From contig NZ_OY764015.1 in assembly GCF_963667775.1 (NCBI RefSeq), positions 2,903,001 through 2,967,000 of the forward strand: DNA of 64,000 nucleotides, written 5' to 3'. Of the stretch, positions 1 through 64,000 are shown piece by piece. The notes beneath the pieces are model-generated. The model saw only the letters and a program-made list of their open reading frames with translations, did not search any database and was not told the origin of the DNA. A program made the position numbers and the translations under genes. How positions within the stretch are numbered: position 1 is the first letter of the stretch; each line of letters begins with the position of its first letter. The DNA is from an uncultured Trichococcus sp. (GTDB lineage: Bacteria > Bacillota > Bacilli > Lactobacillales > Aerococcaceae).

Positions 1-1
1 A

Positions 2-760
2 GAACCCGTTTTGTATGGTGTGAATTTACCTAAAAAATATCCATTGATTTCTGCCATGATCGGTGGGGCATCAGGTGGATTATACGCAGGATTAACAAAT
101 ACGCACAGATTTGCAACAGGTTCTTCCGGATTGCCTGCAGTGCTCTTGTATATCGGTGACGATACAATGAAATATTTCTGGAACATCATCATTGCCTTAA
201 TCATTTCAGCAGTGGTCACTGCAATTTTGACGTATATTTTAAGTTTTAAATTTGAAAAAGATGAAGTCGTTGGCGAAGCTCCAGAAATTAAGGCAGTTAT
301 TTTGGAAGATACGCGTTTGAATAGTCCGGTTCCAGGAACTGTTATTCCTTTGAGTGAAGTTGAAGATGAAGCGTTTGCTTCGGAAGCGTTAGGAAAAGGT
401 TTTGCAGTTGAACCGTCAGAAGGTAAAGTATTTGCACCATTTGATGGGAAGGTAGTTGCGCTTTTCCCTACCAAACATGCTGTTGGCCTCGTATCTGATG
501 CCGGTACAGAAATTTTGATTCATGTAGGTTTAAATACTGTTGAGTTGAAAGGAAAATATTTTGATGCCTTGGTTGAAGTTGGCCAAGAAGTGACTAAAGG
601 TCAATTATTGCTGACTTTTGATATTAAGAAAATTCAAGAAGCTGGGTATTCTACTCAAGTTCCAGTAGTTGTAACAAACACTCCGCAATATTCATCTGTT
701 GATACAATTGCGCAAGGAAAGGTCAGTAAAGCGGAGGATGTACTGGTGATCAAAATTTAA
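2..760 (+). CDS. Beta-glucoside PTS permease, C-terminal part (EIIC end plus EIIA)
   Basis: The gene enters from the left edge, so only its 3' part is seen; the frame is open from base 2. It begins with the EIIC signature EPVLYGVNLP, continues through the last membrane helices (roughly bases 50-240), a charged linker, and an EIIA domain of the glucose type. The EIIA phosphorylation His lies in ILIHVGLNTV (His codon at 521) with the companion motif TKHAVGL upstream. Such EIIBCA proteins import and phosphorylate aryl-beta-glucosides or cellobiose at the membrane. The 6-phospho-beta-glucosidase starts 12 bases after the stop, which fixes the pathway better than the permease sequence alone. The exact sugar is not knowable here. 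Confidence 0.93.
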   Translation, partial: EPVLYGVNLPKKYPLISAMIGGASGGLYAGLTNTHRFATGSSGLPAVLLYIGDDTMKYFWNIIIALIISAVVTAILTYILSFKFEKDEVVGEAPEIKAVILEDTRLNSPVPGTVIPLSEVEDEAFASEALGKGFAVEPSEGKVFAPFDGKVVALFPTKHAVGLVSDAGTEILIHVGLNTVELKGKYFDALVEVGQEVTKGQLLLTFDIKKIQEAGYSTQVPVVVTNTPQYSSVDTIAQGKVSKAEDVLVIKI

Positions 761-772
761 GGAGAGATTTAA

Positions 773-2197
<1,425 letters not shown>

Positions 2198-2247
2198 AAT
2201 GCTTGCATCAAAGTCAGCTTTAATGTGTAGGATAATAATGAACAACA

Positions 2248-2279
2248 AAAGAATGGTGCCTAGTGCGCCATTCTTTTTT
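2248..2279 (+). terminator. Intrinsic terminator after the beta-glucoside operon
   Basis: GAATGGTGC and GCGCCATTC pair across a four-base loop and are followed by six T. It sits about 50 bases after the glucosidase stop. Confidence 0.85.
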
Positions 2280-2479
2280 GCCTCCAGTGTACCTTTTATT
2301 ACCCGGATTACTGTCGTCTTCAAAGCATGAAAAGGACGTTGGGGGCGGAGTAGTCGGCCTCTACAATTGCTTAAAGACTATATTACTGGGTCCCGCTTGT
2401 CGGATTTAGATACTTGTGTCATCATGGAAGTGTGAACGCCTTTAATGGCGAAATGATCAGTAAATGGAGTACGTGAATT

Positions 2480-3361
2480 ATGGAATTAAGGGTTCTGAAT
2501 TATTTTTTGACAGTGGTTTATGAAGAGAACATCACTAGTGCCGCTGAAAAGTTGCACATCACCCAGCCGACCTTGTCGCGCCAATTGATGCAGTTGGAAG
2601 AGGAATTAGGCGTTTCTTTGTTCCGGCGCGGCAAAAAGAAAATCACGTTGACCAGCGAAGGGTTGCTGCTGAAAAGACGGGCGGAGGAAATCCTCGATCT
2701 GACCAGCAGGACCGAACTGGAGCTGAAGGAGCAGAAAACGCTCATGAACGGCGAAATTGCCATCGGTGGGGGAGAAACGCAGTCCATGCGCGTTTTGGCT
2801 GATTTCATCAAAGCTTTCAGCACGGAATATCCGCAAGTGACCTACAAATTGTACAGTGCCGATGCCGATGACATCAAGGATCGGGTCAACAAAGGGCTGT
2901 TGGACATCTGCCTGCTGACGGAGCCGGTCGATGTCGATAAATATGATTTCATCCGGATTCCCCAGAAAGAACGCTGGGGTGTCATCATGCGGAAGGACAG
3001 TCCGCTGGCGCAGGAGCGCTCCGTTGCACCTGAGGATCTGTTGGCTTATCCGATCCTGATTCCGGGGAGAGCATTGGTCCAGAACGAACTTGACAATTGG
3101 TTCGGCGACGCCTATGGGGCCTTGCATATCATCGGGCGCTACAATCTGATCTACAATGCGGCCATCCTGGTGGAAGCGGGCGTCGGGGTTGCGTTGTGTC
3201 TGGAAAAACTTGTCCCGGTCCGTGAGGAAACCGAGCTCTGCTTCCGGACCTTGGCGCCTGCCTTGGAGACAGGCGTGGTCATCGCCTGGAAAAAGAATCA
3301 GATTTTCCCGCCGGCAGTGGCTAAATTCATCGAGCTTCTTAAGAATGCCTTCAGGGCATGA
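2480..3361 (+). CDS. LysR family transcriptional regulator
   Basis: A 293-residue LysR-type regulator. The N-terminal winged helix-turn-helix is typical (AAEKLHITQPTLSRQLMQLE near residues 18-37), followed by a linker helix and a periplasmic-binding-protein-like effector domain. The MFS exporter that follows about 110 bases downstream on the same strand is the natural candidate target, but the two are not tightly coupled. The preceding 280 bases hold the upstream operon's terminator and no recognisable operator. Effector unknown. The gene is visibly richer in G+C than the PTS genes before it. Confidence 0.9.
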   Translation: MELRVLNYFLTVVYEENITSAAEKLHITQPTLSRQLMQLEEELGVSLFRRGKKKITLTSEGLLLKRRAEEILDLTSRTELELKEQKTLMNGEIAIGGGETQSMRVLADFIKAFSTEYPQVTYKLYSADADDIKDRVNKGLLDICLLTEPVDVDKYDFIRIPQKERWGVIMRKDSPLAQERSVAPEDLLAYPILIPGRALVQNELDNWFGDAYGALHIIGRYNLIYNAAILVEAGVGVALCLEKLVPVREETELCFRTLAPALETGVVIAWKKNQIFPPAVAKFIELLKNAFRA

Positions 3362-3473
3362 TCAATCATGCAAAAAAACTATTATCTTTTTCTACGGTTG
3401 CGTTTTAAACTGGTATTAAGAAAAATGATGTATGCATTATAGGCATGGATATTCAGAAAGGAAGATCATCAGT

Positions 3474-4670
3474 ATGGATATGAGGACACTCAAGAAGCTT
3501 GCGCTGTTGTCCAGCTCATTTGTTGTTGTTTCCGGTGGAGCCATCGCGGTGAATGTGCCCGCCATCGCCCAGGATTTTCCGCAAATCCCGTTGCCGTTAG
3601 TTGAATCTTTGACAACGATGCCTTCCCTGTTCTTGATCGTTTCGGTTCTGCTCAGCCACGCCATCGCAAGGAAAGTCGGCTATAAGAGGACTGTTCTTGT
3701 GGGGCTGGCTACGGTTCTGGTTTCAGGCTTGGTTCCGGTATTTGTGCATCATTTCTGGATCATTTTCCTTTCCAGGGCACTCTTCGGATTCGGGATCGGA
3801 CTTTTCAATTCGCTCCTGGTCAGTTTTATCCGGCATTTTTATGAGGGGGCCGAGAGAGCGGCGATGATCGGGCTGCAGAGCGCCTTTGAAGGCATCGGCG
3901 GGATGACCATTTCCTTCCTTGTGGGGCAGTTGCTGAAGATCGACTGGCAAACTTCCTTTTGGGTCTACTTGGCGGCTCTGCCGGCGATGCTTCTGTTCGC
4001 GGCCTTGGTTCCGGATATCCCGGCTGAACCGGCTGCCGTTTCCAGTCAGCCACAGCAAACGGATCCTTTGAGCACACGCAGCAAGGCGATGGACAAGGCG
4101 GTTTTCGGCTATCTGACCCTGCTCGTTGTGGCGGTGATGTTCTATATGACGATCACGGTCCGGGTCACGCCGCTCATGCTGGCGAACGGTTATGGCGATG
4201 CTACGAACGGAAGCTACATCCTTTCCCTGATTGGCATCGGTGCAATGACAGCTGGTTTTTTATTCGGAAAAGTTTTTGGGGCTGTCGGGAAATATACTTT
4301 GCCGCTTGCCTTGTTCGGGATGGGAATGGCTCTGGTGACGATCGGGTTCTCGGACACTGTCTGGGTGACCGGTTTGGCTGCTGCATTCTGCGGCTTCTCC
4401 TTCCGTACTTTCATCCCTTATCTCTTCAACAAAGTCAACAGCTCGGCGTCGGGGAACGCGAATGCCGCCACATCGCTGCTGCTGGTCGGATTCAATATCG
4501 GCGCAGCCTTTTCCCCTTACGGTATCGTTCTGGTGGAGCGCCTGTTCCGGCTGACTTCAGAACGGGGAATTTTTTTCCTGGAAGGGGCACTGCTGCTGGG
4601 GGGCGGTATCCTCGGTGGCGGCTATCATTTTCTGGCGAAGCATGCTGAAACGAGTGCGGAGGAAGTGTGA
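3474..4670 (+). CDS. MFS transporter
   Basis: A 398-residue major facilitator protein with about twelve hydrophobic segments and a central hydrophilic loop near residues 185-205. I use the ATG at 3474, preceded by AAGGAAG nine bases upstream, rather than the in-frame start 14 codons earlier that lacks a ribosome site. The loop GYKRTVLVG after helix 2 and the RALFGFGIGLFNS stretch fit drug- or sugar-efflux-like MFS proteins. It follows a LysR gene and may be its target. An imperfect hairpin at 4679-4716 lies just past the stop. The substrate cannot be read from the sequence. Confidence 0.85.
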   Translation: MDMRTLKKLALLSSSFVVVSGGAIAVNVPAIAQDFPQIPLPLVESLTTMPSLFLIVSVLLSHAIARKVGYKRTVLVGLATVLVSGLVPVFVHHFWIIFLSRALFGFGIGLFNSLLVSFIRHFYEGAERAAMIGLQSAFEGIGGMTISFLVGQLLKIDWQTSFWVYLAALPAMLLFAALVPDIPAEPAAVSSQPQQTDPLSTRSKAMDKAVFGYLTLLVVAVMFYMTITVRVTPLMLANGYGDATNGSYILSLIGIGAMTAGFLFGKVFGAVGKYTLPLALFGMGMALVTIGFSDTVWVTGLAAAFCGFSFRTFIPYLFNKVNSSASGNANAATSLLLVGFNIGAAFSPYGIVLVERLFRLTSERGIFFLEGALLLGGGILGGGYHFLAKHAETSAEEV

Positions 4671-4841
4671 GCAGCTCGGTTTCGGCGCAACATTGATCTC
4701 AATGGAGCGCTGAAACAGGGTCCTTGCTGGTCCTGCTTAGCGAATTGTGTTATTTTGGATATGTGAACGTATTCATTTTGCGAAAAACGAAAAAACTAAG
4801 ACTGCATGAAAAAGCTAGACAACTTTAAGGAGGAAACGAAA

Positions 4842-5645
4842 ATGGCAACACACAAACAAGCCGTTCCACCACCTACCGTATTTTTTGGAGAAGAAGCTTT
4901 TCAACCGATCGACCACACGGAAGTCCGCTGGCTGGGCAGCGGCGGGATGTTCGTGAACACCCGCGGCACCTGCATCATGATGGATCCGATGCTGAAGGAC
5001 TTCGATATGCCGCTTCTGATCGACATGCCGATTGCGCCTGAAAACATCCCGCATCTGGATGCAGTGCTGATTACGCACTGCGACAATGACCATTACAGCG
5101 TGCCGTCACTGCACGCAATGGAGCATGTCTCCAAAGCATTCCACGGGCCGCATTATGTGGCCGAACTGATGCAGGCGGAAGGATTTCCAGCAAGCGGACA
5201 TAATATCGGCGACAGTTTCGAAATCGGACCGGCCAAAATAACGCTGACACCGGCGGACCATGCCTGGCAGAATGAAAAAGCCAAATACAATTACCGAGTA
5301 TTCCGGTTGGAGGATTACTGCGGCTTTTGGATCGAGACACCGGATGGAATCATCTGGGCACCGGGCGATTCCCGGTTGATGAAGGAGCACTTGGAAATGC
5401 CGCAGCCGGATGCGATTCTCTTCGACTTTTCCGACAACGAGTGGCATATCGGATTGGAAGGGGCCATCCAAATGGCGAACACCTATCCTGAAGCGCATCT
5501 GATCCTTTGCCATTGGGGAACGGTCGATGCACCGGAACTGAACGTATTCAACGCCGATCCGCAATCCTTGTATGATCGGGTGGTTAATCCGGAAAGGATC
5601 CATGCCTATGCTCCAGGGCAGCCATTCAGCCTGAAAAAATCCTAA
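4842..5645 (+). CDS. Metallo-beta-lactamase-fold hydrolase
   Basis: A 267-residue MBL-fold enzyme related to the UlaG-like branch. The metal-binding motif is H79-x-D81-x-D83-H84 in THCDNDH, with further metal ligands plausible at PADHAW and in the C-terminal ILCHWG. The ATG at 4842 is chosen because TAAGGAGGAAACGAAA precedes it; an upstream in-frame ATG at 4806 has no such site. The histidine phosphatase follows within 20 bases, so they are probably co-transcribed. UlaG acts on L-ascorbate 6-phosphate, but no ascorbate PTS is near, so the substrate is left open. Confidence 0.85.
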   Translation: MATHKQAVPPPTVFFGEEAFQPIDHTEVRWLGSGGMFVNTRGTCIMMDPMLKDFDMPLLIDMPIAPENIPHLDAVLITHCDNDHYSVPSLHAMEHVSKAFHGPHYVAELMQAEGFPASGHNIGDSFEIGPAKITLTPADHAWQNEKAKYNYRVFRLEDYCGFWIETPDGIIWAPGDSRLMKEHLEMPQPDAILFDFSDNEWHIGLEGAIQMANTYPEAHLILCHWGTVDAPELNVFNADPQSLYDRVVNPERIHAYAPGQPFSLKKS

Positions 5646-5663
5646 ATGATGGGAGATTTGCGG

Positions 5664-6233
5664 ATGAAACGATTATATTTGGTCCGTCACGGCGAGACTT
5701 TGTTCAATGTCCAAGGAAAGATTCAGGGCTGGAGCGACTCGCCTTTGACGGAACGGGGCATCAAACAGGCTCAGGCCGTGCGGGATTATTTCGGATCGGA
5801 AGGGATCCGCTTCGATCATGCCTACAGTTCCACATCGGAAAGGGCAAGCGATACGCTGGAACTGATCACCGGCATGCCCTATGCACGTCTGAAAGGATTG
5901 AAGGAAGTCAATTATGGCTTCTTCGAAGGGGAGCGGGAGATGCTCAAACCGAAAGAGCCGCAGGAAATCGTGTCTTTCTTTGTGCCATTCGGAGGGGAAA
6001 ATACGAATGATGTGGCGGAGCGGGTGGCGAAGACATTGACGGAAGTGATGGAGCAGGGAGATCATACGAACGTTTTGGCGGTTTCGCACAGTGGGGCCTG
6101 CTACAACTTTTTGAAGCTTTGGCAAGACCCGGCGGAGGAGTTGGCGAAAGGTTTCCCGAACGGGAGCATCTTCGTTTACGGATACAAAGAGAAGGAATTC
6201 CGATTGGAGGAAGTCGTCAGGCCGGTTTTATAG
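5664..6233 (+). CDS. Histidine phosphatase (phosphoglycerate mutase-like)
   Basis: A 189-residue member of the histidine phosphatase superfamily. The phosphorylated His is in LVRHGETLFN (His9), the arginine of the phosphate pocket is Arg8, and the second catalytic His is in AVSHSGACYNF. The start at 5664 has GGGAG eight bases upstream; an ATG at 5646 touching the previous stop is less well placed. It acts in the cytoplasm on a small phosphorylated substrate that cannot be named. The context is the upstream MBL hydrolase and the downstream aldo/keto reductase, all on the same strand with short gaps. Confidence 0.87.
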   Translation: MKRLYLVRHGETLFNVQGKIQGWSDSPLTERGIKQAQAVRDYFGSEGIRFDHAYSSTSERASDTLELITGMPYARLKGLKEVNYGFFEGEREMLKPKEPQEIVSFFVPFGGENTNDVAERVAKTLTEVMEQGDHTNVLAVSHSGACYNFLKLWQDPAEELAKGFPNGSIFVYGYKEKEFRLEEVVRPVL

Positions 6234-6273
6234 CGCATAAGACTGTACGTTTAAGAGGAACGGAGGAAAAAAG

Positions 6274-7254
6274 ATGGAGTATGTGAAATTCGGTAACACA
6301 GGGATGGATGTATCCCGGATCTGTTTGGGCTGCATGAGCTTCGGGGATCCGGATACCTGGCTGCACAAATGGGCGCTGAAGGAAGAAGAAAGCAGACCGA
6401 TCATCAAACGAGCCTTGGAATTGGGCATCAATTTCTTCGATACAGCGAATGTCTACTCGCTGGGAAGAAGCGAAGAAATCCTCGGACGCGCCATCAAGGA
6501 CTTTGCGAAGCGGGATGAAGTGGTCATCGCGACGAAGGTCCACGGCAAGATGCACGAGGGCCCGAACGGTTCCGGGCTGTCCCGCAAGTCCATCCTGAGC
6601 GAAATCGACAACAGCTTGAAGCGCCTGGATATGGATTATGTGGACCTCTACATCATCCACCGTTGGGATTACAACACGCCGATCGAGGAAACGATGGAAG
6701 CTCTGCACGATGTGGTGAAATCCGGGAAGGCCCGTTATATCGGCGCTTCCGCGATGTATGCCTGGCAGTTCCAAAAAGCGCTGCACGTAGCGGAAAAGAA
6801 CGGCTGGACGCGCTTCGTGTCGATGCAGGACCATCTGAATCTGCTTTACCGCGAAGAGGAGCGGGAAATGCTGCCGCTTTGCCGGGAAGAAAAAATCGCT
6901 GTGACCCCTTACAGTCCAATGGCTTCAGGCCGATTGACGCGCGACTGGTCGGAGACGTCCAAGCGGATGGAAACGGACAATGTGGCGCGTTCGAAGTACG
7001 ATGCCACTGCCGATAAGGACCGGATCATCGTCGAACGCTTGGCCCAGATAGCCGCCGACAGAGGCGTTTCGCGCGTCGAAATCGCCTTGGCTTGGCTGCT
7101 GCAGAAGGAACCGGTTGTAGCTCCCATCATCGGGGCGACCAAGCTGGAGCATCTGGAAAAACCGGTGGAAGCCGTATCGGTCAAGCTGACCGATGCCGAA
7201 GTCGCCTTTTTGGAAGAACCGTATGTCCCGCATTTGATTGTCGGACACAGCTGA
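6274..7254 (+). CDS. Aldo/keto reductase
   Basis: A 326-residue NADPH-dependent TIM-barrel oxidoreductase. The catalytic tetrad is visible: Asp56 and Tyr61 in FFDTANVYS, Lys88 in IATKVHG, His129 in YIIHRWD. The cofactor-binding end has SPMASGRLTRDW and PIIGATKLEHLEKPV. It resembles the YcsN/YhdN-type reductases that use broad carbonyl substrates. The ribosome site GGAGG lies nine bases upstream. It is the last gene of a loose same-strand run with the MBL hydrolase and phosphatase. Confidence 0.92.
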   Translation: MEYVKFGNTGMDVSRICLGCMSFGDPDTWLHKWALKEEESRPIIKRALELGINFFDTANVYSLGRSEEILGRAIKDFAKRDEVVIATKVHGKMHEGPNGSGLSRKSILSEIDNSLKRLDMDYVDLYIIHRWDYNTPIEETMEALHDVVKSGKARYIGASAMYAWQFQKALHVAEKNGWTRFVSMQDHLNLLYREEEREMLPLCREEKIAVTPYSPMASGRLTRDWSETSKRMETDNVARSKYDATADKDRIIVERLAQIAADRGVSRVEIALAWLLQKEPVVAPIIGATKLEHLEKPVEAVSVKLTDAEVAFLEEPYVPHLIVGHS

Positions 7255-7404
7255 GGCATTCAGGCAGGCCAAAAAATCATTCTTGAGACTGATTCATTTA
7301 CTTAAGATAAGCAGTATACTTTGTTCACGATAACCAGACGAGGCATAGAGCTATGTGTGTCTATAGAATGGTTGTCCAAATCAATCAGCAAAGGAAAATG
7401 CAAA

Positions 7405-7686
7405 ATGAAAGTAAAAAAGAAAATCAGTCTGACACCTTTCAGTAAAGTCAAGTCACTTATCCTTTCCCTGTTCGATTCCAAAGTCGACGGCAAGAAAAAA
7501 TGGCTGGTGTTGGGGATCATTCTTTACATCATCAGTCCAATCGACATTATCCCGGATTTTATCCCAATGGCCGGTTATGCGGATGATGTGCTGTTGCCGA
7601 TCCTGTTTTTGGTCGCTGAAAAATTATTGAGCGACGGAGCGATTGAAGGAAACGAACGTCCTATCAAAGAAGCCAAAAAAATATAA
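7405..7686 (+). CDS. YkvA family (DUF1232) small membrane protein
   Basis: A 93-residue protein with the DUF1232 signature YIISPIDIIPDFIP at residues 41-54 and the conserved acidic pair Asp60-Asp61. It has one or two hydrophobic segments, so it probably sits in the membrane. The ATG at 7405, preceded by AAAGGAAAA, gives the normal family length; the longer frame from 7321 adds 28 unusual residues. A TATACT hexamer at 7315-7320 may be its -10 box. Function of the family is unknown. Confidence 0.85.
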   Translation: MKVKKKISLTPFSKVKSLILSLFDSKVDGKKKWLVLGIILYIISPIDIIPDFIPMAGYADDVLLPILFLVAEKLLSDGAIEGNERPIKEAKKI

Positions 7687-7889
7687 GTTCCAGCCAAACC
7701 ACTCACTCCATTGGATTTCAACTTGAATGTTTTGAACGATACACAACACTAGTCTATGACAACTAATTCCGGTATTTTCAGTTAGCTTTCTCCTTCTTGC
7801 GTATCTATCCTGCGTTCCGGGGATGGTATACCGAGAAGCACGCAGGGGGAAAAATATTCTGGACGCGATTCCTTTCTGAATAAAAAATT

Positions 7890-7934
7890 AAAAATCCCGA
7901 ACAATTCCGATAGTTGGAATTGTTCGGGATTTTT
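7890..7934. terminator. Bidirectional intrinsic terminator
   Basis: Perfect 19-bp arms (AAAAATCCCGAACAATTCC at the left) around a seven-base loop, with A and T runs on the outer ends. It can end both the YkvA transcript and the convergent MFS gene. The 200 bases before it hold nothing else I can recognise. Confidence 0.9.
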
Positions 7935-7977
7935 GCTAGGCTTGTGCAAGCTGATAAATCAGCTAAGTAGTAGTCGT

Positions 7978-9147
7978 TTACATGTTTACTGTTTCAGTTG
8001 AGACAGCATTAATTTTCTTATAACTAAGATTCATTGTCAGAATCAACAGGAACAGGCTCAGTGGGAAAATTTTAAAACTAATTTCAGTAGCTAAAAACCC
8101 GATGATTGGAGGTATACACGTACTCCCGATGTATGCTGAAGCCATTTGAATACCCATCATACTTTGTGAAATTCTCGAACCGAATCTTTGGGGTGTCTCA
8201 TGAAGCATAGAGGGATAGATCGGAGCACAACCCAATCCGATCAAAATGAAAGAAAGGCCTTGTACTTCGTCGGATCCAAAGAACATCATTACAACAACCC
8301 CTAAAAAAATGACCAATTGTCCTATCTGGATCAAATGTTGATTATTTATCTTGATGGATAAGAAGCCAGACAGGAACCTCCCAAGCGTTATCCCGATAAA
8401 GAATAGTGAAATCCAAGAAGCAGCCACAGTAGAGCTTATGTTTTTTTCAAAAACCAAATACGAACTTCCCCAAAGACTGACTGTGGATTCAATGCCGCAA
8501 TAAGCAAGGAATCCTATTAGCGCAGACTTAGCACCAGAAATTTTCAGTACTTCTTTGATGGAAACGCTGTGGGTTCCTGTATCCTCCGCTGTTTGATTAG
8601 ATGAGTTCTTCGTCCATTTATTCAAATTCAGAAATAATATAATTACCAATGCTATTTGTATCATTCCAATGAGCAGGTAACCATTCCTCCAACCAAACTG
8701 ATTTTTTAAAAGAAACGAGATGATTAATGGGCCAGATGTCGCTCCGATACCCCAAAAGCAATGCAGCCAATTCATATGGATAGCTTTATAATGAAGTGCC
8801 ACAAAGTTATTTAATGCTGAATCAACCGCCCCAGCACCTAATCCTAATGGTACTGCCCAAAGACACATAACAAGAAAAATAGGTGATAGCGAAATGCCTA
8901 TCAATGCTAGTGCGGTAAGGAACACACTGAAGGTTGTAAGTTTTCCTGTACCAAATTTGGCAATCAGTTTACCGCTGAACATACTTGATATGATTGTACC
9001 GCCACAAATGATCATGGACATTATTCCAGCTGAAGCGATGTTTGCATTGAGTGATTGGTACATCGCAGGCCAAGCGGAACCCAATACCGCATCCGGCAAA
9101 CCCAAACTGATAAAAGTCACATAGATTATTGCCAATAAAATTACCAC
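7978..9147 (-). CDS. MFS transporter, FucP/FHS-like sugar permease type
   Basis: A 389-residue twelve-helix MFS permease. The motif around LNNFVALHYK and MNWLHCFWGIGA in the fourth and fifth helices resembles the fucose/glucose-galactose permease group, where conserved Asn and His line the pore. It is the last gene of a minus-strand set with a ROK regulator and a Cof-type HAD phosphatase; gaps are short, so one transcript is likely. That context suggests a carbohydrate substrate. Base composition is much more A+T-rich than the genes on either side. Confidence 0.82.
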   Translation of the reverse strand: MVILLAIIYVTFISLGLPDAVLGSAWPAMYQSLNANIASAGIMSMIICGGTIISSMFSGKLIAKFGTGKLTTFSVFLTALALIGISLSPIFLVMCLWAVPLGLGAGAVDSALNNFVALHYKAIHMNWLHCFWGIGATSGPLIISFLLKNQFGWRNGYLLIGMIQIALVIILFLNLNKWTKNSSNQTAEDTGTHSVSIKEVLKISGAKSALIGFLAYCGIESTVSLWGSSYLVFEKNISSTVAASWISLFFIGITLGRFLSGFLSIKINNQHLIQIGQLVIFLGVVVMMFFGSDEVQGLSFILIGLGCAPIYPSMLHETPQRFGSRISQSMMGIQMASAYIGSTCIPPIIGFLATEISFKIFPLSLFLLILTMNLSYKKINAVSTETVNM

Positions 9148-9175
9148 ATTATTACGCTCCTATTGTCCAATTAAT

Positions 9176-10186
9176 TTATTTATAATGTTCATTTAGATAA
9201 ACCAAACCCCGTTTTCTGATCCCCTCTGTAAAATCTTTTGAAAAGTCATTGCGAAGAATAACTTCTGGTAAGGTTATAGAAGGAAAGGAACGCAATACAA
9301 ATGTTTGTAAACGTTCTATATTATCGTCGGAAAAATCATTTCCGTAAATCAAAAAAGTGTCGGGGTCCAGAACAGATTCTAAAGAAAGGACCGTTTCAAA
9401 TAAATTTCTTTCTAACTCTTTGGCACCGATAAATTGATACTCCTGGATTGCCGTTTTTAATGGGAGATGTCCTATCTCACCTGCTATCCCATTTTTCCCG
9501 GAGTAGATTTCTCCTCTCAGATAAATCCCTGCACCTGGGAGTACAAAAGGTTTTGTTGAGGGATAATAAACACCGACTGCGCATTGATGGTTGAAAATTT
9601 CCTTGCCTTTACAGTAACCATAGACGGCTGCATTCACGTCGTTCTCAATAAAAACAGGTAATAAGAATCTTTCAGAAATGATCTCCCTGAGATTTACATT
9701 TCTGAAAAGCTTAAAATCCATGATTCTTAATTGTTTTTCGATCTCCAAACCGGGTATCCCTACACCAATGAAGCTAATGATGGGAAATTTAATTAGAATG
9801 ATGGTCATTAATGCCAACATAGTTTCCACACTCAAGGTAGGGAAGCGATGCTTTTCCTCAAAAATGATATCCCCCAGAGCATTGGCTACTCCCAAATGAA
9901 TACATTCTTTTTCTTCTTCATTGGATAAACAGACGACTAAAAAATGCTTGAAATTTTCATTATACTTAAATTGCTTAGCGCGCCTTCCGCCGGTGGATTT
10001 CGCTTCATTTAATCCTCTCACTTCATTATCTTCAATCAGTTCCTTGATCAATGAATTGACTGTTACGACACTTAAACCGGATAATTCCGCAAGTTCAGGT
10101 TTCGTACGGTAACTTTTCCCTTTCAATAATTTCCGTAGTACATCTTTATTTAGTTGCTTTATTTGTTTCGCATTCCCGCCTTCCAT
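9176..10186 (-). CDS. ROK family transcriptional regulator
   Basis: A 336-residue NagC/XylR-type protein. Residues 1-70 form a winged helix-turn-helix (PELAELSGLSVVTVNSLIKE). The ROK domain follows with IENDVNAA near residue 176 and GIAGEIGHLPL near 229. The usual CxCGxxGCxE zinc site after GEIGH is absent, as in some diverged ROK regulators; this could change how it folds or senses sugar. It probably represses its own operon in response to a sugar taken up by the downstream MFS protein. It begins two bases past the end of the HAD gene. Confidence 0.86.
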   Translation of the reverse strand: MEGGNAKQIKQLNKDVLRKLLKGKSYRTKPELAELSGLSVVTVNSLIKELIEDNEVRGLNEAKSTGGRRAKQFKYNENFKHFLVVCLSNEEEKECIHLGVANALGDIIFEEKHRFPTLSVETMLALMTIILIKFPIISFIGVGIPGLEIEKQLRIMDFKLFRNVNLREIISERFLLPVFIENDVNAAVYGYCKGKEIFNHQCAVGVYYPSTKPFVLPGAGIYLRGEIYSGKNGIAGEIGHLPLKTAIQEYQFIGAKELERNLFETVLSLESVLDPDTFLIYGNDFSDDNIERLQTFVLRSFPSITLPEVILRNDFSKDFTEGIRKRGLVYLNEHYK

Positions 10187-10187
10187 T

Positions 10188-11021
10188 CTAGGCTTCTCTG
10201 CTTTCTGAAATCAGATTTTCAAGAACTTCCAATACACCATCTTCATCATTGGAGCGAGCTTTGAATTTTGCGGTTTTTATTATTTTTTCTTGTCCATTAG
10301 CCATAGCATAGCTGTAACCCGCAAATGCTAACATCTCTAGGTCATTTCCGCCATCTCCGAATGCAGCGACTTCTTCGGGTTGGATATCTAAGTGTTCCGA
10401 TAATTTCCCAAGGGCATTTGCTTTATGAATACCGGGAATGATGAGATCAATATCTCCATGTCCACTCGATACGCATGAAACACTATCTTTCAATTCAACT
10501 TGTAAACCATTCAAAATTTCTGAAGTTTTTTCGGGAGGACATGTCAGAGCGATTTTTAAGATGCTGCCGTCAACTTCTGGACCGTTTGAATACATATCAG
10601 GAATCCTCTTCAGTAAATGGTAATATATAATGGCATGATTCTCGAATTCAACAGAAGCGGTCTGATCAATATAAGCCGACTTTTTGCCGCACAAGATGAC
10701 ATCTACTTCTTCGTATTTTTTAAGTACTTTCAAAATTTGGCTGACAGTATGTGCCGCCATTTCTGAAGAAAACAGCTCTGTCCCTTCATGGACACAGTAG
10801 GCTCCATTTTCGGAAATGAATGAAATTTCCTTCTCTATCTCTGGAAAGAAGGATTTTAATTGTGCGTATTGATTTCCGCTGGCTACGACAAACCTGATAT
10901 TCTTTTTTTGGATCTGAGAATATATTTTTCTGAAACGCTCGCGATTATAATCTTGGTTACTTTTTAAGAATGTACCATCCATATCTACAGCAATCAATTT
11001 CACAGCCATCTTTTTTGCCAC
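10188..11021 (-). CDS. Cof-type HAD-IIB phosphatase
   Basis: A 277-residue haloacid dehalogenase phosphatase. The nucleophile and acid are in AVDMDGTFLKS near the N terminus (motif I), the lysine motif is in the C-terminal third, and FGDGGNDLEML supplies motif IV. The insertion between motifs is of the Cof type, which usually dephosphorylates sugar phosphates, pyridoxal phosphate or similar small molecules. It is the first gene of the minus-strand set with the ROK regulator and MFS permease. The upstream 119 bases are A+T-rich and likely carry the promoter. Confidence 0.88.
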   Translation of the reverse strand: MAKKMAVKLIAVDMDGTFLKSNQDYNRERFRKIYSQIQKKNIRFVVASGNQYAQLKSFFPEIEKEISFISENGAYCVHEGTELFSSEMAAHTVSQILKVLKKYEEVDVILCGKKSAYIDQTASVEFENHAIIYYHLLKRIPDMYSNGPEVDGSILKIALTCPPEKTSEILNGLQVELKDSVSCVSSGHGDIDLIIPGIHKANALGKLSEHLDIQPEEVAAFGDGGNDLEMLAFAGYSYAMANGQEKIIKTAKFKARSNDEDGVLEVLENLISESREA

Positions 11022-11218
11022 CTTATCCTAGAGAATGACTTTATAAAGTAGGTTTATAAAGTTTTTTCAAGTTTAACTTATTTGTCAGCATTTAGCAATA
11101 GAGAAAAGTAGTCTTGCATTACATTTATTCCCCATTTATTCTAAGGACATCTTGTTAAATAATTTGGTGATGTGCGTCTAGGGGAGAAGCTTTTTCCGAA
11201 TTTTGAGTTTAATAAAAT

Positions 11219-11264
11219 AAAAAGTGCTAGAAACACTACGAAAGTAATGTTTCTAGCACTTTTT
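11219..11264. terminator. Strong intrinsic terminator
   Basis: Seventeen-base arms (AAAAAGTGCTAGAAACA at the left) pair perfectly around a twelve-base loop and end in a T run. It closes the minus-strand NTF2-like gene. Confidence 0.88.
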
Positions 11265-11279
11265 ATGTTGTTTGAAAAA

Positions 11280-11720
11280 TTAAAACCCTTCGCGCTCGCC
11301 TGTAACGGGCATGTTGGAATAGTGGACATGAACAAGAACCCATTCGGAATTTTCGTTCCGCGTGAATACCTGTGTTTCTCGCCCTGCAGTTTGTTTTGGG
11401 GTACCGTCGGAGAAGACAGCGTCAAAATCCCAGTAAAATTCCGCGAACACCGTTTCGCCGAAAATTTTTACTGAAATATCATATACAGTCAGCTTTCTCT
11501 TGCTGAATCGGCTTCCCATCAAATCTTCGAAGAAGTTCTCTTTGATTTCTTCCCATCCGTGTTCGTGTCCCTTTGGGTGCAGAAAGGAAACTTCAGGGGA
11601 ATCCAGCCAAATTTTGGCTGCCAGTACTGTATTTGCTTCATCGACTGCTTGAACGTAGATAGCGATTAGCTTTTTGATTTCTGCTTCGATACTTTGGTGA
11701 TCTGTGTTTGGGATGGTCAC
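11280..11720 (-). CDS. NTF2-like (SnoaL/DUF4440-type) protein
   Basis: A 146-residue protein of the NTF2-like cone fold. Features are the N-terminal helix with IYVQAVDEANTVLAAKIW, the core WLDSPEVSFLHPKGHEHGW, and the C-terminal strand pair ending in WVLVHVHYSNMPV. Family members are small cytoplasmic binding proteins or isomerase-like enzymes with no single function, and no catalytic set stands out. It is monocistronic: a consensus promoter lies 97-126 bases upstream and a strong terminator follows. Confidence 0.75.
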   Translation of the reverse strand: MTIPNTDHQSIEAEIKKLIAIYVQAVDEANTVLAAKIWLDSPEVSFLHPKGHEHGWEEIKENFFEDLMGSRFSKRKLTVYDISVKIFGETVFAEFYWDFDAVFSDGTPKQTAGRETQVFTRNENSEWVLVHVHYSNMPVTGEREGF

Positions 11721-11816
11721 GTGGATTTCCTCGTTTCTGTGAGTGGGATTTTTGTATTAATTTAAGAACCAGTTGGAGCATTTTTAAAACGGTTTCTAGC
11801 ACGATTGCTTATAACC

Positions 11817-11846
11817 ATTATATGTAGAATGATGAAATAATGTCAA
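11817..11846 (-). promoter_or_regulatory. Consensus promoter for the NTF2-like gene
   Basis: Read on the minus strand: TTGACA, an 18-base spacer, then TATAAT. Both hexamers are perfect. It implies a 5' leader of about 90 bases. The rest of the gap (11847-12032) shows no further element except the ribosome site of the nitroreductase. Confidence 0.8.
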
Positions 11847-12032
11847 TTTATCGAAATTTTTACGGAAGTTAATTCTGTATTTTGAAACACCCAACTGGAA
11901 TATAGTCTTTCAAATAACAAAATTCACCAAAGCTTATCAGAATAAGCACCCGGTTGGACGTGGCTGTTGCATTCCTTTAGAATGATTTTATGGATTCAAT
12001 AAAAGCTATTCTGAAGGCGAGGAAAACAATTG

Positions 12033-12782
12033 ATGAATGAAACAATCGCGCGCATCCTGGCGCATCGTACGGTAAGGGATTTTGAAGACAGGGCATTGAG
12101 CCCGGAACAGATAGAAACAATCGTCCGCAGTGCCCAAGCGGCTTCCACCTCGAGTTTTGTGCAGGCCTACTCCATCATCGGTGTCACGGATCCCGACAAA
12201 AAACGCGAATTGGCGAAAATCGCGCGCAACCAACATTTTGTTGCCGAAAATGGCCATTTCTTAGTATTTTGCGCCGACCTGCATCGCCATGATGTGATCG
12301 GAAAGATGGAAGGGAAGGATGTTACAGCCTCGCTCGAGAGCACCGAGAAATTCATGGTCAGCGTGGTTGATGCATCCCTGGCTGCCCAGAATGCTGCTTT
12401 GGCGGCTGAAGCGATGGGGCTCGGGATCTGTTACGTAGGTGGATTACGGAATGACCTCGAAAAAGTCAGCGAACTCCTGAAGATTCCCGATAAAGTGATC
12501 CCGCTTTTCGGACTGGCGGTCGGTTATCCGGCCAGCGTCAACGACCAGAAGCCGCGCTTGCCTTTTGAACATATTTATCATGAAAATGAGTATCAACAAA
12601 ATAATGCAGTCTACAAATCCCAACTGAAGCAGTACAACGAAGAGATCCAAGAGTACTATCGGGCGCGGACCGAAGGCGAACGCTGCGACACATGGACCGG
12701 ACAGATAGCAGAGATGCTCTCCCATCCGCAACGCATGTACATGCATGATTTCGTCAAAAAGCAAGGGATGAACAAGAACTGA
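12033..12782 (+). CDS. NADPH-dependent nitro/flavin reductase, NfsA type
   Basis: A 249-residue nitroreductase of the NfsA/FRP group, an FMN-binding homodimer that reduces nitro compounds, quinones or flavins with NADPH. The FMN contact motif HRTVRDFEDRALS lies at the N terminus, AAQNAALAAEAMGLGICYVGG near residues 130-150 gives the second FMN contact, and the C-terminal extension with YNEEIQEYYRAR is characteristic of NfsA-type enzymes. The ATG at 12033 follows GAGGAAAA; a TTG one codon earlier is less likely. Confidence 0.9.
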   Translation: MNETIARILAHRTVRDFEDRALSPEQIETIVRSAQAASTSSFVQAYSIIGVTDPDKKRELAKIARNQHFVAENGHFLVFCADLHRHDVIGKMEGKDVTASLESTEKFMVSVVDASLAAQNAALAAEAMGLGICYVGGLRNDLEKVSELLKIPDKVIPLFGLAVGYPASVNDQKPRLPFEHIYHENEYQQNNAVYKSQLKQYNEEIQEYYRARTEGERCDTWTGQIAEMLSHPQRMYMHDFVKKQGMNKN

Positions 12783-12800
12783 TTCAGGAAATAGTTTCGC

Positions 12801-12829
12801 TTGCATCGAACGGATATTCGTGTTATAGT
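12801..12829 (+). promoter_or_regulatory. Sigma-A-type promoter for a non-coding leader or small RNA
   Basis: TTGCAT, 17 bases, TATAGT. It points into a 250-base stretch without a convincing gene, ending in a terminator. Confidence 0.55.
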
Positions 12830-12835
12830 TACCTT

Positions 12836-13093
12836 TCAACGTCCAAGAACATATGCATCTTATATGTATGGAACCATGGCTTTTCTCTATTCTGCAGCGG
12901 ATGCTGCAGGCAAACGGAACCAAAAATAAGCGAAGTTAAATTTATATGTAGCGCCACACTGTGGTGCCCGCAACATGAATTTCCAAGATTTAGATTTGAT
13001 AGTGAAAAAGCCGCGATTCCTGTACAGGAATACCTTTTTCTTTCTTATGATAATAAGTAGAGACGCAAAAGGTACTCGATTGAGTGCCTTTTT
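12836..13093 (+). ncRNA. Candidate structured small RNA
   Basis: Between a good promoter and an intrinsic terminator there is no protein-coding signal but several hairpins: CTGCAGC-GGAT-GCTGCAG, GCGCCACACTGTGGTGC, and ATTCCTGTACAGGAAT nested inside GAAAAAG/CTTTTTC. The terminator is AAAAGGTACTC/GAGTGCCTTTTT at 13067-13093. I looked for 6S, tmRNA, RNase P and SRP signatures and did not recognise them. It could equally be the untranslated leader of the 43-codon gene downstream. Confidence 0.35.
13067..13093 (+). terminator. Intrinsic terminator of the candidate RNA
   Basis: An eleven-base stem with a GATT loop and a five-T tail. Confidence 0.7.
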
Positions 13094-13186
13094 GATTTCT
13101 CTGAATACAGAAAAAAAGGATATATGAGGAGGTTGAAAGATAGTAGCGTACGCATATGGTTACGCTAAAGAAGGAGCAAGAAATAT

Positions 13187-13318
13187 ATGAAGAACATCGT
13201 CTATACGAATTCGCAGAACGTGACTATTGAAATATCATGGGAAGCGTATTACAAAGAGATCGACATGCGCAAACAAGAGCGTTTGAAGAAAAAACAAGCG
13301 CAAACAAGCGGCAAATAA
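13187..13318 (+). CDS. Small hypothetical protein, 43 residues
   Basis: A short gene with a good ribosome site (AGAAGGAGC, nine bases upstream of ATG). The product begins MKNIVYTNSQNVTIEIS and ends in a highly basic, probably helical tail (RKQERLKKKQ). No family is recognised. It has its own terminator about 40 bases past the stop, and sits directly after the candidate structured RNA. The strong start and independent termination argue it is translated. Confidence 0.5.
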   Translation: MKNIVYTNSQNVTIEISWEAYYKEIDMRKQERLKKKQAQTSGK

Positions 13319-13355
13319 GGTCTAAGCGGCTCCCTATGAACGGAGAACTGTAAAT

Positions 13356-13412
13356 AAAAAGCTCGGAATCCCTGACTCACAGTTGTTGAGGCAGCGGCTT
13401 CCGGGCTTTTTT
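13356..13412 (+). terminator. Intrinsic terminator after the 43-residue gene
   Basis: AAAAAGCTCGGAA pairs with TTCCGGGCTTTTTT around a long loop that can itself fold. A T run follows. Confidence 0.8.
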
Positions 13413-13470
13413 GTTTGTTTCCGTTTCAAGGAGGGGGTGGTCCTGCATCCCAAAGTTGCGTTCGGCGAAT

Positions 13471-13606
13471 CAAATTGTCGAATGCTACAAAATTATTCAA
13501 CAATTTGACCCCAATGGAGAGATGATTTGTCGAATGTTCAAAAACATTCGACAATTTGGGCATAGCGAAAGGCAAGATTGACGAATACAGGTACTTTATT
13601 CGTCAA
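13471..13606. repeat. Triple inverted-repeat element, stem word TTGTCGAAT
   Basis: Three inverted repeats: 13471-13507 (CAAATTGTCGAAT / ATTCAACAATTTG), 13527-13554 (TTGTCGAATGTT / AACATTCGACAA, perfect 12-bp arms) and 13578-13606 (TTGACGAATA / TATTCGTCAA). Their centres are at about 13489, 13540.5 and 13592, so 51.5 bases apart both times. The element lies between the 43-residue gene's terminator and the convergent ECF gene. See the other triple elements at 18457, 42816, 46937 and 54935. Confidence 0.75.
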
Positions 13607-13663
13607 TACGGGCATCTGGCCGGTGTTGACTCAACCCGAGAAGGACCCTTCCTTTTCAATTCA

Positions 13664-14200
13664 TTATCTTCCAGCGATATTCATCTTTTTCAAAATTGCC
13701 GACAGCGGCAAGGAAATGGCGATTCCGACCGCGTTCTGGACGAGGTTACCGGGAATCGAAGCGAACGGGGTGATGGCATTGCCGTACAGGATCCATTCGC
13801 ACAGATAATAACCGACCAGCATGATGGGAACCGAAAGCAGCGTGGCCAAAAGATTCACAGCAAAGCTGTCCCCTTGGCGGCCTTTCGACCAGGCCAATTT
13901 TCCGACCAGATAGCCTTGCAAACCCCGCGTAACCAATGTGAAGGGAGCCCACAGAACCCAACCGGCCATGAGGTCGAAGATGGCCATGCCGACCGCTCCG
14001 GCGATGGCGCCTTTTTTCGGTCCGAAAAGGATGGATGCGAGAAAGAGCATCGCAGTGCCGAGGTGTATCAATCCGCCGTTTGCCGTGATAGGCAATTTGA
14101 TGTTCAGGAAGACCGTCGCAACGAATACGAGCGCGATCAGTATTGACGTCAAAACCAAATCATACGTGCGTGTGTTTGAATAACCTTGTGCTTTTTGCAT
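13664..14200 (-). CDS. ECF transporter S component
   Basis: A 178-residue membrane protein with about six hydrophobic segments and the pattern of vitamin-specific ECF substrate-binding subunits (DLVLTSILIALVFVATVFLN, ANGGLIHLGTAMLFLASILFGP). It would bind a vitamin or precursor and use the shared EcfA/A'/T module encoded elsewhere. It begins 11 bases after the class V aminotransferase on the same strand, so they are probably one operon. Pyridoxine-type or hydroxymethylpyrimidine-type S components look most alike, but the ligand is an inference. Confidence 0.8.
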   Translation of the reverse strand: MQKAQGYSNTRTYDLVLTSILIALVFVATVFLNIKLPITANGGLIHLGTAMLFLASILFGPKKGAIAGAVGMAIFDLMAGWVLWAPFTLVTRGLQGYLVGKLAWSKGRQGDSFAVNLLATLLSVPIMLVGYYLCEWILYGNAITPFASIPGNLVQNAVGIAISLPLSAILKKMNIAGR

Positions 14201-14211
14201 AGTGAAGCCTC

Positions 14212-15363
14212 CTAATTATTTTCTTTGTAAATGTCGATGAAAAGTTGGGCCAAATCCCCGTTTCCGGAGAAGCCTGAATCACGCAGACCGTTGTCGATGA
14301 TGGACAAAACATAGATAAGTTTGTCGATGAAGGCATTTTCGCCCATATGCCCGATGCGCAGGATTACATCTGCGTATTGTGCCAATGAAGTAGCGACCAA
14401 CAGATTGTAGTTTTCGCTGAGGTGGTCCTGCAGGCGCAAGGCGCCGATCTCTTCCGGTATCCTGATGGCAGTGACTGTATTGGAACGGTCGGAATCCAGG
14501 AACAACTCCAATCCATACGCTTGGACGGCTTCGCGCACTCCGGAAGCGATCCGGTCATGGCGTGCCAAAACTGTCTCGATGCCTTCCTCCAGGATATTGT
14601 CCAAAGCGGCATCGAGCGCTGCGACATCGCCGGCAGAAGTCGTGTAAGGCAGGTATTCTTTTTCCGCGTAGCCTTTGAAGACCTGCAGATTGGCATAGAA
14701 GGAAGCGATAGGCGTTTTGCGGTTGTCCATCGCTTTTTGCGCGTCTGCGCTGACGGAGACGATGGCCAGTCCGACCGGAGCCGAAATGGCTTTTTGGGTC
14801 CCGCCGCAGCAGATGTCAATCTGGTTTTCGTCCACGTTGATCGGTTCTCCAACCATGCCGGCTACCGAGTCGACCACCGTCAGAATGCCGTATTCCTTCA
14901 GCAATGGACAAAGCTCGGCGACGTTGTTCAGCACCGATGTCGGCGTGTCGCAATGGACCAGGGTAGCATATTTGAAGTCGGAATCCTTCTCCAGATAGGC
15001 GCGTACCGCTTCAGTGGGGATGCCGCTGCGGTGATCGAAACTCAGGACGACCGGTACGCCGCCATAGATGCTGACGAAATCCTTGAAGCCTTCGCCGTAG
15101 ATGCCGTTGTCCAGTACGAGCACGCGGTCGCCGGGCTCCGTCAAGCTCGCACAAGCGGCCTCGAGAGCCAGTATCCCTTCGCCGACAAGCAACAGGACCT
15201 CATTCGTGGTGCCCATGACTTTGCCCATTTTTTGGCAGACCTCCCGGTAATAGCGGACAAACGTTTTGTCGAAGTCGCTGTTGTTGGTTCTTTTTGCGCG
15301 GGCCAATTGCACATTTTCGCGCACCTCTGTCGGACCCGGGGCGTAATTCGGTTTGTATCTCAT
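14212..15363 (-). CDS. Class V aminotransferase (alanine/serine-glyoxylate type)
   Basis: A 383-residue PLP enzyme of the alanine-glyoxylate/serine-glyoxylate/pyridoxamine-pyruvate group. The N-terminal YAPGPTEVRENV is typical. Asp165 in TVVDSVAGM contacts the PLP ring nitrogen and Lys191 in CCGGTQKAISAP forms the Schiff base. The start at 15363 is set by AAGGAGGATTTCCCG just upstream; a longer open frame to 15618 lacks any signal. Its partner gene is an ECF vitamin S component, which makes a pyridoxamine-related role possible, but amino donor and acceptor cannot be read from sequence. Confidence 0.85.
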   Translation of the reverse strand: MRYKPNYAPGPTEVRENVQLARAKRTNNSDFDKTFVRYYREVCQKMGKVMGTTNEVLLLVGEGILALEAACASLTEPGDRVLVLDNGIYGEGFKDFVSIYGGVPVVLSFDHRSGIPTEAVRAYLEKDSDFKYATLVHCDTPTSVLNNVAELCPLLKEYGILTVVDSVAGMVGEPINVDENQIDICCGGTQKAISAPVGLAIVSVSADAQKAMDNRKTPIASFYANLQVFKGYAEKEYLPYTTSAGDVAALDAALDNILEEGIETVLARHDRIASGVREAVQAYGLELFLDSDRSNTVTAIRIPEEIGALRLQDHLSENYNLLVATSLAQYADVILRIGHMGENAFIDKLIYVLSIIDNGLRDSGFSGNGDLAQLFIDIYKENN

Positions 15364-15667
15364 CGGGAAATCCTCCTTGTTGTTTCGTATATTGCTGATT
15401 ATTTTAGCAAATGAAAAGGTCTGTGAAACCGTCCAATCCGACAGAAAGTGAGCGGTCCAATTTGGTTCGGAATGGATTCTTGGATGCGTTTTGTAAATGT
15501 GAGCGCAACCAATTTCGGGTTGCGTAAGTTTTCCCGCAAAACTCTTCCTTTTTTTCGGGGATTGGCGGACTTCCGGAAGCTTATACTGTGGCAAAGGGCA
15601 GGCAAATTGGCCTATCAATCAGCTTACAGCAAACGCTGCGAAACCAAGTACAGTGAGGAGCACACCG

Positions 15668-16381
15668 ATGCAAGGCATCAGCGAGATTCAAAAAGATCTA
15701 TCATCCTATACATTGAAGAACCTTGCGATATTTGCGATGTTCTTCGATCATATTTTTGCGGTATTTGTGCCGCAGGACAGCCTTGAAGGTGTTGCGCTGC
15801 GCATAGTAGGGCGGATTGCCGCCCCGATCATGTGCTATATGATTGCGGAAGGCTATCATTACACATCCAATCTGAAGAAATATATGGTACGGCTACTGCT
15901 GTTCGCCGCCGTTTCGCATTTTCCGTATGTCTGGTATTTCGGTCTCCCGTGGTGGCAGGCAACGAGTGTCATCTGGGGTTTGGCGTTGGGATTGGTGGCA
16001 TTGGCGACGGCCAAACGGGAGGATTGGTCCCATCCGCTGAAAGTCTTCATCGTTTTAATCTGCTGTCTCTTGGCGGTCCCGGCTGATTGGAATTATGTAG
16101 CGGTCTTGTGGATCTTGTTTTTCGGATTGTTCAGGGGACAAATTGGAAAGCAACTAGTGAGTTTTGCAATCATAGGGATTCTGTTCCACATCATCCCTTC
16201 CATCAACGAAATCGGTTGGACGCAATCCTACCAAATCGGCATTTTTCTGGTGATGCCGCTGCTGCTGTTCTACAAAGGCCGTCAAGGCAAGAAATCCAAC
16301 CTGATGAAATGGGGCTTCTATGTTTTTTATCCGTTCCATCTGTTGCTGTTGGAACTCGTGAAAATGATTGTATCCGCGTAA
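15668..16381 (+). CDS. TraX-like integral membrane protein
   Basis: A 237-residue polytopic protein with about eight hydrophobic segments. NLAIFAMFFDHI at the N terminus, RIVGRIAAPIMCYMIAEGYHYT and the C-terminal FYVFYPFHLLLLELVK match the TraX/acyltransferase-like family, where members acetylate exported substrates such as pilin. Here no conjugation genes are near, so it is a chromosomal TraX-like protein of unknown target. The ATG at 15668 has GAGGAG seven bases upstream. The VanX-like lipoprotein starts 19 bases after its stop. Confidence 0.82.
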   Translation: MQGISEIQKDLSSYTLKNLAIFAMFFDHIFAVFVPQDSLEGVALRIVGRIAAPIMCYMIAEGYHYTSNLKKYMVRLLLFAAVSHFPYVWYFGLPWWQATSVIWGLALGLVALATAKREDWSHPLKVFIVLICCLLAVPADWNYVAVLWILFFGLFRGQIGKQLVSFAIIGILFHIIPSINEIGWTQSYQIGIFLVMPLLLFYKGRQGKKSNLMKWGFYVFYPFHLLLLELVKMIVSA

Positions 16382-16400
16382 TGGAGGACTGAATATACAT

Positions 16401-17579
16401 ATGTTAATAAGAGAAATTTGGCGCCGCGTTTTCATCGGCATCCTGACAGGGATGGTGCTGTCCGCTTGCTCCGGCTCGAATGAACAAACGGAAACGAATG
16501 AGTCTAAGACCGCTTCGTCTAGCTCGGCTGCCGAAGTGGGAACTTCCGAAGAAGCAGCGGTGGTCCGGCCGGAAGAGTCAGAGCCATTGCTGTATGAAGG
16601 GGATCTGGAACTTCCGGTCAACGGAGCGACTGGTTATACTTCGGTACTGATGGATCTGAAGGCGACTGCAGATGCCGGATCCGAAACGATTTCGGAATTG
16701 GAGGCGGGCACCGCTTTTGAAGTGCTCAAGGAAGAGGGTGATTGGTGGTATGTCCAGACCGCAACCGAGGCAGGCTGGGTCCAACACCTTTATTGCTTCA
16801 TCAATCTTCCGGACGTTATCCCTTCCATCATCTACGACAATACCAACACGTACGCATCCAAGTTCGTTTCTTCGGGAAAAACGATTCCCGGCATCACGGG
16901 TCAGGCGCTGTACGACGGGAAAGCATACAATAGGCGGCTGGGTAAAGTGTCCGACATCGTGCCGGTGCTCTACAGCATGTCCAAGAAAATCCATCTGGCG
17001 CAACAAGCCGCCTTGGCGGAGGGGAATTCCTTGGTCATCTATGAGGGGTACCGACCTTATTCCGCCCAGAAACTGACTGCAGATGCTTTGACGAATCTGG
17101 CTGCGGCAGATCCGGAAGTGATGGCGGGCATCAATACGTACCCTTGGGACACCAACTGGTTCATCGCTACGAATGTTTCGAATCATCAGATGGGCTATGC
17201 CATCGATGTCACGTTGGCAAAAATAACCGAACAGCAGGAAATCATCATCGGCGAATATGCCGCGACCGCCATAACGGGCTACACGGAGTATACGATGCCG
17301 ACAACCATCCATGAATTGAGCATGGCTTCGGCTACGTTCACCGGACCGGTCAAATCCAGCTCCCCGACCGCTTGGCTCCAAGCCGATTTGGCGGATACGA
17401 TGAATGAGGCAGCCATCCTCCTGCAGCGCTACTGCACGGACGCCGGATTGACACCGCTGGCTTCGGAATGGTGGCATTTCAATGATCTCGATGCGCGTTT
17501 CGCTACCGAGGGGAACAGCAGCAAAGGCGAATATCTTTTGGATGCAACGATGAGCGAGGCTCCGGAAGCGGCTGAATGA
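16401..17579 (+). CDS. VanX-like D-Ala-D-Ala dipeptidase lipoprotein with SH3 domain
   Basis: A 392-residue exported lipoprotein. The signal ends in the lipobox LSAC (Cys23), followed by a Ser/Glu-rich linker, a bacterial SH3 domain (about residues 75-130) and an M15D peptidase domain. The zinc site is complete: His262 and Asp269 in SNHQMGYAIDVT, His359 in EWWHFN, with Glu356 as catalytic base. It probably trims cell-wall D-amino-acid peptides outside the membrane. The context carries no other van genes, so vancomycin resistance is not implied. Co-transcription with the TraX-like gene is likely. Confidence 0.88.
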   Translation: MLIREIWRRVFIGILTGMVLSACSGSNEQTETNESKTASSSSAAEVGTSEEAAVVRPEESEPLLYEGDLELPVNGATGYTSVLMDLKATADAGSETISELEAGTAFEVLKEEGDWWYVQTATEAGWVQHLYCFINLPDVIPSIIYDNTNTYASKFVSSGKTIPGITGQALYDGKAYNRRLGKVSDIVPVLYSMSKKIHLAQQAALAEGNSLVIYEGYRPYSAQKLTADALTNLAAADPEVMAGINTYPWDTNWFIATNVSNHQMGYAIDVTLAKITEQQEIIIGEYAATAITGYTEYTMPTTIHELSMASATFTGPVKSSSPTAWLQADLADTMNEAAILLQRYCTDAGLTPLASEWWHFNDLDARFATEGNSSKGEYLLDATMSEAPEAAE

Positions 17580-17608
17580 CGAGTAGACAAGGCTCAAAAT
17601 GGACATAA

Positions 17609-17646
17609 AAAGAGGCACGATCGAATTTCTCGATCGTGCCTCTTTC
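17609..17646. terminator. Intrinsic terminator after the VanX-like gene
   Basis: AAAGAGGCACGATCGA pairs with TCGATCGTGCCTCTTT around a five-base loop. It also lies just downstream of the minus-strand tRNA and can end that transcript. Confidence 0.85.
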
Positions 17647-17667
17647 CTATTCTGTGCTGAAACTTGA

Positions 17668-17739
17668 TGGTCCCTACTGGGATTGAACCAGCGACCCCTA
17701 CCATGTCAAGGTAGTGCTCTCCCGCTGAGCTAAGGAACC
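17668..17739 (-). tRNA. tRNA-Val (anticodon GAC)
   Basis: The minus strand folds as a full cloverleaf: acceptor GGTTCCT/AGGGACC, D arm with AGCTCAGCGGGAGAGC, anticodon stem CTACC/GGTAG around TTGACAT (anticodon GAC), and T arm with GGTTCAATCC. The discriminator is A, and the 3' CCA is not encoded. It reads the Val codon GUC (and GUU by wobble). Confidence 0.95.
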
Positions 17740-17903
17740 GTTAAACAGATGAATCACCTGCTCGTATATCTGATTATAACATATTTGCGCGAGAAGTGAA
17801 GAGGTAAATTAAAAAAATGTGGAGCGAATAAGGCATGCATTCCATAGGACAACAGGGTATACTGTAAAAGGATAATTGAAAAGGAAAATTTGGAGGCTAT
17901 TTT

Positions 17904-18428
17904 ATGAACAACAATGATATATTGATCCGACTGCGCTATGCGCTGGACATCAAGGATGCGGATATGGTCGAAGTATTCCGCTTGGGCGGACTGGAAGTGA
18001 CGAAGGAAACTGTCCAGAAAATGCTCAAAAATCCAAAAAAGGATGAAGCGGCGGATACTGCCGGGGCTGCAACACCATCGGACGACGATCAATTGACTTG
18101 CGACAATGCGGCCTTGGAATCATTCTTGAACGGGCTCATCACTTCCCAACGCGGCAAACCGCAAGTGAAGCCAGGCGAACCGGAACCAAAGCCGGAATTT
18201 GTATTGAACAACGGGAACGTCAATAATATGCTGTTGAAGAAAGTCAAAATCGCGCTGACTTTGACAAACGAAGACATGCTTGAAATCCTGGAATCGGCAG
18301 GAGTCAAAGTGTCGAAAAGCGAACTGAGTGCGGTCTTGCGCAAAGAAGGGCACCGCAATTACAAGCCTTGCGGCGACCGCTATGCGCGGAATTTCCTGAA
18401 AGGGTTGGCGTTGCGCTACAGAGGATAG
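17904..18428 (+). CDS. YehS-type DUF1456 protein
   Basis: A 174-residue cytoplasmic protein made of two copies of the DUF1456 helical unit: NNDILIRLRYALDIKDADMV near the N terminus and NNMLLKKVKIALTLTNEDML near residue 107, each followed by a K-x2-(V/E) segment and a conserved C-terminal patch (KPCGDRYARNFLKGL). The two halves are joined by a Pro/Lys-rich linker. Function of the family is unknown. The ribosome site is TTTGGAGG. The stop is followed by the triple inverted-repeat element, whose first hairpin serves as its terminator. Confidence 0.88.
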   Translation: MNNNDILIRLRYALDIKDADMVEVFRLGGLEVTKETVQKMLKNPKKDEAADTAGAATPSDDDQLTCDNAALESFLNGLITSQRGKPQVKPGEPEPKPEFVLNNGNVNNMLLKKVKIALTLTNEDMLEILESAGVKVSKSELSAVLRKEGHRNYKPCGDRYARNFLKGLALRYRG

Positions 18429-18449
18429 GCTGGAATTGAATTTAAGTTG

Positions 18450-18485
18450 AAATAAACCGCCAAAATGGTTTTGGCGGTTTATTTT
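18450..18485 (+). terminator. Intrinsic terminator (first hairpin of a triple element)
   Basis: AAATAAACCGCCAAAA and TTTTGGCGGTTTATTTT pair perfectly around TGG. Confidence 0.8.
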
Positions 18486-18581
18486 AGTTCAAACCACAGT
18501 CTGAAAACCCGCCAAAGCCACCTTGGCGGGGAAAAACGTACGCGGACAACGCTAGACTCCCTGTCAAAGCCATTTTGGCGG
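18457..18581. repeat. Triple inverted-repeat element, stem word CCGCCAAA
   Basis: Three 21-base units: 18457-18477 (CCGCCAAA...TTTGGCGG), 18509-18529 (CCGCCAAAG...CTTGGCGG) and 18561-18581 (CTGTCAAAG...TTTGGCGG, left arm degenerate). Centres are at 18467, 18519 and 18571, exactly 52 bases apart. It lies between the DUF1456 gene and the convergent pseudouridine synthase. The spacing matches the TTGTCGAAT and CTCCGG elements although the stem sequence is different. Confidence 0.75.
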
Positions 18582-18642
18582 GGAATTCCACTATGAACTC
18601 TACGAACTCGAACCCCATTCCAGACAAACATACCCCAAACCA

Positions 18643-18685
18643 CAAAGAAGAGGCTATTTCATTTCGAAATAGCCCCTTTCTTCTT
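18643..18685. terminator. Intrinsic terminator for the pseudouridine synthase gene
   Basis: AAGAAGAGGCTATTTC pairs with GAAATAGCCCCTTTCTTCTT with small interruptions; it abuts the minus-strand stop codon. Confidence 0.7.
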
Positions 18686-19643
18686 ATTTCGAATACAGCA
18701 GAAAAGCTTTCGGAACGGGCGCGCTGAAGCGGACAAGTTCTCCGGTCGCGGGATGGATGAACGCGAGTGTGGAAGCGTGCAGTCCCAAACGTTTCATCGG
18801 ATTGGTGCGGGCACCGTACTTTTTGTCGCCGGCAACCGGGTGGCCCAAGGACTCCATGTGGACGCGGATCTGATTCTTGCGTCCGGTCTCCAGCTCCACT
18901 TCAAGGAGCGAGTATTCCTTGTTTGCGCGGATCTTGCGGTAATGGGTCACGGCATGCTTGCCGCCATTGTCTTTCGGACTGGAATGGACCTTCATGGCTT
19001 TGCTCTCGGTCAGCCACGAGGAGATGGTGCCGGCCTCCTTCTTGATCTCGCCCTCGACCAGAGCGGTATAGATGCGTTCTTTGACGATTTCCTTCCAATC
19101 ATTTTGCAACTTTTCTTTCAGTGCTTCGGATTTTGCGAACAGCATGACGCCGGAAGTATCCCGGTCCAGACGATGCACGACGAATATCCGGTTCGCTTTG
19201 TTGTCTTCTTTGACGTATTGGCTCAATTGGCGGTAAGCGGTCGGTTCCTTGGGATCATCGGTCGCCATCGACAACAAGCCGGCGTCCTTGTTGATCACGA
19301 TGATCGATTCATCCTCAAACAGAATCTTGAGGCCTGACAGGGACGTTTTTTTGAGGGCTTCCTTATTCGCCAAAATGCCGACAATCTGTCCAGGTTCCAA
19401 GGGATGGTTGTGTTTGGTGATGGCCTTGCCGTCGACCGTCACTTGTCCGCGGGTCAGAATCGATTTGACCGAATTACGACTTTGTTTGCTGAGGATCTGC
19501 AGCAAAAAGGGCAACAATTCGCTTGGTTCGGTCACGGGGTATTGGGTAACCCCTTTGGTGGATGGTCTTTTTTGGGGTTCTACAGCCTTGTCCTGACGAT
19601 TGCGTTTATTGTTGATTGGTTTCTTTTGGTTTGTTTTTTTCAT
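18684..19643 (-). CDS. RluA-family pseudouridine synthase
   Basis: A 319-residue RNA pseudouridine synthase. A basic N-terminal tail is followed by an S4-like RNA-binding region (residues 45-95) and the RluA catalytic domain with VVHRLDRDTSGVM; the catalytic Asp is Asp162. ETGRKNQIRVHMESLGHPVAGD is the conserved second motif (quoted in part: NQIRVHMESLGHP). The start at 19643 has AGGAG nine bases upstream; the longer frame to 19781 has none. The target uridines (rRNA or tRNA) cannot be told among RluA/RluC/RluD relatives. Confidence 0.9.
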   Translation of the reverse strand: MKKTNQKKPINNKRNRQDKAVEPQKRPSTKGVTQYPVTEPSELLPFLLQILSKQSRNSVKSILTRGQVTVDGKAITKHNHPLEPGQIVGILANKEALKKTSLSGLKILFEDESIIVINKDAGLLSMATDDPKEPTAYRQLSQYVKEDNKANRIFVVHRLDRDTSGVMLFAKSEALKEKLQNDWKEIVKERIYTALVEGEIKKEAGTISSWLTESKAMKVHSSPKDNGGKHAVTHYRKIRANKEYSLLEVELETGRKNQIRVHMESLGHPVAGDKKYGARTNPMKRLGLHASTLAFIHPATGELVRFSAPVPKAFLLYSK

Positions 19644-19734
19644 CTGATTCGCTCCTGACTCTGTTCGCCGCCTGAGTATAGCGGTTGTCTCTTCTGAAGT
19701 ATAACAGAAAACTGGGCATCCATCCCGCATAATC

Positions 19735-19764
19735 AGGACAAAAACGCAGCAAGTGGCATATAAT
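19735..19764 (+). promoter_or_regulatory. Probable promoter of the UvrA paralogue
   Basis: AGGACA, 18 bases, TATAAT, about 37 bases upstream of the ATG. Confidence 0.5.
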
Positions 19765-19801
19765 TGGAGCAGAAGAACCAAAAGGAAGCGAGGGAGCAGG
19801 C

Positions 19802-22255
19802 ATGGACCATATCAGTATCATCGGCGCTAAGGAAGGGAATCTGAAGAACATCACCGTGGACTTGCCCCGGAATAAATGGATTGTCCTTACAGGGGTATCC
19901 GGTTCCGGGAAAACGACTTTGGCGATGGATGTGCTTTATCAGGAGTGCCAACGCCAATATCTGGAGGCGATCGGCTACCAAGGGATCCGCAAACCGGATA
20001 TCGATGCGGTTCGCCATGTGTCTCCCGCAATCCAAATTAAGCAACAGGCTTCCAATAAAAATCCGGGTTCGACTGTGGGAACGGTCACGGACATCTATAC
20101 CGATCTGCGGATGCTGTTCGAGAAGTTGAGCACGAGGGACTGCCCGGCTTGCGGGAAGGAATTCAGTTCGGCAGAGTGCCGCGAGGAAACCGAAAAGACC
20201 GCCGATGACTTCAAGGTGTTCCAGTATTGCCCGCATTGCGATCAGCGGATGGAGAAGCTGACCCGCACCCATTTTTCCTACAACACCCGAGAAGGCGCCT
20301 GCGCTACCTGCCAGGGATTGGGAGAGGTGATGACAGTTGCTGAAGGCCGGATGCTCCGTGAAGAACTGGCGCTTGAAGAGGGCGCGATCGTTTTTTGGGA
20401 AAAACGCTACCGGGATTATCAGCTGGAATCGTTCTATGCTGCTTGTGACCATTACGGGATTCCGCTGAAAACAAATATGCCTGTGAAGGACTTTTCGCCT
20501 TCGCAGCGCGTGCTGTTGCTGCAGGGAGCCGAAAGTGAAGCAGTGCGTCGATTGTTCCCGGATCTGCCGGTTCCCCGGACCATGACGGAAGGCCGCTATG
20601 AAGGTGTGCTGCCGAACCTTTGGCGCAGAATGGCAGATCAAAAAGGGACTTCCAAACTCCGGGAAGCCTACTTTGAATCTGCTATCTGCCCGGAATGCCA
20701 CGGCGAACGACTGAACGAGCTGAGCAGGAACGTGACCGTGAAGGGGGTGCGCTTGCCTGGATTGTCCGCGTCATCATTGACCAGTCTCGTGGATTGGATC
20801 CGCGAACTTGATGCAAATCTGAAGCATTCGGAACAACTGTTGGCGGGCGTCTATGTGACGGATCTGAAGACCAAACTGAAACGGATCCTGAAGTTGGGAT
20901 TGGGCTATCTGTCGCTCGACAGGCAGACGATGACACTATCGGGAGGGGAAGCACAACGGCTAAGGCTGGCAGCTGTCCTCGATTCGGATCTGACGGGTGT
21001 CATCTACATCCTGGATGAACCGACAATCAGTCTGCATCCAAAAGATACCGATGGGCTGCTGACTGTCCTGCGCTCGCTGAGGGACAAAGGCAATACGGTC
21101 CTCGTCATCGAACATGATACAGCTGTCATGGCGGCAGCGGACTACCTGATCGATATCGGTCCGGGAGCCGGGAAATATGGGGGCGAAGTCATCGGCTCGG
21201 GAACGCTGCAGCAAATCAAAGATCAAGCGGCATCCGTCACCGGCGCCTATCTGAATAGCAACCCGGAACCGCGCAAATTTTTCCGCAAAGGATCCGGCGC
21301 GTTCATCGAAGTGAGGGAAGCGAACAAGCATAACCTCCAGAATCTGACAGTTCGTTTCCCTATCGGCTGTCTGATTTGTGTCACCGGCATATCGGGGTCC
21401 GGTAAATCGACGCTCGTGTTCGATGTGTTGGCGAAAGGGGACACTGCCCCCTCGGAGGATCCGAATCGGGTGAGCGGAACCAGCTCATTCGACCGGATTG
21501 TCGTCGTGGAACAGGCCCCGCTCACCCGGATGAAGCGTTCGAATGTCGCGACCTATTCGGATGCCTATACGGAAATCCGGAAAATCTTCGGCCAGCAGCG
21601 GACGGCCATCGAAAAGGGAATTTCCGCCAATCACTTTTCCTTCAATGTGAAAGGGGGACGCTGCGATCATTGCGAAGGCTTAGGAGTCGTCACAAATAAC
21701 CTGTTGTTTTTTGAAGATCAGGAAGTCCCTTGCCCCGTCTGTTCGGGCAGACGCTTCAAGGATGAAGTGCTGTCCGTGACCTACCGCGACCATTCGATCA
21801 ATGCAGTGCTTGGATTGTCGGTTGAGGAAGGCGCGGAACTGTTTGCGGATTCGCCCAAAATCAGTGCCATCCTTGAACTGCTGCAGGAGGTTGGTCTCGG
21901 CTACCTCGAACTCGGCCAGACAACAACGACTTTATCCGGCGGCGAAGCGCAACGGCTTAAGTTAGCAGTGGAACTCCTCGTAAATCAGGGAAAAAAGAAT
22001 CTCTATCTGATCGATGAACCGACTACCGGTCTGCATCCGCTCGATGTCGAAAAATTCCTTAAATTATTGGATCGGATGGTCGGTTCCGGCAGCACGGTGG
22101 TCGTTGTGGAACACAATCAACAGATCATCGGAGCAGCTGATTGGATCATCGACCTTGGTCCGGGAGGCGGGGATGCCGGTGGAAAAATCATTGCGGAGGG
22201 AACGCCATCAGACATCCGGAAAAACGAAAATTCGGTGACAGGAAAGTTCATTTAA
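19802..22255 (+). CDS. UvrA paralogue (UvrA2-like ABC ATPase)
   Basis: An 817-residue duplicated ABC ATPase of the excinuclease A family. Each half has a Walker A (GVSGSGKTTL near residue 31; GISGSGKSTL in the second half), a signature LSGGEAQRL and a Walker B (ILDEPT; LIDEPT). Zinc-finger cysteine pairs are present (CATCQGLG, CPECHG, CDHCEGLG, CPVCSG). Canonical UvrA is about 940 residues; the shortfall lies in the first half, where UvrA carries its UvrB-interaction region. It is therefore probably a UvrA2/DrrC-type protein linked to DNA-damaging drugs rather than the housekeeping UvrA. Confidence 0.88.
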   Translation: MDHISIIGAKEGNLKNITVDLPRNKWIVLTGVSGSGKTTLAMDVLYQECQRQYLEAIGYQGIRKPDIDAVRHVSPAIQIKQQASNKNPGSTVGTVTDIYTDLRMLFEKLSTRDCPACGKEFSSAECREETEKTADDFKVFQYCPHCDQRMEKLTRTHFSYNTREGACATCQGLGEVMTVAEGRMLREELALEEGAIVFWEKRYRDYQLESFYAACDHYGIPLKTNMPVKDFSPSQRVLLLQGAESEAVRRLFPDLPVPRTMTEGRYEGVLPNLWRRMADQKGTSKLREAYFESAICPECHGERLNELSRNVTVKGVRLPGLSASSLTSLVDWIRELDANLKHSEQLLAGVYVTDLKTKLKRILKLGLGYLSLDRQTMTLSGGEAQRLRLAAVLDSDLTGVIYILDEPTISLHPKDTDGLLTVLRSLRDKGNTVLVIEHDTAVMAAADYLIDIGPGAGKYGGEVIGSGTLQQIKDQAASVTGAYLNSNPEPRKFFRKGSGAFIEVREANKHNLQNLTVRFPIGCLICVTGISGSGKSTLVFDVLAKGDTAPSEDPNRVSGTSSFDRIVVVEQAPLTRMKRSNVATYSDAYTEIRKIFGQQRTAIEKGISANHFSFNVKGGRCDHCEGLGVVTNNLLFFEDQEVPCPVCSGRRFKDEVLSVTYRDHSINAVLGLSVEEGAELFADSPKISAILELLQEVGLGYLELGQTTTTLSGGEAQRLKLAVELLVNQGKKNLYLIDEPTTGLHPLDVEKFLKLLDRMVGSGSTVVVVEHNQQIIGAADWIIDLGPGGGDAGGKIIAEGTPSDIRKNENSVTGKFI

Positions 22256-22275
22256 GGCCGACCAAGTGAAAATGA

Positions 22276-22304
22276 TTGACAGACACCGGAAAAATCGCTA
22301 TCTT
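22276..22304 (+). promoter_or_regulatory. Promoter of the Cys-rich leader and LysR gene
   Basis: TTGACA, 17 bases, TATCTT. A 7-bp inverted repeat AATCGCT/AGCGATT (22293-22299 and 22312-22318) straddles the -10 box and likely transcription start and is a candidate operator. Confidence 0.65.
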
Positions 22305-22341
22305 ATTAGAAAGCGATTAGAAGGATAGGGGAGGCAGAACC

Positions 22342-22443
22342 ATGCAGAAGATGATGTGTTGTATGTGCGGATGTAAGAAACATGCAGGAATATTCTTATC
22401 ATCTTTTGGTCTCCACAACCGGGTGTTTTTGCCGGCTTTGTAA
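22342..22443 (+). CDS. Cys-rich leader peptide, 33 residues
   Basis: A short gene with a strong ribosome site (AGGGGAGGC) whose product starts MQKMMCCMCGCKK, giving Cys at residues 6, 7, 9 and 11. It lies in the leader between a good promoter and an intrinsic terminator that precedes a LysR gene. The segment over the Cys-Gly-Cys codons (TGCGGATG, 22366-22373) is complementary to CATCCGCA at 22467-22474, which itself overlaps a segment matching the terminator's 3' arm. This is the layout of an amino-acid-codon attenuator. I do not recognise the peptide. Confidence 0.55.
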   Translation: MQKMMCCMCGCKKHAGIFLSSFGLHNRVFLPAL

Positions 22444-22508
22444 AGGGGCTTATGGGGCAGATTGTGCATCCGCATCCAAGTGAAGCGCTGAAATGATGAT
22501 GAATACTC

Positions 22509-22546
22509 GTGCATGTGTGTTTTGTTGACGCGCATGCACTTTTTTT
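22509..22546 (+). terminator. Leader terminator (putative attenuator) upstream of LysR gene
   Basis: GTGCATGTGTG pairs with CGCGCATGCAC (two G-U pairs) and is followed by seven T. It lies about 50 bases before the LysR start, inside its leader. Confidence 0.75.
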
Positions 22547-22594
22547 GTGGAAATGATGGGAATCCATCGGAAAATAGAGCGAGGTGGCAAAAAT

Positions 22595-23527
22595 ATGAAT
22601 CTGCAACAATTGCGATATGTCATAACAGTGGCGAAATACGGCACTTTTAGGGAAGCTGCAAGGCAATTATATATGGCGCAATCCAGTCTGTCGTCAAGCA
22701 TCAAGGATCTTGAGGAAGAATATGGCATCCAGATCTTCGAGCGGTCAAAAAAAGGTATCGAAATAACCAAAGAAGGGGCAATGCTTTTGGAGTTCGCCGA
22801 TCAGATCGTAGCCCAAGCGGACCAATTGGATTACCGCTATCTATCTGCAACCGAAAACAGAAGACTCTTTTCCGTTTCCAGTCAGCACTATGATTTTGCT
22901 TCGGAAGGTTTTGCCCGACTGGTTTCAGAAAAGAAAGAGGAATCATTGAATTTCCGTTTCTTGGAGACGAGCACTTCGAAAGTGATGGAAGATGTGCGCG
23001 ATGCAGTCAGCGAAGTCGGCTTCATCTATCTGAATGATTTCAACGGAAAAGTCATCAAGCAGTATCTCGAAGCGTTCGATCTGAAGTTCGATCCGCTGAT
23101 TGCCTTCCAGCCGCATGTATTTCTCAGCGAATCCCATCCGTTGGCGAAGCAAGCGAAGATATCCCAGGAGGATCTTCATCCCTATCCTGTCATATCCTTC
23201 GATCAAAGCAAAAACAGCACCTTGCAGTTGATGGAAGAATCGATCCAAGTCGACCAAAATGCGCAGCGCATCAGTGCCAGTGATCGCGCGACCGTATTGA
23301 ATCTGTTGTCCGTGACGAATGGCTACTTGGTCGGATCCGGTCTCCTGAAATCAAACACACAGGACCATATCGTCGTGGTGCCGATGGATGTCGATCAAAA
23401 AAATACGATCGGCTTCATCTATTCAAAAGTGCGTCCGCTCAGCGCAATCTCCAAGCGCTACATGGAAATCGTAAGGGAACTTTTGGAGGGAGATCAACGC
23501 ATCGAACTGACGGATCATATAGACTGA
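22595..23527 (+). CDS. LysR family regulator, CmbR/CysL-like
   Basis: A 310-residue LysR regulator. The helix-turn-helix is AARQLYMAQSSLSSSIKDLE and the effector domain begins near residue 90. It is clearly paralogous to the LysR gene at 47182: both carry S-x-x-HY-x-FA near residue 92, EVGFIYL/EIGILYL near 145 and SDRAT near 225. That subgroup includes regulators of cysteine and methionine genes. The ATG at 22595 has GAGGTGG seven bases upstream; the open frame from 22547 is not used. Its expression is probably controlled by the Cys-rich leader and terminator upstream. Targets are unknown. Confidence 0.85.
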   Translation: MNLQQLRYVITVAKYGTFREAARQLYMAQSSLSSSIKDLEEEYGIQIFERSKKGIEITKEGAMLLEFADQIVAQADQLDYRYLSATENRRLFSVSSQHYDFASEGFARLVSEKKEESLNFRFLETSTSKVMEDVRDAVSEVGFIYLNDFNGKVIKQYLEAFDLKFDPLIAFQPHVFLSESHPLAKQAKISQEDLHPYPVISFDQSKNSTLQLMEESIQVDQNAQRISASDRATVLNLLSVTNGYLVGSGLLKSNTQDHIVVVPMDVDQKNTIGFIYSKVRPLSAISKRYMEIVRELLEGDQRIELTDHID

Positions 23528-23558
23528 GTTTTGGGACAGTGAGTTTGGAATCGTATAC

Positions 23559-23603
23559 GCAAAGCAGGGAACTGTCTACAATAAAGGCAGTTCCCTGTTT
23601 TGC
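23559..23603. terminator. Bidirectional intrinsic terminator
   Basis: GCAAAGCAGGGAACTG pairs with CAGTTCCCTGTTTTGC. It lies between the convergent LysR and membrane-anchored propeller-like genes. Confidence 0.82.
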
Positions 23604-23636
23604 GTATTGTTTTCAATTCCGATAAGGGTAGGCCGT

Positions 23637-24749
23637 TCATTCCGAGAACAAGGTATCGATTTCAACGCGCAGTACCCGATCGATGCTCGGGTTGCCATGG
23701 TCGCGGTAAGAATACGCCCCAGATTCGAAGAGAATGTAGAGCTGCTTCCCGTCCACGGCAATCTGTTCCAGATAGGACGGCATCGTGATTTCGGTGCTGG
23801 CGTTCTTGTCGGTGAAATTTTCATTTTCCTCCAAGCGATTGAAAGAAAGCAGCGTTGAGTCTTTCTTTCTGCCGGCAGAGCGTGACAACATCAGCTTTTC
23901 TTGGTAAAAAGCCAGTCCCTGGATCTCTTTGCCTATTTTATCGACATCGTCGGGATAAGCTTCTTCCGTGCTCTTCCCGGTATCGAGCGCATGGACTTCC
24001 TCTCCGTTATTGTTTGCTGTTGTGGAGATCAGGTAGCGGTGCATGACACTAGTCTTTTCATCATCGAAATGCGCCACGTAGAGGTCGTCGCCGTGGACCG
24101 TGATCGTTGAAGCCCGTTTGATGTCAGGCAGTTCGATACTGTCCGTATAGGCGATCGGTTCAGCTGAATCCGTGAAGTCATAGGCTTCAATGTCCTTCAA
24201 AGACAGAGTGATGACCTGAGCGGTGTCGCCTTTTTCAGAGGTGACCCAAAGCAGCTCATGGTTGTTGTCGTAGGCGAGGCCGCCAGCATGCGGAATGCCG
24301 TTCAGGACGATTTCCTTGATGAAGGAACCGCTTTTCTTGTCCAACACATAGATGACGGAATTGTGTGTTTTGGTTTTGCAATAAGCCGATATGAATAAGT
24401 AATCTTTGTTCACGGCCAGGCCTTGCGGCGTCATCGTTGTGCAGATTTCTTCATCTTCATGTTTGTGATGGAGTGTCAAAGTGGCATCCATTCCCGGGAT
24501 GATGAAAATATTCTCCCCTAGTTCGACGCCTTCCTCTTCAAAAGCCGCTTGGTACAGTTCTGGATAGTCGGACAGATCCTCCATCAATTCATCCAATGAG
24601 CCGAGGCTGGCTACTGTGTTTGTCTCTTCAGCAAAAGCAAACCGTTCAATCTTTCCGTTCTTTGTGAGAAGAAAGAGCGTGATGATGCCCGCCATCACGA
24701 TGCTGATAAGGCCAAAGCTGATGAGTTTTTTTCCCTGTTTCTTCTCCAT
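23637..24749 (-). CDS. Membrane-anchored beta-propeller-like protein, unknown function
   Basis: A 370-residue protein with an N-terminal signal anchor (ISFGLISIVMAGIITLFLLT after a basic start) and a large outer domain. Repeated strands such as YLFISAYCK, VIYVLDKKSGSFIKEI, GGLAYDNNHELLWVT and LYVAHFDDEK suggest a YVTN/SMP-30-like propeller, but no enzyme motif is evident. It lies 98 bases downstream of the FtsX-type permease on the same strand with no terminator between, so it may be part of that operon. I do not recognise a named family. Confidence 0.65.
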   Translation of the reverse strand: MEKKQGKKLISFGLISIVMAGIITLFLLTKNGKIERFAFAEETNTVASLGSLDELMEDLSDYPELYQAAFEEEGVELGENIFIIPGMDATLTLHHKHEDEEICTTMTPQGLAVNKDYLFISAYCKTKTHNSVIYVLDKKSGSFIKEIVLNGIPHAGGLAYDNNHELLWVTSEKGDTAQVITLSLKDIEAYDFTDSAEPIAYTDSIELPDIKRASTITVHGDDLYVAHFDDEKTSVMHRYLISTTANNNGEEVHALDTGKSTEEAYPDDVDKIGKEIQGLAFYQEKLMLSRSAGRKKDSTLLSFNRLEENENFTDKNASTEITMPSYLEQIAVDGKQLYILFESGAYSYRDHGNPSIDRVLRVEIDTLFSE

Positions 24750-24847
24750 GATATCACTTCCCTAACGAATAATTATGCGAGTCCTTCCATTTTTGATATC
24801 TTACTACAGGAGCTGGTCAGCGACTAACGAAAAGCTTCCGGCGCAGT

Positions 24848-27196
24848 TTATTCCTGATAAGACTTGAGGACTTCCTGGAGCGGGATTTTGGCGATTTTCC
24901 GTCTGCTTATGGATGTTCCGGCAAAGAAGATGAGCACCAAAATCGCCAAAGTCTGCAATATAAAAATCGGCTTGTACTGCAAAGGCAGGATGACGCCGTA
25001 TTCCTCGGTGAAAAACCGCATCATCAAGTTCAGGATACCCAAAGCGATGGGGATGCTGATCAGGTAGGAGATCAAGGCATAAAAGAAATAGCTGTTCAGG
25101 ATCATCGCGTTGACTTCCCGGCGTTTGTAGCCCATCACTTTGAGCAGCGAAATCACATAGTAATTTTTTTCGACGGTGAATGAAGTGAGCACGAAAAGGA
25201 TGCTCGCGGCGATGACTGCAGAGCCACCGATCATAATGTTCGAAATGAACTGGGTATAGTTGGACATCGCCTTCGATTGTTCGATGAGCCCGGATTTGCT
25301 GATGATCGTGCTGTAGTAGACATCAGAAGGCTTTCGGCTGGCATAGATGCCGCTGTACAGGCGCGAAGTGCTGTTGTCCGACAACATATTGCTGAGTTTT
25401 TCGATGTTCAGGTACACCTTGTCGGAAATGTATTCATCAGTCACGCCTTTGACAAGGAAGGGGAAAGTGTCGTCGTTCACTTCCAACCGGATGGTGTCCC
25501 CTTCTACTAGTCCGAGCTTGATGCTGAGCCGTTTCGTGATTACGGCGCCGTTCTGGATGTTTACGGTGATGTCGTGGCCATCTTCATCGTACAGGCTGTA
25601 AAGTTGGTTGCGTGAAGACAGCCCTTGCAGCGACACGATGTTGTCGTCCAGCGAGGCGAAAGGATAAATGAGGAATTTTTCGTCTCCGGGGCGCGTTTCG
25701 GGCAGCCTTTGCGTGACGTCGAGATAGGCCTCATACTCGTAGTCGACCTTGTTCAGGTAGTCGACCGTCATCCGATCGACCATGCCGCCCATCATGAATG
25801 AAAAACTCATCAGGATCGTCGAGAACATGATGCCCAGGAAGAAAATGAAGAAGCTGCCGGTGCTCTTGATGGCGTGCAGATATTTGAATTTCGTGCTGCC
25901 TTTCGCCTTGGAAAGGACCCGGCTGAGGTACCTGCCGATCCGGTTGATCGACTTGGCCTGATGCGGCTTCAGCAGCTCCAAGGCACTCTCGCCGAGGATC
26001 CGGTAGATGATGATCCCGGAAACCAAGGAGAAGAACAGGAGCGGCACCAGGATCGCCGTAGCGAATACGGTGAAACTCTGGGCAATCTTTACTTGGGGCA
26101 GGAGATAGAAATCCAGATACAAGCGCTTCAATGGCTCGGAATAGAGCGATCCGATGAAGTAACCAAGGATCAGCATCAGGGCGGCGAAGGCCATCATCGC
26201 GACGAAGTAGGGCAGGGCTATTTCCGAACGGCGATAGCCGAGCGCCTTGAGGATGCCGATCTGGCCTCTTTCCGCATGTAGCAGGTTGTAGATCAGGATC
26301 GATACGATGATGACGGCGATGGCCGCGATGAAGATGCTGAGCCCCATAGCCATGACTTTTCCTTGGGTCAGTTCGTCATAGATGGCTCCGCTCCGCATGG
26401 TGGTCTGTGTGTCCGCAATCTGGCTGACAAAAGGCAGTTCCTCTTTGTCGTAGGAGGTGTCTATGCTTTCCTCGGTCAGGTTCATACCGGCTAAACGGAA
26501 ACTCTCCTTGTCGTCGAAGTTCTCGTACTCTTTATCCGACATGAGCAGCAAAGTCTGCAGTCCGGTATCCAAGTTGAATGTTTCATCGAACATAGGGAGG
26601 GTGTAATCCGGAAAAAGCACAAAGCCCGTCACGCGGTAGCTTTTGCTTTTGATGATAAGGGCATCCCCGATGGTAAGGCCGTTCTTGTCGGCATAGACCT
26701 TGGTGACGGCGACTTCGTTGTCGGCTGAGGGTTTGCGTCCTTCCTCCATATAGGAGAGATTGATTGTTTCGCCATCCTTCACGAGCAACGCTTTATGCGA
26801 CTGCCCTTGGTAAGTGTAGGACGTGTTTTTGTATTCCCTCAGCTCGAGGCTGACATCGCGGTAGTTCGCTTCAAACTCGGCGATCCGGTTATCCATGAGC
26901 TTGTAGAAAGTGGCGGGTTCGACTTTCTTGATGTCGCTGAGCGAATAGAAACCTCTGGCCAGCAGCGCCGCCGCGATGGGGTAGGCGGCCTCTTCCAACG
27001 TGACCCGATTCAGCATCTCAACGGCGAAGTCCTCCTGGTTGTAATCTGCCAGGTACGCTTCCGTCGGTTCTTCGATGCCGCTCAATCCGTAGAACATCAT
27101 GGTGTAGGTGGCGGAGCTCAGGATGATTATGAAGCCGATGGCAACCAGCTGCATCCATTTTTTCCGCAAGGTTTTGATGACATTTTTCAGCAGCAT
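24848..27196 (-). CDS. FtsX-family ABC transporter permease
   Basis: A 782-residue permease with one N-terminal helix, a large extracytoplasmic domain, three helices around residues 280-400, a second external domain and three C-terminal helices: the duplicated FtsX/MacB layout (two ABC2-type FtsX domains; AERGQIGILKALGYRRSEI and VEKNYYVISLLKVMGYKRRE mark the two coupling loops). The ATG at 27196 follows GGGGGAGG eight bases upstream; the GTG three codons earlier is less likely. It works with the ATPase just upstream and probably the membrane-fusion protein encoded divergently. Substrate unknown. Confidence 0.88.
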   Translation of the reverse strand: MLLKNVIKTLRKKWMQLVAIGFIIILSSATYTMMFYGLSGIEEPTEAYLADYNQEDFAVEMLNRVTLEEAAYPIAAALLARGFYSLSDIKKVEPATFYKLMDNRIAEFEANYRDVSLELREYKNTSYTYQGQSHKALLVKDGETINLSYMEEGRKPSADNEVAVTKVYADKNGLTIGDALIIKSKSYRVTGFVLFPDYTLPMFDETFNLDTGLQTLLLMSDKEYENFDDKESFRLAGMNLTEESIDTSYDKEELPFVSQIADTQTTMRSGAIYDELTQGKVMAMGLSIFIAAIAVIIVSILIYNLLHAERGQIGILKALGYRRSEIALPYFVAMMAFAALMLILGYFIGSLYSEPLKRLYLDFYLLPQVKIAQSFTVFATAILVPLLFFSLVSGIIIYRILGESALELLKPHQAKSINRIGRYLSRVLSKAKGSTKFKYLHAIKSTGSFFIFFLGIMFSTILMSFSFMMGGMVDRMTVDYLNKVDYEYEAYLDVTQRLPETRPGDEKFLIYPFASLDDNIVSLQGLSSRNQLYSLYDEDGHDITVNIQNGAVITKRLSIKLGLVEGDTIRLEVNDDTFPFLVKGVTDEYISDKVYLNIEKLSNMLSDNSTSRLYSGIYASRKPSDVYYSTIISKSGLIEQSKAMSNYTQFISNIMIGGSAVIAASILFVLTSFTVEKNYYVISLLKVMGYKRREVNAMILNSYFFYALISYLISIPIALGILNLMMRFFTEEYGVILPLQYKPIFILQTLAILVLIFFAGTSISRRKIAKIPLQEVLKSYQE

Positions 27197-27211
27197 GATC
27201 CACACCTCCCC

Positions 27212-27910
27212 CTATCCCCAAGAGATGTCCTGGGCATTCTTTTTGACTTTGTTGAGGGTGACTTCCGTGATTTCACCGGAGTTCATCTTGATGACCTTGT
27301 CCGCCATTTCGGCGATGCCCAGGTTATGGGTGATCACGATGACGGTTTTGTTGTAGTCCTCGTTCAGATTCTGCAGCAACTGCAGAATTTTCTTTGAATT
27401 TTCCTCATCCAGCGAGCCGGTGGGTTCGTCGCAGAAGATGATGTCGGGATTTTTGGCCAAGCTCCTGACGATCGAAACCCGCTGCTGCTCCCCTCCGGAG
27501 AGTTGACTGGGATATTTGTTGCGGGCTTTTTCCAGGCCGACCTTTTCGAGCAGGTCGGTTATGTCGAGCGGGGCGGTGCCGATGTCCGAGCCGATTTGGA
27601 TGTTCTCGTAGACGTTCAGGTTCTGCAGCAGGTTGTATTGCTGGAAGATGAAGCCCAGATGTTTCCTTCTGAAGGCTGTCATCTCCTCTTCATCAAGATT
27701 TGTCAGCGTCTCGCCCCGGAAGGTGATTTCCCCCGAAGTGACGGTGTCCAAGCCGCTGATGACGTTCAACAGGGTACTCTTGCCGCTGCCGCTGGGTCCG
27801 AGGATGACGACAAATTCGCCTTCTTCGATGGTAAGATTGACATCTTTCAGGGCGTAGGTTTCCACATCACCGGTCTTGTAAGTTTTCGTCACATTGGTCA
27901 TCGTTATCAC
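27212..27910 (-). CDS. ABC transporter ATPase, MacB/LolD type
   Basis: An ATPase of about 232 residues that powers the FtsX-type permease. It has Walker A GPSGSGKST, Q-loop FIFQQYNLL, signature LSGGEQQRVSIVRSLA, Walker B IIFCDEPTGSLD and switch His in VITHNL. The start is uncertain: AAGGTGG stands five bases before a GTG at 27910 and 14 before an ATG at 27901; the open frame reaches a TTG at 27940. The stop is 15 bases before the permease ATG, so the two are co-translated neighbours. The membrane-fusion gene is divergent from a shared 250-base region. Confidence 0.9.
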   Translation of the reverse strand: MITMTNVTKTYKTGDVETYALKDVNLTIEEGEFVVILGPSGSGKSTLLNVISGLDTVTSGEITFRGETLTNLDEEEMTAFRRKHLGFIFQQYNLLQNLNVYENIQIGSDIGTAPLDITDLLEKVGLEKARNKYPSQLSGGEQQRVSIVRSLAKNPDIIFCDEPTGSLDEENSKKILQLLQNLNEDYNKTVIVITHNLGIAEMADKVIKMNSGEITEVTLNKVKKNAQDISWG

Positions 27911-28160
27911 CGCATCCACCTTCTTTTGAAATCGCTTCAATCAGTTCAAGTATATTTGTGTCGGGATTTTTTGTCAAAAAATTGAGGATGCAAGATCTTT
28001 TGCCGAGAGGTGGTGCATTCCCAAGAAATTAAAATACCAAAACGGGATTGTATACGCTGACAATATCTTTATGGATGTATCAGCCGATATGGTAAAATTG
28101 AGATACCGAAACGATGGGATCAAATGGATTATCCGGAAATTGCGCGAGGGGGTCTTCTTT

Positions 28161-30242
28161 ATGGGGAAGTTGAAAGCTATCCTATTCAAATCAAAAAAAT
28201 CGATCATTGTCACGGCGGTCCTTCTGCTGACTCTGCTGGTGGGCGGAGGTGCTGCCTACTGGTGGTATCAGAATGCCCAGGTCCAGCAAGTGTCGGTGCA
28301 AACGGCCTGGAAAGGGCAATTGGCGAAGTATGTGCCGATAACCGGCGACATCGAAGCCAGTAGCCGTAGCAGCCTTTATCCTTCGCCCACAGCCAAGATT
28401 GTCGAAGTGCTGGCGGTGGAAGGGCAAGCAGTCAAGAAAGGTGATGTGCTGGCGAGGATCGATTCGACCGAATACCGCACCCAGTTGGAAAAGCAGACCA
28501 TCAATCTTGCCAATGCAGAGGCGACGTTAGCCTATCTATCCGGGAGCAGCGCAGAAATGGACAAGGCATCTTCCCAAAATGCGGTGAGCCAAGCGGGGAT
28601 TGCGTTGGAAAATGCCCGATCCAATTACAGCGCGGCGCAAGGTAATCTTGATGACATCAATACGCTCAACGCAAATGCCATCAAGCAGGCAAATATAGCC
28701 CTGGAGAACGCCCGGTCGAATTATGTCACGGCCACCTCCAATTTGGAGGCGCGGGGAACGCTCTACGACAATGCGGTGAGCCAAGCTCAAATAGCCTTGG
28801 AGAGCGCCCAAGCGAACGCTGCAGCATTAACGGATAAACTGCATAACGTCGAAATAGCCAACGCGAATGCGGTCGGCCAAGCCGAACTGACTTTGGAAAA
28901 TGCCAAGGGGCATTACTGGATCGCAAAAAAGAATTTGGATGATCTGAAAAATGCCCTGCATGAAGCCGAATGTGCGTTGGAGACTGCTAAAGCAACCTAC
29001 GAGAGTGCAAAACTGAATCTGGATATCGTCAAAGCCTTGTATGATTCCGATCCGATTCTGTATGCAGTGGACTATCAGTTGGCGCAACAGGCTGTCACCG
29101 CTGCCGAAACGGCGGTATGGAACGCTGAACTGGCTTTTGACAGCGCTGAAATGGACTATCAAGCCGGCTATGATGCGGCGAAATTGGCAGTGATCGATGC
29201 CGAAACGGCTGTCCGCAGCGCGGAAATCGCGCTTTCGAATGCCGAAAACGCAGCCGACGCTGAATATGCTGCAGCCGCAAAAGCGGTTTCGGACAGCGAA
29301 GCAGCTGTGAGCAGCGCGGAAATCGCACTTTCGAATGCCGAAAGCGCGGGCTCTCTTGAATATGCGGCAGCCGAAAAAGCCGTCAGCGACAGCGAAGCCG
29401 CTGTACGCAATGCGGAAATCAGCGTTTCAAATGCCAGAAGCGGTGCAGCCGTAAAATATGAGGCGGCAATCAAGGCGATCAGCGATGGCGAAAAATCTGT
29501 CCGGAGCGCGGAAATCGCTCTTTCGAATCTGAATACCACGGCAAGCTTTTCGAGCGCAACAGCAGAGGAAAGGATCTCCAATCAAGCCGACCAGATTGCT
29601 CTCCTGAAAACGGACATCGCCTATTTGAACAAAAAAATCGAGGAGTGTGATCTGAAAGCCAATGTCGACGGCATTGTGACAAAGATGGATGTAGTGGCGA
29701 ACGAATATCCTCAGATTGGCGATGCCATCATCATCGACGGGGCGACCGAATATGTGATCAGCTTGGCTGTCAGCCAGTATGACAGCGTCACTATGCGGGT
29801 AGGCCAAAAGGCAACCGTCAAGGTGAAAGGAGTCGCTGCGGAATACGCTGGGATTGTCTCTGAAATCGGCCAATTGGCGGAAAAATCCGCGACCGCAGCT
29901 GATCAGGATGCGAAAGTCGCGGTAAAAATAACGATCACCGAGCCTGATGAAAACATCAAGGTGGGTTATGAAGCCGATGCGGAAATCATCACGGTCGAAA
30001 GGCTCGATGCCCTGCGCGTGAACTATGAGGCTGTTCAAATCGAAGCGGAATCCGGAAAAGCGTATGTATATGTTGTGGACAGCGGAAACCGAGCCGAAAA
30101 AAGATACATCGAAACCGGGCTGGAAACAGAATATGATATTGAAGTATTGGATGGTTTGGTGGAAGGGGAACGATACGTCGCTGATCCGAACAAGGAACTT
30201 GTGGACGGTGTCAAGGTAAAGGACAGCGGTGAAGCCGATTGA
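28161..30242 (+). CDS. Very long membrane-fusion (periplasmic adaptor-like) protein with 32-residue repeats
   Basis: A 693-residue HlyD/MacA-like adaptor with an N-terminal membrane helix (residues 16-36), a lipoyl-like half motif (IVEVLAVEGQAVKKGDVLARID), a very long Ala-rich helical region (about 110-480), the second lipoyl half (CDLKANVDGIVTKMDV) and beta-barrel domains. The helical region contains two blocks of tandem 32-residue repeats: four at residues 141-268 and three and a half from residue 343. Typical Gram-positive relatives are much shorter. It is divergent from an FtsX-type ABC pair and is its probable partner. The ATG at 28161 has GAGGGGG eight bases upstream. Confidence 0.88.
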   Translation: MGKLKAILFKSKKSIIVTAVLLLTLLVGGGAAYWWYQNAQVQQVSVQTAWKGQLAKYVPITGDIEASSRSSLYPSPTAKIVEVLAVEGQAVKKGDVLARIDSTEYRTQLEKQTINLANAEATLAYLSGSSAEMDKASSQNAVSQAGIALENARSNYSAAQGNLDDINTLNANAIKQANIALENARSNYVTATSNLEARGTLYDNAVSQAQIALESAQANAAALTDKLHNVEIANANAVGQAELTLENAKGHYWIAKKNLDDLKNALHEAECALETAKATYESAKLNLDIVKALYDSDPILYAVDYQLAQQAVTAAETAVWNAELAFDSAEMDYQAGYDAAKLAVIDAETAVRSAEIALSNAENAADAEYAAAAKAVSDSEAAVSSAEIALSNAESAGSLEYAAAEKAVSDSEAAVRNAEISVSNARSGAAVKYEAAIKAISDGEKSVRSAEIALSNLNTTASFSSATAEERISNQADQIALLKTDIAYLNKKIEECDLKANVDGIVTKMDVVANEYPQIGDAIIIDGATEYVISLAVSQYDSVTMRVGQKATVKVKGVAAEYAGIVSEIGQLAEKSATAADQDAKVAVKITITEPDENIKVGYEADAEIITVERLDALRVNYEAVQIEAESGKAYVYVVDSGNRAEKRYIETGLETEYDIEVLDGLVEGERYVADPNKELVDGVKVKDSGEAD
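28581..28964 (+). repeat. Four tandem 96-bp coding repeats (32 residues each)
   Basis: Units start AVSQAGIALENARSNY, AIKQANIALENARSNY, AVSQAQIALESAQANA and AVGQAELTLENAKGHY, each exactly 32 residues after the last. Confidence 0.85.
29187..29530 (+). repeat. Three and a half tandem 96-bp coding repeats
   Basis: Units start AVIDAETAVRSAEIALSNAE, AVSDSEAAVSSAEIALSNAE, AVSDSEAAVRNAEISVSNAR and AISDGEKSVRSAEIALSN at 29187, 29283, 29379 and 29475. Confidence 0.85.
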
Positions 30243-30391
30243 CGCATCGGGCTGGGTCGATCCTCGAGCCTTCAGAAAGTGAATCCCTATCCACAAGTAT
30301 GGAGTTAGCGTATAATGGAAGAGCGGAATCAGGAAAAGTGCAGTCGGTCCGATGAGGAACCATCAATAATAATCAGAAAGAGGATTTTACC

Positions 30392-30892
30392 ATGTCGAAG
30401 TTAGGTTTGCAGCTCAGCCCGGCAGACAGCGAAAGCAAATGTTGGGTGGCGGAAATTACCGGAGCGGACGAAGTATACATTTTAAAAAGAGACTTCATCC
30501 CGGCCGAACCGGAAGGCGGATGGATCCTCTACGATGGCTGGTACCAGCTGAATGGAGCGGTGCCCGGTGTCACGGAATTCAAAAAAGAATATATCCGCAT
30601 CAAGGACGGAAAAGTCAGAAGGAACCTTCCATTCCGGGAACTCGTCGAAAGCCTGGATGACATAAAAGCCGGTGAAGGCCCTCGTGTTGAAAGGATGCGC
30701 AAGGAAATCATCGCCATTTTGGATGAGATCAAAGAAGCGGCCTACTGTGAGCCTGTGGTGGAGGGCATCGAAAAACAAAAGGAAGATTTGGACATGGCGG
30801 ATGAGCCGGATCAGATCAAGAACGCGCTCTACATGCTGAAAAAACAAAAGCAATCCTATATCCAGCAGTACCGAAAGATGTTCAACCTATAA
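30392..30892 (+). CDS. Hypothetical protein, 166 residues
   Basis: A soluble, acidic protein I do not recognise. The first half looks like a small beta domain (WVAEITGADEVYILKRDFIP, GGWILYDGWYQLNGAV), the second half is charged and helical (KIAEGPRVERMRKEIIAILDE-like segment, then MLKKQKQSYIQQYRKMFNL at the end). The ribosome site AAGAGGA precedes the ATG. It stands alone between the membrane-fusion gene and two acetyltransferases. The start and coding character are convincing; the function is not known. Confidence 0.7.
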   Translation: MSKLGLQLSPADSESKCWVAEITGADEVYILKRDFIPAEPEGGWILYDGWYQLNGAVPGVTEFKKEYIRIKDGKVRRNLPFRELVESLDDIKAGEGPRVERMRKEIIAILDEIKEAAYCEPVVEGIEKQKEDLDMADEPDQIKNALYMLKKQKQSYIQQYRKMFNL

Positions 30893-30998
30893 GGAACGGA
30901 ATCACCCAAAATGAAGAAAGACAGCAAAAAAATACTGAAAACAACAAAATTTCCGGTATAATCTTATGTAAATGAAAAAAATGGAAGGCGGTGGAGCA

Positions 30999-31499
30999 AT
31001 GATCAGAAAAGCAATGCCAGCGGATCTGCCTGCAATCATGGAAATCATCAATGAGGCGAAAGTCACGCTGAAGGCATCAGGCATCGATCAATGGCAAAAA
31101 GGGTACCCGAATGAAGCGGTCATTCTTCAGGATATGGCCGGAGGGTACAGCTATATCTACTTGCGGGATGGCATTCCAGCGGCAACTTTTGCACTTTTCT
31201 ACGGCGAGGACCCTACCTATAAAGTCATCACCGAGGGCCAATGGCTGACGGATAATCCCTACACGGTCATCCATCGCATCACGATCAAAGGGACTTTCCG
31301 TGGTCAGGGCGTTCTTGGGGAAATCGTCGCATGGGCTGCTGATGAATCGCGTAAAAGAGGCTATACCAGTATGCGCATCGATACGCATCCCGATAACAAG
31401 AGTATGCAACGTGCCCTGCAGAAAGCCGGTTACTCCTACTGCGGCCACATCCTGACGAGCATCGGCGATATGCGTTGGGGTTACGAAAAGGTACTGTAA
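30999..31499 (+). CDS. GNAT family N-acetyltransferase
   Basis: A 166-residue acetyltransferase of the Gcn5 fold. It starts MIRKAMPADLPAIMEIINEAK, has the acetyl-CoA loop FRGQGVLGEIVAWAADE around residue 100 and the C-terminal SMQRALQKAGYSYCG. The ATG at 30999 follows AAGGCGG seven bases upstream; an ATG at 30972 would add nine residues. A terminator follows, so it is probably monocistronic. The acceptor substrate is not predictable. Confidence 0.87.
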   Translation: MIRKAMPADLPAIMEIINEAKVTLKASGIDQWQKGYPNEAVILQDMAGGYSYIYLRDGIPAATFALFYGEDPTYKVITEGQWLTDNPYTVIHRITIKGTFRGQGVLGEIVAWAADESRKRGYTSMRIDTHPDNKSMQRALQKAGYSYCGHILTSIGDMRWGYEKVL

Positions 31500-31518
31500 A
31501 AAGAACTCTGCAGATTTT

Positions 31519-31559
31519 CGAGAAGGATTGCGCCTGACTAAGAGGTGCAATCCTTTTCG
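31519..31559 (+). terminator. Intrinsic terminator
   Basis: CGAGAAGGATTGCGCCT pairs with AGGTGCAATCCTTTTCG through 17 pairs including two G-U. Confidence 0.8.
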
Positions 31560-31601
31560 CATGGAGTGATCGATCAGTGTAAATGATGAGGAGTTAATAA
31601 A

Positions 31602-32135
31602 ATGAATGTGCAACTAAAAAATTTACCATTGAACGAGGACCTGATCCAGACAGTGTGCCATTGGGAAAATGATCCGGCTATTTCACCGTTCATCACGCCG
31701 CACTATGATGAAGCAAGCGAGCTGCCTTTGGTGACGGAAGACGATGTCCGCGAGAGCCTATCGAATCCGGACAAGCGCAATTATTTCATCTGCGTGGATG
31801 ACAAGCCAGTCGGGATCGCGTCTATCATCCGCGACTTCCCGGCCCTGTTGGGAAATAACGTAAATACAGCCTGGTTGGGCATCTTCATAGGCGATCCGGA
31901 GTGGCGCAACAAAGGCATCGGCAAAACGGTCATGGCCCTGTATGAAGAAGAATGCCGGAGTCTCGGCTATCAACGCATCGAACTGGGGGTCTTTTCCCAC
32001 AATGCCGGAGCAATAAGGCTGTATGAAAGATCCGGCTTCACACAAATAGGCATCATTCCTCACTTCACCTATTCACAAGGTCAATGGCGCGATGACATCC
32101 GGATGGAAAAGATTCTCTGTCACAATCTAGGATAA
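31602..32135 (+). CDS. GNAT family N-acetyltransferase, RimJ/RimL-like
   Basis: A 177-residue acetyltransferase. The acetyl-CoA motif is PEWRNKGIGKTVMALYEEE near residue 103 and the C-terminal motif is HNAGAIRLYERSGFTQIG. It begins with an acceptor-side region rich in acidic residues. It is separated from the previous acetyltransferase by a terminator, so it is transcribed on its own, possibly together with the YibE/F genes 40 bases downstream. Substrate unknown. Confidence 0.87.
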   Translation: MNVQLKNLPLNEDLIQTVCHWENDPAISPFITPHYDEASELPLVTEDDVRESLSNPDKRNYFICVDDKPVGIASIIRDFPALLGNNVNTAWLGIFIGDPEWRNKGIGKTVMALYEEECRSLGYQRIELGVFSHNAGAIRLYERSGFTQIGIIPHFTYSQGQWRDDIRMEKILCHNLG

Positions 32136-32175
32136 AATCCATGCGGCAATCTATTGGAGGGAGGAAAAACAAAGA

Positions 32176-33297
32176 ATGAAAAAAGGAGTGTTGGTTAGAT
32201 CTAAACGTATATTATTGACCTTTTTTGCGGTGTTGTTGGGGATGCTGACGCTATTCAGCTACAACAACTACGCGTGGTACGAAGAGCCGATCGCCAAGAT
32301 AACCGCAGCTGAAGCTGTCGGCACTGATGCAACGATCGGCGCCGGGCAGGAAAACTATCCCGTATACTATCAACAACTGACGGCTGTGCTGATGAACGGG
32401 GAGTCGGTAGGAGAACTGATTGTGCTGGAAAACAGCTATTCCGATTCACTTGCTTACAGCCAAATGTACCGCGAAGACGATGAGGTCTTCCTTTCATTGA
32501 GCGAGGGGGACACGGGCGCCATGACAGGCAAAATCGTCGGAGTAAAGCGGGATAAATATGTTGTGCTTTTTGGGTCCTTGTTTCTTTTCGCACTTGTGGC
32601 AACAGCGGGGAAAAAAGGCCTGCTTTCTCTGGTCAGTATTGCAGGGAACATTTTGTTGTTCGGCGTCGCTCTGTACAGTTATGAAATTGCGGATAATGCA
32701 CAACTATTATGGATCAGCAGTGCGGCAGTGATCGGATGGACCGTTCTGACGCTCCTCTTGGTCAGCGGCAGAAACAGAAAGACTTACGCAGCGATTCTTG
32801 CCACTTTGATAGGGACGTTCATGACCTTGATCATCGCTTATGGGGTCATTTTCTTGACGAACGGTCAGGGCTTGCGTTACGAAGAAATGCAGTTTGTGAC
32901 GCATTATCCGCGGCGCATCTTCCTGTCGAGCATTTTGATCGGCTCGCTGGGTGCGGTGATGGATGTTGCCATCACGATGACTGCGGCCATCCAGGAACTG
33001 TACGAAAAAGACCCTGCGATATCAGCCGGAGCCTTATTGCAGTCCGGACGTGAAATCGGCAAGGACATCATGGGGACGATGGCGAATGTGCTGCTTTTTG
33101 CCTATGTCAGCGGAGCGATTCCGACACTCGTTTTTTATTTGGAGAACGGCTCTGATGTATTTTATACCTTTTCAATGCAATTATCTTTGGAAATCACCCG
33201 GGCTTTGGCAGGCAGTCTAGGCATCGTTTTGACGGTTCCGTTGGCAATGTTCATAGCAGTCCGTCTGATTCCCAAGAAAGTGGGTGATCGCCGATGA
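32176..33297 (+). CDS. YibE/F-like membrane protein (first of a pair)
   Basis: A 373-residue YibE/F family protein: an N-terminal helix, an outer domain (residues 35-125), then about seven helices. The conserved core motifs FLSSILIGSLGAVMDVAITM and GREIGKDIMGTMANVLLFAY are present. The second gene overlaps its end by four bases and encodes a shorter paralogue, so the two probably act as a heteromeric membrane complex. The family is common in Firmicutes and lactococci, but its function is not established. The ribosome site is GGAGGGAGG. Confidence 0.88.
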   Translation: MKKGVLVRSKRILLTFFAVLLGMLTLFSYNNYAWYEEPIAKITAAEAVGTDATIGAGQENYPVYYQQLTAVLMNGESVGELIVLENSYSDSLAYSQMYREDDEVFLSLSEGDTGAMTGKIVGVKRDKYVVLFGSLFLFALVATAGKKGLLSLVSIAGNILLFGVALYSYEIADNAQLLWISSAAVIGWTVLTLLLVSGRNRKTYAAILATLIGTFMTLIIAYGVIFLTNGQGLRYEEMQFVTHYPRRIFLSSILIGSLGAVMDVAITMTAAIQELYEKDPAISAGALLQSGREIGKDIMGTMANVLLFAYVSGAIPTLVFYLENGSDVFYTFSMQLSLEITRALAGSLGIVLTVPLAMFIAVRLIPKKVGDRR

Positions 33298-34055
33298 GCG
33301 TGCAACTGGTATTGGCGCTGCTGCTTTTGCTGCTGATGGGTGCGGTGGGCGGCAAACGTGGGATTTCTTCGTTCCTGTCGTTGTTTTTCAACTTTGCGGT
33401 CCTCTATGTATTGGTGTTGCTGTTGATCAATGGCTTTCCTGCACTTTTTGTGACTTTGTTGGCGTGTGCGGTGGTCAGCTGCATCAATTTATTCTACATA
33501 AATGGCGTGAACGTCAAGACCAAGGCGGCTTTCATCGCCACAATCGTCACTACGTTCTTTTTGTTGTTGTTGATCATTGCCGTGCATCGGTTTGCGATGA
33601 TTCAGGGCTTCGGTCCCGAGGAAGTGGAAGAATACACGACGCTTTCCTTTTTTGTGAATGTGGATTTCGTCCAAATCGGTATTTGTACGATGCTTACAGG
33701 GACGATTGCGGCCATCACGGATACGGCCATCTCCATTTCGTCCTCGTTGCATGAAGTCCATCACCGCAATCCGCAGTTGGACGAAAAGGAATTGTTCCGT
33801 TCGGGGATGACGATCGGCAAGGACATCATCGGAACGACGACGAACACGCTGTATTTTTCCTTCATCGGCGGGTACCTCGCGCTGTTCCTCTGGTTCAGGG
33901 ATCTGTCCTATTCTTTCGGGGAGGCGCTGAACGCAAAAGTGCTTGTTTCAGAGCTGCTCTCGATGTTTGTCATCGGCATCGGAGTGACCGGTATCATCCC
34001 GCTCACTGCTTGGGTCACGGCGCGCATGTTGTTGAACAAATCGTCCGGAGTTTAA
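33294..34055 (+). CDS. YibE/F-like membrane protein (second of a pair)
   Basis: A 253-residue polytopic protein that lacks the outer domain of its upstream paralogue but keeps the membrane core (LTGTIAAITDTAISISSSLHE and GMTIGKDIIGTTTNTLYFSF). The start codon overlaps the end of the first gene (ATGA arrangement), showing translational coupling. Together they look like a two-subunit transporter or channel. Function unknown. Confidence 0.87.
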   Translation: MSVQLVLALLLLLLMGAVGGKRGISSFLSLFFNFAVLYVLVLLLINGFPALFVTLLACAVVSCINLFYINGVNVKTKAAFIATIVTTFFLLLLIIAVHRFAMIQGFGPEEVEEYTTLSFFVNVDFVQIGICTMLTGTIAAITDTAISISSSLHEVHHRNPQLDEKELFRSGMTIGKDIIGTTTNTLYFSFIGGYLALFLWFRDLSYSFGEALNAKVLVSELLSMFVIGIGVTGIIPLTAWVTARMLLNKSSGV

Positions 34056-34062
34056 ATATGTA

Positions 34063-34090
34063 TTGCCAATCAAAGAAATTGCTCTATAAT
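34063..34090 (+). promoter_or_regulatory. Promoter of the DUF1846 gene
   Basis: TTGCCA, 16 bases, TATAAT. It implies a leader of about 110 bases before the ATG. Confidence 0.65.
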
Positions 34091-34207
34091 AGTTAGAGTT
34101 GAAATCAAAGCTTTTTCGATGATGCTGGGGACACTTTTCTGCATCCGGAAAGAGGCGCGTAATAGCACGTATACAGATAGACCATTTAGACAATTGGAGG
34201 AAAACAG

Positions 34208-35716
34208 ATGAAGAAAATCGGCTTTGATCCACAGAAGTACATTGAAGAGCAATCGAAATATATCCTCGAACGGGTAAACAATTACGATAAATTGTATCTT
34301 GAATTCGGAGGAAAACTGATCGGAGACAAGCATGCGAAACGCGTATTGCCTGGCTTCGATGAAGACGCAAAAATAAAATTGCTGCAAAAATTGAAGGACC
34401 AAGCGGAGATTTTGATTTGTGTATATGCGGGGGATATCGAACGCAATAAAATCCGCGGCGACTACGGCATCACTTATGATATGGACGTATTCCGCTTGAT
34501 CGATGAGCTGAGAGATTATGGATTATCCGTCAACAGTGTCGTCATCACGCGCTATAATGGACAACCGGCCACCAAAGTGTTCATCAACAAACTCGAAAAA
34601 CGCGACATCAAAGTCTATACCCATGGCGCCATCGAAGGTTATCCTTCCAATATCGAAAAGATCGTCAGCGAAGAGGGCTTCGGCCAGAATACTTATATTC
34701 CTACGACCAAGCCGATTGTCGTCGTTACCGCTCCGGGTCCCGGCAGCGGCAAGTTGGCTACCTGCTTGAACCAGCTGTACCACGAACGCCGTCAAGGACG
34801 CGTGGCCGGCTATTCCAAGTTCGAGACTTTCCCGGTCTGGAATGTTCCATTGAAGCATCCGTTGAACATCGCCTATGAAGCCGCAACAGTCGATCTGAAG
34901 GACGTCAACATGATGGACAACTATCATTTTGAGACCTACAACGAAGTGGCGGTCAACTACAACCGCGATCTGGAGACTTTCCCGGTCATCAAACGGATCA
35001 TTGAACGCATCACCGGCAAAGAGTCCGTCTACCAATCACCGACTGATATGGGCGTGAACCGAGTAGGTTTCGGCATCACCGATGATGAAGCGATCCGCGA
35101 AGCATCGAAGCAGGAAATCATCCGCCGCAGCTTCGACACGGAATGCGACTATAAGAAAGGCCTGAGCGATGAAGAGACGCGCGATCATATGCGTTTGATC
35201 ATGGAAGAACTTGAGCTGAAGCAGGAAGACCGCGCACCGGTAAAACCTGCTCGCGCATACGCGGAACGCTTGATGAAACGGACAGTCGACAACGAAATTC
35301 CTGCGGTCATCGCTTTCGAATTGAACGACGGACGAATCATCACCGGCAGGACTTCCGATCTGATGGATGCTTGTTCCTCTGCCATCTTGAACGCGATCAA
35401 AGCCTTGGCAAACATTTCCGACGATATCCTGTTGTTGTCTCCGGTCATTCTGGAGCCGATCAAAAAGCTGAAGAGCGATGGCTTGCATAAGCGCATCCCG
35501 ACATTGACTGCGAACGAGATCCTGATCGCTCTATCCATTTCAGCGGTCACGAATCCGACAGCTCAGTTGGCTTACGATAAACTTTCCGAGCTGAAGGATG
35601 TGCAGGCCCATTCGACGGTCATCCTTAACAAAGATGATGATCAGATCCTCCGGAATCTTGGCCTCGACATCACTTGCGATCCGGTTTACCCATCCGAGAA
35701 TCTTTACTACGTATAA
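34208..35716 (+). CDS. DUF1846 family protein
   Basis: A 502-residue cytoplasmic protein of the DUF1846 family, which is widespread in Firmicutes. It starts [20 protein letters not shown] and contains a nucleotide-binding-like [19 protein letters not shown] near residue 180, followed by conserved blocks [17 protein letters not shown] and [15 protein letters not shown]. Length matches the family. The biochemical role is not established. It has its own promoter and a terminator that also serves the convergent Lrp gene. Confidence 0.92.
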
Positions 35717-35765
35717 TAGAGTGTGATGAATCGCGTTTGCGATAAATCGTCAGAATCCAATTTCA

Positions 35766-35810
35766 AAGGCTATCCTATCCCTATCATTTTCGGGAGAGGA
35801 TAGCTTTTTT
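35766..35810. terminator. Bidirectional intrinsic terminator
   Basis: AAAGGCTATCCTATCCC pairs with GGGAGAGGATAGCTTTTTT, one mismatch aside. Confidence 0.85.
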
Positions 35811-35834
35811 CTGGGCTGATGCGGATCGTTATTG

Positions 35835-36275
35835 TCATTGATCCTCAAAATGGATACCCCTGGGACCGACCGAGGTGGAGAAGACGATTTGCGTGTAGGT
35901 CTTGCCGAACTGCTGCAGTTCGCCGATGAAAGTATCCAATTCCTTCGTCGTCGGAAAGGCAACCTTCAGAAGCATCGAAAATTCTCCGGTCACGCAGTTG
36001 CACTCCAACACATTCGGGATACCTTCCACGAATGGATAAAACACCGGCTTTTGCTTGGGATCGACCTCCAGATTGATGAAAGCTTTGATGTTGTAACCCA
36101 GCGCCTGAAGGTTTACGTGAGCGCCGTAATCCGTGATGATGCCGTTCCTTTCCAGTTGTGCGATCCTTGCAGAAATCGCCGGCGAAGACAGAAAGGTGGC
36201 CTCACCGATTTCCTTCAGCGAAGCCCGCGCATTCGTCTGCAGAATGTTCAAAATTTGTTTATCGATTTTATCCAT
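35835..36275 (-). CDS. Lrp/AsnC family transcriptional regulator
   Basis: A 146-residue Lrp-type regulator. The helix-turn-helix is at residues 17-45 (ASLKEIGEATFLSSPAISAR) and the RAM ligand domain follows with GYNIKAFINLEV and EGIPNVLECNCVTGEFSMLL. It is divergent from aspartate ammonia-lyase, so it may control that gene in response to an amino acid. An inverted repeat GTTTGCTT/AAGCAAAC (36298-36305 and 36342-36349) in the shared region is a candidate site. Confidence 0.9.
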   Translation of the reverse strand: MDKIDKQILNILQTNARASLKEIGEATFLSSPAISARIAQLERNGIITDYGAHVNLQALGYNIKAFINLEVDPKQKPVFYPFVEGIPNVLECNCVTGEFSMLLKVAFPTTKELDTFIGELQQFGKTYTQIVFSTSVGPRGIHFEDQ

Positions 36276-36526
36276 TGGAGGTTCCTTCCCTTTTCTTGTT
36301 TGCTTTGTATTCTTAAGATTTTATATCATACCTATCATGGGAAGCAAACGAATACTGACATGACTTAAGAAAATAAAGTTATATCGGAAACAGCATGGGA
36401 TTCTTCTGTGGAAAGGTCGAATATGCAGGTTTTGTTCGCAACTTCCTTTGAGCTGTTTTAATCAGTTTGTCAGGGTGGTATTGTTTCCTCTATGAAGTAC
36501 AGAAAAATTTCAGGGGGCAAACAGAG

Positions 36527-37942
36527 ATGAACATGAGAATTGAAGCAGACTCGATCGGAACGTTAGCAGTACCCACAGAAGCGTATTATGGTGTGCAATC
36601 GTCGCGCGCAAAGGAAAATTTTTCCATCACGGGCAGGAATCTGCATCCTGAATTGGTCAAAAGCTTGGCACGGATCAAGAAAGCCGCAGCTGTCGTAAAC
36701 GCTCAATCGGGTAACCTGGCAGTCGGAAAAAAGGATGCGATTGTCCAAGCCTGCGACGAAATTGTGGCGGGATATTTTCAGGAAGCCTTCATCGTGGATG
36801 CCATCCAAGGCGGTGCCGGTACTTCAGCCAACATGAATGCCAACGAAGTCATCGCCAATCGGGCCATCGAAATATTGGGCGGGAGAAAGGGTGACTACCG
36901 TATCGTTCATCCGAATGACGATGTGAATCTTTGCCAGTCCACCAACGATGTCTTCCCGACAGCGGGTAAAATGACCGTCCTGAAGCTGCTGCCGGAGCTG
37001 GTTGCTGAACTGGAAAAGTTGGAGAGCGCATTGGGTGACAAGGCCGAAGCATTTGGCGGGGTCATCAAGATGGGGCGTACGCAAATGCAGGATGCGGTCC
37101 CGACCACGTTGGGGAGGACGTTCCAGGCTTATCAATCCTTCGTCAAAAGGGATATCCGCCACCTCTTGGGAGCTTCGGAAGAGATGAAGAGCCTCAATAT
37201 CGGCGGGACCGCTATCGGCAATACCATCAATGCGACGCCGGAATACCTAGAGAACATCACAGCTTTTGTGAGCAAAGAAGCGGGGATTGCTTTCACACAG
37301 GCGGATGACCTTTTCGATGCTACCCAGAACGTAGATGGCTTCGTCAGGGTGTCGGCGGCAATCAAGACGGCGGCGTTGAACTTGTCGAAGATGAGCAATG
37401 ATCTGCGCTTGTTGTCGAGCGGACCGAGGGCGGGTATCGGTGAAATCAATTTGCCTGCCAAGCAAAACGGCTCTTCGATCATGCCGGGAAAAGTGAATCC
37501 GGTGATACCCGAAGTCGTTTCGCAAGTCGCTTTCCGCGTAATCGGAAACGATTTGACCATCACGATGGCCGCCGAATCCGGCCAGCTGGAGCTGAACGCC
37601 TTCGAACCGATCATTTTCCATTCGCTGTTTGAATCAATCGACTGCTTGGCGCATGCGGTCGCCACGCTGACCGCCAATTGCATCACAGGGATCCAAGCCA
37701 ATGAGATGGCCTGCTACAGACAGGTGGAGGAGAGCGCCGGCATTGCGACCGCCCTTTGCCCGACAATCGGATACCAAAAAGCTAGCGCAATCGCCAAAGA
37801 ATCCCTGGAGACAGGGAAAACAGTCAGGGAATTGGTACTTGAAAAAGGCTTGTTAACGATTGCGGAAACGGACAGCATCCTCGATCTGAAGCACATGGCT
37901 GGCATCCCAGCTGCGATGTTGCTGAGGGATAAAGCCATCTGA
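36527..37942 (+). CDS. aspA: Aspartate ammonia-lyase
   Basis: A 471-residue member of the fumarase/aspartase superfamily that deaminates L-aspartate to fumarate. The signature loop SSIMPGKVNP begins near residue 316, preceded by the conserved TQMQDAVPTTLG and GTAIGNTINATPEY blocks. GTSANMNANEVIANRA near residue 95 is typical of aspartase and also of class II fumarase, but overall pattern fits aspartase better. The ATG at 36527 has AGGGGG nine bases upstream. Control by the divergent Lrp-type gene is likely but inferred. Confidence 0.88.
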   Translation: MNMRIEADSIGTLAVPTEAYYGVQSSRAKENFSITGRNLHPELVKSLARIKKAAAVVNAQSGNLAVGKKDAIVQACDEIVAGYFQEAFIVDAIQGGAGTSANMNANEVIANRAIEILGGRKGDYRIVHPNDDVNLCQSTNDVFPTAGKMTVLKLLPELVAELEKLESALGDKAEAFGGVIKMGRTQMQDAVPTTLGRTFQAYQSFVKRDIRHLLGASEEMKSLNIGGTAIGNTINATPEYLENITAFVSKEAGIAFTQADDLFDATQNVDGFVRVSAAIKTAALNLSKMSNDLRLLSSGPRAGIGEINLPAKQNGSSIMPGKVNPVIPEVVSQVAFRVIGNDLTITMAAESGQLELNAFEPIIFHSLFESIDCLAHAVATLTANCITGIQANEMACYRQVEESAGIATALCPTIGYQKASAIAKESLETGKTVRELVLEKGLLTIAETDSILDLKHMAGIPAAMLLRDKAI

Positions 37943-37952
37943 GCGACAAATG

Positions 37953-37991
37953 AAAAGCAAGCCCGGGAGATGATCCTGGACTTGCTTTTTT
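37953..37991 (+). terminator. Intrinsic terminator after aspA
   Basis: AAAAGCAAGCCCGGGA pairs with TCCTGGACTTGCTTTT, one mismatch, then T run. Confidence 0.75.
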
Positions 37992-38126
37992 GGTTGAATT
38001 GGATCAGATACCAAGTTTCCGGATAACACCGGTTTCTGATAAATGCTTTCCTTGCTGGGAAATAGTATAATTGGGGCACATAGAAAGGCTGATTTTCAGA
38101 TTTACAGAAAATGGGGAGGTGGGCGC

Positions 38127-38465
38127 ATGTTGACGAAAAGAATGAAGATTTCAATCGTTGCGGGAGCTCTTTTGGGCGTAGTCTGCATCGTAGGTGCCCA
38201 GTTGCGGTCCGGATTTGAGAAGGAGGCGCTGTATCTGTTCGCATTCTGGTACAACCGGCTGTTGATGGGTGTCGTCATCGGCTTAGCAAAGGAAACGCAG
38301 GAATTGAAACAAGCTTTGGTGAGGGGAGCCATCCTGGGCTTGCTGGTCTCCTTCGCTTTCTACAGTTCGACAGGGTTCGAAGATGCCGTCGGTTTCGCTG
38401 CGGGCATCGTATATGGCGTCATCATCGAATACGTCGCCTACAGATTCGCTGGGAGGGGAGGATGA
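38127..38465 (+). CDS. Small integral membrane protein, unknown
   Basis: A 112-residue protein with three or four hydrophobic helices (ISIVAGALLGVVCIVGAQL, LYLFAFWYNRLLMGVVIGLA, ILGLLVSFAFYSS, AAGIVYGVIIEYVAYRF). The start follows GGGAGGTGGGCGC. It overlaps or touches the DUF3159-type gene and probably forms one transcript with it and with the molybdopterin lipoprotein. I do not recognise a named family. Confidence 0.75.
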   Translation: MLTKRMKISIVAGALLGVVCIVGAQLRSGFEKEALYLFAFWYNRLLMGVVIGLAKETQELKQALVRGAILGLLVSFAFYSSTGFEDAVGFAAGIVYGVIIEYVAYRFAGRGG

Positions 38466-38466
38466 T

Positions 38467-39138
38467 TTGAAAACCAGAATCAAGGAAATTTCGGAAGAAC
38501 TGAAATTGGTTATCTCAGGGAAGACGGTCGATGCTGTATTGCCGCCCTTACTGTTTGCCGTGGTCAACAGCCGTTATCAGTTGACTGTCGCCAGTATTAT
38601 GGCTATTGCTTTGGCTTTGCTGTTGGGCATCATCCGGTTGGCACGGAAGCAACCGTTGCGCTATGCAATGGGTGGTTTGGTCGGGGTTATGTTTGCCTCC
38701 GCAATCGCTTATTTTTCCAATAATGCCGCCAATTATTACTTGCCCAAAATAGTGTCCAGCGCCATGCTCGTATTGGCCGCGCTGGTGAGCCTCATTATGG
38801 GGAAACCGATGGCCGCTTTGACGAGCCATCTGACGCGCGGGTGGGATCTGGAATGGTATTGGCGTAAGGACGTGAAGCCGGCCTATCAGGAAGTGACGGT
38901 CATTTGGTTACTGTTTTTTCTGATGCGATTGGCTTTGCAGCTCATTCTTTTCCGACGCGGTGATGTTGCCGAGTTGGCTTGGACCAATACGCTCCTGGGA
39001 CTTCCGTTCACGCTTGCTGGATTGATCCTCAGCTATCTCTACGGCATTTGGCGCCTCCGCAACCTGAAAGGGCCCAGCGTGGAAGAACACCGGGAAGGCA
39101 AGCAGCAGCCGTGGGAAGGGCAGACACGTGGTTTTTAG
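38467..39138 (+). CDS. DUF3159-like integral membrane protein
   Basis: A 223-residue polytopic protein resembling DUF3159: six or so helices, with GLVGVMFASAIAYFSNNAAN, WDLEWYWRKDVKPAYQEVTV and LPFTLAGLILSYLYGIWRLR. The start appears to be a TTG at 38467, since GGAGGGGAGG stands just before it and the preceding gene ends at 38465; an ATG far upstream at 38383 would overlap that gene by 80 bases. It lies between a small membrane protein and a molybdopterin-domain lipoprotein, which hints at a membrane complex. Confidence 0.75.
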   Translation: MKTRIKEISEELKLVISGKTVDAVLPPLLFAVVNSRYQLTVASIMAIALALLLGIIRLARKQPLRYAMGGLVGVMFASAIAYFSNNAANYYLPKIVSSAMLVLAALVSLIMGKPMAALTSHLTRGWDLEWYWRKDVKPAYQEVTVIWLLFFLMRLALQLILFRRGDVAELAWTNTLLGLPFTLAGLILSYLYGIWRLRNLKGPSVEEHREGKQQPWEGQTRGF

Positions 39139-39168
39139 TCGGAAGGGTTTCGGAAAGAAGGGGTTTAG

Positions 39169-39870
39169 ATGGAAAAGGCGGGGACAGTCGCAGTAAAGGG
39201 CCGCTATGCCAGTCGCATTCCCAGTAAATACCTGATTCTGTTGCTTAGTCTGTTGCTCTTTGGTTGCGGAACATCCAATGATGGCGATACAAGAGGCACT
39301 GATCTGGAAGAACTGACCAAAATCGAGGTGACCGAATACGAGGGGAAAGATTTATCTTCCTTGACCGATTTTCGGGAAAACTCCATCAAGGGCCCGCAAT
39401 ATATAAACGTCGATGTCTACACGCTGACGATCGATGGTTTGGTTGAGCAGCCGATTTCCTTGTCCTACGACGAAGTGCTGGATAACCAGAAGTACACGAA
39501 GGTTGTGACCTTGCATTGCGTGGAAGGATGGAGCGTCGATATCCTTTGGGAAGGGATCCTGCTTGCGGATCTATTCGAAGCAGTGGACGTTCAAGAAAGC
39601 GCCGATACGGTCATTTTTCATTCAGAGGATGGCTACAGTACCGCCTTGCCGTTGCAGACGATCATGGACAGGCAACTGATGATCGCCTACAAGATGAACG
39701 GTGTTGTCCTGCCGCCGGAAAGAGGCTTTCCGTTCCAACTGGTGGCGGAGGATAAACTGGGATACAAATGGATCAAATGGATCACCCGCATCGAACTGTC
39801 CGACGAAGCGGACTATGAGGGCTATTGGGAACAGCGGGGCTTTGACAATGAAGCGGATGTCCTGCAATAA
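39169..39870 (+). CDS. Molybdopterin-domain (sulfite oxidase-like) lipoprotein
   Basis: A 233-residue protein with a basic N-terminal stretch, a hydrophobic segment ending in the lipobox LFGC, and an oxidoreductase molybdopterin-binding domain. The Cys that ligates Mo in this family is in VTLHCVEGWSVDILWEG; the downstream GFPFQLVAEDKLGYKWIKWI block is also conserved. It would sit outside the membrane, anchored by lipid. Two membrane proteins upstream may be electron-transfer or assembly partners. No Moco biosynthesis gene is in the window. Substrate unknown. Confidence 0.85.
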   Translation: MEKAGTVAVKGRYASRIPSKYLILLLSLLLFGCGTSNDGDTRGTDLEELTKIEVTEYEGKDLSSLTDFRENSIKGPQYINVDVYTLTIDGLVEQPISLSYDEVLDNQKYTKVVTLHCVEGWSVDILWEGILLADLFEAVDVQESADTVIFHSEDGYSTALPLQTIMDRQLMIAYKMNGVVLPPERGFPFQLVAEDKLGYKWIKWITRIELSDEADYEGYWEQRGFDNEADVLQ

Positions 39871-39879
39871 GTCACGAGT

Positions 39880-39908
39880 GGCCAGGGCTGTTGTCCTGGT
39901 CATTTTTT
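39880..39908 (+). terminator. Intrinsic terminator
   Basis: GGCCAGG pairs with CCTGGTC and is followed by ATTTTTT. Confidence 0.7.
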
Positions 39909-40052
39909 CTTCCCAACTGCGTTTCCGCAAAACTATAGGCTGGAGTCTCGGTATTTGGTATGATGGACCTATCATTTTTGGGAGTTTCACCAGATACATG
40001 GAAAATGATAAGCGATAAAACATAAAAATAAATAATATTGATGAGGATACGT

Positions 40053-40664
40053 ATGATACTTGTAATAGATAATTATGACTCCTTTACCTACAATCTTGTC
40101 CAATATCTGAAGCAATTGGATGAGACTGTTGTGGTGAAACGGAACGATAAAATAACAATCGAAGAGATAGCGGCACTGGATCCGCTGATGATCCTGATTT
40201 CTCCGGGTCCGAAGACACCAAATGAAGCGGGCATCAGTCTGGCTGTCGTCAGACATTTCGCAGAAGCCATCCCGATTCTGGGCATCTGCTTGGGGCACCA
40301 AACGATTGCAGAGCTGTTCGGCGCGGAAATCGTGAAGGCGAAAGAGCCTGTCCATGGCAAGGTGCATGCCATCCAACACACTGGCAAAGGCGTCTTTCAA
40401 GGCTTGAAAAACCCGCTGAATGTCACAAGATACCATTCCCTGATCGTGGCAAATGGGAGCCTGCCGGAAGCGCTGGAAGTCACAGCATGGACAGAAGCTG
40501 GTGAAATTATGGGCTTTCTTCACCGGGAAGAGCTGATTGAGGGGGTCCAGTTCCATCCCGAGGCGATCCTGACGGAACACGGCTTGGATATGTTGCGCAA
40601 CTTTTATGGGCGCGCCCAAAAAAAGCGGGAAGGGGTGATTTTCGATGAAAAAAAGAGCGACTGA
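40053..40664 (+). CDS. pabA: Aminodeoxychorismate/anthranilate synthase glutaminase subunit
   Basis: A 203-residue class I glutamine amidotransferase that delivers ammonia to the chorismate-binding subunit. The catalytic Cys is in LGICLGHQTIAE, and the His-Glu pair is in EGVQFHPEAIL. The oxyanion motif ISPGPKTPNEAG is present. The ATG at 40053 has GAGGAT six bases upstream; earlier in-frame starts do not. It overlaps the next gene by 20 bases. pabA rather than trpG is favoured because a lyase gene of pabC type follows and no tryptophan genes are present. Confidence 0.9.
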   Translation: MILVIDNYDSFTYNLVQYLKQLDETVVVKRNDKITIEEIAALDPLMILISPGPKTPNEAGISLAVVRHFAEAIPILGICLGHQTIAELFGAEIVKAKEPVHGKVHAIQHTGKGVFQGLKNPLNVTRYHSLIVANGSLPEALEVTAWTEAGEIMGFLHREELIEGVQFHPEAILTEHGLDMLRNFYGRAQKKREGVIFDEKKSD

Positions 40665-42021
40665 TATCGTGATCAAGGAAATCGTCACCGGGCTTTCGAG
40701 CTTCGAACTTTTTTCTTTGTTCCGCGACCGCAAGCATTGTTTTTTCCTTGACAGCGGGATGGATCCGGGGAAATTGGGACGCTATTCCTTCATCGGATTC
40801 GATCCCGAACTAACGTTGACTGCCAAAGCGGGCGTGGATCCTTTCGAAGAACTGAAAGCACTGCTGGAGGACTATCAGCTGGACTATACAGGGGAGCTCC
40901 CTTTCATCGGAGGAGCTGTCGGCTACTTCGGCTATGAACTGCGTCATCAAGTGGAACGGTTGCCGAAGGAAGCGCACGATGATGTCCAGATCCCGGACAG
41001 CTTCTTCTGCATTTATGACGGGGCGATTGTGGTGGACCACCTTTTTGGAAAAGTCCATCTTACCTCGCCGGGATTCTTCGGTAATCCGGAAAAGTGGGTG
41101 GCCGAGGTGGAAAAAACCATCATGGCTGCGGAGGGGATGAGATTCCCTCTCCGTGCCTTGGAGTTGGCCAGTGAAGCCAGACCAAAGCTCACCGCGAACA
41201 TGACAAAAGACTATTATCTGGATGCAATCGCGCGCATCAAGGAGTATATCCGGTCCGGAGACATCTATCAGGTCAACATGACCCAACGCTTCCAGTGCCG
41301 GACGGAAGCATCGCCCTACGAGCTGTACACGCGTTTGCGCGACATCAACCCGGCTCCATTCGCCGCCTACATCGACTTCGGAATGGGCCAGCTATTGAGC
41401 AGTTCGCCGGAACGGTTCCTGCAAATCCGCAACGGCAAGGTACAGACGCGGCCGATCAAAGGTACCCGGCCACGCGGCGCTACCGAGCAGGAGGATAGCG
41501 CCAATCGCCAAGAATTGCTGGAAAGCGAGAAGGACCGTGCCGAATTGCTTATGATCGTCGATCTTATGCGCAATGATTTGGGTCGGGTCTGCAAAACAGG
41601 CAGCGTCAAGGTAACGGAAATGTATCATATCGAAGACTACAGCACCGTTTTTCAGCTTGTTTCGACAGTCGAAGGGCAGTTGGAGGAAGGCATCCATGCG
41701 CTTGATTGCATCAAAGCCGCCTTCCCGGGTGGATCGATAACGGGTGCGCCGAAAATCAGGGCCATGGAAGTCATCGATGAAATCGAACCGACGCAACGCA
41801 ACGTCTATACCGGATCGATCGGCTATGTCGGGTTCAACGGCGATGCCGATCTGAACATTGTCATCCGGACGATCCTCCAAAAGGGCGACACTGCCTATTT
41901 TCAGGTCGGCGGCGGTATCGTCTGGGATTCGGATGCGGAAATGGAATACGAAGAGACGCTTGTGAAGGCGAAGGCACTCATCGAAGCGCTGCAGGCGGAA
42001 TTTCCAATGGAGGAGGGATGA
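40645..42021 (+). CDS. pabB: Aminodeoxychorismate synthase, component I
   Basis: A 458-residue chorismate-utilising enzyme that converts chorismate and ammonia to 4-amino-4-deoxychorismate. The active-site blocks are YQVNMTQRFQCR, PIKGTRPRGATEQED, ELLMIVDLMRNDLGRV and GSITGAPKIRAMEVIDEIEP. It overlaps pabA at its start and pabC at its end, so the three are translationally coupled. TrpE relatives differ mainly by operon context; here the downstream lyase argues for folate synthesis. Confidence 0.92.
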   Translation: MKKRATDIVIKEIVTGLSSFELFSLFRDRKHCFFLDSGMDPGKLGRYSFIGFDPELTLTAKAGVDPFEELKALLEDYQLDYTGELPFIGGAVGYFGYELRHQVERLPKEAHDDVQIPDSFFCIYDGAIVVDHLFGKVHLTSPGFFGNPEKWVAEVEKTIMAAEGMRFPLRALELASEARPKLTANMTKDYYLDAIARIKEYIRSGDIYQVNMTQRFQCRTEASPYELYTRLRDINPAPFAAYIDFGMGQLLSSSPERFLQIRNGKVQTRPIKGTRPRGATEQEDSANRQELLESEKDRAELLMIVDLMRNDLGRVCKTGSVKVTEMYHIEDYSTVFQLVSTVEGQLEEGIHALDCIKAAFPGGSITGAPKIRAMEVIDEIEPTQRNVYTGSIGYVGFNGDADLNIVIRTILQKGDTAYFQVGGGIVWDSDAEMEYEETLVKAKALIEALQAEFPMEEG

Positions 42022-42023
42022 CA

Positions 42024-42836
42024 ATGCAAATATTTTTGAACGATGCCTATCTTGAGGAAGATGCAGCATTGATCAGCCCACTGTCCCCGGGTTTCATGTA
42101 CGGATACGGGGTTTTTGAGACGATCCGTGTCTCCGGTAAACAAGCGTTGTTTCTGGACCAGCATTACGCTCGCATGGTCCAGGCGCTGTTGGTTCTGGGG
42201 ATGACTTGCCCTTATCAGGAAAACGAGCTCCAGCCGATCATCGAAAAATTGCTGGGGCTGAATGGCGTTTCCGAAGGCTTCGTAAAGGTCGTCTGCAGCA
42301 AACCAGCCCCGAAAAAACAGCCGCAGCAGGAAGCGGATATCCTGATCTTGACAGGGACTAAAACCTATAAAGTGGAATATGCGACAGGCTTGAAAGTGCG
42401 CTTGGCCGATGCGAGAAGGAACGAATTCTCGAAAATTGTCGGCATCAAAAGTATGAACTATGCGGAAAACATTCTGGAAAAGGAAGCAGCCGTTCAGAAA
42501 GGCTTTGATGAAGCCATCTTTTTGAACACGCATGACCATGTTTCCGAGGGATGCGTTTCGAATGTTTTTTGGGTGAAGGACGGAATCGTATACACCCCGT
42601 CGCTGCACTGCGGCATCCTGGAAGGGACGGCTAGAGCGCGGATAATCAAGAAATGCGCTGCATTACAGATTCCGCTCCAAGAAGGAGCGTACGTTCTGGA
42701 GGAACTTTTGAGTGCGGATGAAGTATTCGTCACCAATGCCTTGATGGATGTCATGCCGGTGAGTCTTCTGGAGGACCGACACTTCGACCTCGGGGCCTAC
42801 CAAGTGGTGCCCCAGCTCCGGGGAAACGGGCGCTAA
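42024..42836 (+). CDS. pabC: Aminodeoxychorismate lyase
   Basis: A 270-residue class IV PLP enzyme that releases p-aminobenzoate and pyruvate. The Lys that binds PLP is in VGIKSMNYAENILE and the phosphate-binding block is HVSEGCVSNVFWV. The ATG at 42024 is preferred: AGGAGG lies seven bases before it, while the ATG at 42018 is too close. The last seven codons and the stop lie inside the first unit of the CTCCGG triple element, so the repeat supplies the C-terminal residues (VPQLRGNGR). D-amino-acid or branched-chain aminotransferase relatives are less likely given the operon. Confidence 0.88.
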   Translation: MQIFLNDAYLEEDAALISPLSPGFMYGYGVFETIRVSGKQALFLDQHYARMVQALLVLGMTCPYQENELQPIIEKLLGLNGVSEGFVKVVCSKPAPKKQPQQEADILILTGTKTYKVEYATGLKVRLADARRNEFSKIVGIKSMNYAENILEKEAAVQKGFDEAIFLNTHDHVSEGCVSNVFWVKDGIVYTPSLHCGILEGTARARIIKKCAALQIPLQEGAYVLEELLSADEVFVTNALMDVMPVSLLEDRHFDLGAYQVVPQLRGNGR

Positions 42837-42944
42837 CCGGAGCACAGCGGTGACTTTCCGCCCGCAACTCCGACGAGGCAAGCTTAACCGGAGCACGCCT
42901 GCGGAATGTAGGCTGAACTCCGGCGAAGCCGGCGTTCACCGGAG
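42816..42944. repeat. Triple inverted-repeat element, stem word CTCCGG (copy 1)
   Basis: Three CTCCGG/CCGGAG pairs at 42816-42842, 42868-42893 (left arm CTCCGA) and 42918-42944, with loops of 15, 14 and 15 bases. Centres are 51.5 and 50.5 bases apart. The first unit overlaps the end of pabC and contains its stop. Copies 2 and 3 are at 46937 and 54935. Confidence 0.85.
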
Positions 42945-43001
42945 CAAACGATACACACTAAAATCAACCGGACAGCCCGCAAGAAAGGAAACCCTTATCA
43001 A

Positions 43002-43865
43002 ATGGAAAAATGCGACCAAATCGAAAGAAGCCTCATCAAAAAATACCGGAAACCCTTGTGGCGGCCCTTCATCAAAGCGATCCAGGAATATGACCTGATC
43101 CAGAACGGCGACAAGATAGCCGTCTGCATCTCCGGCGGGAAAGATTCGATGCTGCTGGCCAAACTGATGCAGGAACTGCAACGGCATGGTCCGCTCCGGT
43201 TCGAGCTGGTCTTTTTGGCGATGAATCCGGGCTACAGCGAACAGAACCAGCAACAGATTTTGGAAAATGCCGCATTGATGGACATCCCGCTGACCGTTTT
43301 TGAGTCCTCCATTTTCGATGTCGTGGATAATGTCGATTCATCCCCTTGCTATCTTTGCGCGCGCATGCGCAGGGGCAACCTGTACCAAAAAGCCCAGGAA
43401 ATCGGCTGCAACAAGATCGCTTTGGGCCATCATTTCGATGACGTCATCGAGACGATCCTGATGAATATGTTCTATGGCGGGACGATCGAGACGATGATGC
43501 CGAAACTGCACAGCCGGAACTTCGCAGGCATGGAACTGATCCGACCGCTTTATCATGTGAAGGAAGCGGATATCATTGGTTGGAAAGACTATCATCAACT
43601 GACTTTTCTCCAGTGCGCCTGCCGCTTCACGGAAATGTACGAAAATCAACCGAGCGATTTGGGAGGTTTTAAGCGCAAAGAGGTAAAGGCATTGATCGGG
43701 CAACTTCGCGAAACGAGTCCGCTTATCGATGCGAACATTTTTCAGAGTGTGCAGAGCGTGAACCTCGAAAAGATCATTTCCTGCCGCGATGGGGATGGAA
43801 GGCATCATTTTCTTGAAAAATACGCTGAGGGGGCTGAACGCCCGCAGCCGGATATGGTAGAATGA
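43002..43865 (+). CDS. TtcA-like PP-loop ATPase (tRNA thiolation family)
   Basis: A 287-residue ATP-pyrophosphatase of the TtcA/TilS superfamily. The PP-loop is CISGGKDSMLL near residue 45. A Cys pair in SPCYLCARMRRGNLY near residue 118 and Cys residues in FLQCACRFTE near 210 match the cysteines that in TtcA bind an Fe-S cluster. The motif LGHHFDDVIETILMNMFYGG is typical. It probably thiolates a tRNA base, perhaps C32, but other substrates in this family are possible. The ribosome site is AAAGGAAA. Confidence 0.85.
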   Translation: MEKCDQIERSLIKKYRKPLWRPFIKAIQEYDLIQNGDKIAVCISGGKDSMLLAKLMQELQRHGPLRFELVFLAMNPGYSEQNQQQILENAALMDIPLTVFESSIFDVVDNVDSSPCYLCARMRRGNLYQKAQEIGCNKIALGHHFDDVIETILMNMFYGGTIETMMPKLHSRNFAGMELIRPLYHVKEADIIGWKDYHQLTFLQCACRFTEMYENQPSDLGGFKRKEVKALIGQLRETSPLIDANIFQSVQSVNLEKIISCRDGDGRHHFLEKYAEGAERPQPDMVE

Positions 43866-43911
43866 ACCGAGCCTCCGCAAAATCGGAGAACATTAACGAG
43901 GAGTGAATAAA

Positions 43912-44376
43912 ATGACCCTGTCATTCGAAGAAAAAAAAGCGATATTTGATGATTATGAAGAACTGACGGCCGTACCGGTTTCAATGAACCGGATCAATTA
44001 TCATTTCAATGCGAGTGCGGTGGACCACAAGATTGTTGTCCGCTTCCTGCATCCAAACGGCAATGCCTTCATTTATGCAGGATATCTGCCGAAAGAAGAG
44101 ACGGATAAAGGCTATATTTCCGTATTGGAAAGCGACGAAGGAACGATCCGTTTCCTTTTGGAAAAGGCGATTTCCTTCCTGAAAAAAACCGCAGACGGCT
44201 ATGTGGAAGGTTACTCGGAAAAATGGGTGGACCGGTCCGGAGATGTTCTGTTGCTGATCTACGATAATCCGATGTGGTCGGTTGCGTTGAAGAACGGTCA
44301 AATGGAAGGGATCTTCAAGACACGTGATGCGGCTGTCGGTTATCTGAATGATGAAGGTTTCTCGCGAACCAATTAA
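43912..44376 (+). CDS. Hypothetical protein, 154 residues
   Basis: A soluble protein I do not recognise. It starts MTLSFEEKKAIFDDYEEL and contains a mixed alpha/beta pattern (HKIVVRFLHPNGNAFIYAGYLP, SGDVLLLIYDNPMWSVAL). The ATG at 43912 has GAGGAG eight bases upstream; a GTG at 43903 is possible. The Nudix gene follows 30 bases later with its own ribosome site, so they may be one transcript. No catalytic motif is evident. Confidence 0.75.
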   Translation: MTLSFEEKKAIFDDYEELTAVPVSMNRINYHFNASAVDHKIVVRFLHPNGNAFIYAGYLPKEETDKGYISVLESDEGTIRFLLEKAISFLKKTADGYVEGYSEKWVDRSGDVLLLIYDNPMWSVALKNGQMEGIFKTRDAAVGYLNDEGFSRTN

Positions 44377-44406
44377 CCGCCAAAAGCATGCGAAAGGAGG
44401 GCTGTC

Positions 44407-44967
44407 ATGGAAATCAGACAACTGCTTGCGGACTATTCTCCCTTTAATGAACAGGAAGTAAAAGATCGTGAGCTGATGCTTCGCTATCTGGATCAATTCG
44501 ATGATTTGTTCAAGCGCGAGAATCAGTTCGCCCACTTCACCGCTTCGAGTTGGGTCGTCAATCGCGATCGTACCAAGGTGCTGATGGTTTACCATAACAT
44601 CTACCGTTCTTGGTCCTGGATCGGCGGCCATATGGATGGCGAAACCGATTTTCTGGCGACAGCCATCCGGGAAACGAAGGAAGAGACCGGCATTGAACAG
44701 GTGCAGCCTGTATCGCAGGAACTCTTTTCGCTCGAAATATTGAGTGTGGACGGGCACGTCAAAAACGGCAAACAGGTAGGGACGCATGTGCATCTGAACC
44801 TGACTTACCTGCTGGAAGCGGACGAAACGCAACAGACGAGCGTCAAACCAGACGAAAACAGTGGCGTCGCCTGGATGGGATTGGAAGAGGCGCTCACCAA
44901 GTGCAGCGAGCCCTACATGAAGCTTATTTACGCCAAGCTGAACGATAAATTGAACAGAATACAATAG
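44407..44967 (+). CDS. Nudix hydrolase
   Basis: A 186-residue Nudix protein. The Nudix box runs from GGHMDGETDFLATAIRETKE into ETGI near residues 78-101 and is intact. The N-terminal 40 residues form a helical extension. It hydrolyses a nucleoside diphosphate-linked compound, but the specific substrate cannot be predicted. It ends before a very strong hairpin terminator and is co-directional with the unknown gene upstream. Confidence 0.9.
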   Translation: MEIRQLLADYSPFNEQEVKDRELMLRYLDQFDDLFKRENQFAHFTASSWVVNRDRTKVLMVYHNIYRSWSWIGGHMDGETDFLATAIRETKEETGIEQVQPVSQELFSLEILSVDGHVKNGKQVGTHVHLNLTYLLEADETQQTSVKPDENSGVAWMGLEEALTKCSEPYMKLIYAKLNDKLNRIQ

Positions 44968-45021
44968 CCGCTCAGCGCCGATGGTTCTCATTTTCCATCG
45001 GCAATGAAAAGTGGCATAATG

Positions 45022-45085
45022 ACAGTGGAATGCACCGACCCGCCGAAGAACGTCTTCGGCGGGTCGGTGCAGCCACTGTTTTTTT
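45022..45085 (+). terminator. Very strong intrinsic terminator
   Basis: A perfect palindrome spans 45031-45071 (TGCACCGACCCGCCGAAGA at the left), with an outer ACAGTGG/CCACTGT pair and a seven-T tail. Confidence 0.88.
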
Positions 45086-45335
45086 GTCCATTGGCACTGT
45101 AGGGGTCGGCATGAAAAAAATCAAGGGGGATTTTATATATGAATAAAATTGTTCCGCCTCAATCCATCCATTTCCATCCGAATCGATTGCGCAGAAATTG
45201 ACGCCGACGCAACAAACAGTGCGGCAAAGCAGAGGCGACTCTGAAAATGAAAAAATTGGATCTTGCGGAACTGAGAAGAGTATACGAAGGATAGTCAATT
45301 GGTCACTTGCGCTTTATTTGAAAGAAGGAAGCAAG
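45086..45335 (+). other. Gap with no convincing gene
   Basis: This stretch holds only tiny open frames: one of 20 codons at 45139 with AAGGGGGA upstream, and one of 15 codons at 45247. Neither has recognisable content. It probably serves as promoter and leader for the bactofilin-like gene. Confidence 0.4.
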
Positions 45336-46532
45336 ATGAATAAGAAGGTTTGGTGGAAAGGGTTCTTCTGGAGCATCAACTTGTTATTTTTGGCGATTTT
45401 GTTGGGATTTTCGGGAGTTGCTTCGGCCACGACCATGAATGCGGGGAATCTGGATCATTTGGCTGCAGGCGAAACGATCGATGGACCGGGATTATTTGCG
45501 GGTAATGTGGTGAAGGTGGACGGAAATGTTGAAGGAACTACGTTTGTGTCCGGGCAGGATGTCCGGATCAACGGTAACATCAACGGCGATTTGTTCGTGG
45601 CTGCCCAATCGATTACCATCAATGGGACGGTGACCGGCAATATTTATGGAGCGGGGCAAGCGCTCACCTTTGATGGGCAGTCGGAAAGCGATGTTTTCTT
45701 TGCCGGTCAGAATATCGCCATCGGTCAGGATGCATCTGTAGGCAGGGATATCTTCGTTGCAGGTGCAACGATCCTGCAGGAAGGGGTTATCCAACGCAAC
45801 CTCTTCGGGGGCGGAGCCGAGATTGTGCTCAGCGGCCAAATTGGTGGGGATGTCAATCTGCAGACGGATAGTCTGAAACTTCAGGACGGAGCGAACATAG
45901 CCGGCGACCTCAACTACAAGGGCGGAAACGAAGCTGACATCGGGACTGGCGCAACGATCGCCGGAGACACGGATTGGGAATTTTACGAAAACATGGATAG
46001 GGGAACAGCTGCGGTGCGGGAAACACGCAGGCCGTTCATGAAATTTGTCTGGTTCCTCTGGAGTTTGGCGAGCGCTTTGCTGATTTGGTTCCTTATCCGG
46101 ATCTGGCGCCCCGCTTTCTGGCAAAATACAGCCCGGCCCTTGGTTGAACAGCCGCTGAAGACGTTGGGAGTCGGTCTGCTGACATTGTTGGTGGTGCCGC
46201 CGATGATCGTGTTGGCGATGGTCACCGTCATTGGGATTCCGATCGCGGTCATCCTTGGTGCCGTCTATCCGATCGCTTTATATCTGTCGCGGATCATTGT
46301 GGCGGTATTCATCGGGCAGTGGTTGGCGAAACGCTTCAAATGGCCCGAACTGCATAAAGGTGTCTGGCTGGTATTGTTGGGATTGATCATCCTCGGTGCT
46401 TTGCGGATGCCGCCTTACATCGGCTTCCTGAGTTCCTTGCTGATCGTGATGGCAGGGTTGGGATCGCTGGTGATGGCCCATCATCGGGCTGCGCCTGAAA
46501 CGGCAAGCGTGCAGACCGAGTTGGATCTGTAG
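45336..46532 (+). CDS. Bactofilin-like membrane protein
   Basis: A 398-residue exported protein. A signal peptide (residues 1-30, ending GVASA) is followed by a right-handed beta-helix-like region of short repeated turns (VKVDGNVEGTTFVSGQDVRI, GNINGDLFVAAQSITINGTV, GTVTGNIYGAGQALTF), about residues 35-215, as in polymer-forming cytoskeletal (DUF583) proteins. The C-terminal part has five or six membrane helices (LIWFLIRIW, TLLVVPPMIVLAMVTVIGIP). The ATG at 45336 has AAGGAAG upstream; the open frame from 45198 is not used. Role unknown, perhaps envelope organisation. Confidence 0.83.
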   Translation: MNKKVWWKGFFWSINLLFLAILLGFSGVASATTMNAGNLDHLAAGETIDGPGLFAGNVVKVDGNVEGTTFVSGQDVRINGNINGDLFVAAQSITINGTVTGNIYGAGQALTFDGQSESDVFFAGQNIAIGQDASVGRDIFVAGATILQEGVIQRNLFGGGAEIVLSGQIGGDVNLQTDSLKLQDGANIAGDLNYKGGNEADIGTGATIAGDTDWEFYENMDRGTAAVRETRRPFMKFVWFLWSLASALLIWFLIRIWRPAFWQNTARPLVEQPLKTLGVGLLTLLVVPPMIVLAMVTVIGIPIAVILGAVYPIALYLSRIIVAVFIGQWLAKRFKWPELHKGVWLVLLGLIILGALRMPPYIGFLSSLLIVMAGLGSLVMAHHRAAPETASVQTELDL

Positions 46533-46624
46533 CCGGATCAGCAGGATGGAAACTGGAATGGGAATACATCATTTTCTTCCCGGGAACGCGCACTTTTTGT
46601 TATAATGGACCCTGAGGTGAATCA

Positions 46625-46879
46625 ATGAAATTCGTAGTGGCAAGGACATTCAAAAAGAACGGCAGTGCGGCAATCGCAATCGATGCGGTTCCATCCATTT
46701 TTGGCTATTCGGAAGAATTGGAGCAACGATTCGGCCGGAAAATTGAGGTGCTTCTCCTGAGCGGGGATTCCGCGGAAGCCCTGGAAGAGGCGTGGCCGGA
46801 GTACGCACCGATCGCGGTGACAGAAGACAAAGAAAGCTTCGAACGCACGATAGAAGAAAAAGTCAACCGGAAAAAATAG
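46625..46879 (+). CDS. Hypothetical protein, 84 residues
   Basis: A small acidic protein starting MKFVVARTFKKNGSAAIAID and ending in a charged helix (TEDKESFERTIEEKVNRKK). A TATAAT box stands upstream and TGAGGTGA is its ribosome site. No family is recognised. The CTCCGG triple element lies 57 bases past the stop. It is co-directional with the bactofilin-like gene upstream but likely separately transcribed. Confidence 0.65.
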   Translation: MKFVVARTFKKNGSAAIAIDAVPSIFGYSEELEQRFGRKIEVLLLSGDSAEALEEAWPEYAPIAVTEDKESFERTIEEKVNRKK

Positions 46880-46936
46880 CATCGGATCGGTGCGGGAGCA
46901 TATGGAAATGCTGCCGCGCCGATTTTTTTGAGTGTG

Positions 46937-47064
46937 CTCCGATGAAGGCCAGCCTGGCCGTAGCACCGACTTCAGATTCGCCCGCAACTCCGGCGGGAAC
47001 CGCTTGGCCGGAGCAGCCGGCCCAAGATCCGACATTCCTCCGGGGAACGCTACCTTCACCGGAG
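46937..47064. repeat. Triple inverted-repeat element, stem word CTCCGG (copy 2)
   Basis: Units at 46937-46963 (degenerate: CTCCGA/CCGTAG), 46988-47013 and 47038-47064, each with arms six bases long and loops of 15, 14 and 15. Centres are 50.5 bases apart both times. It fills much of the gap between the 84-residue gene and the LysR gene. Confidence 0.82.
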
Positions 47065-47099
47065 CAGGCATCGTTTTTTCGATGCGCATCAGCCCGTCC

Positions 47100-47129
47100 T
47101 TGGCCGTGCGGGAACCCATCTGGTATAAT
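47100..47129 (+). promoter_or_regulatory. Promoter of the second LysR gene
   Basis: TTGGCC, 18 bases, TATAAT, with TGG just before the -10 box. Confidence 0.6.
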
Positions 47130-47181
47130 CGGGGCAGAATCAAAAAAGCATGCCAAAGCAACGAGAGGAGAGGCAAGAAAC

Positions 47182-48093
47182 ATGACCTTAAAACAATTAA
47201 GATATATGCTGGCGGTCGCCCAATACAAATCGATCAACGAAGCTGCCAAAAAATGCTTCATTTCCCAACCGAGCCTCTCGAACGCCATCAAGGACCTTGA
47301 GGAAGAAATCGGCCTGGAGTTGTTCATCCGGACCGCCAAAGGCATCACGCTGACTGCTGAAGGCAGCGAGTTCCTGAAGTATGCCCAGCAGGTGATCGAG
47401 CAAGCGGAATTGCTGGAACAGCGCTATCTCGACAAAAAACCGGCCAAACAATTATGTTCCATTTCGACTCAGCATTACGCATTCGCCGTCAGCGCGTTCG
47501 TGAACATGATCAAAAAAAGCGGAGCGGATGAATATAAATTCACACTGCGTGAGACGCGCACCCATGAAATCATCGAGGACGTCAAAAGTTTCCAGAGTGA
47601 AATCGGCATCCTCTATCTGGACTCGTTCAACCGCAATGCGCTCCAAAAAATTTTGCGGGAGAGCCAATTGGAGTTCCATCCTTTGTTCGAAGCGGAACCG
47701 CACATCTTTGTCAGCGTCCGTAATCCGTTGGCAGCGAAACAGAGCGTTACTTTGGCGGATCTCGAGGACTATCCTTACCTGTCGTTCGAGCAGGGCGAGC
47801 ATAATTCCTTCTATTTTTCGGAGGAGATCCTCAGCACCGTCTTCCATAAAAAAAGCATCCTGGTCAGCGACCGGGCGACTTTGTTCAACCTGGTGATCGG
47901 CTTGGATGGCTACACCATCTCCACAGGTGTGCTTAGTGAAGAGTTGAATGGAACGGACATCGTTTCAGTGCCGTTGGATGTCGAGGATCGGATGGTGATC
48001 GGTTGGATCGCCAACAAGAAAGCCGGGATCAGCCGGCAGGCAGCGGCCTATATCAAGGAACTGAAGGCAGTGATCCGGACCTATGGAAATTAA
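47182..48093 (+). CDS. LysR family regulator, CmbR/MtaR-like (sulfur amino acid)
   Basis: A 303-residue LysR regulator. Its helix-turn-helix is AAKKCFISQPSLSNAIKDLE and its effector domain matches the LysR protein at 22595 in SISTQHYAFAVSAF, EIGILYLDSFNRNALQ and LVSDRATLFNLV. The next gene is metF, preceded by a perfect MET-box-like palindrome, so this regulator very likely controls the metF-metH set and resembles MtaR/CmbR of streptococci and lactococci. The start at 47182 follows GAGAGGAGAGG. A longer open frame from 46792 runs through a repeat and is not used. Confidence 0.87.
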   Translation: MTLKQLRYMLAVAQYKSINEAAKKCFISQPSLSNAIKDLEEEIGLELFIRTAKGITLTAEGSEFLKYAQQVIEQAELLEQRYLDKKPAKQLCSISTQHYAFAVSAFVNMIKKSGADEYKFTLRETRTHEIIEDVKSFQSEIGILYLDSFNRNALQKILRESQLEFHPLFEAEPHIFVSVRNPLAAKQSVTLADLEDYPYLSFEQGEHNSFYFSEEILSTVFHKKSILVSDRATLFNLVIGLDGYTISTGVLSEELNGTDIVSVPLDVEDRMVIGWIANKKAGISRQAAAYIKELKAVIRTYGN

Positions 48094-48110
48094 CAGGTTA
48101 GGTCTATTTT

Positions 48111-48139
48111 TTGATATAGCATTTTGCTATAACTAAATA
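48111..48139 (+). promoter_or_regulatory. metF promoter with MET-box-like operator in its spacer
   Basis: TTGATA, 17 bases, TAAATA. Bases 48115-48131 are TATAGCATTTTGCTATA, a 17-bp palindrome of the same layout as the MtaR/MetR box TATAGTTTSAAACTATA known in streptococci. A hairpin (ATGACTTC/GAAGTCAT, 48194-48215) lies in the leader but has no T run. I saw no SAM riboswitch or T-box. Confidence 0.6.
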
Positions 48140-48295
48140 TATTTTTTTGGTGTTACTCTATATCTTCATTCCATGTCATACTATTGGAAATAAATGACTT
48201 CTTGCGGGAAGTCATCAACTGACATGATCAATTGTACACAAAGTAAGTGCGCTTAAAAAATTGCCACTTTGAACAAATTGAAGGAGGACATGATT

Positions 48296-49195
48296 ATGAA
48301 GATTAGAGATATGATCAGCAAAGGGGAACCAACCGTTTCGTTTGAAATTTTTCCGCCGAAAAGCAGCTATGCCCTTGAAACGGTGTTCGACACCTTGACC
48401 GAATTGAAGGACCTGCATCCCGATTTCATTTCCGTGACGTACGGCGCCGGCGGGACCGCCCAAAGCAACACGGTCGAAATCGCATCGCGCATCAAAAAGG
48501 ATTTCGGCATCGAATCGATTGCCCATTTGACCGGCTGCAGCTCGACAAAAGAGGGCATGAAAAAGACATTGGCATCGATCAAGGATAGCGGCATCGAAAA
48601 TATTCTGGCTTTGCGTGGTGATATCCCACAGGAAAAATTGGCGGACAAGAATTGGAATCCGGAATACCGTTACGCTTCCGAGCTCATCGACGACATCAAA
48701 GCAGCAGGCGATTTTTCGATCGGAGCGGCCTGCTATCCGGAAGGACATGTCGATTCCATCAACAAAGTGGATGACCTGAAAAATCTGAAAAAGAAAATGG
48801 ACCATGGCGCTGACTTCATGATCACGCAGCTTTTCTACGACAACGATCTTTTCTATCAGTTCAAGGAGAAATTGGAGCTTGTCGGCATTGAACAGCCTGT
48901 CATCGCAGGGATACTGCCGGTCCTGAACATCAAACAAGTGAAACGGATCCAGGAAATTTCCGGCTGCAACCTGCCGCCGAAATTCCTGCGGATACTCGAC
49001 AGATACGAACACGATCCGGCATCGCTGCAGGAAGCCGGCATCGCTTATGCGGTCGATCAGATCATCGATCTGCTTTCTTCCGGGGTGGATGGCGTCCACA
49101 TCTACACGATGAACAAGCCTGACGCGACAAGAAGAATCATGGAGAACATCTCCTGTGTCCGCAAGGCGGTCTGCAGAAAAGAGCCGCAAAGATGA
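48296..49195 (+). CDS. metF: Methylenetetrahydrofolate reductase
   Basis: A 299-residue FAD-dependent enzyme that reduces methylene-THF to methyl-THF. The signature SFEIFPPKS lies at the N terminus, FISVTYGAGGTAQSNTVEIA near residue 45, LALRGDIPQE near 105 and DFMITQLFYDND near 180. The ATG at 48296 has AAGGAGG eight bases upstream; an ATG two codons earlier is too close. It overlaps the next gene by four bases, which couples it to the MetH reactivation protein and metH. Confidence 0.93.
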   Translation: MKIRDMISKGEPTVSFEIFPPKSSYALETVFDTLTELKDLHPDFISVTYGAGGTAQSNTVEIASRIKKDFGIESIAHLTGCSSTKEGMKKTLASIKDSGIENILALRGDIPQEKLADKNWNPEYRYASELIDDIKAAGDFSIGAACYPEGHVDSINKVDDLKNLKKKMDHGADFMITQLFYDNDLFYQFKEKLELVGIEQPVIAGILPVLNIKQVKRIQEISGCNLPPKFLRILDRYEHDPASLQEAGIAYAVDQIIDLLSSGVDGVHIYTMNKPDATRRIMENISCVRKAVCRKEPQR

Positions 49196-49857
49196 AGACG
49201 GATCTGAAGCTGGTCGCGAAGTACCTTGGCTTCGGCAACAAACAACCGGACGAACGGACAAGGAACGACATGGAGATGATCGCCGCCCAGTTTGAGCAGG
49301 CTATCACCGGGAAATGGACTTATGGCCATTATCTTCTGGACCATTCGGTTGAAGGCTTGATCACGCTGGAGGGGACCGCTGTTGTGCTGGAAGGGAAAAG
49401 CATCACCCGCACGCTTAAGCGTTGCAAAGAAGTCTACATCATGGTCTGCACATTAGGCGCGCAAGGCGATTTCATCATCGAGCGCAATAAAATGATGTCG
49501 CCGACCTTGGGCATGATCGCTGATGCCTGTGCATCCGCATTCGTCGAGACGATCGCGGACAGTTGCCAGCAGGAAATCGAAAGCCAGCTGCCAGCGGGAG
49601 CCGCATTGACTTTCCGCTACGCGCCGGGATACGGAGATCTGCCTTTGGCCACCAACAAAACGCTGCTCGGGGAATTGCAGTCCGACAAGAGGATCGGAGT
49701 CCATCTGACGGATTCGATGCTGATGACGCCAAGAAAGTCGATCGTGGCGATTTTGGGCGTGCTGGAGGAAGGCATCTCCAAAGGCAAGAACCATCGCTGC
49801 GGGAATAAAAGCTGCAGCGAGTGCGAGCTGAACGACAGCTGCACGGCCAGAAGTTAA
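49192..49857 (+). CDS. Stand-alone methionine synthase reactivation-domain protein
   Basis: A 221-residue protein equivalent to the C-terminal AdoMet-binding activation domain of cobalamin-dependent MetH. The SAM-binding block TFRYAPGYGDLPLATNKTLL and the PRKSIVAILGV motif are present. It ends in a Cys cluster, C-x4-C-x2-C-x5-C in HRCGNKSCSECELNDSC, which the fused E. coli domain lacks and which might bind a metal or Fe-S centre. It overlaps metF and ends 18 bases before metH, whose protein lacks this domain, so the two must work together to reactivate oxidised cobalamin. Confidence 0.87.
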   Translation: MKTDLKLVAKYLGFGNKQPDERTRNDMEMIAAQFEQAITGKWTYGHYLLDHSVEGLITLEGTAVVLEGKSITRTLKRCKEVYIMVCTLGAQGDFIIERNKMMSPTLGMIADACASAFVETIADSCQQEIESQLPAGAALTFRYAPGYGDLPLATNKTLLGELQSDKRIGVHLTDSMLMTPRKSIVAILGVLEEGISKGKNHRCGNKSCSECELNDSCTARS

Positions 49858-49875
49858 GCTAGGGGGGACAAAAAA

Positions 49876-52251
49876 ATGGATATCAGAAAACAAATTGGAG
49901 AAGAACTGCTTCTCTTCGACGGAGCGATGGGCACGATGCTCCAGACATACGGGATGAAAGCCGGCCAAAATCCGGAAGCGTTGAATCTGGAGGATCCCGA
50001 GCTGCTCGGCCGGATCCATCGGGAGTACGTCGAAGCCGGTGCGCAGTTCATCACGACAAACACTTTTGGCGCGAATGCCTACAAACTGCAGGAGACGGGC
50101 TACTCCGTCGAAGAAGTGGTGACTGCTGCCGTTGAGATCGCAAAAGCCGCAACAGCAGGGACCGATGTACAGGTAGCACTCGATATCGGACCAGTCGGGA
50201 AGATGATGAAACCGATCGGATTGCTTGATTTCGACCAGGCTTACGCCTATTTCCGCGAACAAGTGACGATTGGAGCTGCGGCTGGAGCGGATCTGATCCT
50301 CATCGAAACGATGTCGGATCTGGCGGAAATGCGCGCGGCCGTACTGGCTGCAAAAGAGAACTGCAACCTGCCGATTTTCGCAACGATGACCTTTACGGAG
50401 GACGGAAACACTTTGACCGGAACCGAGCCGGAAATCATGGCGCTCTCCTTGGATGCGTTGGGTGTGGATGTGCTGGGCGTGAACTGCTCATTGGGGCCAA
50501 AGGAACTGCTGCCCATCATCAAAAGGATTTTGTCATTCACGAACACGCCGGTGATGGTGCAGGCGAATGCCGGTATCCCTGTGACGGAAGCGGGCGTCGC
50601 CAAATATAACGTCGGTTCCAAGGATTACTTTGAGGTCGCGAAGGTGTTGGCCGGTTTGGGGGTTTCCGTGATCGGCGGGTGCTGCGGCACGACACCGGAG
50701 TACATCCGCAATCTGCAGCAGGCAAAAGCATTTTTTGCGAAAAGGGAAGCCAACAAATTGAAGCGATACGTCTGCTCCGCGCAGAAAAAGGTTTGCTTGG
50801 ATGGCCAAATCACCCTCATCGGTGAGCGAATCAACCCGTCAGGAAACAAAGCTTTGAAGGAACAATTCGTGGCAGGCAATCCATTAGCGGCCATCAAAGT
50901 CGCTTTCGAGCAGGTCCAAAAAGGTGCAGATGTGCTGGACGTCAATACGTCTTTGCCGATGATCGACGAAACGGACTATATGACAAAAATCATCGACGGC
51001 ATGAGCGGCCTAGTGGAAGCACCGCTGCAGTTCGATTCGACCAAACCGGAAGTGCTTGAAGCAGCTTTGCGGCGCTACAGCGGCGTTGCGATCGTCAATT
51101 CGGTCAACGGGAAAGAATCCTCGATGGCCGAAATCTATCCGATTGTCCAGAAATATGGCGCCTTTGTCGTAGCCTTGTGTCTCGATGAAGCGGGCATCCC
51201 GGATGATGCGGCCGGCCGGACCAAGGTCGCCCAAAAGTTGATCGATCGAGCGGGAGAATACGGCATCGGGGCCGAAAGATTGTTGGTGGATTGCCTTGTG
51301 CTCACGGCGGCAGCCCAGCAGAAAGCGGTCATGGAGACGCTGAAGGCTTTGCGCTGGGTCAAAGAAAATACGCAAGCGTTGACCACATTGGGACTGAGCA
51401 ATGTTTCCTATGGGCTGCCTTTCCGGGCCTTGATCAACCGCACCTATTTCGCGATGGCTTTGACTTCGGGATTGGATACGGTCATCATCAATCCGGGGGC
51501 CGATGGGATCGTCGACACGATGCGGGCCTTCAATGTTCTGTCAGGACAAGACGAAGGCGCCATCGACTATATCGACTACAACAACAAAAAGGTTGTGGTC
51601 AAATCCGATGGGCCCAAGCAGGAAAACGCGGTGCGTTCCTATCGGGAAATGCTCTTGGAGGGCGACGAAACAGGGATCATGAAGGCGACCAACGCCCTTC
51701 TTAAAGACAATACACCGTTGGCCGTCGTGGACGATCACATCGTGCCGGCATTGGATGAAGTCGGCAAACTCTATGAGCAGAAGAACATCTTCCTGCCGCA
51801 GCTGATACGTGCCGCCGAAACAGCCGGTAAAGCCTTCGAGACGATTCGGGCAAAACTAGCAGAAGGTCATGAGAAGCTGGAGTCGAAAGGAACGATCGTG
51901 ATGGCCACGGTAAGAGGGGATATCCATGATATCGGCAAGAATCTGGCGAAAGTGTTGCTTGAAAACTATGGCTACGACGTCATCGACCTCGGCAAAGATG
52001 TCCCGATCGAGGAGGTTGTTGCTGTCGCCAAGCAACGCCAAGTCAAGCTCGTCGGGTTGTCTGCGTTGATGACGACGACCGTCACTGCGATGGAGGACAC
52101 GATAACGGCCTTGCACGAGGCGGATTTGCCTGTGAAAGTTTTCGTCGGGGGAGCCGTACTGACAGAAAAGTACGCCAAAGCCATCGGTGCGGATTATTAC
52201 TGCAAAGATGCCCGGGCCGGCGTCACAGTGGCCGAAGAAGTCTTCAGATAA
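49876..52251 (+). CDS. metH: Cobalamin-dependent methionine synthase (without activation domain)
   Basis: A 791-residue MetH with three of the four usual modules: homocysteine-binding (1-290; zinc ligands Cys204, Cys269 and Cys270 in VNCSLG and GGCCGTT), methyl-THF-binding (310-570; INPSGNKALKEQ, DVNTSLPMIDE) and cobalamin-binding (about 590-791; D682-x-H684-x-x-G687 gives the lower ligand His). The fourth, reactivation domain is encoded separately just upstream. Ribosome site AGGGGGG. It is the last gene of the metF operon and is followed by a bidirectional terminator. Confidence 0.94.
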   Translation: MDIRKQIGEELLLFDGAMGTMLQTYGMKAGQNPEALNLEDPELLGRIHREYVEAGAQFITTNTFGANAYKLQETGYSVEEVVTAAVEIAKAATAGTDVQVALDIGPVGKMMKPIGLLDFDQAYAYFREQVTIGAAAGADLILIETMSDLAEMRAAVLAAKENCNLPIFATMTFTEDGNTLTGTEPEIMALSLDALGVDVLGVNCSLGPKELLPIIKRILSFTNTPVMVQANAGIPVTEAGVAKYNVGSKDYFEVAKVLAGLGVSVIGGCCGTTPEYIRNLQQAKAFFAKREANKLKRYVCSAQKKVCLDGQITLIGERINPSGNKALKEQFVAGNPLAAIKVAFEQVQKGADVLDVNTSLPMIDETDYMTKIIDGMSGLVEAPLQFDSTKPEVLEAALRRYSGVAIVNSVNGKESSMAEIYPIVQKYGAFVVALCLDEAGIPDDAAGRTKVAQKLIDRAGEYGIGAERLLVDCLVLTAAAQQKAVMETLKALRWVKENTQALTTLGLSNVSYGLPFRALINRTYFAMALTSGLDTVIINPGADGIVDTMRAFNVLSGQDEGAIDYIDYNNKKVVVKSDGPKQENAVRSYREMLLEGDETGIMKATNALLKDNTPLAVVDDHIVPALDEVGKLYEQKNIFLPQLIRAAETAGKAFETIRAKLAEGHEKLESKGTIVMATVRGDIHDIGKNLAKVLLENYGYDVIDLGKDVPIEEVVAVAKQRQVKLVGLSALMTTTVTAMEDTITALHEADLPVKVFVGGAVLTEKYAKAIGADYYCKDARAGVTVAEEVFR

Positions 52252-52256
52252 GAATA

Positions 52257-52310
52257 AAAAAGCCCTACCGAAAATCATTTCGAATGATTTTCGGTAGGGC
52301 TTGATTTTTT
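52257..52310. terminator. Bidirectional intrinsic terminator after metH
   Basis: AAGCCCTACCGAAAATCATT pairs perfectly with AATGATTTTCGGTAGGGCTT around TCG, then a T run. It also abuts the stop of the convergent MFS gene. Confidence 0.9.
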
Positions 52311-53565
52311 ATACCGGATGTCTCCGGAGCGTTTTTTTCGTGTCGATCGGTTTGTCTTTTAAGATGACGGCGCTGATGAAGAGCGCGACTGCATACAGAG
52401 CCAACACGACATAAAGGACGTTGTTGTAGGAACCTGTTCTCGCTACGATGAAGGCGCTCAATTGGTTTCCGGAAAGCCCGGCAAAAGCCCAGGCTGATAG
52501 AGCCAGTCCGTGGATGGTGCTGATGCTCTCCATACCGAAGCGGTCGGCAAGCAATGGCGGAAGGCTGGAGAAGCCGCCGCCGTAGCCGGCGTTGATGACA
52601 CAAAGCAAAATGATGACTAAAGGAGCGATTGCGTTATTGACGCCGTTCGCCAAAAGCGTAATCGCCGTAGCCGCGATCGACAGACCGAAAATCCAGATAT
52701 AAATGGTGTTTCTGTCCTTTAGCCTGTCCGCGAAGGACGAAAAGCCAAGCCGACCGCCGGCATTGAAGAGCGCCGTCAATGAACTGATTGCTCCGATTGC
52801 GCCGAAGTTGATGAAGTGCAACAGATCCTTCTCCTGAGAGATCAGCGCCAATCCGCAAGTGATGTTTATGAAGAACATCAACCAGATTCCGATGAAGTTT
52901 TTATTCTTGAAGATGTCGAGGACATTTTCGCCCTTCTTCTTCTTCACGGATACTTCCACCCAATCGGACGGTTTTTTCAATAGCAGGTGGCCGATGAACA
53001 TCATGATGAAATAGACGACAGCCAGGATGTAGAACAGTTTGTAGAGACGGGTCGGGTCTACTAGCGTGCCGTCCGCGTTAGTCGCGCCCAAAAGCATTTC
53101 GATGATCGGGCTGGCGATGACCTTCGCCAATCCGAATCCGGCCACGGCTATTCCGGTAGCCAAGCCTTTATGGTTTTTGAACCACAGCATCAGCGTTTTG
53201 ACCGGAGAAAGATAGCCGATACCACAGCCGATGCCCATCAGGACTCCATAACTCATAAAAATCCCAATCAGCGATTTCTGTTGGATGAAGAATCCGGTGC
53301 CGGCCATCCCGGCGGCAAAGCATATGGCCGCAATCAGGGAAGATTTATGGATATCTTTTTCCACAATCCCGCCTGCGAAGGCAGCCGACATGCCAAGGAA
53401 GAAGATGGCGATGCTGAACGCCCATTCGACCTCGCTTTTCGGCCTGCCGATATATTCAGCGATGCCTCCCTTCAGCAAGGACCAGCAGTAGACTGTACCG
53501 ATGCTGCAATGGATCAGCAGTGCCGGGACAGCGGCACGCATCCATTTATTTTCGATGTTATTCAT
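52309..53565 (-). CDS. OFA-type MFS transporter
   Basis: A 418-residue twelve-helix transporter of the oxalate/formate antiporter (OFA) family. Features are LIHCSIGTVYCWSLLKGGIAE at the N terminus (quoted in part: CSIGTVYCWSL), the helix 2-3 loop FAGGIVEKD, GIGCGIGYLSPVKTLMLWF and the C-terminal VINAGYGGGFSSLPPLLADR (quoted in part: AGYGGGFSSLPPLLAD). Such proteins exchange small monocarboxylates, but the true substrate is unknown. It stands alone on the minus strand with a terminator shared with metH. Confidence 0.85.
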   Translation of the reverse strand: MNNIENKWMRAAVPALLIHCSIGTVYCWSLLKGGIAEYIGRPKSEVEWAFSIAIFFLGMSAAFAGGIVEKDIHKSSLIAAICFAAGMAGTGFFIQQKSLIGIFMSYGVLMGIGCGIGYLSPVKTLMLWFKNHKGLATGIAVAGFGLAKVIASPIIEMLLGATNADGTLVDPTRLYKLFYILAVVYFIMMFIGHLLLKKPSDWVEVSVKKKKGENVLDIFKNKNFIGIWLMFFINITCGLALISQEKDLLHFINFGAIGAISSLTALFNAGGRLGFSSFADRLKDRNTIYIWIFGLSIAATAITLLANGVNNAIAPLVIILLCVINAGYGGGFSSLPPLLADRFGMESISTIHGLALSAWAFAGLSGNQLSAFIVARTGSYNNVLYVVLALYAVALFISAVILKDKPIDTKKTLRRHPV

Positions 53566-53784
53566 TTGTTATCTCCTTATGTGCTTGATGTAATGATTGT
53601 GACAGTTTACGCAATCTTTACTCATCTTACTCTCGTTTCGTAAGAAAAGCAATCGCTTTTATGACCAATCTTTACTGTATGATTGTTTTGTCAGGATAGT
53701 GATTTGAGCAGGAAAATGATGATGTACTGGAAAAAAAAGTGATTTGTGGGTAGTATTAAGGGCAGACAGAAAAGGGGGAGAAAG

Positions 53785-54918
53785 ATGCAAGTGGATATAA
53801 GAAAAGCGGTGCCGCAGGATTTGGCTGCACTGAAAATAATAGAGGATGCGTGTTTCCCGGAAGCCGAGGCAGCAACGCTTGAATCTCTCCGCGAGCGGCT
53901 GCAACTGTTCCCGGAGAGTTTTCTGGTTGCCGAAGCTAATGGCGAGTTGGTGGGATTCGTGAACGGCGCTGTCATCGATGAACCGATCATCCGGGATGCC
54001 CATTACCATGATGCTGCCCTGCATAATCCGGATGGCGCTTATCAAAGCGTGTTCGGCTTGGACGTGATTCCGGCCTTCAGAAGGAAAGGCATTGCGGGAA
54101 AATTACTGATGGGCTTGATCGGTGCGGCGAGGCAAGCGGGCAGAAAAGGCCTGACACTTTGCTGCAAAGAAGAAAAGATCCCTTATTACGAGAAATTCGG
54201 GTTGGTGAACAGCGGCAGATCGGAATCCACTCACGGGAATGCCGTTTGGTATGACATGATTCTGCATTTTGAAGAAGAAGGGGAAGAGCAAATGGATCCG
54301 AAAATCATTTTGGCGAGTCAATCGCCAAGACGCAGCGAATTGCTGTCCTTGTGCATCAAGGGCTTCGCTGTCCAGGCTGCGGATATCGACGAAAAAGCGA
54401 TAGGAGAACGCATCCTCGCCGAAGCGGGACAGGATCCGTTCGTTGAAACGGCCACTGAGCTGGTGGAAACGTTGGCGCGGGAAAAAGCGGCGGTTATCCA
54501 CCGTGAGAACAGCGAAGCGATGGTCATCGGCTCTGACACTGTGGTCATGTTGGACGAAAAAATCCTCGGCAAACCGGTTGATGAGGCCGATGCCTATGCG
54601 ATGTTGCGCGCACTGGCTGGTAAGACCCACTCGGTCTTGACCGGCGTCAGCATTTTATGGGGCGAAAAGGAAGAGACCTTTGCTTCTGAGACGAAAGTCA
54701 GCTTCTTTGAGTGGGATGATCGCATGGAGGCGGAAGTGAAGGCATATGTTACATCGGGCAAGCCGATGGACAAAGCCGGAGCATACGGCATCCAGGAAGA
54801 AGCTGCGCTTTGGGTTTCCGGGATCGAAGGGGACTACAATACGATTGTCGGGTTTCCAGTCGCCTTGGTCGATAAAGCCATCCATCGGTTGCTGACGGAA
54901 GCTGAAACAAGAAAGTAG
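53785..54918 (+). CDS. Fused GNAT acetyltransferase and Maf nucleotide pyrophosphatase
   Basis: A 377-residue protein with two domains in one frame. Residues 1-165 form a GNAT acetyltransferase (FGLDVIPAFRRKGIAGKLLM). From residue 170 it is a complete Maf/YhdE protein: IILASQSPRRSELLSL, IGSDTVVMLDEKILGKPVDE and the C-terminal DKAGAYGIQEEAALWVSGIE and GDYNTIVGFP. Maf hydrolyses non-canonical or canonical pyrimidine nucleoside triphosphates. An internal ATG at 54292 has AGAAGGGGAAG just upstream, so free Maf could also be made. The start at 53785 has GGGGGAG five bases before it. Confidence 0.9.
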   Translation: MQVDIRKAVPQDLAALKIIEDACFPEAEAATLESLRERLQLFPESFLVAEANGELVGFVNGAVIDEPIIRDAHYHDAALHNPDGAYQSVFGLDVIPAFRRKGIAGKLLMGLIGAARQAGRKGLTLCCKEEKIPYYEKFGLVNSGRSESTHGNAVWYDMILHFEEEGEEQMDPKIILASQSPRRSELLSLCIKGFAVQAADIDEKAIGERILAEAGQDPFVETATELVETLAREKAAVIHRENSEAMVIGSDTVVMLDEKILGKPVDEADAYAMLRALAGKTHSVLTGVSILWGEKEETFASETKVSFFEWDDRMEAEVKAYVTSGKPMDKAGAYGIQEEAALWVSGIEGDYNTIVGFPVALVDKAIHRLLTEAETRK

Positions 54919-54934
54919 CGTTGTGGACCTTTTT

Positions 54935-55064
54935 CTCCGATGAAGAGTATGTTGGCCGGAGGAAAGATACAGAACGAGAGCTTCAACTCCGGGGAAGGTG
55001 CGTTGGACGGAGAAAAGTCACTGGATGGGGGCGCCAACTCCGGGGAAAGCCCCATTCACCGGAG
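54935..55064. repeat. Triple inverted-repeat element, stem word CTCCGG (copy 3)
   Basis: Units at 54935-54961 (CTCCGA/CCGGAG), 54987-55012 (CTCCGG/ACGGAG) and 55038-55064 (CTCCGG/CCGGAG), loops of 15, 14 and 15 bases. Centres are 51.5 bases apart both times. It starts 16 bases after the GNAT-Maf stop. Confidence 0.85.
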
Positions 55065-55088
55065 CTACAACGGAAAAAATGAATACCG

Positions 55089-55131
55089 AAAAAAACCGGC
55101 GAAGCCTCGCAAAGGCATTCGTCGGTTTTTT
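55089..55131. terminator. Intrinsic terminator (convergent genes)
   Basis: AAAAAACCGGCGAAGCCT pairs imperfectly with AGGCATTCGTCGGTTTTTT, with A and T runs on the two sides. Confidence 0.75.
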
Positions 55132-55148
55132 AGCATTTATTCGCGTGT

Positions 55149-55718
55149 TCAGGACTTGGTGTCGGAAAGCTCGATGTGACGGATGACGCGCGCCGGATTC
55201 CCAGCAATCACGACATTATCGGGGAATGATTTAGTCACGACGCTGCCCATGCCGACGACGACATTGTCCCCGAGCGTGACACCCGGACCGATAACGGAAG
55301 AGCCGCCGATCCAGACGTTGTCGCCGATCGTGATCGGTTTGCCGTACTCTGTTCCGCTGTTCCGTTCTACCGGATCAATCGGATGGGTGGCCGTATAGAA
55401 GCTGACGTTCGGGGCGATCATCACATTGTTCCCGAATGTGACCGGACACGTATCCAATATCGTGCAATTGAAGTTCGCATAGAAATTCTCGCCGACAAAG
55501 ATATTGGAGCCGTAGTCCAATGAGAGCGCCGGTTCCATGTAGATTTTCTCGCCGGTCTTCCCGAGCCAGTTTTTCAACAGCTCGCTGCGCTTGCGGGGGT
55601 CCATTTCGTCGTTGAATGCGCGCATGTTTTCACGTGCGCTCTGCCTTAAGGCTACGAGCTCCGCGTCACCAGCCAAGTAGGGTTCTCCGGCGATCATTTT
55701 TTCTTTTTCTGATTTCAT
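55149..55718 (-). CDS. Sugar O-acetyltransferase (maltose/galactoside type)
   Basis: A 189-residue left-handed beta-helix acetyltransferase of the Maa/LacA family. The N-terminal maltose-transacetylase motif MIAGEPYLAGDAELVALR and the catalytic His region FYTATHPIDP are present, and hexapeptide repeats (IGDNVWIGGSSVIGPGVTLG) fill the C-terminal half. The start at 55718 has AGGAG nine bases upstream; the open frame reaching 55805 has no signal. A TATAG triplet repeat (about 55735-55755) stands in its upstream region. It acetylates a sugar from acetyl-CoA. Confidence 0.9.
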   Translation of the reverse strand: MKSEKEKMIAGEPYLAGDAELVALRQSARENMRAFNDEMDPRKRSELLKNWLGKTGEKIYMEPALSLDYGSNIFVGENFYANFNCTILDTCPVTFGNNVMIAPNVSFYTATHPIDPVERNSGTEYGKPITIGDNVWIGGSSVIGPGVTLGDNVVVGMGSVVTKSFPDNVVIAGNPARVIRHIELSDTKS

Positions 55719-55965
55719 TTTATAGTCTCCTGACGTATAGTATAGTATAGTATTTTTACTAATTATAGCGCAATATTCACCAACTTCATCAATGAAATGA
55801 ATCAAAAGCTATTTTATTTTTTCGTTTACAAAAAAATTTATGCCAGGATCAAAACGTGCTGGACTTTTCAGAAATCAGTCCGTAAATTTTGGATTGTTGA
55901 CTAAAAATGCAGTAAGATAAGTGTAAGCGATAACATTTGTGAAATGGATGATTGGAGTTGATGAA

Positions 55966-56838
55966 ATGAAGGAAGCTATGTTGTACGAAAAACTGGGGGA
56001 CGGCAGAGTCAGGTGTGGTGTCTGCCCGCATCATTGCGTCATCGCGGAAGGCAAGCGGGGCATCTGCGCCGTCAGAGAAAACCGTGAGGGGACTCTGTAC
56101 GCATTGAACTACGGGAAAGCGGTCGCGGTCGCAATCGATCCCATCGAGAAGAAACCGCTCAATCATTTCCTTCCGGGCACTACAGCCTATTCGTTCGCTA
56201 CGATCGGGTGCAATCTGCGCTGCCTTTGGTGCCAGAACTGGGCGATTTCGCAGGCCTCCAAACCGAATCGCCCGATTTATGGGGAGGACATCAGCCCGGA
56301 AGAGCATGTTCGGCGGGCTTTGGCTGCCAAGTGTCCTTCCATCGCCTACACTTACACGGAACCGATCATCTTTGTCGAATACGCGCTCGATACGATGAAG
56401 CTGGCCCGTGAAGCAGGGCTGAAGAACATCTGGAAAACGGCCGGCTATGCGACGAAAGAGACTTTGGCTGCCATCATTCCGTATTTGGACGCCGTCAATG
56501 TCGACCTGAAAGGTACCGATGACGAAGTCTACCGGGAATATTGCGGTGGAACGGCGCAGCCGGTATTGGACACCATCAAGCAGCTCCATGCAGCAGGCGT
56601 GCACCTTGAAATCACCACGCTCGTCGTCCCTGGGGTGAATGACCGCATTGATCAACTCGAACGGATGGCGCGTTTCATCGCCGAGGAAGTCGGCAAAGAA
56701 GTGCCGTGGCATGTCAATCGCTTTTTCCCTGGTTGGAAAATGATGGACACAGCCATCACGCCGATGAAAACTCTGGAAATGGCAGCAGCCATCGGCAGAA
56801 ACTTCGGCATACAGCATGTGCACATCGGTAATATATAG
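55966..56838 (+). CDS. AmmeMemoRadiSam-system radical SAM enzyme
   Basis: A 290-residue radical SAM protein of the PflA-like type found with Memo and AMMECR1 proteins. N-terminal Cys pairs RCGVCPHHC and GICAV precede the cluster motif C-x3-C-x2-C in GCNLRCLWCQNW. The SAM-binding region includes TYTEPIIFVEYALD and KTAGYATKET. The ATG at 55966 has GGAG eight bases upstream. It is followed 14 bases later by the LigB-like partner, then metK. The biochemical product of this system is not known to me. Confidence 0.88.
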   Translation: MKEAMLYEKLGDGRVRCGVCPHHCVIAEGKRGICAVRENREGTLYALNYGKAVAVAIDPIEKKPLNHFLPGTTAYSFATIGCNLRCLWCQNWAISQASKPNRPIYGEDISPEEHVRRALAAKCPSIAYTYTEPIIFVEYALDTMKLAREAGLKNIWKTAGYATKETLAAIIPYLDAVNVDLKGTDDEVYREYCGGTAQPVLDTIKQLHAAGVHLEITTLVVPGVNDRIDQLERMARFIAEEVGKEVPWHVNRFFPGWKMMDTAITPMKTLEMAAAIGRNFGIQHVHIGNI

Positions 56839-56852
56839 AGGGAGGAATCCTT

Positions 56853-57503
56853 ATGTTGGTTTTTGGTGTCATCAGTCCGCATCCGCCGCTCATCATTCCG
56901 GAAATAGGCGGGAAGGACATCGAAAGGGTAAAACGGACAGTGGCGGCTTTAGAGACCGCGGCCGAAAGACTCGCCGCCGCAAAACCGGACCTGCTGCTCA
57001 TCATCTCGCCGCATGAAGGCCATGGCTTTGAAGTGCCGTTGCATTATCTCGGCAAACAATTGCCTTCCAACTTGGAAACAGAAAAGATTCTGGTGACGGA
57101 GCCTTCCTACGAGCACTACTATGAATGGGGAAAGCGCTATGGGGAAGCTTGCGATCGGTCGGATCAGCGCACGGCCATCATTGCCTCAGCCGATCTGTCG
57201 CACGTACTGAAGCCGGAGGGGCCTTACGGTTACCATTCGGCGGGACCGCTGTTGGACAAATTGGTCGTCAAGGCCGTAAAGGAAAAGGATGCCGGGCAGC
57301 TGTTGCGTTTGGATTCCGGATTTCTCGAAAGGGCTGCGGAGTGCGGGCTGCGCTCGATACTGTTCCTGATGGGAGCGTTCGAAGGCAGAGAATATGAACC
57401 GGAAGTGCTCTCCTATGAAGGGCCTTTCGGGGTCGGTTATCTTGTCGCAACCTTCATGCCTTCGGAGTCCGAAGAGCAAAGCAAGGATGTGCGAAGTTCA
57501 TAA
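56853..57503 (+). CDS. Class III extradiol dioxygenase-like protein (AmmeMemoRadiSam system), AMMECR1 part missing
   Basis: A 216-residue LigB/Memo-like protein beginning LVFGVISPHPPLIIPEIGGKD. It keeps the conserved His of HPP and LLIISPHEGHGFE, IIASADLSHVL and FGVGYLVATFMPS near the C terminus. In many Firmicutes this domain is fused to a C-terminal AMMECR1 domain of about 200 residues; here the gene stops after the first domain and metK starts within 56 bases, so AMMECR1 is missing from this locus. It is co-transcribed with the radical SAM gene upstream. Confidence 0.83.
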   Translation: MLVFGVISPHPPLIIPEIGGKDIERVKRTVAALETAAERLAAAKPDLLLIISPHEGHGFEVPLHYLGKQLPSNLETEKILVTEPSYEHYYEWGKRYGEACDRSDQRTAIIASADLSHVLKPEGPYGYHSAGPLLDKLVVKAVKEKDAGQLLRLDSGFLERAAECGLRSILFLMGAFEGREYEPEVLSYEGPFGVGYLVATFMPSESEEQSKDVRSS

Positions 57504-57558
57504 GGAAAGTTTTGGAAGTTTGCGTCATTCATTTTTTAGTAAAAAGAGGCGATAGAGT

Positions 57559-58764
57559 ATGAAGAGAACATTTTTTACCTCGGAATCGGTCATGGAGGGG
57601 CATCCGGATAAACTCTGCGATCAGATAGCCGACGCGATTTTGGATGCCATACTGGAGGAGGACCCGTTCGCGCGGGTGGCTTGCGATGTTTCCGCCAGCA
57701 CCGGTCTGATCACGGTGTTCGGCCAGATCACGACGGTCAGCACGGTGGACATTCCAGCCATCGTCCGGAAAATCATCCAGGATGTCGGCTATACGGACAG
57801 CGACTTTGGTATCGATGGGAAGGCTTGTTCCGTCCTGATCGGTTTGGACAGGCAATCACCGGATATCGCTGCAGGGGTCGGCTCCTCTTTAGAAAAGCGG
57901 CTCGGATCGGACGATGAAGCGGACCAATTGGGAGCAGGCGATCAGGGATTGATGTTCGGTTATGCCTGCAAGGAAACACCGGAGTTGATGCCGATGCCGA
58001 TTTCTTTGGCGCATAAGCTGGCCAAAAAGGTTGCGGAACTTCGGAAATCAGAGGAACTGCCTTACCTGAGGCCGGACGGAAAAACGCAGGTGACTGTTGA
58101 ATATGCGGACGGCCATGTCAAAAGAGTCGAAGCGGTCGTCATCGCCTGTCAGCATGACGAATCGGTCGGCCAAGAACGGATCAGAGAGGACATGCTCCGG
58201 CAGGTGATTCCGGCCGTCATTCCGGCGGAGCTGTTGGATGATCAGACGAAATATTTCATCAATGCGACCGGCCGTTTCGTCGTCGGCGGTCCCATGGGTG
58301 ATTCGGGATGGACCGGGAAAAAAATCATCGTCGACACTTATGGCGGTTATGCGCGGCACGGGGGAGGCTCCTTTTCCGGGAAAGATCCGACCAAAGTCGA
58401 TCGTTCCGCAGCCTATGCTGCCCGATATGTGGCGAAGAACGTCGTGGCTGCAGGGTTAGCGGAAAGGTGCGAAATCCAGCTGGCCTATGTCATCGGAGTG
58501 GCGAGGCCCGTTTCTGTCCGGGTAGAAACCTTCGGGACGGCCAGCATCGGCGAAGAACAGATCGAGGAACTGATCAAAAAGCACTTTGACTTGCGTCCAG
58601 CCGCAATCATCCGCGATTTCGACCTGCGGAAGCCAATCTACAGAAAGCTTGCCTGCTACGGTCATTTTGGCAGGCCCGAATTGGATTTGCCTTGGGAGCG
58701 GACTGATAAAGCTGCCTCATTGTCGGAAGAAATGAAGGCATTGAAGCAAAACCCGGAAAATTGA
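57559..58764 (+). CDS. metK: S-adenosylmethionine synthetase
   Basis: A 401-residue MetK that joins methionine and ATP to give SAM. The first ATP motif [20 protein letters not shown], the [12 protein letters not shown] block near residue 128 and the glycine-rich [19 protein letters not shown] loop are all intact. Ribosome site AAGAGGCGA. It follows the AmmeMemoRadiSam pair by 55 bases with no terminator between, so it may be expressed with them and is separate from the metF-metH operon. A terminator follows. Confidence 0.95.
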
Positions 58765-58797
58765 GAAGGAAAATAGGGTAGATGCCACTGAAACCGT

Positions 58798-58842
58798 GAA
58801 AAAACACCCCTCCGCAGCATTAAGCCGTAAGGGGTGTTTTTG
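58798..58842. terminator. Bidirectional intrinsic terminator
   Basis: AAAAACACCCCT and AGGGGTGTTTTTG pair around an 18-base loop. It lies between convergent metK and queC. Confidence 0.82.
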
Positions 58843-58843
58843 G

Positions 58844-59512
58844 TCACTTATTCAGGTATTCTGCTAGTCCGGCGTTCCGGAGTTTGCAGGAAGGGCATTC
58901 GCCGCAACCGCCGGGGACGCCCATATAACAAGTATGCGTATGTTCCTCGATGTAGGCGAGGCAACCCAACTGATCCGCCAGTTCCCATGTCTGCGCCTTG
59001 GTCAGGTACATCAACGGTGTTTCGACGTTGAAATTGTAATCCATGGCCAGATTCAGGGTCACGTTCATCGATTTGACGAACACGTCGCGGCAGTCCGGAT
59101 AACCGCTGAAGTCCGTTTCACACACGCCCAATATGATGGTACGGATACCTTTTGATTTGGCGAAGATGCCGGCCAACAACAGGAACAGGGCGTTCCGGCC
59201 GTCGACGAAGGTATTCGGGTAGTCTTCGGCCTCGGCCTCCTTGATTGTCTGCGACTCATCCATCAACGCGTTCGTCGTGACTTTGCCCATGACGTTCGCG
59301 TCGAGGATGTGGTGCTCGACCCCCAGATCATTGGCGATCCAGACTGCCCGTTCCAGTTCGATGCCATGGCGTTGGCCATAGCTGAAGGAAAGTGCCACTG
59401 TGTTTGCCGCGCCGTACTTTTGGATGGCTTGGATCAGGCAAGTCGTGGAATCCTGCCCGCCTGAAAAGATGACCAATGCTTGTTTTTGCGTTGTCCCGTT
59501 CACCTGTTCCAT
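58844..59512 (-). CDS. queC: 7-cyano-7-deazaguanine synthase
   Basis: A 222-residue PP-loop enzyme that converts 7-carboxy-7-deazaguanine to preQ0. The ATP loop [13 protein letters not shown] and the C-terminal zinc site in [12 protein letters not shown] are present; [14 protein letters not shown] and [13 protein letters not shown] are family blocks. Its ATG directly follows the queF stop. queD and queE are not in this window. Confidence 0.94.
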
Positions 59513-60013
59513 CTAACGGTTGTCGACTTTCTCAGGATAGAGATCGTGCTGCGCCAAGCGTTGCCAAGCCACGTCTGCCCATTTAGTGCCGGGCTGACCG
59601 TAGTTGCAGTACGGATCGATCGAGATGCCGCCTCTCGGTGTGAATTTGCCCCACACCTCGATGTATTTCGGCGCCATCAATGCAATCAGATCCTTCATGA
59701 TGATGTTCATGCAATCCTCGTGGAAGTCGCCGTGGTTGCGGAAACTGAAAAGGTAAAGCTTCAACGATTTGCTTTCGACCATGATTTCTCCCGGGACATA
59801 GGAAATGTAGATGGTCGCAAAATCGGGCTGTCCCGTCATCGGGCACAGGCTTGTGAATTCGGGGCAGTTGAATTTCACAAAGTAATCATTGTCCGGATGC
59901 TTGTTCGGAAAAGTCTCGAGGACTTTCGGATCGTAGTCCTGCGGATATTTAGTCTGTTGGTTGCCCAATTGGGTGATGCCCTTCAGATCGGCTTCATTTC
60001 TGCCTGCTGTCAT
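59513..60013 (-). CDS. queF: NADPH-dependent 7-cyano-7-deazaguanine reductase
   Basis: A 166-residue short-type QueF that reduces preQ0 to preQ1. The active Cys is in [12 protein letters not shown] near residue 57 and the signature [20 protein letters not shown] is present. It stops right at the queC start and begins 20 bases after queT, so queT-queF-queC form one operon for queuosine precursors. Confidence 0.95.
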
Positions 60014-60032
60014 TGTGTGTTCCTCCTTATGC

Positions 60033-60530
60033 TTATGGCTTTAAAAGCGCGCTTTTATAGAATCGTTTTTCCAGTGCCTGCACCAAAAAGTAGCCGACGA
60101 AAGCCGGTACCGATTGGCCGATGCAAAGGCTGACGACAAGCGGCAGGAACGGGATGGCCAACAGTTGCGACAGGTAGATCGGCACAACGATTCCCGGAAT
60201 GAAGATGATCGGCAAAATCAGACACCACTTCGGCAGGTTGTATTTGCGGACAGCGTAAACGAGCGAAGCCGTGATGATACCGACCAAGGTTCCACCAAGC
60301 ATGTCGATGATCCCAAGTCCACCGAAAAACAGGTTCGACATAAGATTGGCGAGGCCTGCCGGGATGATCAGAAACGGGTTAAAATAAGCTAGGGCGTAAA
60401 GAGTTGTGGCGATGCGGATTTGATATTGTCCAAAAGCGAAAGATTGCGTCAGAGCCATGATGACGATGTACATAGCGATATACATTGCTGAGAAAGTCAA
60501 TTTTTGTGTTTTTGTGAATGTTTTTTGCAT
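60033..60530 (-). CDS. queT: Queuosine precursor ECF transporter S component
   Basis: A 165-residue membrane protein with five or six helices matching QueT-family ECF S components ([25 protein letters not shown] at the start, quoted in part: [20 protein letters not shown]). It lets the cell salvage preQ1 or related bases with the shared ECF module. It is the first gene of the queT-queF-queC operon, and its leader contains an attenuator-like hairpin. Both de novo steps and salvage therefore share one control region. Confidence 0.85.
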
Positions 60531-60575
60531 CGATCCACCTCCTAATATTTTTTACAACGCCTTACAAGAATAGAC

Positions 60576-60652
60576 AAAAAAAGACGCACGGATGCCGAGA
60601 AGGTTGTCTCTAAGGAGAGAACAAGCCAACTCAAAAAACATTCCTGCGTTTT
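60576..60652 (-). promoter_or_regulatory. Attenuator-like leader hairpin upstream of queT
   Basis: On the minus strand ACGCAGGAATG (60649-60639) pairs with CATCCGTGCGT (60594-60584) with one bulge on each side, enclosing a second imperfect hairpin, and is followed by CTTTTTTT. No gene lies upstream on this strand (the neighbour at 60876 is divergent), so it is a leader element, not a gene-end terminator. It does not match the preQ1-I or preQ1-II consensus I know. Confidence 0.6.
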
Positions 60653-60875
60653 GATTGCATGATTCTATTTCCCTAGTTTTATTTAACGACAGGATGGTTA
60701 CGAACTGTCCCGAACATTTTAACAAATATTGGCTGAGTTGCCAAGAGTGGTTTTCGAAGTTTAGCGAGCCAAGTTTGTCTAAGGGAATTCATTTGATTAT
60801 AATGAAGCTAAAGATAACGCTATCACAGTCGCGTATGAGGGCAGTAGGTTCAATCAGCAGGAAGGATGAATAAAA

Positions 60876-61352
60876 ATGGACTATATCAAAAGCCACATCA
60901 AGAAAAGCATTTTTATCGAAGCACCGCTAGGAAAAGTATGGCAATACGCCGCCAATGTGGGGAATTGGGAAGACATTCATGAAGGCCTGAAAATCGTCAA
61001 GCAGATCAGCGGGGACGGCGGGCTGGGCAGTGTCTACAAGGCAGAATACGACATGTTCGGGAAAATGGTGCCGGTGAACATCGAAGTGCAGCAATCGGAA
61101 CTGTTCCCCGAGGAATTCATCATGCGCGCAGCCATCCGCGTGGACACGTTCGATCCGAAAGAAGATTCCTTCATGCGGCAAAATTACACGGCCAAAGCGG
61201 AGGAGGCCGGAACGACTTTAAACTTGGAAAGTATCCAGAATATTCCCTACATTGATAAGCACAAAACGTTCGATAAAGAAGAGTATCTAGAAAAACGGGA
61301 TGAGGTTGCGCAGCAAGCCATTGAACGGATCAGGCTGTTCTGCGAGGACTAG
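60876..61352 (+). CDS. SRPBCC family protein
   Basis: A 158-residue START/Bet v1-like ligand-binding fold. IKKSIFIEAPLGKVWQYAANV with WEDIHEGL is the typical N-terminal strand-helix pair (quoted in parts), and the C-terminal long helix is EEYLEKRDEVAQQAIERI. Members bind or modify hydrophobic compounds; nothing here fixes a ligand. It is monocistronic: divergent from queT, with a terminator after it. Confidence 0.8.
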   Translation: MDYIKSHIKKSIFIEAPLGKVWQYAANVGNWEDIHEGLKIVKQISGDGGLGSVYKAEYDMFGKMVPVNIEVQQSELFPEEFIMRAAIRVDTFDPKEDSFMRQNYTAKAEEAGTTLNLESIQNIPYIDKHKTFDKEEYLEKRDEVAQQAIERIRLFCED

Positions 61353-61358
61353 CAACGG

Positions 61359-61405
61359 AAAAGGAACGGGACTGCAACAAAAGTTTCGTTCCTTTTGTAT
61401 TTTTC
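61359..61405 (+). terminator. Intrinsic terminator after the SRPBCC gene
   Basis: AAAAGGAACG pairs with CGTTCCTTTT around an 18-base loop, followed by a T-rich stretch. Confidence 0.7.
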
Positions 61406-61414
61406 TGTTATACT
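61387..61414 (+). promoter_or_regulatory. Possible promoter of dbpA
   Basis: TGTTATACT (extended -10) at 61406-61414, with a weak -35 (TTCGTT) 18 bases earlier that overlaps the preceding terminator. Confidence 0.4.
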
Positions 61415-61445
61415 GAAGCGACTAAAAAAGTGAAAGTAGGACAAG

Positions 61446-62894
61446 ATGGAACATACAACATTTGAAAGCTTCGCAATCAGCGAAGAAATCGTTACGGCAC
61501 TAAAGGCATTGCGTTATTTCAAACCGACGCAAGTACAACAGGAGGTCATCCCGCTGACCTTAAAGGGCAAAGATATCATTGTCGAATCGCAGACCGGCAG
61601 CGGCAAGACCGTCAGTTTCGGCGTACCGTTGTGCGAAAGTGTGAGCTGGGAGGAAAACCGTCCGCAGGCGCTGATTTTGGTTCCGACAAGGGAGCTGGCG
61701 CTGCAGGTGAAAGAGGATATCACCAACATCGGACGGTTGAAGCGGATCAAGGCTACTGCTGTCTTCGGCAAAACTTCCTTCGATACGCAAAAATCGGAAT
61801 TGAGACAGAAAAGCCATATCGTAGTCGGCACTCCGGGCAGGGTATTGGATCATCTGCAAAAAGGGACAATGAAATTTGACAAAATACGCTACCTGGTCCT
61901 TGATGAGGCGGATGAGATGCTGAATATGGGCTTCATTGAGCAAGTGGAAGCCATCATCGATTTCCTTCCGAAACAAAGACAAACGTTGTTGTTCTCCGCG
62001 ACCATGCCGAGTGAAGTGGTGCGTTTGGCCAGCTTCTATATGAAGAACGACCGCGTTTCGGTGAAAATGGAAAGCGACGAGGCATCCAAGCCGAAGATTC
62101 TGCAATCCTTCATCCGTGTCCAAGAGTCAGGCAAAGCCAAGCAACTATTGGATCTGCTGACCGTTGAGAATCCGGACAGCTGCATCATCTTCTGCAATAC
62201 GCAAGAAGCCGTTAATGGACTGTACACATTCTTGAGCAAAGCCGGTTTGCCGATCGATAAGATGCACGGCGGAATGGTGCAGGATGACCGCACTGCCGTT
62301 ATGGAAGATTTCCGCAAAGGCAGGCTGCGTTATTTGGTGGCTACGGATGTGGCTGCGCGCGGGATCGATGTCGATAACGTGACGCATGTCGTCAATTATG
62401 ATGTCCCCGAGGAGAAAGAGAGCTTCATCCACCGTACCGGCAGAACCGGCCGCGCCGGCAAAACGGGGGTAGCCTTGACCTTGGTAACGCCTAGTGAGGA
62501 AAGAAGCTGGCAGGGAGTGAAAGACTTCGCGCAGCAGGAAATCACCGAAATCGATCCGCCGAGCGCCCGCTTCGTGCAGCATCACAAAGCGGCTTTCGAA
62601 AAGAAACTTCAGGAACGTCCTGTCATCAAACGCGCGCGCAACCGGGAATTGAACAAGGACATCACCAAAGTCTATTTCAACGGCGGCAAGAAGAAAAAAC
62701 TGCGCGCCATCGATTTCGTAGGTACGCTGACCAACATTCCCGGTATCGATGCGGATGACATCGGCATCATCACGATCCAGGAAAACGTGACCTACATCGA
62801 AATCCTGAACGGAAAAGGGCCGCATGTGATTTCTGAGATGCAGAACCGCACCGTCAAAGGCAAAGCGTTGAAAGTGCATAAAGCAAAGAAATAG
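61446..62894 (+). CDS. dbpA: DEAD-box RNA helicase DbpA/YxiN-type
   Basis: A 482-residue ATP-dependent RNA helicase. Motifs in order: ESQTGSGKT (I), VPTRELALQ (Ia), TPGRVLDHL (Ib), VLDEADEML (II), LFSATMP (III), [13 protein letters not shown] (IV), [15 protein letters not shown] (V) and [10 protein letters not shown] (VI). The C-terminal 80 residues, with [20 protein letters not shown] and [14 protein letters not shown]-like sequence, form the DbpA RNA-binding domain that recognises 23S rRNA hairpin 92. It probably acts in 50S assembly. A terminator follows. Confidence 0.9.
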
Positions 62895-62921
62895 ATGCAG
62901 CAAAATTGAACGCTTGAATGC

Positions 62922-62972
62922 GAAACGACCCGCATGTCTCCGTTGTAATGAGGAGCTTGTCGGGTCGTTTTC
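62922..62972 (+). terminator. Intrinsic terminator after dbpA
   Basis: GAAACGACCCG pairs with CGGGTCGTTTTC around a long loop that contains CTCC/GGAG. Confidence 0.75.
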
Positions 62973-63049
62973 ATGTACTCGCTTCAAGATTTCGGGTGGC
63001 ATTCCTGACCGACAGAGGCTATACTAAGAAACAGAAAGTGGTGAACCAA

Positions 63050-64000
63050 TTGAAACCAGTCGTAACGTATGAAGAAATAGAACAGCAACGCGGAGACAAA
63101 TCGATTCTGTATGTGGACGTCAGGAGTCCTTCCGAGTATGCGAAGTCAACCATACCGGGCGCCGTAAATGTGCCCGTACTGGATGATGAGGATAGGAAAA
63201 CAGTAGGAACGCTTTACGTTTCCGGCAAAATCGACGAAGCGAAAAGTCACGGCATCCAAGTCATTTCCCCAAGATTGCCTGAGATGTTCAGTCTTTTCCA
63301 GGAATATACAAAAGCCTACGATCAAGTCGTCATCTTCTGCAGCAGGGGAGGATTCCGCAGTAATTCGATTTTTTCCTTGCTCAAATCCTTGGGGATGACT
63401 GTCCATCGGATGGAAGGCGGCTACAAAAACTACCGCAGCACAATCAACAATATGATTCCCATATTGTTCGAAAAGGTTCATTTTGTGACGCTCTATGGAA
63501 ATACCGGGACCGGAAAAACAGCCATCCTGGAGGAACTGAAGAAACGTGGAGCCAATGTGCTTGATTTGGAGGCCTGCGCCAACAACAGAGGGTCCGTCTT
63601 CGGAGGTGTCGGCCTGAAGAAGAAACAGCCGCACAACCAAAAAATGTTCGAAAGTCTGTTGGTCGAGAGCGCAGCCGGCTGGAAGGAGCCGCTGATCGTC
63701 TTTACCGAAGGCGAAAGCAAGCGGATCGGACAGGCTGTCTTGCCGCCTTCGTTGATTGATGCGATGCAGAAAGGCATCAACCTGAACATCGAGGCTTCAT
63801 TGGAATACCGGATCGGACAGATCAAAAAGGATTATCTCCACAGCAATGAAACAGAGCTTCTCGCAGCGCTTGATCGCTTGAAATCTTATCTGAATGAGGC
63901 GCGTGTCGAGGGTTACAAGGAACAGGTGCGCCAGCAGGATTTCGACGCGGTCATCGCGGATCTATTGGTGAAATACTACGATCCCCGTTACAACTTCAAC
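63050..64000 (+). CDS. mnmH: tRNA 2-selenouridine synthase, 5' part
   Basis: The gene runs off the right edge; 317 codons are seen. It starts with a rhodanese domain (SILYVDVRSPSEYAKSTIPG) whose active Cys is Cys97 in VVIFCSRGGFRSNSIFS, followed by a P-loop domain (GNTGTGKT at residues 150-157) with the family blocks LEACANNRGSVFGGVG and VFTEGESKRIG. It converts 2-thiouridine to 2-selenouridine at the wobble base of some tRNAs using selenophosphate. The TTG at 63050 follows AGTGGTGA; a GTG at 63041 is possible. No selenophosphate synthetase gene is within view. Confidence 0.9.
   Translation, partial: MKPVVTYEEIEQQRGDKSILYVDVRSPSEYAKSTIPGAVNVPVLDDEDRKTVGTLYVSGKIDEAKSHGIQVISPRLPEMFSLFQEYTKAYDQVVIFCSRGGFRSNSIFSLLKSLGMTVHRMEGGYKNYRSTINNMIPILFEKVHFVTLYGNTGTGKTAILEELKKRGANVLDLEACANNRGSVFGGVGLKKKQPHNQKMFESLLVESAAGWKEPLIVFTEGESKRIGQAVLPPSLIDAMQKGINLNIEASLEYRIGQIKKDYLHSNETELLAALDRLKSYLNEARVEGYKEQVRQQDFDAVIADLLVKYYDPRYNFN

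Follow-up and report, generated by a model that had tools for sequence, protein, structure and literature searches.

The window, as we call the whole 64-kb stretch of Trichococcus DNA analysed, contains five intergenic elements that are each made of three palindromes, use three words overall and keep centre spacings of 50.5–52 bp (Table 1). We propose, with a probability of about one half, that these elements are phased multi-dimer architectural sites for a putative protein. According to this model, each palindrome would be a DNA site with two-fold symmetry that a putative protein dimer occupies, and three such sites, spaced by about five helical turns so as to face the same side of the DNA, would form one binding unit of roughly 130–155 bp after genes. 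Proteins would bind at the dyads, the three dimers might join in one assembly (e.g. a trimer of dimers) wrapping or bridging the DNA, and the role would probably lie in architecture (supercoiling, the nucleoid or read-through of transcription where genes end) and not in the control of promoters. The different words would then correspond to related proteins of different specificity, and long arrays to tandem amplifications of the same sites. The geometry is seen in all families, and the other support (prevalence of three, half-site, linker length, context and core conservation) comes from the CTCCGG family.

Table 1. Palindromic dyads and triplets of the five elements in the 64-kb window.
Feature	Positions	Strand	Composition
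T element, dyad 1	13475..13503	.	TTGTCGAAT-N11-ATTCAACAA
T element, dyad 2	13527..13554	.	TTGTCGAAT-N10-ATTCGACAA
T element, dyad 3	13578..13606	.	TTGACGAAT-N11-ATTCGTCAA
C element, dyad 1	18457..18477	.	CCGCCAAAA...TTTTGGCGG
C element, dyad 2	18509..18529	.	
C element, dyad 3	18561..18581	.	
CTCCGG triplet A	42816..42944	.	dyads 42816-42842, 42868-42893, 42918-42944
CTCCGG triplet B	46937..47064	.	dyads 46937-46963, 46988-47013, 47038-47064
CTCCGG triplet C	54935..55064	.	dyads 54935-54961, 54987-55012, 55038-55064

The T and C elements had been described in the initial annotation, and recomputing their centres confirmed the coordinates, words and spacings given there. In the T element (13471-13606; word TTGTCGAAT, with TTGACGAAT as third copy) the centres lie at 13489.0, 13540.5 and 13592.0, that is, 51.5 and 51.5 bp apart, and in the C element (18457-18581; word CCGCCAAA, with CTGTCAAA as left arm of dyad 3) they lie at 18467, 18519 and 18571, 52 and 52 bp apart. 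The spacing of 50.5–51.5 bp reported for the CTCCGG copies likewise holds at triplets A, B and C, the first dyad of A overlapping the 3′ part of an upstream gene called by our custom gene finder (42018-42836). A perfect-arm hairpin scan of the window returned 0 triplets because the dyads are imperfect and such a scan is too strict.

Could equally spaced triplets arise by chance? The shuffled-sequence control that the initial annotation had called for was run on 464 kb. Requiring 10 or more matches in arms of length 12 (a threshold under which the C element at 18457 falls) gave 3 equally spaced triplets and none in any of 10 dinucleotide shuffles; 9/11 arm matches gave 11 and none in any of 5 shuffles, and the loosest setting (8/10) gave 33 versus 0–5. 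Palindrome pairs at 49–54 bp, with 9/11 arm matches, numbered 48 compared with 4–10 after shuffling. A word-agnostic scan, in which the arms of the two palindromes were required to resemble each other, covered 859 kb (26% of the chromosome) in 40 stretches, 39 of them on an even grid and the last, L109, placed beside the window. It found 154 self-matching pairs within 30–130 bp, 65 of them at 50–53 bp and 59 at 98–105 bp, and five shuffles gave 0, 2, 4, 4 and 3 pairs. At least six palindrome words occur in this genome and more in other genera, so that the earlier claim of one geometry with changing, self-matching words proves real and wider than first stated.

CTCCGG is the commonest word. A profile trained on the 23 triplets found by word search (a search that also gave 4 runs of two and 4 arrays) detected in the 859 kb 25 triplets, 1 pair, 4 singles and arrays of 13, 18, 23 and 27 dyads; the small elements have three dyads in 25 of 30 cases and none has 4–12. 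On 444 kb of shuffled sequence the profile gave 1 dyad, versus 131 in the matching real sequence, and the 93 singles of the word search are mostly chance, 3 of them passing the profile at 15. Extrapolated from the 25 in 859 kb, a genome would carry about a hundred triplets of this word. Their spacing averages 50.66 bp with a standard deviation of 0.61 (46 intervals, 23 triplets) and linker length is 23–25 bp in 45 of the 46, while linker sequence is near random (similarity 0.36 versus 0.31 shuffled).

These numbers bear on whether the elements are simply minisatellite-like arrays from ordinary tandem duplication, with a period near 51 by chance. Stem words do match within an element, and the long arrays built on the TCGGCTGTT word, on CTCCGG (in 189-bp units) and those of further genera are clearly tandem amplifications. 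However, such a process does not sit well with the excess of three dyads among small CTCCGG elements, with linkers that are barely more alike within one element than between elements (0.40 versus 0.36), or with narrow periods recurring across unrelated words, and we regard it as improbable. Gene conversion, as initially suggested, or tandem duplication accounts for the long arrays and leaves the prevalence of exactly three dyads unexplained.

Spacing by whole helical turns, about five per interval, is only suggestive. The periods of dyad arrays cluster at 31, 40–43 and 51–52 bp, and arrays of 38, 54, 66 and 75 bp occur too. A Rayleigh test of these periods, with a word clustering that merges too much, fitted best at 11.9 bp, and non-dyad repeats behaved alike at 10.4 bp. 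The CTCCGG mean is closer to 10.1 than to 10.5 bp per turn. What the sequences do present, as in a phased protein-binding array, is symmetric half-sites at constant spacing.

The CTCCGG half-site reads approximately Y-S-W-N-CTCCG-R-Y-G-A-R and is similar in both arms. In the 69 dyads of CTCCGG triplets, arm covariation was 0.517 versus 0.531 shuffled at inner positions and 0.359 versus 0.334 at outer ones, the latter value being reached by 30 of 300 shuffles. Three positions adjacent to the core covary weakly (0.425 versus 0.375; reached by 17 of 300 shuffles), as do five positions in a larger set including the arrays (p 0.02–0.05). This was all that was found of the covariation of a structured RNA stem in CTCCGG, with a positive control of 25 terminator-like hairpins (0.380 against 0.380 at unselected positions) that was uninformative on the power of the test; the sets for T, C and TCGGCTGTT are small (15, 9 and 16 dyads). 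Arm mismatches in elements of 2–4 dyads, oriented by codirectional genes, comprised 19 G.T and 31 A.C; the CTCCGG arrays in convergent gaps, where the strand is not assignable, had 20 and 8. Because the arms have a common degenerate half-site, hardly covary and show G.T not above A.C, the CTCCGG palindrome resembles a dyad recognised by a symmetric DNA-binding protein and not an RNA hairpin.

Another explanation is that the elements act as RNA, three hairpins in the 3′-UTR that stabilise or terminate the mRNA. The palindromes can fold into hairpins, they are positioned after genes and there is the weak covariation adjoining the core, but overall covariation is little, G.T pairs are not in excess on the gene strand and RNA would not need rigid spacing. 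In addition, an Rfam gathering search of five stretches (the window, L071, L072, L079 and L087) returned nothing at the elements, and tRNA, T-box and TPP elsewhere. RNA hairpins, also raised in the initial annotation, are thus disfavoured, and we give them little credence. Its other idea, protein-bound dyads on one helical face, fits best by virtue of the half-sites, the scarce covariation and the fixed linker length, helical phase being the part that is suggestive only; binding by one fully tolerant protein is argued against, since the half-sites are sequence-specific. No protein candidate for the dyads was found.

Elements sit after genes and mostly avoid divergent gaps. By a simple custom gene finder, 37 elements distributed as 13 convergent, 22 codirectional, 1 divergent and 1 over a weak ORF, a count that retains two elements (L072 16842 and L108 18853) resembling chance or other repeats; the 436 reference gaps were 70 convergent, 283 codirectional and 83 divergent. 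One triplet outside the 37 (L098 5362) lies inside a divergent gap.

Triplets vary from species to species: some are retained, some lost and some reduced to a single dyad, and the sites compared included no clean empty one. Since some relatives have elements absent or collapsed, no single element is essential. Among CTCCGG orthologs, from species picked for a visible triplet, identity was 0.956 in the core arms, 0.780 in linkers and 0.708 at dyad centres; the half-site outside the core (0.820) is no more conserved than the flanks (0.821).

It is also conceivable, if rather unlikely, that the elements are selfish REP/MITE-like repeats, in which a three-palindrome unit was copied round the genome and the geometry merely inherited. 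Presence at the same site varies between species, and an intergenic position behind a gene would let selfish DNA survive. The C family fits this, with eleven further copies in both orientations (70–82% identical over 84–151 bp, E below 1e-10) and conserved linkers. C and T are families of dispersed copies with common sequence, whereas CTCCGG linkers are not common between copies: their similarity is nearly all lost and their length kept, which is hard to obtain without selection. The geometry is, moreover, common to several unrelated words. No RAYT-type Y1 transposase tied to the elements was found in this genome; a Y1 partner was rejected, as the four Y1_Tnp genes look like ordinary IS200/IS605 with isolated word matches nearby.

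REP/BIME sequences of Enterobacteria and Pseudomonas are high-copy intergenic palindromes after genes, clustered and regularly spaced, and E. coli REPs are gyrase targets, as described in sections of PMC3733652 and PMC2817692. The Trichococcus dyads are alike in copy number, placement and regular spacing but differ from REP/BIME: they are mostly triplets at about 51 bp, one genome uses several unrelated words, no Y1 transposase was seen in association with them, and most dyads lack a GTAG/CGTC tag (within 10 nt of the dyad end in 10/69 CTCCGG, 0/15 T and 0/9 C dyads; background 31/565). As a yardstick, 50 kb of E. coli K-12 gave only two self-matching pairs (98 and 109.5 bp), too few for BIME spacing to be measurable there. 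The EFAR element of Enterococcus, a 170-bp two-stem structure, is described as a mosaic in which sequence modules are inserted into stem-loops. Like it and other small MITE-like repeats, our elements occur in Lactobacillales, are about 130–170 bp long, intergenic and composed of several palindromes; they are set apart, by EFAR's description, in that the main family keeps spacing and not linker sequence. Oligomeric regulators such as Lrp-type proteins and NrdR use multi-site operators in which a number of symmetric sites line up along the same side of the helix, a likeness that is suggestive here, but CTCCGG triplets are about a hundred per genome by extrapolation and lie mostly outside divergent gaps. 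CRISPR arrays have identical repeats, unique spacers and cas genes, whereas the Trichococcus repeats are diverged and the elements dispersed. EFAR is counted among the MITEs in a section of PMC3733652.

In two collapses from three dyads to one, dyads 1 and 3 are joined within their right arms, as might result if the dyads were core sites of a recombinase or transposase, with two 13-bp arms round a 7–8 bp core. By eye, T and one Ureibacillus manganicus array have such arms and core. Nevertheless, the collapses are explicable by homologous slippage, arm distances are quite different in other words, and beside the arrays at L071, L079, L087 and L108 there are ordinary genes by eye and no recombinase gene, making this origin very improbable.

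Turning from CTCCGG to other words, T spacing is 51.5 bp in 10 of 10 intervals, although 2 of its 5 triplets are not an unbiased sample, as L109 was chosen where two T copies were already known, and another of the five lies in the window itself. C spacing is 52.0–52.5 bp (3 triplets), and TTGTCCGAT dyads of six relatives lie 52, 104 or 156 bp apart in 26 of 26 neighbours closer than 400 bp among the matches listed. Of the Trichococcus genomes, G061, G065 and the half-complete G071 show no exact TTGTCCGAT pattern. Arrays with periods of 31, 40–43 or 51–52 bp, mostly of other words, also form in two or more further genera of this family, as well as in U. manganicus; samples of up to 20 kb from each of 40 other Bacilli genomes showed no such array. 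One of the scans of other genera used a G+C filter that removed AT-rich pairs and another a milder filter; unfiltered, 117 pairs were obtained, mostly AT-rich and scattered, U. manganicus aside. The U. manganicus array pattern, being too strict, had no match in that genome.

It is possible, and we suggest it tentatively, that these elements belong to an unnamed class of chromosomal architecture sites in Bacilli, three phased dyads read by related oligomeric proteins, with diverged words, one quaternary geometry and three-, four- and five-turn variants by genus. If true, a nucleoid or supercoiling system would read three dyads at about a hundred gene ends, by extrapolation from CTCCGG alone; no comparable system was found in the literature searched by title or in sections of PMC3733652. 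Different words sharing one geometry would, in addition, offer a direct test of how DNA recognition evolves while the architecture stays constant.

As possible operators in other Bacilli the T and C words were not retained, T occurring in 1 and C in 10 of 397 other genomes, at a single place in each. A transcription-factor sponge was also considered. An array word of a further genus (g6) is the same as a site found beside putative betaine-transporter genes in 5 of 250 Bacilli genomes; the idea was dropped, as the GntR-type regulator next to that site had no counterpart at E 1e-5 in the g6 genome G025.

Intergenic elements of three palindromes (dyads) that share one spacing and differ in their self-matching stem words, as the initial annotation had proposed, are present in the window (2903001-2967000 of a 3.316 Mb chromosome). 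The 96% identity between an aminotransferase encoded there and Trichococcus proteins points to Trichococcus as the genus. The T and C elements have the positions, words and centre distances it had reported, the three CTCCGG elements (sites A, B and C) keep to 50.5-51.5 bp, and the same spacing is found with further words. The words with this spacing in this genome are CTCCGG (with its CCCGGTGAA variant), TTGTCGAAT, TTGTCCGAT, TCGGCTGTT, CCGCCAAA and, as an array, GCCCGACAGA. In our preferred interpretation each element is a triplet of symmetric, putative DNA-protein sites phased along the helix, for which we infer binding, assembly and function.

Coordinates of the elements, arrays and neighbouring features
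Feature	Location	Description
T element	window 13471-13606	T word, centres 51.5 and 51.5 bp apart
Aminotransferase gene	window 14212-15369	product 96% identical to Trichococcus sp. K1Tr and T. flocculiformis proteins
C element	window 18457-18581	C word, centres 52 and 52 bp apart
Tandem repeat	window 29201-29528	96 bp, 3.4 copies, 73% matches; sole row of the window tandem-repeat scan
Site A	window 42816-42944	CTCCGG triplet
Site B	window 46937-47064	CTCCGG triplet
Site C	window 54935-55064	CTCCGG triplet
Array, same chromosome	L079:10498-11256	tandem, 104 bp, 7.3 copies; different palindrome word, GCCCGACAGA...TCTGTCGGG
Array, same chromosome	L079:14149-17200	CTCCGG, 189-bp units of four dyads
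Array, same chromosome	L087:14415-15162	CTCCGG, 189-bp units of four dyads
Array, same chromosome	L108:225-4952	66-bp unit, about 72 copies over 4.7 kb; apparently unrelated to the triplets
Array, genus g6	L140:4271-4883	51 bp, word GTAACAACT-N14-AGTTGTTAC
Array, genus g12	L213:7443-8451	about 20 units of 51 bp, dyad ATAACTTCGTATG-N7-GTATGAAGTTAG

Could such spacing arise by chance? Palindromes were paired whenever their arms were similar, no word being specified, in 859 kb, or 26% of the chromosome, made up of the window and 40 stretches, of which 39 were placed at even intervals. This gave 154 pairs 30-130 bp apart: 65 at 50-53 bp, 59 at 98-105 bp, 10 at 86-89 bp, and the remaining 20 without a preferred distance. 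After dinucleotide shuffling, five runs yielded 0, 2, 4, 4 and 3 pairs, and a stricter count of equally spaced triplets found 3 in 464 kb and 0 in all ten shuffles, so the pattern withstood the shuffled-sequence control.

Scanning for the CTCCGG word gave 23 runs of three, 4 of two and four arrays. The 23 triplets served to train a half-site profile, which found, in the 859 kb, four single dyads, one pair, 25 triplets and arrays of 13, 18, 23 and 27 dyads, with no element of 4-12 dyads; on 444 kb it detected 131 dyads, against 1 when the same stretches were shuffled. By extrapolation, the genome would hold around one hundred CTCCGG triplets. In 21 stretches of relatives the profile found one dyad 6 times, two twice and three 19 times. 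The T word forms 5 triplets and the C word 3. The three-dyad rule is not evident for every word, since TTGTCCGAT forms two runs, with two and four dyads respectively, and all TCGGCTGTT runs have seven or nine. Within the 189-bp CTCCGG units the dyads are about 50.5, 50.5, 50 and 38 bp apart.

The initial annotation had considered both dyads phased on one helical face and RNA hairpins. Dyads acting as hairpins should show compensatory changes between their two arms, and in the CTCCGG arms such covariation is hardly present. The position two bases outside CTCCG is A or T in both arms and pairs at 0.35 (0.45 shuffled; 153 dyads), or 0.49 (0.47 shuffled) in 77 small-element dyads. Among 69 triplet dyads, pairing was 0.517 against 0.531 shuffled at inner positions, 0.359 against 0.334 at outer ones (reached by 30 of 300 shuffles) and 0.425 against 0.375 at three core-adjacent positions (17 of 300), a weak signal favouring covariation; in this test a positive control of 25 terminator-like hairpins was uninformative. 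Stem mismatches on the codirectional-gene strand were 19 G.T and 31 A.C in elements of 2-4 dyads, and 13 and 14 in arrays so oriented; CTCCGG arrays in convergent gaps, where the strand is not assignable, had 20 and 8. The half-site profile is similar in both arms (roughly Y-S-W-N-CTCCG-R-Y-G-A-R). Linkers of the 23 triplets have almost nothing in common (similarity 0.36, 0.31 shuffled), yet 45 of 46 are 23-25 bases long, and the spacing varies with an sd of 0.61 bp. Little covariation, similar arms and linkers fixed in length without fixed sequence are as expected if a symmetric protein bound DNA at phased positions; of the ideas considered, the helical-face one fits best, and the hairpin idea fares poorly. 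Unlike CTCCGG, the C and T families have linkers partly common to their copies.

According to a purpose-made gene finder, 13 of 37 elements lie in convergent gaps, 22 in codirectional and 1 in a divergent one, with 1 overlapping a weak ORF; the 436 gaps overall comprise 70, 283 and 83, respectively. One further triplet, outside this count, lies in a divergent gap.

Ten of eleven relatives fetched for sites A, B and C were alignable; by eye, the triplet is present in 7, 5 and 4 of the ten, respectively, and absent in the others. One relative at A (L134) and another at B (L130) show three dyads collapsed to one, joined within the right arms of dyads 1 and 3, and at the C element site five relatives carry a single CCGCCAAA dyad, against three in the window. 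Orthologous triplets, from species picked for visible triplets, are 0.956 identical in the CTCCG arms, 0.780 in linkers, 0.708 in dyad centres, 0.820 in the rest of the half-site and 0.821 in flanks. The strict CTCCGG pattern occurs in 13/13 genomes of the genus and 0/63 others of the family, the TTGTCCGAT pattern in 10/13 and 0/63. Among the matches listed in six relatives, all 26 TTGTCCGAT dyad neighbours within 400 bp lie at 52 (19), 104 (5) or 156 bp (2).

When 20 further genera of the family were sampled, with no more than 20 kb from each (five yielding <3.3 kb), g6 (genome G025) proved to have one triplet and one array, both at 51.0 bp, and g12 (G036) arrays at 41.0 bp. Samples of 220 kb gave 7 arrays in G025, with periods of 41 (2) and 51 bp (5), and 27 dyad arrays in G036, with periods of 31 (3), 40-43 (23) and 51 bp (1); a third genus (stretch L149) has two of period 41. 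In Ureibacillus manganicus two arrays have a period of 52.0 bp, and 110 kb of its genome gave more periods, of 51 and 38; no such arrays occurred in 40 other Bacilli genomes from 39 genera (700 kb; five genomes <5 kb). Periods near 31, 41 and 51-52 bp hint at whole-turn phasing (three, four and five turns of the helix), but periods of 38, 54, 66 and 75 bp also occur among dyad arrays, and 10.4 bp did not stand out in a formal period test. The triplet elements are best read as an unusual variant within a broad kind of intergenic palindromic repeats. Array words outside Trichococcus are, by eye, mostly distinct from those within it; one G036 array (L215, 13494) includes CGCCAAA...TTTGGCGG, which closely resembles the C word. 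Also by eye, a TGTC...GACA core is common to many words across genera, among them TTGTCGAAT, TTGTCCGAT, TGTCGGCTGTT, CTGTCTTAAT of U. manganicus and TTGTCA...TGACAA of G036.

As to a partner protein, the four Y1 transposase genes of this genome show no association with the elements, the four stretches examined have only ordinary genes next to arrays, and word matches in 397 other Bacilli genomes gave no sign of the T and C words as conserved operators. The word of the g6 array recurs with the same spacing as a single site in 5 of 250 Bacilli genomes, where by our own reading it adjoins glycine-betaine transporter or GntR-type regulator genes; the g6 genome bearing the array had no match to the GntR-type regulator. 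The dyad of the g12 array in L213 resembles the arm of the loxP site.
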